Assembly (NCBI GenBank): GCA_030531135.1
Contig: JAUNOJ010000007.1
Coordinates: 1-18,871, forward strand
From: Sutterellaceae bacterium
GTDB taxonomy: Bacteria > Pseudomonadota > Gammaproteobacteria > Burkholderiales > Burkholderiaceae_F
DNA length: 18,871 bases
Reading direction: 5' to 3'
Position numbers and translations under genes: made by a program. This document shows positions 1 through 18,871 of the stretch, in pieces. Numbering within the stretch: position 1 is the first letter of the stretch; each line of letters opens with the position of its first letter. Below the pieces are notes generated by a model that was given only the letters and a program-made list of their open reading frames with translations, searched no databases and had not been told where the DNA came from.

Positions 1-1
1 A

Positions 2-58
2 GAAACGGGCTTTGTGAGTCTGGTGCGGTTGGTTCAAGCCCGTTTTGAGGTACTGTGA
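2..58 (+). CDS. Possible 3' end of an upstream gene (partial)
   Basis: One plus-strand frame is open from the window edge to a TGA at 56-58 and encodes 18 residues ending in QARFEVL. The stop lies 2 nt before the ATG of the ABC ATPase and overlaps its alternative GTG (55-57), as expected for translationally coupled operon genes. The peptide is too short to identify. It could be chance, because two other frames stop earlier. Confidence 0.35.
   Translation, partial: ETGFVSLVRLVQARFEVL
3..45 (+). repeat. 10-bp perfect inverted repeat before the ABC ATPase gene
   Basis: AAACGGGCTT (3-12) is the exact reverse complement of AAGCCCGTTT (36-45), with 23 nt between. The GAGG ribosome binding site (47-50) follows directly, so a hairpin here could influence initiation of the ATPase. 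It lacks a real T-tract (only TTTT at the stem end), so a terminator is unlikely. It also lies inside the putative upstream coding end. Confidence 0.4.
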
Positions 59-60
59 CG

Positions 61-741
61 ATGTCCGCAGGCTTAGATCTTTGTGTCGAGAAGCTGGTTC
101 ATGCGGTAAGTGACGGCTCTGAGCGCAAAACGCTCTTAAATATTGAAGAACTCAAAATTCCGTCCGGCACGCATTGTGTTCTCAAGGGCGCAAGCGGCTC
201 GGGCAAGACGACTTTTTTGCGGCTGATTTCCGGCATTGCCGCACCGTCAAGCGGCGTCATCCGTTGGGGACAAACCGATGTGACGCGCCTCGGTGCCGGC
301 GAGCGCGATCGCTGGCGCGGGAAAAATGTCGGTTTTCTTTTCCAAGACTTTCGTCTTTTTGAAGGTTTGACTGCCTTGGAAAATGTTTTGTTGCCTTGCG
401 GGTTTTACGCGCGCGTCACTCAAAAAGACCGCAAGCGCGCCCAAGAACTTCTTGAAACCGTGGGCGTGTGTCCGACAACGCGTACAGCGAATCTCTCGCG
501 CGGCGAAATGCAGCGCACGGCCTTGGCAAGGCTTTTGATGACCAAGCCCAAGGTGATTCTGGCCGACGAACCCACGGCGAGTTTGGATACCGAAAACGCC
601 CGCCACGTCTTGGATTTGCTGATGCAATCCGCGCACGATAGCGGCGCCACGCTCATTGTGGCAAGCCACGATCCGACAACCATGAGCCGCATTGAGCGGT
701 GCCTGACGGTGAAAAACGAAACCGTCTTCTTCGAAAACTAA
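61..741 (+). CDS. ABC transporter ATP-binding protein (MacB/LolD-like)
   Basis: Cytoplasmic ATPase subunit, 226 aa, of the LolD/MacB type that powers a four-helix, FtsX-like permease. Visible motifs in order are Walker A GASGSGKTT (43-51), Q-loop Q95, a degenerate signature LSRGE (145-149, normally LSGGQ), Walker B VILADE (165-170) with an adjacent D-loop SLD, and the switch histidine H203 (ASHD). The size is normal for the family. The ATG at 61 is chosen because GAGG at 47-50 lies 10 nt upstream; the GTG at 55 would be only 4 nt from it. The permease follows after 19 nt, so the two form an operon. The family fits lipoprotein or macrolide export, or mechanotransmission. The histidine-rich partner suggests the metal-linked branch (PA4064/Zrg-like), which is inference. 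Confidence 0.9.
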   Translation: MSAGLDLCVEKLVHAVSDGSERKTLLNIEELKIPSGTHCVLKGASGSGKTTFLRLISGIAAPSSGVIRWGQTDVTRLGAGERDRWRGKNVGFLFQDFRLFEGLTALENVLLPCGFYARVTQKDRKRAQELLETVGVCPTTRTANLSRGEMQRTALARLLMTKPKVILADEPTASLDTENARHVLDLLMQSAHDSGATLIVASHDPTTMSRIERCLTVKNETVFFEN

Positions 742-760
742 GTTACGAAAGAGCCAAGCT

Positions 761-2014
761 ATGGATATCCGTTTGTTTCTCAAAAATGAAATTCGAGGCT
801 CTTGGAAAAGCCTGATCGCCATTGCGACGGTGCTCGCGCTCTCCTTGGCACTTTCGATTTCTGCGATGTCGCTCGATCGTTCGATTAGAAAATCCTCAGC
901 GCAAGCGGCCGACGCCTTCGATCTGTTGGTCGGTGCCAAGGGCAGTTCTTCGGCTTTGTTGTTGGGAAGCGTCTTTTTGCGCGACGAGATGCTCGGCCTC
1001 ATCCCGGCAACGGTTTTAAAAGACGCCGCAGCGCGCGGCGGCGTGGCTTGGATGGCGCCTTTGGCTTTTGGCGACAGAATCGGCAATTCGCCCTTGGTAG
1101 GCACAACCGAGGAAATGGTGACCTTGGGCGGCAAGCGCCATTTGGCGTCAGGGCGCTCGTTTCGAGCGGCCAATGAAGCCGTGGTAGGGGCTGCATCAGG
1201 CTTTCGAATCGGCGAAACTTTGCATGCCGATCACGGACGTGTAGCAGGTGTGGGAGACACGCACGCCGAATTGGAATTTACGGTTGTAGGCGTACTGCCC
1301 AAAACGGGAACGCCGTGGGATCGTGCCGTCTTGGTGCCGGTCGAAAGCGTGTGGCGCATGCACGAACATGACAAACAACACGCGCACGGAAATCTCGACT
1401 TGACTTTCGGTGTTTCGGCCGGTGCGATGGCGCAAGTGTCTGACAAAACCTTGCAGGCTTTGCCCGGATTTTCGGCTTTGGTGGTGAAACCAACGGACTT
1501 TTCAAGCGCCTATCGCTTAAGAAATCGGCTTAACAAAACGACACTGACCATGGCAAACGGTCAGGCGGTGGCGCTTTCGGCCGTCTTTTCCGGCGAAGTG
1601 TTGGTCGATCTCTTTAGCTCTTTGGATACGGCAGGCCACGCGCTTTATGCCGTGACGTACGCGTCTCTGGCAATTGCCTTGATTGCCGTGGTGCTCTTCG
1701 GTTGGATGCTGGTGCATTTGCGCAGCCCCGGTCTCTTGACATTGCGAGTGATGGGAGCGCCCTCTCGCTACATTGTTTCCGTCATCTGGGCTTTGGTGAT
1801 GACGGTGGTTTGTTGGGGTGCACTCGGAGGATTGGTTGTGGGAGAGAGTTTTGCGCATTTGGCCGCGTATTGGATTTCCCAACAAACCGGCATTGCCATG
1901 ACCGTGGCACTTTCTGCAAACGAGTGGATCGTGTTTCTCACGGTGATTGCGGCCGGGGCCATTGCGGCTTTGGTCCCGGCCTTCGGTGTTTGGCGAAAGA
2001 CGTCTTTACACTGA
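761..2014 (+). CDS. ABC transporter permease, MacB/FtsX family, with histidine-rich periplasmic domain
   Basis: Inner-membrane permease, 417 aa. It has one hydrophobic helix near residues 17-38, a large periplasmic domain (about 40-285), and three C-terminal helices (about 290-315, 335-360, 385-410), the four-helix layout of type VII ABC systems. The periplasmic domain carries the motif TGTPWDRAV (about 182-190), followed closely by histidines at 201, 203, 207 and 209, with further ones at 155, 158 and 168. As I recall, related permeases with a TGTPxDR motif occur in zinc-regulated operons such as Pseudomonas PA4063-PA4066 and Vibrio zrg, so a role in metal acquisition or metal-dependent envelope handling is plausible but not proven. 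It is co-transcribed with the upstream ATPase. Its stop is one base from the stop of the convergent MATE gene, leaving no space for a terminator. Confidence 0.85.
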   Translation: MDIRLFLKNEIRGSWKSLIAIATVLALSLALSISAMSLDRSIRKSSAQAADAFDLLVGAKGSSSALLLGSVFLRDEMLGLIPATVLKDAAARGGVAWMAPLAFGDRIGNSPLVGTTEEMVTLGGKRHLASGRSFRAANEAVVGAASGFRIGETLHADHGRVAGVGDTHAELEFTVVGVLPKTGTPWDRAVLVPVESVWRMHEHDKQHAHGNLDLTFGVSAGAMAQVSDKTLQALPGFSALVVKPTDFSSAYRLRNRLNKTTLTMANGQAVALSAVFSGEVLVDLFSSLDTAGHALYAVTYASLAIALIAVVLFGWMLVHLRSPGLLTLRVMGAPSRYIVSVIWALVMTVVCWGALGGLVVGESFAHLAAYWISQQTGIAMTVALSANEWIVFLTVIAAGAIAALVPAFGVWRKTSLH

Positions 2015-2015
2015 C

Positions 2016-3391
2016 TTAGGCAGTGGCTTTGTGCGCGCTTGCGCGATCTTCGAGCATGCGCGTACGAGCTACCCAAACGGCCATGGCAGCCAAACAAAGA
2101 CCGGCTAAAACAAGGCCGATCGCGGTGGCGCCCCAGAAACCGGCAGCGCCGTAGGGCCCGCCAATGGCTTCACCGTGAAAACCTGCCCAGTAACCGCCGC
2201 CCAAGCCCACGGCCCAAAGCAAAATACCGTAAATGAGCATCGGGGCAAACGTGACGCGATAGCCTCGCAAAGCAAAGCCGCTCACGGTTTGGCAGGCGTC
2301 GGTGACGTGATAGATGATGCCGAAGATCAACAAAGACGTTGCCAAGGTCTTGACGGGGACATCCAACGTATACAAGCCCACGATTTGGCTTCTGAAGATA
2401 TAAAGCAACGTCACGCCTACCAAGGCAATGGTGACGGCAACCTTCAACGTACGAATCGTGATTTCATAGGCCTTGTCTTTGTAGCCTGCGCCCAAGCACT
2501 GGCTCACCAAGACGCTTACGGCAATAGCAAGCGACAACGGAATCTGGTACATGGTGGCGGTGATGTTGCCCACGATCTGGTGAGCGGCCACATCGATCGT
2601 GCCGATACGGGCAATGAAAATGGCCATCAGCGTAAAGGAGCTCACTTCAAAGAAGACGGAAAGCCCGATCGGAACACCGAGTTTCAACTGATGCCACAAG
2701 ACCTTAACTTGCGGCCAGAAGAACTTCTCGGCACGCATCGGGTCGTAATAGCGATCGAACTTCCAGACGAGGTAGTAAACGGCATACCGAACCAGCCGTA
2801 CATAAAGACGCAATTTAACGGCGCCTTGGTGGCGAGCATCATCAACGACACGTACATCGTTACACGCGGGCGGTTGACGGCGGAATTCACGGCAATGAAG
2901 CTGCGAGAAATAACGGCGGCAGGCAGCCCCCAAGCACAAGCGGCGAGGTAGGTTCTCGTCATTTCGGCCACATTACCCGACACACCGCCGAAGTTGACCC
3001 AGAAGTCGCGCTGCATGACCACGGCGATGGCAATCAAAGCCAAGAAGAATGCAATCCACAGGTTTTGAGACAACTCGAACCCGATCATGCGCAGTTTTCT
3101 GGCGCCGTAGTGATGCCCTGCAATGGGACTTAACCCCTGCAAAGTACCCACGAGTCCGAAAAGGATCATGACGGCCGTTGCGCCGCCCAAGGCCACGACG
3201 GCCAAGTGTTCGGCACCCATGCGCCCGGCCATGATCGTATCGATGGTGGCGGCACCCATAATGGCAAGGTTAGCCACAAACAAAGGTGTGGCTAACTTAA
3301 ACAGAGCCCCTAAGCCGATATCCGGCGGATTGACTCTGTGCGGCAGGCTTTCGTTGATGTCGTCTGCGGTTTCTTGGATCTTTTCGGACAT
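2016..3391 (-). pseudogene. MATE-family multidrug efflux pump, broken by frameshift and deletion
   Basis: Two overlapping minus-strand frames together make one MATE (NorM-like) Na+ or H+ drug antiporter. The N-terminal half reads from ATG 3391 through the conserved KAPLN-FMYG-FGMP region to residue 204 (near 2780) and then runs out of frame to a stop at 2684. The C-terminal half (VYYLVWKFDRYYDP onward) resumes in another frame and ends at 2016. In intact MATE proteins about 13 residues (an ELGG-GCG-ATA-like stretch) separate the two points, so roughly 40 bp seem to be missing. The span of 1376 nt plus 40 gives 472 codons, a normal MATE length. Either the gene is dead, or this is an assembly or strain-specific error. 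The best SD (AAGGAG) lies 18 nt before the ATG, which is unusually far. Confidence 0.8.
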
Positions 3392-3506
3392 GGAAATGGA
3401 AATAGATAACTCCTTGAAAACAAAAGAAAAGACAAGGAGTGAGCACACGGTTGTTTGAAGAAATGTTGGGCGCCGTGCAATCCCAAAAGCGGTCACCGAA
3501 TTCTAA

Positions 3507-3525
3507 GGTATTTTCCCTAGGAAAA
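3507..3525 (-). promoter_or_regulatory. Palindromic element upstream of the MATE gene, related to the porin element
   Basis: On the plus strand the site contains GGTA followed by TTTTCC-CTA-GGAAAA (3511-3525), a near-perfect palindrome. It shares GGTAT and CCCTAGG with the elements at 4921-4953 and 6408-6441, but with two more bases between them. It lies about 115 nt upstream of the MATE start, next to the porin terminator. A shared regulator is inference. Confidence 0.4.
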
Positions 3526-3560
3526 GTAATCCCCCGCGACTCATAAAGAGTAACGGGGGA
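3522..3560 (-). terminator. Intrinsic terminator of the first porin gene
   Basis: On the minus strand a stem of CCCCCG/CGGGGG type (3531-3536 with 3554-3559), extended by ACTC/GAGT around an ATAAA loop, is followed by ATTACTTTTC. It lies about 50 nt past the porin stop codon. The T-tract is interrupted but the stem is strong. Confidence 0.7.
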
Positions 3561-3607
3561 CTGTCAGCTTAATCTGATGAAGCTACGCGAGGGTAGCGGT
3601 CAGGAGA

Positions 3608-4741
3608 TTAGAACTTGTGACGGAGGCCGACCACGAAGGTGTAGGCGGTGAGGTCACGGTCATCCGTACCCTTAACGCCGTAATCAACAGAGTCCTGCAT
3701 CCAGCTGGCGACGGCGTACACATCGGTACGCTTGCTGAACGGATAGTCGTAACCGGCGGTCACGACATAGCGCTGGAATTCGTTGTCTTTGTTGGCAGCA
3801 GCCGTAACGCTATCAGCAGCTTCGGCGTCAACATAGCCGATACCGGCCAAAACTTTACCGCCGGCGACAGGAACGCTAGTGGACACGTTCAAGCCATAAC
3901 CCTTGATCTTGCCGGCGAAGCCGACAGAGGAATCCTTGATCAGGTTACCGAACGGAGCAACTTCGTCGAAGTACTGAGCACCCAAGAAGAGCTTGGCAAC
4001 TTCGAAGTCATAGGTGAAGCCCAACGTCACGGTCAAGCTGTCATCCACTTCAACGGGAGCACCGTTCCAGGACTTGTAGTTGATGGAGTCAACTGCAAAG
4101 TAAGCACCGATCGGGCCGTTGTCGTAGGTAGCACCGATAACATAGTAGCGGTTGCTCGAAGATTCGTTTTCGACATTGCCCTCAACCGTATCACCCATAG
4201 AGTACTGTGCATAGACCTTTGCGCCAGCGAAGCTGGGGGTTTCGTAGGCAATCGTGTTGTCACGAACGGTGTCAAGAGCGAAAGTGGAACCGGCCTGAGC
4301 AGAATAGTTACCCCAATTGGACGTACCGAAAGCAGACGTGTAGTTGCCAACCTTGCCCCAGGAGCTCGTACCCTGGTTGATGGAACCGATCTTACCGAAT
4401 GCAATCTTACCGAAAGCACCCTGAACGAAGAGGGATGCTTCACGATTGAAGAAAGAATTCTTGTCCTTCAAAGCACCGGTATCGCCACTGAAACCGTTTT
4501 CGAGGACGAAGCCGACGGTCAAACCGTTGCCGAGGTCTTCCGTGCCCTTAAAGCCGAAACGGTTACCGGACTGCTGGCCGGCTTCCATGGAGAGCTTATC
4601 GGTAGCATCAGAACCATTGTCGAGATCAATGTGGTTGTACATCAAGCTCGTATCCAACACACCGTAAAGGGTAACGTCGGCAGCCAAAGCAGAACCGGCA
4701 AAAGCGCCGAGAACGGCGACTGCAGCCAAAGTCTTTTTCAT
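3608..4741 (-). CDS. Gram-negative porin (betaproteobacterial trimeric type), paralogue 1
   Basis: Outer-membrane general diffusion porin, 377 aa. Residues 1-20 are a signal peptide (MKKTLAAVAVL...GSALA, cleaved before ADVTLYG). The mature chain opens with the porin-typical DVTLYG strand, contains SRFG-like and GTEDLGNGL motifs, and ends in GLRHKF, the terminal Phe needed for Bam-dependent assembly. The ATG at 4741 is used because CGGAGAAAC lies 8 nt upstream. The upstream in-frame codons belong to the RNA leader, not the protein. It lies in tandem with the paralogue at 5092-6228; the first 20 residues are identical, while the loops differ. The two genes have separate promoters and terminators. 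It presumably passes small hydrophilic solutes; specificity cannot be read from sequence. Confidence 0.95.
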   Translation of the reverse strand: MKKTLAAVAVLGAFAGSALAADVTLYGVLDTSLMYNHIDLDNGSDATDKLSMEAGQQSGNRFGFKGTEDLGNGLTVGFVLENGFSGDTGALKDKNSFFNREASLFVQGAFGKIAFGKIGSINQGTSSWGKVGNYTSAFGTSNWGNYSAQAGSTFALDTVRDNTIAYETPSFAGAKVYAQYSMGDTVEGNVENESSSNRYYVIGATYDNGPIGAYFAVDSINYKSWNGAPVEVDDSLTVTLGFTYDFEVAKLFLGAQYFDEVAPFGNLIKDSSVGFAGKIKGYGLNVSTSVPVAGGKVLAGIGYVDAEAADSVTAAANKDNEFQRYVVTAGYDYPFSKRTDVYAVASWMQDSVDYGVKGTDDRDLTAYTFVVGLRHKF

Positions 4742-4762
4742 TTTTGTTTCTCCGAATGAGAC

Positions 4763-4842
4763 AAGCAAGAAATATTTTTCGAAAAACCGCCGGGGTGGAT
4801 ATGTTCTGAGACTCTTGCTTTGTGTAACAGAACTCCCGGCGG
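4763..4842 (-). promoter_or_regulatory. Structured 5' leader RNA of porin gene 1
   Basis: On the minus strand an outer 8-bp stem (4835-4842 with 4787-4794) and an inner 6-bp stem GTTCTG/CAGAAC (4828-4833 with 4803-4808) enclose a 19-nt loop. The 3' side has an 8-nt bulge ATATCCAC. The outer stem is followed by TTTTTCGAAAAA (4775-4786), so it resembles an intrinsic terminator. The loop segment AAGCAAGA (4813-4820) is perfectly complementary to TCTTGCTT (4763-4770), which ends 21 nt before the start codon. A paralogous leader at 6250-6332 keeps the fold with compensating changes. Confidence 0.7.
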
Positions 4843-4871
4843 GTGTCCCAGCAAGAGACGTAGTCATTGTG

Positions 4872-4911
4872 GCATTAAGCAACACTACTTACTAAATCAA
4901 AAATGAAATTT
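4872..4911 (-). promoter_or_regulatory. Conserved promoter block of porin gene 1
   Basis: Three blocks are shared, at identical spacing, with the second porin gene. On the plus strand they are GCATTAAG (4872-4879), CTTACTAAAT (4888-4897) and TGAAATTT (4904-4911). The same order and the same 8-nt and 6-nt gaps occur at 6359-6398. This most likely contains the core promoter, but no hexamer pair is convincing enough to fix -35 and -10. Confidence 0.55.
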
Positions 4912-4920
4912 GAGGGTCTT

Positions 4921-4953
4921 GGGGGGGGTATACCCTAGGACAAAACTGGTACA
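4921..4953 (-). promoter_or_regulatory. G8 tract plus palindromic operator-like element, porin gene 1
   Basis: Plus-strand layout is eight Gs (4921-4928), then TATACCCTAGG, then a spacer and TGGTACA (4947-4953). The core contains two overlapping palindromes, GGGTATACCC and CCTAGG. The element sits upstream of the core promoter, where an activator would bind. The copy at 6408-6441 has nine Gs but is otherwise equally placed. Confidence 0.55.
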
Positions 4954-4973
4954 GAATGCGATGAAAGGTGTTG

Positions 4974-4996
4974 ATTTGCCTAAAAGTTAGGCAAAT
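4974..4996. repeat. Perfect 10-bp inverted repeat upstream of porin gene 1
   Basis: ATTTGCCTAA (4974-4983) and TTAGGCAAAT (4987-4996) are exact reverse complements around AAG. Dyads with such a short centre are typical regulator operators; a short RNA hairpin is also possible. It lies between the porin 2 terminator and the shared porin element, and has no counterpart upstream of porin gene 2. Confidence 0.5.
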
Positions 4997-5012
4997 ATGC
5001 ATTGCGGAGAAA

Positions 5013-5047
5013 TGAAAATCCCCAAGAATCAAAAGATCCTCGGGGAT
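5013..5047 (-). terminator. Intrinsic terminator of the second porin gene
   Basis: On the minus strand ATCCCCGAGGATC pairs fully (13 bp with G-U wobbles) with GATTCTTGGGGAT around a TTTT loop. It is followed by TTTCATT. It lies 45 nt past the stop of the porin gene at 5092-6228 and separates the two porin transcripts. Confidence 0.85.
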
Positions 5048-5091
5048 GCAGTCTTAAATCAAGAGATGCTGTTTATACAGCGATCAACTGA

Positions 5092-6228
5092 TTAGAACTT
5101 GTGACGGAGACCGACCATGAGAGAGTAGGTGTTGGGATCAACGTCATTTGCGGGAGTTGCCTTGTCTTCATACTTTTCTTGCAAGTAGGTAGCCACGGCA
5201 TAGACGTCGGTGCGCTTGCTCAACGGATAGTCGTAACCGGCAGACACAACCCAGCGGGTCAGATCAAAGTCAGAGGCAGCGCTATCGGCTTCGCTGGCGT
5301 CATAATAACCGACACCGAACATGGCCTTACCGCCGGCAACCGGAGCGTCAGCGGAAAGAACAACGCCGTAGCCCTTGCTATAACCAGTCTTGTGAGAGTC
5401 GGTGGAAATGGTCTTACCGGCAACTTCGTCAAAGTACTGAGCGCCGAGGTAAACCTTCACAACTTCGAAGTCATAAGAACCACCGAACGTAACGGTCAAG
5501 CTATCGTCAATGTTATCGGCATTGGTGATACCGGGGCCAAAGGTACGATAGTTGATGGAGTCGACAGCGAGGTATGCAGCAACAGGACCGTTGTTGTAGG
5601 TGGCGCCGATGGAGTAGTAACGATCACTCGTGGATTCGTTTTCATCACCGGTGTAGTCCTTTTCGTCAACCGTATACTTGTTGCCACCCATGCTGTACTG
5701 AGCGTAAACCTTCACACCGGCAAACGACGGGGTTTCGTAGGAAATCATGTTGTCATACATTGCGCCGGTGTGGAAGACGGTGCCGATCTGAGCAGAGTTA
5801 TCCCAAGAGGTGCCGAAAGCAGACAACATACCGGCCTTACTCCAGGAGCTCACGCCCTGATTGATGGAGCCCATACGACCGAAGGCGATCTTACCGAAAC
5901 CGCCCTGCAAGAAGATGGAAGCTTCACGATGGAAGAAAGAATCCTTGTTCCTCAAAGCGCCGGTGTCGCTGTCGAACTGGTTTTCAAGGATGAAGCCAAC
6001 GGTCAAACCGTTGCCGAGGTCTTCCGTGCCCTTCAAGCCGAAGCGAGAGCCGGACTGCTGACCGGACTTCATAGCGAAGCTGTCGGTATTGTCAACAGTA
6101 GCCTTATCAAAATCGGTGTGCTGATAAGCAAAGCCCGTATCGACGATACCGTAGAGGGTAACGTCAGCAGCCAAAGCAGAACCGGCGAAAGCGCCAAGAA
6201 CGGCGACTGCAGCCAAAGTCTTTTTCAT
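5092..6228 (-). CDS. Gram-negative porin (betaproteobacterial trimeric type), paralogue 2
   Basis: Outer-membrane porin, 378 aa, with the same 20-residue signal peptide as its neighbour and the same opening strand (ADVTLYG) and terminal GLRHKF. Shared internal blocks include GTEDLGNGLTVGF, ETPSFAG-KVYAQYSMG, and GYDYP-SKRTDVYAVA near the C-terminus. The differences cluster between these blocks, as expected for surface loops. The ATG at 6228 has TTGGAGAAAC at an 8-nt spacing. Upstream in-frame codons correspond to the structured leader. The gene follows the downstream end of the MFS transcript, from which it is separated by a terminator. Tandem duplication followed by loop divergence explains the pair; they may serve different growth conditions. 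Confidence 0.95.
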   Translation of the reverse strand: MKKTLAAVAVLGAFAGSALAADVTLYGIVDTGFAYQHTDFDKATVDNTDSFAMKSGQQSGSRFGLKGTEDLGNGLTVGFILENQFDSDTGALRNKDSFFHREASIFLQGGFGKIAFGRMGSINQGVSSWSKAGMLSAFGTSWDNSAQIGTVFHTGAMYDNMISYETPSFAGVKVYAQYSMGGNKYTVDEKDYTGDENESTSDRYYSIGATYNNGPVAAYLAVDSINYRTFGPGITNADNIDDSLTVTFGGSYDFEVVKVYLGAQYFDEVAGKTISTDSHKTGYSKGYGVVLSADAPVAGGKAMFGVGYYDASEADSAASDFDLTRWVVSAGYDYPLSKRTDVYAVATYLQEKYEDKATPANDVDPNTYSLMVGLRHKF

Positions 6229-6249
6229 TTTTGTTTCTCCAAAACAATT

Positions 6250-6332
6250 AGCAAGAATGTCTTTTTCGAAAAAGCCGCCGAGGTGGATATGTTGCAGAGA
6301 CTCTTGCTGGGTATGCCGCAACTCTCGGCGGC
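6250..6332 (-). promoter_or_regulatory. Structured 5' leader RNA of porin gene 2
   Basis: Same fold as the leader at 4763-4842. The outer stem GCCGCCGAG/CTCGGCGGC is 9 bp (6324-6332 with 6274-6282), the inner stem GTTGC/GCAAC is 5 bp (6318-6322 with 6291-6295), and the loop is 22 nt. The same single A lies on the 5' side and the same ATATCCAC bulge on the 3' side. CTTTTTCGAAAAAG (6261-6274) follows the outer stem. The loop AGCAAGA (6302-6308) is complementary to TCTTGCT (6250-6256), upstream of the ribosome binding site. Confidence 0.7.
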
Positions 6333-6358
6333 GCCTCATTCGAGACAAGGCTATTTTT

Positions 6359-6398
6359 GCATTAAGGAAAAGCGCTTACTAAATTTTTTGTGAAATTT
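6359..6398 (-). promoter_or_regulatory. Conserved promoter block of porin gene 2
   Basis: GCATTAAG (6359-6366), CTTACTAAAT (6375-6384) and TGAAATTT (6391-6398), written on the plus strand, match porin gene 1 in sequence and spacing, while intervening bases differ. This is a probable core promoter. Exact hexamers were not assigned. Confidence 0.55.
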
Positions 6399-6407
6399 AA
6401 TATCGTT

Positions 6408-6441
6408 GGGGGGGGGTATACCCTAGGGCGAAAATGGTACA
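6408..6441 (-). promoter_or_regulatory. G9 tract plus palindromic operator-like element, porin gene 2
   Basis: Nine Gs (6408-6416) precede TATACCCTAGG, a spacer and TGGTACA on the plus strand. This is the element seen at 4921-4953 with one more G. The stretch beyond it (6442-6551) holds only weak dyads, for example CATAAC/GTTATG at 6483-6499, and no gene. Confidence 0.55.
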
Positions 6442-6551
6442 AACTGTCCTTTTCGGGTCTCAGAGTTCGAAAAACGAATAGCCATAACCGCGAGTTATGC
6501 CTTTGTTTTAAAGGGAAGAATGCCGTTTTACAGAGTTTTTGAGCGAAGAAG

Positions 6552-6587
6552 ACAATAAAGGTCGCCATTTTTGCAAATAGCGACCTT
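6552..6587 (-). terminator. Intrinsic terminator downstream of the MFS gene
   Basis: AAGGTCGC and GCGACCTT (6558-6565 and 6580-6587) form a perfect 8-bp stem, extended by A-T pairs after one mismatch. On the minus strand the stem is followed by TTATTG. It lies about 63 nt past the MFS stop codon. The T-tract is modest. Confidence 0.65.
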
Positions 6588-6650
6588 GGATCATGATATT
6601 TCCTTTCGATAGCGACCGAAGCGAATTCAAAATTGAGCAGGGTTCCTCCG

Positions 6651-7877
6651 TCAAAGAGGTGTCGTTTGGCACAAACTTTCCATGCTTTCCGGTGCGGCTT
6701 GCATTCGCAGATTGAGAGCGCAAACAACGAAAGAACAAGCTCCGACCAGCACCGCATAACCGCCGGCAACATCAACCAAATCGATCAGTCCCGAAAGTGT
6801 ACTCACAACAAAATTGGGTACCGCGGCGCCGGCATACGAAATAAGGAAAACGGTAGCAAGCGTTCCTGCACGCTCTTCTTTCGTGATGGTTTTGAGAATC
6901 ATGCGAAGCGTCCCGGTAAATGCCAACCCCCAACTGACGCCGCCCGTTACCGTCAACACCAAAAAGAAGAGTGTTGAGCCCGTCCACAAAGAAGCCGCAA
7001 CGCCACCGATAGACAACGCAAACACAACGATGCCGATCGTCTGTGCCGACTTTTCAGAAACGCGTCCCGCAATAAAGCACCCTAACAGATAGGGTGTCAT
7101 CATGGCGGCAAAAGTCACACCGCCCAACAACGGCTCCCGACTTCCCAAAACTTCGCTTGCCATAGAGGCGCTAAAGGGCAGATAAAAGCCCCCGATGCTC
7201 CATGTTGCAATAAAGACAAGCGTGGCTTGCGGCATCAAGTGACGCACCGATTTCGGGATGGTGACGGAAGGAATGAGCGACTTTAGAACACCGGACCTTC
7301 TGCCGTTTGTTGCCGGACAAAACGGTAAAAACAAAACGCAGAGCAAAAGCGCAACCGACAACGCCCAAAAGATCAATCCGACAGGGTGCACTTCAATTTG
7401 AAGCAACGCACCCGAAACCAAAGAACCGCTTGCCAGGCCCAGCATAGGCGCACCGCCCGTGACAGCCGCACCCAAAGCATGACGAAGCGCCGGCGTATTG
7501 TCGACAACGTAAACGGCCGCAACGCTTGACGCCAGGCCGCAGGCAAAGCCTTGCATCAAGCGCCCGAACATTAACATGGCCGTATTGTCCAAAAGCGCAA
7601 AGATCAAACAAGTCGAAATCGAGAAAAGAAGGTTTGCCGAAAGCGCCGTACGTCGACCGACAAAATCCGATACCTTGGCACAGAAAAGAAGTGCGGAAAT
7701 GGCGCCTACGAAGTAACACACAGCCGCTATCGAAAGATCTGCGTGCGACAAATGCAAACTCTCGCGATAAAAACCAAATAGCGGCACCGGCGAGGCAGAG
7801 GCCATATATATGAGAGCAAAAGAAAATGCGGCGACGATAAAGCCCAAAACAGAGCCGTGATGCGATTGATTGGTCAT
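6651..7877 (-). CDS. Major facilitator superfamily (MFS) transporter
   Basis: Inner-membrane secondary transporter, 408 aa, with about twelve hydrophobic segments. The MFS signature between helices 2 and 3 is present as KVSDFVGRR (68-76). The half beginning near residue 210 (LMPQATLVFIATWS) repeats the fold, and the size is normal. An in-frame TGA just upstream of the ATG at 7877 leaves this as the earliest start, but no good SD is visible, so initiation may be weak or start at M25. It follows the exported flavoprotein gene on the same strand, but a strong terminator lies between them, so it probably has its own promoter. Uptake or efflux direction and substrate cannot be told. Its position suggests a link to the redox module upstream, which is inference. 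Confidence 0.85.
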   Translation of the reverse strand: MTNQSHHGSVLGFIVAAFSFALIYMASASPVPLFGFYRESLHLSHADLSIAAVCYFVGAISALLFCAKVSDFVGRRTALSANLLFSISTCLIFALLDNTAMLMFGRLMQGFACGLASSVAAVYVVDNTPALRHALGAAVTGGAPMLGLASGSLVSGALLQIEVHPVGLIFWALSVALLLCVLFLPFCPATNGRRSGVLKSLIPSVTIPKSVRHLMPQATLVFIATWSIGGFYLPFSASMASEVLGSREPLLGGVTFAAMMTPYLLGCFIAGRVSEKSAQTIGIVVFALSIGGVAASLWTGSTLFFLVLTVTGGVSWGLAFTGTLRMILKTITKEERAGTLATVFLISYAGAAVPNFVVSTLSGLIDLVDVAGGYAVLVGACSFVVCALNLRMQAAPESMESLCQTTPL

Positions 7878-7940
7878 GATTCAAAGAAGCTGTTGTTGGA
7901 GCCTCAAGCGTAAGGGGATGACCGCCGCATCGAGTTTCAG

Positions 7941-7971
7941 ATTTTCTCAGTTGCTGTCGAAATCTTCTCAG
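7941..7971. repeat. Pair of near-identical 10-mers 21 bp apart upstream of the MFS gene
   Basis: ATTTTCTCAG (7941-7950) and ATCTTCTCAG (7962-7971) differ at one base and are spaced two helical turns apart. They lie in the 107 bp between the terminator and the MFS start. This is a possible tandem regulator site. No clear -35/-10 pair was found. Confidence 0.3.
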
Positions 7972-7984
7972 AAAGAGAAAAAGT

Positions 7985-8023
7985 CGAAAAAAGAGGCCTG
8001 TGACGACATGAGCGCCACAGACC
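7985..8023 (-). terminator. Intrinsic terminator downstream of the exported flavoprotein gene
   Basis: On the minus strand GGTCTGTGGCG pairs fully with CGTCACAGGCC (11 bp, two G-U) around a 7-nt loop. It is followed by TCTTTTTTCG. It lies 36 nt past the stop at 8059 and ends the aldo/keto reductase-flavoprotein transcript. Confidence 0.9.
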
Positions 8024-8058
8024 AAAAAGGGGAGGGAAAAGTTTTCAAAGGACGGGGC

Positions 8059-8730
8059 TTACACGCGCTTTAAAAGCCACGCGATGTTTTGCCCAAGGTT
8101 TTTCATGTTGGCAACGGCTTCTTCGTCTTTAAGTGCTTCACCGGGAAGGCGTCCATAGGCAATGTTCCAGTAGGTTGAGCCCACCACAAACATTTCCTTA
8201 TTCAGGAAAAAGTGGTTCATCGTGTCGATCACGTTCATCGCACCGGCGCGCCTTGCCACGGCAACGCCGGCACCGATCTTGTGACGAAAAAGTCCCGGAT
8301 TGGTGTCGCTCACAACACTTGCGCGCTCAATGACAGCCTTTAAGGTCGAAGACACATCTGCCGAATAAGTGGACGAGCCCAAAATCACGGCGTCGGCTTC
8401 CTTCATCTTGGTCAAGAGCTCTTGGAAGATGTCGTTAGCCCACACGCAGTTGCCTTTGCCGGCACAGGCAAAGCAAGCTTTGCAAGCGTGGATGGTTTGA
8501 CCGGCCAATTCGACCAATTCGGTTTCGTGACCTTCCTTTTTGAGTTCCGTTAAAACGAGACCGAGCATATCGCCCGTATTGCCGCCCTTGCGAGAGCTGC
8601 CGTTGATGGCCAAAACCTTCTTTTTCTTCGGTGTGGCCTGCGCAGCTGCCGTCACAAGACCTGCGCCCATAGCAGCCATCGTTCCCACGGCTTTGATCGC
8701 GATGCGACGATCGATATTTGCGGTGTTCAT
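8059..8730 (-). CDS. Exported flavodoxin-like iron-sulfur flavoprotein (NADPH-dependent FMN reductase family)
   Basis: 223 aa. The N-terminus MNTANIDRRIAIKAVG has a twin-arginine (R8-R9), followed by an alanine-rich hydrophobic segment and a likely cleavage near ATAAAQA-TP, so it looks Tat-exported as a folded cofactor protein. The mature part is a flavodoxin-like fold with the FMN phosphate loop INGSSRKGGNT (42-52). C83, C86, C89 and C95 form a CX2CX2CX5C motif, the compact cluster motif of archaeal and anaerobic-bacterial ISF proteins, so FMN plus a [4Fe-4S] cluster is expected. The start at 8730 is set by CAGGA 8 nt upstream. It follows the aldo/keto reductase gene by 42 nt, probably as the second gene of one operon. 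Most ISF relatives are cytoplasmic, so periplasmic placement is notable. The physiological partner is unknown. Confidence 0.85.
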   Translation of the reverse strand: MNTANIDRRIAIKAVGTMAAMGAGLVTAAAQATPKKKKVLAINGSSRKGGNTGDMLGLVLTELKKEGHETELVELAGQTIHACKACFACAGKGNCVWANDIFQELLTKMKEADAVILGSSTYSADVSSTLKAVIERASVVSDTNPGLFRHKIGAGVAVARRAGAMNVIDTMNHFFLNKEMFVVGSTYWNIAYGRLPGEALKDEEAVANMKNLGQNIAWLLKRV

Positions 8731-8772
8731 AACAAAATTCCTGCGGTTTGTTCGTCTCAAAGCTCAACGGCA

Positions 8773-9720
8773 TTAGGCGCCCGCTTCCCATTCGCGCAAC
8801 GTGGGCATGGGGATGGCTTTGGCGCAAGCTTCAAGCGTAGCGACATCTTCAGCCGACAACTTGATCTTGGTAACCTGAGCCGCTTCTTCGGCATGGCGCA
8901 CCTTGGTCATGCCCAGAATCGGAATCGTGCCCTTGGCGATTGCCCAAGCCGAAGCCGTCTGGGCAACGGTCGCCGAGTGCCGGGCACCGATGCGGGCAAG
9001 TTCGTCGTTAAGCGCCTGAAGAGCCGGCAAGTATTTGTTATAGAACTGACCGCGGCCGCTATTGGCCGGCATCGGATGTTCGGGATCGAATCGCCCGGTC
9101 AAAGCACCTTGCTCCAACACCATATAGGCATAAAAGTCGATGTCGTGCTTGTGGCAAAACTCGAGCATGCCGTCGTCCATCGACGTGCGATGCAAAAGGC
9201 TCAAGTGGTTTTGCACTGCCGAAACCTTGCAGTCGTACTTGTCCAGAATTTCGCAAACACGTACGAGCTGTTCGGGCGAATGGTTCGAAACGCCGAAAGA
9301 GCGCACGCGACCCGACTTGATCAAGGGCACCACCATCGGCGTCCAACGCTCCACATCCATGGAGTTGTGAATCCAGTACAGATCGATATAGTCCGTGCGA
9401 AGGCGTTTGAGACTTTCTTCGAACATCGTCTCTACCGGATCGGCCGTGTCGGTAGCAATCTGAGGCGTGAACTTCGTGGATAAGAAAACATTTTCGCGCG
9501 GCACGTCGGCGAGCAATTCGCCCACGATCGTTTCGGAAGCGCCGGCACCATAGACGGCAGCCGTATCAAATTGCGTCAAACCCAGATCAAGGGCCTTGTT
9601 CACGACGGGACGCAACGCCTGAGCATCCAACGTCTGACCGAAAACCTGATCGCCGCCTGCAAAGCCGCAGCCCCAAGACCAAGCACCGACCATGACGGTT
9701 TGTGTGTTCTTCTTAGACAT
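8773..9720 (-). CDS. Aldo/keto reductase
   Basis: Cytoplasmic NAD(P)H-dependent reductase of carbonyl compounds, 315 aa, with a (beta/alpha)8 fold. The catalytic tetrad is visible as D52 (FDTA), Y57 (VYG), K83 (STKF) and H118 (WIHN). FGVSNHSPEQ and the C-terminal cofactor region around IPILGMTKVRHAEEA fit NADP binding. No signal peptide is seen. Start ATG 9720 has AAGGA about 10 nt upstream. It is the first gene of a two-gene unit with the exported flavoprotein and is divergent from the cytochrome gene across a 335-bp intergenic region. Its substrate cannot be named; processing of the compound handled by the neighbouring respiratory reductase is a guess from context. Confidence 0.9.
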   Translation of the reverse strand: MSKKNTQTVMVGAWSWGCGFAGGDQVFGQTLDAQALRPVVNKALDLGLTQFDTAAVYGAGASETIVGELLADVPRENVFLSTKFTPQIATDTADPVETMFEESLKRLRTDYIDLYWIHNSMDVERWTPMVVPLIKSGRVRSFGVSNHSPEQLVRVCEILDKYDCKVSAVQNHLSLLHRTSMDDGMLEFCHKHDIDFYAYMVLEQGALTGRFDPEHPMPANSGRGQFYNKYLPALQALNDELARIGARHSATVAQTASAWAIAKGTIPILGMTKVRHAEEAAQVTKIKLSAEDVATLEACAKAIPMPTLREWEAGA

Positions 9721-10055
9721 AAGAAAACAATCCTTTCCAAAGATAGAGAAGAGTTTTTAATGGAGTTAAGCGCTGCGCATTGCTTATGGTCGAGGAGTTT
9801 ATAGACAATTTATTTAAATAGCAAATATAAATAACTAATATAAATAAATAGAGAATTTGCATAAATCTAAAGTCGACACTAAGCCAAAACTGCGCCGATT
9901 GAGAACCGAGTGACACGGACGTTGAAAAAAATATCCGGCGAACAACTCTTTTGCTGACAACCGACAAGGTGCTTAAGTAGCGAAGTTTGAGAAGATTCTC
10001 CCAACAAAAAACGAGCAAACAAAAACGCTCACCCGACTTCAAGAGGAGAACCCTA
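9721..10055. promoter_or_regulatory. Divergent intergenic region between aldo/keto reductase and cytochrome genes
   Basis: No gene is seen. The stretch 9796-9870 is strikingly AT-rich and holds the 11-mer AATATAAATAA twice (9824-9834, 9837-9847), 13 bp apart. A short dyad GAGAA-GA-TTCTC lies at 9989-10000, 56 nt before the cytochrome start. AAGAGGAG (10041-10048) is the cytochrome ribosome binding site. No full FNR consensus box is present. Promoters for both directions must lie here, but their hexamers are not clear. Confidence 0.5.
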
Positions 10056-10403
10056 ATGAAAACCCAAATTACCCTGTTGTGCGCGGCTGTCACGATGGCT
10101 ATAGCCGGTGCCGCATCGGCAGCAGACGGATTCTTGGCCGATCGTCACGCCGGACGTCAAGTGGCTTGTACGATGTGTCACACCAAGTCCGCCACGAGCA
10201 AACCCGAACAAAACGATTGCTTGAAGTGCCACGGCGGCAGCTATGCCGAACTTGCCAAGAAAACCGACAAGACCGACATCAATCCGCACGACACGCATTT
10301 GGGCGAAGCCGATTGCTTGGAATGCCACTCCGGTCACAAAAAGCCCAAGCTCGTTTGTGACGGTTGTCACGAAGATTTCGGCAACGATTTGCGCGTTCCG
10401 TAA
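10056..10403 (+). CDS. Periplasmic tetrahaem cytochrome c (flavocytochrome c3-type electron carrier)
   Basis: 115 aa. Residues 1-22 form a Sec signal peptide (cleavage near SA-ADG). Four CXXCH haem sites are present: C38-H42 (CTMCH), C55-H59 (CLKCH), C87-H91 (CLECH) and C101-H105 (CDGCH). Extra histidines, for example H31, H78, H81 and H94, can serve as distal ligands. The size and spacing resemble the haem domain of Shewanella fumarate reductase FccA or small tetrahaem cytochromes. The start at 10056 is chosen from GGAG 7 nt upstream and the signal peptide; an in-frame ATG at 9987 would spoil the signal. The flavin subunit follows after 62 nt, so this protein most likely feeds it electrons from the quinone pool via a NapC/CymA-type protein not in the window. 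Confidence 0.92.
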   Translation: MKTQITLLCAAVTMAIAGAASAADGFLADRHAGRQVACTMCHTKSATSKPEQNDCLKCHGGSYAELAKKTDKTDINPHDTHLGEADCLECHSGHKKPKLVCDGCHEDFGNDLRVP

Positions 10404-10465
10404 CTTGAAAAAAGATTTCATTCACACCATTTGATTTGATACTCATCCGATGAAGGAGAAAGAAA

Positions 10466-12049
10466 ATGACTGTTTCTCGTAGAAGTTTCCTCAAGGCCGG
10501 TTTGGCCGCCGCTTCCGTCGCTTTGCCTGCAGCCGGCGTTCGTGCCGTCGAATACGACAGCAAGATGAAGTGGGATAAGACCGTCGACGTGGTGATCGTG
10601 GGCTACGGCGGCGCCGGTGCTTGCGCAGCCATCGAAGCTCATGACGCAGGTGCCAAGGTCTTGGTTCTGGAAAAGATGCACGAAGGCGGCGGCAACACGG
10701 CCGTGTCTTCCGGCGGATTCATGGTTCCCAAGGACGCCGACGAAGCCTACAAGTATTTGGCTGCCACCTACGCCTTTGCCGACAGCGAAAAGGACGAAGA
10801 ACTTCTGCAGACTTTCTGTAAGGAAATCATGGGTGTCAAGGCCTTTATCGAAGGCTTGAAACCCGAAACCAAGCTGATGGTCTACGGCCACGCCGGTTTC
10901 AAGACGTTGCCGGGATCGGATACCATCGACAAGTATCGCATCCGCGGCAAGAAGCGCGGCGGCGATATGCTGTTCGATCAGTTCCGCTACGCCGTCGAAG
11001 AAGTGCGCAAGGTCGAAGTGATGTACGAAACCCCTGCGCTTGAATTGGTGCGTCGCAACGGCGAAGTGGTGGGTGTTGTGGCCCAGTCCAAGGGTAAGAA
11101 ACTCAACATCTGTGCCAAGCGCGCCGTGGTGTTGACCACCGGCGGCTACGAATACGACGAACAGAGCTTGCGCAATTTTGCTTTGGGCTCTCAGATTCAG
11201 GGGCTCGGTTCTCCGGGCAACACCGGCGACGGCTTGCGTATGGCTCAGACCATGGGCGCACGCCTGTGGCACATGACGAGCTACTCCTGCCCGATCGGCA
11301 TGAAGGTGCCGGGCTTGAAGTCTGCCGTGCAGTTAAACATCTTGGCGCCGTCTCACATTTGGGTTGACCAAGACGGCAAGCGCTTTGTGAACGAAAAGGG
11401 GTTGGACAACCATACGTGTCTGTATGCCGTCAACCAAATGGATCCGATCCGCCATCGTTATCCGCGTATCCCGTGCTACCTGATCATGGACGAAAAGGCT
11501 CGTAAGGCCGGCCCCATCAGCGGCGGCGCAACTTCCGGGTATGCACTCAATCGCGAAGGTTACAAGTGGTCTCGCGACAACTCTGCCGAAGTCGAATCGG
11601 GTGTGTTGGTCAAGGCCGATACCATTGCCGAACTCGCCAAGAAGATTAACGTGCCCGAAGACGCCTTGGTTGCCAGCGTCGATCGTTGGAACAAGGACAT
11701 TGCCAACGGCAAGGACACCGAATTCGGTCGTATTTTGAAGCGCGATCCCAAGGGCAAGACCGCCTTTGCCGGCCGCGAAGCACCGGTTGTTTCCGAACCT
11801 TTGGGCGACGGTCCCTACTATGCAGTGGCTTTGTACCCCACGATGCTCAACACCCAGGGCGGCCCCAAGAAAAACGTCAAGGGTCAGGTGATGGATCCGC
11901 AAGACAAGCCCATCGCTCGTTTGTACGCCGCCGGCGAACTCGGCAGCATGTGGGGTTCGATCTACCAGGGCGCCACGAACAACGCCGAATGTATCGTCTA
12001 CGGTCGTATCGCCGGCCGCGAAGCCGCCAAGCAAAAGGCTTGGAGCTGA
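10466..12049 (+). CDS. Tat-exported FAD-dependent reductase, flavocytochrome c / fumarate reductase flavoprotein family
   Basis: 527 aa. The twin-arginine motif SRRSFLK (4-10) starts a Tat signal peptide. The FAD site GYGGAG (46-51) and LVLEK open an FAD-binding-2 fold; later blocks include GNTGDGLRMA and a C-terminal RLYAAGELGS with NNAEC-GRIAG. The catalytic marks of fumarate reductase (an HTMGG histidine, an arginine in a NRLGGNA-type motif, and an HPT motif after TGDG) are not found; the matching places read NTQGG, YQGATNNA and YSCP. The protein is therefore probably a reductase of another unsaturated or oxidised organic compound. AAGGAG lies 8 nt before the ATG. It pairs with the tetrahaem cytochrome upstream; fused in Shewanella FccA, split here. 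A strong terminator follows. Confidence 0.9.
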   Translation: MTVSRRSFLKAGLAAASVALPAAGVRAVEYDSKMKWDKTVDVVIVGYGGAGACAAIEAHDAGAKVLVLEKMHEGGGNTAVSSGGFMVPKDADEAYKYLAATYAFADSEKDEELLQTFCKEIMGVKAFIEGLKPETKLMVYGHAGFKTLPGSDTIDKYRIRGKKRGGDMLFDQFRYAVEEVRKVEVMYETPALELVRRNGEVVGVVAQSKGKKLNICAKRAVVLTTGGYEYDEQSLRNFALGSQIQGLGSPGNTGDGLRMAQTMGARLWHMTSYSCPIGMKVPGLKSAVQLNILAPSHIWVDQDGKRFVNEKGLDNHTCLYAVNQMDPIRHRYPRIPCYLIMDEKARKAGPISGGATSGYALNREGYKWSRDNSAEVESGVLVKADTIAELAKKINVPEDALVASVDRWNKDIANGKDTEFGRILKRDPKGKTAFAGREAPVVSEPLGDGPYYAVALYPTMLNTQGGPKKNVKGQVMDPQDKPIARLYAAGELGSMWGSIYQGATNNAECIVYGRIAGREAAKQKAWS

Positions 12050-12067
12050 TAAATCGGACATAAAAAC

Positions 12068-12092
12068 GGCAGGTTCCCGGTCCGAACCTGCC
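12068..12092 (+). repeat. 9-bp perfect hairpin after the flavoprotein gene
   Basis: GGCAGGTTC (12068-12076) pairs with GAACCTGCC (12084-12092) around CCGGTCC. It has no T-tract, so it is probably an mRNA 3'-end stabilising stem ahead of the true terminator. Confidence 0.5.
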
Positions 12093-12119
12093 TGTCAATA
12101 GATTTCTCTCTCTCATTTG

Positions 12120-12155
12120 GCGCACTCTTCTCTCCTCAAAGAGTGCGCTTTTTTT
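12120..12155 (+). terminator. Intrinsic terminator of the cytochrome-flavoprotein operon
   Basis: GCGCACTCTT (12120-12129) pairs perfectly with AAGAGTGCGC (12139-12148), loop 9 nt, followed by TTTTTTT (12149-12155). It sits between the flavoprotein stop and the convergent response regulator gene. The opposite strand lacks a T-tract. Confidence 0.92.
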
Positions 12156-12159
12156 CAAC

Positions 12160-12792
12160 TTACAAAATGCCTCGCTCCAACAAAACAATCAACGGTGCCA
12201 AGTCGGCCACGCTGTGCACGTCCAATTTTTTGTAGGCGCCCAAACGGTGCACCTGCACGGTGCGCTCGCTGATCTGAAGCTTCAATGCGATTTGGCGATT
12301 GAGTTTGCCTGCGGCCACCATGCGAATGATGTCCCGTTCGCGATCGGTCAAAGACGCAAAGTTCTTTTTCCAAGTGGTCTCGTCAATAGGCATGGCACGC
12401 TGATCGCAATCGTCTTGAACGACTTTGGCGACGGTCTTGAGTAACTTTTCCGGTTGCACGGGCTTGAGCAAGAAGTCTTTGGCGCCGCTTTTTAAAGTTT
12501 CGACTGCCATTTCCACGTCGCCGTGCCCGGTCAAAAAGACGATGGGCAAAGGATACTCGCGCCGCGCCATTTCAGCCTGAAGTTCAAGACCCGACATCCC
12601 CGGCATACGCACGTCCAAAATCAAGCATCCCGGGCGAGAAGGCGTGTCGCCGCGCAAAAAGTCGCCCGCAGACGAATACACGGCCACATCCCACCCTTGG
12701 CCGAGAAGCAACATTTCAAGCGCCGTCAACTGATCGATATCATCGTCGACCACACGAATCAAAGGCTGAGTGATCAAAGGTTTTGCTGTCAT
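12160..12792 (-). CDS. Response regulator, FixJ/TtrR type (REC + LuxR-like HTH)
   Basis: 210 aa. The receiver domain (about 10-125) has the acidic pocket D16-D18, phospho-acceptor D60 (LILDVRMPGMSG), T88 and K110. The output domain (about 145-195) is a LuxR-type helix-turn-helix beginning LTDRERDIIRMVAAGK and containing the SERTVQVHR recognition helix. The start overlaps the kinase stop in an ATGA (12789-12792), so translation is coupled to the kinase. It presumably activates genes for the neighbouring reductase in response to its substrate; this is inferred from position and from the TtrSR precedent. Its binding site is unknown; the dyad at 9989-10000 is one candidate. Confidence 0.92.
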   Translation of the reverse strand: MTAKPLITQPLIRVVDDDIDQLTALEMLLLGQGWDVAVYSSAGDFLRGDTPSRPGCLILDVRMPGMSGLELQAEMARREYPLPIVFLTGHGDVEMAVETLKSGAKDFLLKPVQPEKLLKTVAKVVQDDCDQRAMPIDETTWKKNFASLTDRERDIIRMVAAGKLNRQIALKLQISERTVQVHRLGAYKKLDVHSVADLAPLIVLLERGIL

Positions 12793-14609
12793 GCGTTTTC
12801 TCTGTTTGTATTTGAAACCAAGGGAAGTGTGATCCTGGCCACAGTCGTCTCGGCCAGACGTTCGATGCCGAAGTGTCCCGAGGACTTTTCCACCAAAGTT
12901 CTCACAATTAAAACACCGAGTCCAAGCCCTGCTGCTTTGCCGGAATTCAAAGGCTGCGTGTGTGCCGCCAACGCTTCGGCATCGGTTTTGGCATTGTCCG
13001 TTACGGTGATATTCAGAGAATATTCTCCCACAGTAAGACCCACGACAATCTGCGGGTTTTCGACCGTGGCTGTGGCCGCTTCAGCCGCATTCTTCACAAG
13101 GTTGGTCAGACACAGCTCAAACTCCAAGCGATGAAAACGGACAAACAGGCTCTGGTTCGGAAGGCTTGTCGTGATCGTCACGCCCGCAAAACGACGCTGA
13201 AGGCCTGAAACAATCGTTTCGATCACCGGCACCGCATCGATGATTTCACGCTCCACATCGCGATGTTTGACGTAGTGGCGCACGTGATTGACGATGTCGG
13301 CGATGCGCTCGCATTGACGCAAAACGAGCGACACGGTGCGAGCGGTCATCTTGTCGGGATTGTCCACGTCGTCCAAATGGCGCTCCAGAGCGTTGCAGCT
13401 GTTGGAAATGGCAGAGACGGGCCCGTTTAATTCGTGCGTGATCAAGCTTGACATGGCGCCGATGACGCTTACGCGCTCTAAACTTTCCAACTGATCTTTC
13501 GTTTTCTGTATTTCAATGTTGGCTTGACGTTCGTTTTCAATCGAGGTTTTGAGTTCTCGCGTGCGTACATCCACCATGTGCGACACTCGTCGCGAATGTA
13601 CGATCAAAGCCAGAACTGCCAAAAGTGCTGCGGCAAACCACGGCCAATAGCGATCGATAAAGTCCGAAACCGAGCGAATGCGCAGGTAAGAGTAGGGGCC
13701 CACGCGCAGCGTTTTGTACAAATCGTCCACGCGCAAAAAGTCCGAGGTCACGCCCCAGCCCATGCCGTTGGTGGTGGCGGGCATCGATAAAAGTGCCGCA
13801 GTGATGTCGCGGCTTGCTTCCCAAGGGGCGATCGGCGTGGCCACAAATGTCCAGTTGGGATAGAGCTCTGTCGAGCGCATGCAGGCAAAACCTTCCGGAT
13901 TGGGTTTGAGACCGATGGGACGAAACTTCGCCACGAATTCCGGTTCGGATTGTTGCAACTCTTCTACGGTGCAGGCGCGCGCCATGGCAACGTCGGCTTC
14001 TTTGCGATCCACCGCTTCCAACAAGCGCTTCATGGGGGAGCCGGCAGACACCAGTTCCGAGAAGAAGTTGTCCGGATTAAAGCCTTGCGCGGCAATCTCG
14101 CCCAAAGGCACGTAGACGCCCGAAAAGCCGCCCGGCCAGTTGACGGCCGCGCGCATGCCTTTCAGATCGGCAACGGTTTTGGCAGGGGAGTCTTTGGGCA
14201 CCATAAAGACGGTGCCGACGGCGTAATTGGGGTCGGGTGACAAGGGCGTGGTGAGCGTTGCCAAGTCCTTTAAACCGCGACGAAACACGCGGCGATAAAA
14301 GCCCGAGGCGCCGATGAAAAACTCAAAGCCGTTGGCGGCAACGGCATTTTCGAGGTCTTTGACCAAATAGGGACGAATTTCGAGACTGTATTGCGGCAGA
14401 TGGGCTTTGAGATAGGCAAAGGTTTCTTCAAAACCGATGCGCTCGGAGGGCGAAAAACTGTTTTCGATGTAACCGATGCGAATAACGGGCAACCACCCTT
14501 CTTCGGTTTCGTCTGCAAGCGTATTGGCGTTGACGCCCAATGCGCAAATCGGCGCCAAAAGACAGAGCGCCGATCGGAGAAAAAGCTTTTTGAGTCGAGG
14601 TTCGATCAT
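12789..14609 (-). CDS. Sensor histidine kinase with PhnD-like periplasmic binding domain (TtrS-like)
   Basis: 606 aa. A signal or anchor segment (about 8-28) leads into a periplasmic phosphonate-binding-protein-like domain (about 40-300; FIGASGFYRR, VAVNWPGG-like blocks). A transmembrane helix (322-338) and a short coiled linker follow. The kinase core has phospho-acceptor H392 (ITHELNGP) and N-box N507 (LTNLVKNAAEA). The G1 box reads TDNAKTD (538-543) rather than DNGxG, while the G2 box GLGLG (561-565) is intact. The architecture matches TtrS, the tetrathionate sensor, but the ligand need not be tetrathionate because no TtrABC reductase is nearby. It forms one unit with the response regulator and lies 53 nt downstream of fnr on the same strand. 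The SD is weak. Its ligand is probably the substrate of the adjacent flavoprotein (inference). Confidence 0.9.
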   Translation of the reverse strand: MIEPRLKKLFLRSALCLLAPICALGVNANTLADETEEGWLPVIRIGYIENSFSPSERIGFEETFAYLKAHLPQYSLEIRPYLVKDLENAVAANGFEFFIGASGFYRRVFRRGLKDLATLTTPLSPDPNYAVGTVFMVPKDSPAKTVADLKGMRAAVNWPGGFSGVYVPLGEIAAQGFNPDNFFSELVSAGSPMKRLLEAVDRKEADVAMARACTVEELQQSEPEFVAKFRPIGLKPNPEGFACMRSTELYPNWTFVATPIAPWEASRDITAALLSMPATTNGMGWGVTSDFLRVDDLYKTLRVGPYSYLRIRSVSDFIDRYWPWFAAALLAVLALIVHSRRVSHMVDVRTRELKTSIENERQANIEIQKTKDQLESLERVSVIGAMSSLITHELNGPVSAISNSCNALERHLDDVDNPDKMTARTVSLVLRQCERIADIVNHVRHYVKHRDVEREIIDAVPVIETIVSGLQRRFAGVTITTSLPNQSLFVRFHRLEFELCLTNLVKNAAEAATATVENPQIVVGLTVGEYSLNITVTDNAKTDAEALAAHTQPLNSGKAAGLGLGVLIVRTLVEKSSGHFGIERLAETTVARITLPLVSNTNRENA

Positions 14610-14629
14610 AGGCTTTTTGAAGGATTGCG

Positions 14630-14652
14630 AAGGGACACAAACGATGTCCCTT
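14630..14652 (-). repeat. 8-bp hairpin between fnr and the kinase gene
   Basis: AAGGGACA (14630-14637) and TGTCCCTT (14645-14652) pair around a 7-nt loop in the 53-nt gap. No T-tract follows on the minus strand, so this is not a typical terminator. It may be an RNA-stability or processing stem, or a weak operator. Confidence 0.45.
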
Positions 14653-14662
14653 ACGGGTTAAA

Positions 14663-15466
14663 TTACATTTCGTCGCCCAACGAATCGATGCCGCTTGCTG
14701 CGGGCTTGATATGGTGCGTATGGCTGTTGTTGCCGAAGGTCTGACCGCTCACAATGGCGCGCAATCCTTCAAAGTCCATAATTTGCACGTGCTTTTGGTT
14801 CACAATGATGAGATTGTCGTGCGAAAAGCGTGAAAGCACGCGGCTCACGGTTTCAAGCTTTAATCCGAGATAAGAGCCGATTTCGGCACGCGTCATGCGA
14901 AGCACGAATTCGCTTCTGGAATAACCGCGTTGCTCAAAACGCTGCGAGAGATTCAAAATAAAGGCGGCCAAACGTTCTTCGGCGTGCATCGAACCCAAAA
15001 GGAGCATCACGCCGTTTTGACGCACGATTTCCATCGACAAAAGCTTCTGGAAATGCAGATTCATGGCGTGCATGTCTTGCGAGATGTCCTGCATATATTC
15101 ATAAGGCAGAATGCAGACTTCGGTATCTTCCAAAGCAATCAGGTCGCTCGAATACACCATGCCGGCCAAACCGTCCAGGCCCACGATGTCGCCCGACATG
15201 TGAAAGCTCGTGACCTGTTCGCGACCGTCGGAACTCATCACGGCGCTCTTTAAAAAGCCCAAACGAATGGCGTAGAGGGCTTCGAACTTGTCGCCTGCGC
15301 GATAAAGCGCTTCGCCGCGCTTGATGCGCTTGCGGGTGCTCACCATTTCTTCGAGACGTTCGATTTCCTTGAGACTCAAGCCCAACGGCAAGCACAATTC
15401 ACGCAAATTGCAGTTGGAGCAAGCCACGCGCAACGTAGCCATATTGATGTTGGGGTTATTCATCAT
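14663..15466 (-). CDS. fnr: FNR-family anaerobic transcription regulator with [4Fe-4S] cluster
   Basis: 267 aa, CRP/FNR superfamily. Cysteines C16, C19 and C25 (CX2CX5C) plus C118 match the four cluster ligands of E. coli FNR, so this should be an oxygen-labile dimer that switches on anaerobic genes. The cyclic-nucleotide-fold domain spans about 35-150. The C-terminal winged helix carries E205-S208-R209 (ETVSR), the recognition residues for TTGAT half-sites. The C-terminal tail (from about 240) is longer than usual and contains HTHH. Start codons at 15466 and 15463 are tandem ATGs with no strong SD. It is divergent from hemN, with a perfect FNR box between them, so self-control and hemN control are both likely. 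Confidence 0.92.
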   Translation of the reverse strand: MMNNPNINMATLRVACSNCNLRELCLPLGLSLKEIERLEEMVSTRKRIKRGEALYRAGDKFEALYAIRLGFLKSAVMSSDGREQVTSFHMSGDIVGLDGLAGMVYSSDLIALEDTEVCILPYEYMQDISQDMHAMNLHFQKLLSMEIVRQNGVMLLLGSMHAEERLAAFILNLSQRFEQRGYSRSEFVLRMTRAEIGSYLGLKLETVSRVLSRFSHDNLIIVNQKHVQIMDFEGLRAIVSGQTFGNNSHTHHIKPAASGIDSLGDEM

Positions 15467-15495
15467 ATGCGGTATAAACCTTTTGCTTGAGTTTC

Positions 15496-15570
15496 AAAAA
15501 AAACGTGAGCCAATCTTGGCAACACCTAATAAAAAAATAATCTGAAGTCGGTAAACTCGCTCTCACGTTT
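15496..15570 (-). repeat. 9-bp inverted repeat followed by a T-tract in the fnr leader
   Basis: AAACGTGAG (15501-15509) and CTCACGTTT (15562-15570) are exact reverse complements 52 nt apart. The intervening region contains a smaller dyad GCCAA-TC-TTGGC at 15509-15520. Read on the minus strand, the second arm runs into TTTTTTTT (15496-15503), 30 nt before fnr. It could be an attenuator or a paired operator; the large loop makes either uncertain. Confidence 0.35.
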
Positions 15571-15660
15571 GACAAGAAACCCCCATTGACAAGGGCTTTT
15601 CGAACATAAAAGCAGTGCGACTTCAAACGATTTCGCCTACCTTTTACAAATGACCGCATG

Positions 15661-15674
15661 TTGATTAGCATCAA
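15661..15674 (+). promoter_or_regulatory. Perfect FNR box upstream of hemN
   Basis: TTGATTAGCATCAA equals the FNR consensus TTGAT-N4-ATCAA. It is flanked by GCATG and CATGC, which extends the dyad. It lies 68 nt before the hemN ATG. A TAATAA-like -10 near 15696-15701 would place the box near -41, a class II activating position. It may also act on fnr. Confidence 0.85.
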
Positions 15675-15741
15675 ACATGCGGAAAGTAATTGCAATAATA
15701 ACAGTTCATTTGGCTTTTGTCATAGACACAAGGAGCTAATA

Positions 15742-17142
15742 ATGCTTAATCCGGCAACCAGCGGCGTCGAGCTTCCCGATGATGCGCTCTTAAAGAAGTT
15801 TGACGTACCCGCTCCGCGCTATACGTCGTATCCCACGGCCGACCGTTTCCATAGAGAGTATGGCGTTGCCGACTACGAAGCGGCTTTAAAGAGTCGTAAC
15901 GTCAATCCGAACAAAAACGGCCTTTCTTTGTACTGCCACATTCCGTTTTGTAACGACGTGTGCTTCTATTGCGGTTGCAACAAGGTCGTGACGCGCGACC
16001 ATGAACGTAGCAAGGAATACATGGAAGTCCTGTTGCAGGAAGCCGATTTGGTGAAAAGCTTCCTGACGGGGCCCGAAACGCTCGAGCAGCTCCACTGGGG
16101 CGGCGGTACGCCCACCTTTTTGACCGATGACGAAATCCTTTATTTGATGGGCGAAATCCAAAAGCGTTTCCCCTTTGAAAAAGACGGCGAATTTTCCATC
16201 GAAGTCGATCCGCGTTCTTGCCCGGTGAGCAAAGTCAAGACCTTGCGCCAGGCCGGTTTCAATCGCATGAGCTTGGGTGTTCAGGACTTCAATTTGGACG
16301 TGCAAAAGGCCGTCAATCGCGTTCAGCCTTTTGAACTCGTGCGCGAAGTCTTGGAAGGCGCTCGCGACAACGGCTTTGAGTCGATCAACATGGACTTGAT
16401 CTATGGGCTTCCTAAACAAACGCGCGACACGTTTAAGCGCACGATCGAACAGGTCATTGAATTGAGTCCCGATCGTATTGCGCTTTATCACTATGCGCAC
16501 CTGCCCAATATCTTTAAGCCGCAACGTCGCATCTTCCCGGAAGATTTGCCCGGCGCGCAAGAGCGCGTCAACATCATGTTCGATGCGATTCGCACGTTGA
16601 CCGCCAACGGCTATCGGTATATCGGCATGGATCACTTTGCCAAGGAAACGGACGAATTGAGTATTGCTCAGGTCAAGGGCACGATTCAGCGCAACTTCCA
16701 GGGCTACTCCACCCGTGCCGAGTGCGACATGGTGGCTTTGGGGGCAAGTTCTATTAGCTTTGTCGACAACAACTACGCTTGCAACCCGCGCGAAATCGAC
16801 GATTACTACGCAGCGATTCGTGCCGGCAAACTCGGCACCTGCCGCGGCTTCAAGTTAAATGACGACGATAAACTTCGTCGCGCCGTCATCATGACGATCA
16901 TGTGCCGCTTTGAACTCGACAAGCGTGAAATCGAAGCCGAGTTCGGGATCAACTTTGACGAAACGTTTGCGCATGAATTGAAGAAACTGCAGGCCTACGT
17001 CAAGCACGAACTCGTGGAATTGACGCAAGACAAGATTATTGTGAGCGCCAAGGGCAAGATCTTCGTGCGTGCGGTTGCCATGCAGTTTGACCGTTATTTG
17101 CGCGAGTCGGATCGCGCCGGCGGCTACTCCAAGATCGCCTAA
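15742..17142 (+). CDS. hemN: Oxygen-independent coproporphyrinogen III dehydrogenase (radical SAM)
   Basis: 466 aa, cytoplasmic. It converts coproporphyrinogen III to protoporphyrinogen IX without oxygen, using S-adenosylmethionine, the haem step needed for the c-type cytochrome encoded nearby. The radical-SAM cluster motif is C70, C74, C77 within HIPFCNDVCFYCGCNK; C79 also matches E. coli HemN, as do the N-terminal PRYTSYPTA motif and GGGTPTFL. The length is close to the 457 aa of E. coli HemN. The start at 15742 has AAGGAG 7 nt upstream; the longer in-frame start at 15658 would begin next to the FNR box and is rejected. It is divergent from fnr, presumably FNR-activated, and ends before a terminator at 17182. 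Confidence 0.97.
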   Translation: MLNPATSGVELPDDALLKKFDVPAPRYTSYPTADRFHREYGVADYEAALKSRNVNPNKNGLSLYCHIPFCNDVCFYCGCNKVVTRDHERSKEYMEVLLQEADLVKSFLTGPETLEQLHWGGGTPTFLTDDEILYLMGEIQKRFPFEKDGEFSIEVDPRSCPVSKVKTLRQAGFNRMSLGVQDFNLDVQKAVNRVQPFELVREVLEGARDNGFESINMDLIYGLPKQTRDTFKRTIEQVIELSPDRIALYHYAHLPNIFKPQRRIFPEDLPGAQERVNIMFDAIRTLTANGYRYIGMDHFAKETDELSIAQVKGTIQRNFQGYSTRAECDMVALGASSISFVDNNYACNPREIDDYYAAIRAGKLGTCRGFKLNDDDKLRRAVIMTIMCRFELDKREIEAEFGINFDETFAHELKKLQAYVKHELVELTQDKIIVSAKGKIFVRAVAMQFDRYLRESDRAGGYSKIA

Positions 17143-17181
17143 CAGGTAAAGCAGACACATTTGTTTGCGCAATTGACTGCA

Positions 17182-17222
17182 AAATCCCGCCTTTCTTGTG
17201 TAAAGAGGGCGGGATTTCTTGT
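17182..17222 (+). terminator. Intrinsic terminator of hemN
   Basis: AAATCCCGC (17182-17190) pairs with GCGGGATTT (17209-17217). The stem is extended by four more pairs including wobbles and is followed by TTTCTTGTCT, 40 nt past the hemN stop. Confidence 0.8.
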
Positions 17223-17228
17223 CTGTCG

Positions 17229-17282
17229 GTGCAAAAGCCGTGCTACATTTCTCGTCATCTTTATTACATCAAAGTTTTGCAC
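17229..17282. repeat. 8-bp inverted repeat upstream of sbcB
   Basis: GTGCAAAA (17229-17236) and TTTTGCAC (17275-17282) are exact reverse complements 38 nt apart, between the hemN terminator and the sbcB start. The sbcB promoter should be in this segment but has no clear consensus. The repeat could be chance. Confidence 0.25.
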
Positions 17283-17303
17283 ATACAAAACCTAGTTTGA
17301 AGC

Positions 17304-18830
17304 ATGGCATTTACTCCCAATCCTCCGACGATTTACTGGCACGATTACGAAACTTTCGGTTTGACCCGACATCTTGACCGCCCGGCACAGTTTGCCGGGA
17401 TGCGCACCGATATGGAAATGAATCCGGTCGGTGACCCCGATCTCTGGTACTGCAAACCGAGTCCGGATTATCTCCCTCAGGCTCAGGCCTGTATGCTGAC
17501 CGGCATCACGCCGCAGTTGGCAGCTGCAAAAGGTATGCCCGAAGCCGAATTTGCCCGCGCCATTCACAGGCGCTTCAATACGCCGGGCACGCTCGTGATC
17601 GGTTACAACAACTTCAAGTTTGACGACGAAGTCTCCCGCGCGCTTTTCTGGCGCAATCTTCTCGATATGTATTCGCATCAGCACCGCTTCGGCTGCTCGC
17701 GTTGGGACTTGTATCCCTTTGTGTTGGCCGTCTGGGCCTTGCGTGACGAAGGCATCGTGTGGCCCACGCGCGAAAGCGACGATCCGGAAATTGCCAAGCT
17801 TGTAACCTTCCGCTTGGAAAAACTCACCAAAGCCAACGGCATCGTGCACTCGCACGCGCACGACGCATTAAGCGATGTGGAAGCCACGGCTTTGTTTGCC
17901 AAATTGATTTCGCAAAAGCAACCGAGACTTTGGCAGTGGGCCTTGGCCAATCGCAGCAAGGATGCCGTTTCCAAAGCGCTCACAAGCGGAGAGCCCTGCG
18001 TTTTGATCGATCCTTCGGTCGGACAAAAGGGCGGATTCCTGCGCTTTGTCTTGGCCGTGGCCACGCACCCGGTGAATCGCAACGAAGTGATCGCTTGGGA
18101 CTGCCGGTACGATCCGTCCGTTTTAAAGTCGATGTCCTCTGAAGAAATGTGGCGCTTGGCTTTTGCTCCCAAGACGATGCGCGAAGACAACGAAGAACGC
18201 TTGCCGCTGTGTCGTGTGAGAACCAATCAGTCGCCTTTTGTGTGTGCGGACTTGCGCATCATCAATCAAAGAGTGCGTCAGCGCTTCAATATCAATATGG
18301 ACGAAGTGCTGGAAAACGCCAAAAAACTCACCCAGATCATCCCCTTGATTCAGGGAACGGGGGCCGAAGCGCTCCAAGACAAGCGCGGCGAACGTCAGGC
18401 GGCCGACGATGTCGATTTGGAACTTTACGAAGGTTTTGTCGGGGACTTGGATCGCGATGTGGCTAAGGACCTGGCGAAGCTCTCTCCGCAAGAACTCGCG
18501 GAAAAGGTGCACGACGGGCGCGTGAATTTTGACGATCCGCGTTTGGACGAACTGCTTTTCAGACTGCGCGCACACAGCTATCCCGAAACGCTCGATGAAG
18601 AAGAAATGAAGCGCTATAGAAAAATGGCGCATCGCATGATTTCGGGCGAAATGAAAGACCGCATCAGTCTCGAAGACTACTTTGAGAAGATCGACGCGTT
18701 GGCCGATGAAAATGCTCAGGCCGAAGAGGAGGGCACGATCAGCCCCGAAAAGGCCGAGCGTCGCCAAGAGATTTTGGATGCGCTTTATAACTGGGGCGAG
18801 TTTGTGGGCGAGTTTGCCGAAGGTCACTAA
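17304..18830 (+). CDS. sbcB: Exodeoxyribonuclease I
   Basis: 508 aa, cytoplasmic 3'-5' single-strand DNA exonuclease used in recombination and mismatch repair. The DEDDh exonuclease residues are visible: D14 and E16 (WHDYETFG), an aspartate at 107-108 (GYNNFKFDDE), and H186/D191 (HDALSDVEAT), at the same spacing as E. coli ExoI. The SH3-like and C-terminal helical domains follow. The protein is some 30 residues longer than the 475-aa E. coli enzyme, partly through an acidic segment near residues 470-485 (DENAQAEEEG). The SD is weak. An ATG appears 18 nt after its stop, so it probably shares a transcript with the next gene. No link to the respiratory genes is apparent. Confidence 0.95.
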   Translation: MAFTPNPPTIYWHDYETFGLTRHLDRPAQFAGMRTDMEMNPVGDPDLWYCKPSPDYLPQAQACMLTGITPQLAAAKGMPEAEFARAIHRRFNTPGTLVIGYNNFKFDDEVSRALFWRNLLDMYSHQHRFGCSRWDLYPFVLAVWALRDEGIVWPTRESDDPEIAKLVTFRLEKLTKANGIVHSHAHDALSDVEATALFAKLISQKQPRLWQWALANRSKDAVSKALTSGEPCVLIDPSVGQKGGFLRFVLAVATHPVNRNEVIAWDCRYDPSVLKSMSSEEMWRLAFAPKTMREDNEERLPLCRVRTNQSPFVCADLRIINQRVRQRFNINMDEVLENAKKLTQIIPLIQGTGAEALQDKRGERQAADDVDLELYEGFVGDLDRDVAKDLAKLSPQELAEKVHDGRVNFDDPRLDELLFRLRAHSYPETLDEEEMKRYRKMAHRMISGEMKDRISLEDYFEKIDALADENAQAEEEGTISPEKAERRQEILDALYNWGEFVGEFAEGH

Positions 18831-18848
18831 TATATAAAGAGGAAAAAC

Positions 18849-18871
18849 ATGACACAAAAGACATACGAAAA
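18849..18871 (+). CDS. 5' end of a downstream gene (partial)
   Basis: An ATG at 18849 is preceded by AAAGAGG at a 6-nt spacing. Seven codons (MTQKTYE) are visible before the window ends. The product cannot be identified. The 18-nt gap to sbcB suggests an operon. Confidence 0.65.

Follow-up and report, generated by a model that had tools for sequence, protein, structure and literature searches.

The window, meaning the whole 18,871-nucleotide stretch of DNA that was analysed, is contig 74 of a draft genome (G000) and carries two tandem porin genes, A and B, both on the minus strand and each with one leader upstream of it (Table 1). Codons 3–6 of gene B read AAG ACT TTG GCT, as do those of gene A, and are mismatched to the apical loop of the leader hairpin. 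The same genome contains 12 Porin_4 matches, among which the covariance model found the leader only at A and B. A terminator-like hairpin is seen at 5018-5047 (minus strand), 3' of gene B and ahead of leader A, in a scan that yields equally many sites in shuffles; its position between gene B and leader A suggests that A has a promoter of its own. The promoter scan found no promoter, and a TTGAGT-N17-CACAAT-like candidate, picked by eye, is not claimed as shown.

Table 1. Positions of the two porin genes and of the leader elements in the window
Feature	Position	Strand	Basis or remark
Porin gene B, start MKKTLAAVAVLG	5092..6228	-	Porin_4 6.2e-47
Porin gene A, start codons as in B	3608..4741	-	Porin_4 5.9e-43
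Leader B, 5' hairpin P1	6333..6351	-	P1 in 11/11 leaders, arms set by visual inspection
Leader B, main hairpin P2 (outer and inner stems, A/8-nt bulge, large loop)	6275..6331	-	Folding, alignment
Leader B, apical loop seed CAGCAAGAGTCT, complementary over 12 nt to the start of leaderless porin G000:C347	6298..6309	-	
Leader B, 8-nt bulge ATATCCAC, 6 nt (7 with G-U) complementary to the 5'UTR hairpin loop of G000:C347	6283..6290	-	Weak alone (173/3000 shuffles as good)
Leader B, U-tract CTTTTT, then CGAAAAA	6262..6274	-	
Leader B, TCTTGC, loop complement, possible pseudoknot partner	6251..6256	-	
Leader A, 5' hairpin P1, loop CTCTTGCT	4845..4859	-	
Leader A, main hairpin P2	4787..4842	-	Folding, alignment
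Leader A, apical loop seed AGCAAGAGTCT, complementary over 11 nt to the G000:C347 start	4809..4819	-	
Leader A, 8-nt bulge ATATCCAC	4795..4802	-	
Leader A, TTTTTCGAAAAA (U-tract, then A-tract)	4775..4786	-	
Leader A, TCTTGC, loop complement	4765..4770	-	

The initial annotation had described one fold for both leaders, and its parts are all present, namely outer stems of 8 bp, a single unpaired A across from ATATCCAC, inner stems and TTTTTCGAAAAA. The minimum free energies of the two leaders are -29.1 and -31.1 kcal/mol, with 1 and 3 of 200 dinucleotide shuffles as stable (z -2.87 and -2.61, respectively). The compensatory differences between A and B hold up; a single pair of tandem paralogues is weak evidence by itself, and the full set of 11 leaders agrees with these differences. 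Selection on RNA structure, which had been argued from that pair, is backed by this wider alignment through two-sided changes and a covariation score above that of shuffles. Across the 11 distinct leaders 92.3% of cells pair and two-sided changes occur at 7 of 13 pairs, in an alignment fitted to the structure, which favours structure in such pairing counts. The covariation score is 0.334 as against 0.178 +/- 0.025 in shuffles, none of 500 reaching as high, and does not exceed 0.145 when the partners are slid by 1–3 columns. Further pair types, one of five covariation measures, showed no excess over shuffles in the same leaders (171 of 500). RNAalifold returned essentially the same fold from the 11-leader alignment, with 12 pairs.

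Upstream of the main hairpin is a small 5' hairpin, P1, that the initial annotation had missed. All 44 of its counted cells pair, and U-A and C-G alternate at the second pair; the arms were chosen by eye, and permuted 3' arms of the 8 distinct forms match this 44/44 pairing in 160 of 20,000 cases. The conserved apical loop of P2 had likewise been missed. Its sequence, GCAAGAGT, is identical in 10 of the 11 leaders and comprises the most conserved bases of the leader, which is firmly a structured, conserved RNA. In leader A the P1 loop CTCTTGCT is complementary to the leader's own P2 loop AGCAAGAG, a feature absent from leader B, and leader A may be self-inhibited through pairing of these two loops. 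The second leader of G015 (G015b; L060 / L170, G015 C11) has the loop GCTAGAG instead of GCAAGAG, and its P1 carries CGCAAGAG, complementary to its own downstream CTCTTGCG.

The 11 leaders, detected by BLAST and then by covariance model (E <1e-8), occur in 8 of 10 genomes of one Duodenibacillus-type genus, each directly upstream of a Porin_4 match. Nine of them match by construction, because they were used to build the first covariance model, while those at G011 C21:132753 and G015 C11:2066 are new; a strong match to the model is absent from G012 and G014. A wider family across the Burkholderiales did not emerge from the genomes searched, with no strong match outside the genus among 399 genomes of the order and 41 relatives, under stricter filters by which remote relatives could be missed. 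The best match outside the genus, in G068 (L076, E 0.0049 and 5e-4), is without the GCAAGAG loop. A protein-based scan of genome contigs gave 15 pattern matches, from which no relatives were confirmed. A scan with the leader DNA pattern gave 12 stretches in genome contigs and no match in viral contigs. Five of these stretches are leaders of the genus (L085, L086, L090, L091, L096), in the match regions of L092 and L094 no leader-plus-porin arrangement was seen, and L087, L088, L089, L093 and L095 were set aside by organism, unread.

The leader RNA belongs to no named Rfam family. The initial annotation knew of none, and Rfam 15 bears this out, with no match overlapping a leader in the window or in nine related loci: three weak matches lie elsewhere in the window at thresholds up to E 5, and five in the related loci at up to E 2, none at leader positions. 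Rfam includes the MicF and MicC families, and no match to either is among these results. A search of the open literature found no paper on porins in Duodenibacillus or on a porin small RNA in Sutterella; as far as this search reaches, and if the regulatory role holds, the leader would be the first RNA regulator described in this sparsely studied genus.

The proposal that the leader is a transcription attenuator stands in part. Eight of the 11 leaders end in a GC-rich stem plus U-tract, which makes termination plausible, but the remaining three (G013, G011a and G011b) keep the fold without a U-tract, and termination is therefore not what the conservation centres on. Unlike an efficient terminator, P2 combines a large loop with a bulge, and a terminator scan restricted to loops of 3–8 listed two sites without P2, a number also reached in shuffles. 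A further element missed before, TCTTGC, is complementary to the loop and lies 11–16 nt past the U-tract in all eight leaders that have one. This near-constant position would suit a pseudoknot in cis, one able to conceal the loop in read-through mRNA. The three other leaders (L053, L059 and L055, of G011 and G013) contain neither U-tract nor TCTTGC nor an exact paralogue target, their fold and loop being as elsewhere, and could possibly be an ancestral or cis-only form.

Were the leader nothing other than an attenuator, P2 and the U-tract would stop transcription of its own porin unless signalled, with the loop binding a protein or ligand and not RNA. Covariation of the stem and the U-tract that follows it in most leaders suit such a device, yet no alternative antiterminator fold shared by the leaders was observed, the U-tract is dispensed with in three of them, and in the 10 genomes the exact 12-mer complement of the loop occurs, apart from the loops themselves, only at paralogue starts; we regard this explanation as improbable.

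That complement is the central observation. The 12-mer AAGACTCTTGCT, complementary to the loop AGCAAGAGTCTT, occurs eight times in the 10 genomes, three times in loops and five times at codons 3–6 of Porin_4 genes, as compared with four occurrences of the reversed 12-mer used as a control. The five target porins belong to G000 (contig 347), G015, G016, G017 and G018. Mismatch-free runs between loop and target extend over 11 nt for leader A of G000, 12 nt for leader B, 13 nt in G015, G017 and G018, and 9 nt in G016, and among 2000 shuffled 55-nt start segments such a run is reached in 3 cases for leader A and 10 for G016, and in none for leader B, G015, G017 and G018. Sixteen porin starts are closely similar, and within this set the 12-mer is present in all five leaderless genes and in none of the 11 leader-bearing ones, which have TTG or TTA for Leu, or other differences, at the site. 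The porin starts are homologous, and the five targets therefore amount to about three lineages, not five independent cases. By genome, the 12-mer target accompanies terminator-type leaders in five of six and is found in none of the other four (Fisher p 0.048, relatedness ignored). The exception is G019, which is 94% complete and has a terminator-type leader, yet no 12-mer target was found in it; nor was the 12-mer found in G014.

Duplex energies, computed with accessibility ignored, agree with the exact matches. The analysis of porin starts used 71 of 83 Porin_4 rows, 70 of which give an ATG start, after 11 fragments or late starts and G014:C59 had been left out. For all six loops of five genomes, G015b set apart, the leaderless paralogue ranks first among the tested porin starts, ahead of the leader's own gene by 5–9 kcal/mol and of the runner-up by 3–8 kcal/mol. 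The best partner of G015b is another leader porin (-18.5 vs -14.4 kcal/mol for its own gene), and no porin start stands out for G013 and G011. A conserved loop complementary to the start of a paralogous porin points to a trans-acting RNA, beside or instead of a cis attenuator.

The same data can be read in cis, the loop pairing with the start of its own mRNA or with TCTTGC and thereby tuning translation or stability of its own gene, and the match to the paralogue merely reflecting homologous starts. Self duplexes have energies that cannot be neglected (-8.3 to -19.1 kcal/mol across the 11 leaders, accessibility again ignored), the own gene is the best partner among the four porins of G019, TCTTGC is placed as a cis pseudoknot would need, and the target-less leaders G013, G011a and G011b keep the loop. 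Against this, those same three leaders retain the loop where there is no TCTTGC to pair with, the exact complement separates leaderless from leader-bearing genes without exception, and the paralogue is preferred over self by every one of the six loops. We consider a purely cis role unlikely, while taking it more seriously than attenuation by itself. It is far less probable that the leader serves as a sponge, or is itself targeted by some unseen third RNA, and does not repress the paralogue. Sponges derived from 5'UTRs, ChiZ and IspZ, are known in E. coli (PMC7815308), but the loop is antisense to porin starts, so that one third RNA could not pair with both through the same seed, and the 12-mer, searched as an exact match, is confined in the 10 genomes to loops and porin starts.

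A second possible contact involves the 8-nt bulge on the 3' side of the loop, which matches over 6–8 nt a predicted hairpin loop in the 5'UTR of the porins that bear the 12-mer. The match is GTGGAT in G000, TTGGATTC in G015 and G017 (7/8 for G018) and TCGGAACA in G016, where six of its bases form the UTR hairpin loop, and the bulge and UTR sides both differ between the three lineages. Shuffled UTRs were as good in 173 (G000), 56 (G015), 53 (G017), 152 (G018) and 12 (G016) of 3000 trials. Of the 68 porins with 130 nt upstream that entered these tests, 63 are non-targets, and UTRs as good were found among these in two instances each for G000 and G016, one for G018 and none for G015 and G017. The bulge of G018 matches the G000 UTR and that of its own target equally well, and TCGGAACA also occurs in the G016 leader itself, past the U-tract. 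The upstream contact lies 67–118 nt before the target start codon, and the two contacts follow one another in antiparallel order, as a two-site antisense RNA requires. The matches are each modest alone, and the second site is suggestive. In G016 a third match of 10 nt, between P1 and the target UTR, is not antiparallel with the other contacts and is not claimed.

The reading that we favour, with somewhat better than even confidence, is that the attenuated porin leader would double as an antisense sRNA that contacts a paralogous porin mRNA at two sites, amounting to a MicF-like switch housed within a leader. The leader would be transcribed as a two-hairpin RNA with P1 at its 5' end, followed by P2 and the U-tract. 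In terminator-type leaders, transcription would often end at the U-tract, yielding an sRNA of about 85 nt (83–87, with ends assumed), and would otherwise continue into the porin gene. Two single-stranded segments of P2 would be exposed in the sRNA, the apical loop, (A)GCAAGAGTC, which is predicted to pair in the cell with codons 3–6 of the leaderless paralogous porin mRNA, and the 8-nt bulge, which would pair with the hairpin loop in the 5'UTR of that mRNA. The antiparallel contacts, together with the position of the loop contact in the initiation region, make repression the likely outcome for translation of the paralogue; repression through pairing at the first five codons has been described (PMC6127932). 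The leader's own gene would be spared through its mismatch at codons 3–6, and in read-through mRNA the downstream TCTTGC could hide the loop. Silencing of the paralogous porin in trans is, as an unproven proposal built on sequence comparison, on balance the probable outcome. If true, a cell making one pore could switch off another, with a porin's attenuated leader silencing its own paralogue and a synonymous codon mismatch protecting self, which would be a compact means of exclusive expression within a gene family. With regard to possible partner proteins, an Hfq gene is present in 9 of the 10 genomes and went undetected in the draft to which the window belongs (87.6% complete), and ProQ was found in none of the 10.

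Enterobacteria supply the textbook example of porin choice by small RNAs; there the sRNAs have genes of their own, and micF is located beside ompC. MicF and MicC act on ompF and ompC (PMC1489923), and the likeness would be that an RNA linked to one porin controls the sister porin by pairing near the translation start. MicF, however, is a separate gene, whereas the candidate described here is the porin's own attenuated leader, unrelated in sequence and fold, so the resemblance to MicF would be one of mode of action. MicC also acts on the coding sequence of ompD (PMC11347162), and there too a porin mRNA is paired within its coding region, but by a separate sRNA without leader origin. In its biogenesis the leader RNA would resemble trans-acting sRNAs derived from 5'UTRs, such as Vsr217 of malK (PMC8265627) and Rli51 of mpl, the latter also an attenuator (PMC11394854). 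These two share with ChiZ and IspZ a short RNA that ends in the 5'UTR and acts on other RNAs, but a paralogue of the downstream gene as target, with self spared by a codon mismatch, was not found described for any of the four in the sources as consulted. Pairing would be closest to that of OxyS and fhlA, a two-site kissing interaction that engages the target both in its leader and in its coding sequence (PMC2946933). OxyS is a separate stress sRNA whose leader contact lies over the ribosome site, while the upstream contact proposed for the porin leader falls far ahead of the start codon. In Bordetella pertussis, a betaproteobacterium, a MicA-like sRNA is reported to act on ompA (PMC12235514). 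The combination of a leader-derived sRNA, a paralogous porin as target and the sparing of self was not found in the open literature searched.

Leader and target porins were expected to form two protein clades, and this was not borne out, with four label changes for four targets in the porin tree. The tree holds 18 of 20 planned rows, two loci being too short, was made without four partial porins (two of G018, G016 C18 and G019 C59) and is weakly resolved, with 2 of 15 inner branches starred. In G015 and G017 (L090, L091) leader and target porins are convergent, with a further gene in the roughly 2 kb that separate them. The target porin bodies of these two genomes share 59% identity overall and 97% in the first 75 columns; bodies thus diverge while the first codons stay alike, as if the 5' modules had remained in place and the bodies had been swapped. 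A tentative extension, which we hold to be doubtful, is an RNA-enforced mutual exclusion of two porin expression sites, a leader site providing the two-site sRNA and a target site defined by codons 3–6 and the 5'UTR hairpin, with bodies swapped by recombination and 5' modules fixed. If true, it would constitute a surface-protein switch of a gut commensal in which identity resides in synonymous codons and leader RNA, not in the porin body.

Some further observations concern the regions upstream of these porin genes. In a second genus of the family, tandem porins (L045, L046, L047) have different leaders with a GCAGAA/TTCTGC hairpin, and a run of G lies in the promoter-like region of the first porin gene. 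An element resembling TCTC[A/G]GGG[T/A] is present in the window at 4921-4939 and 6408-6427 (minus strand), and is found 173–208 nt before the start in 10 of 11 leader porins and four of five target porins. It adjoins a run of 8–9 C in 9 of the 11 leaders, and may represent an activator site common to these genes, with a tract prone to slippage.
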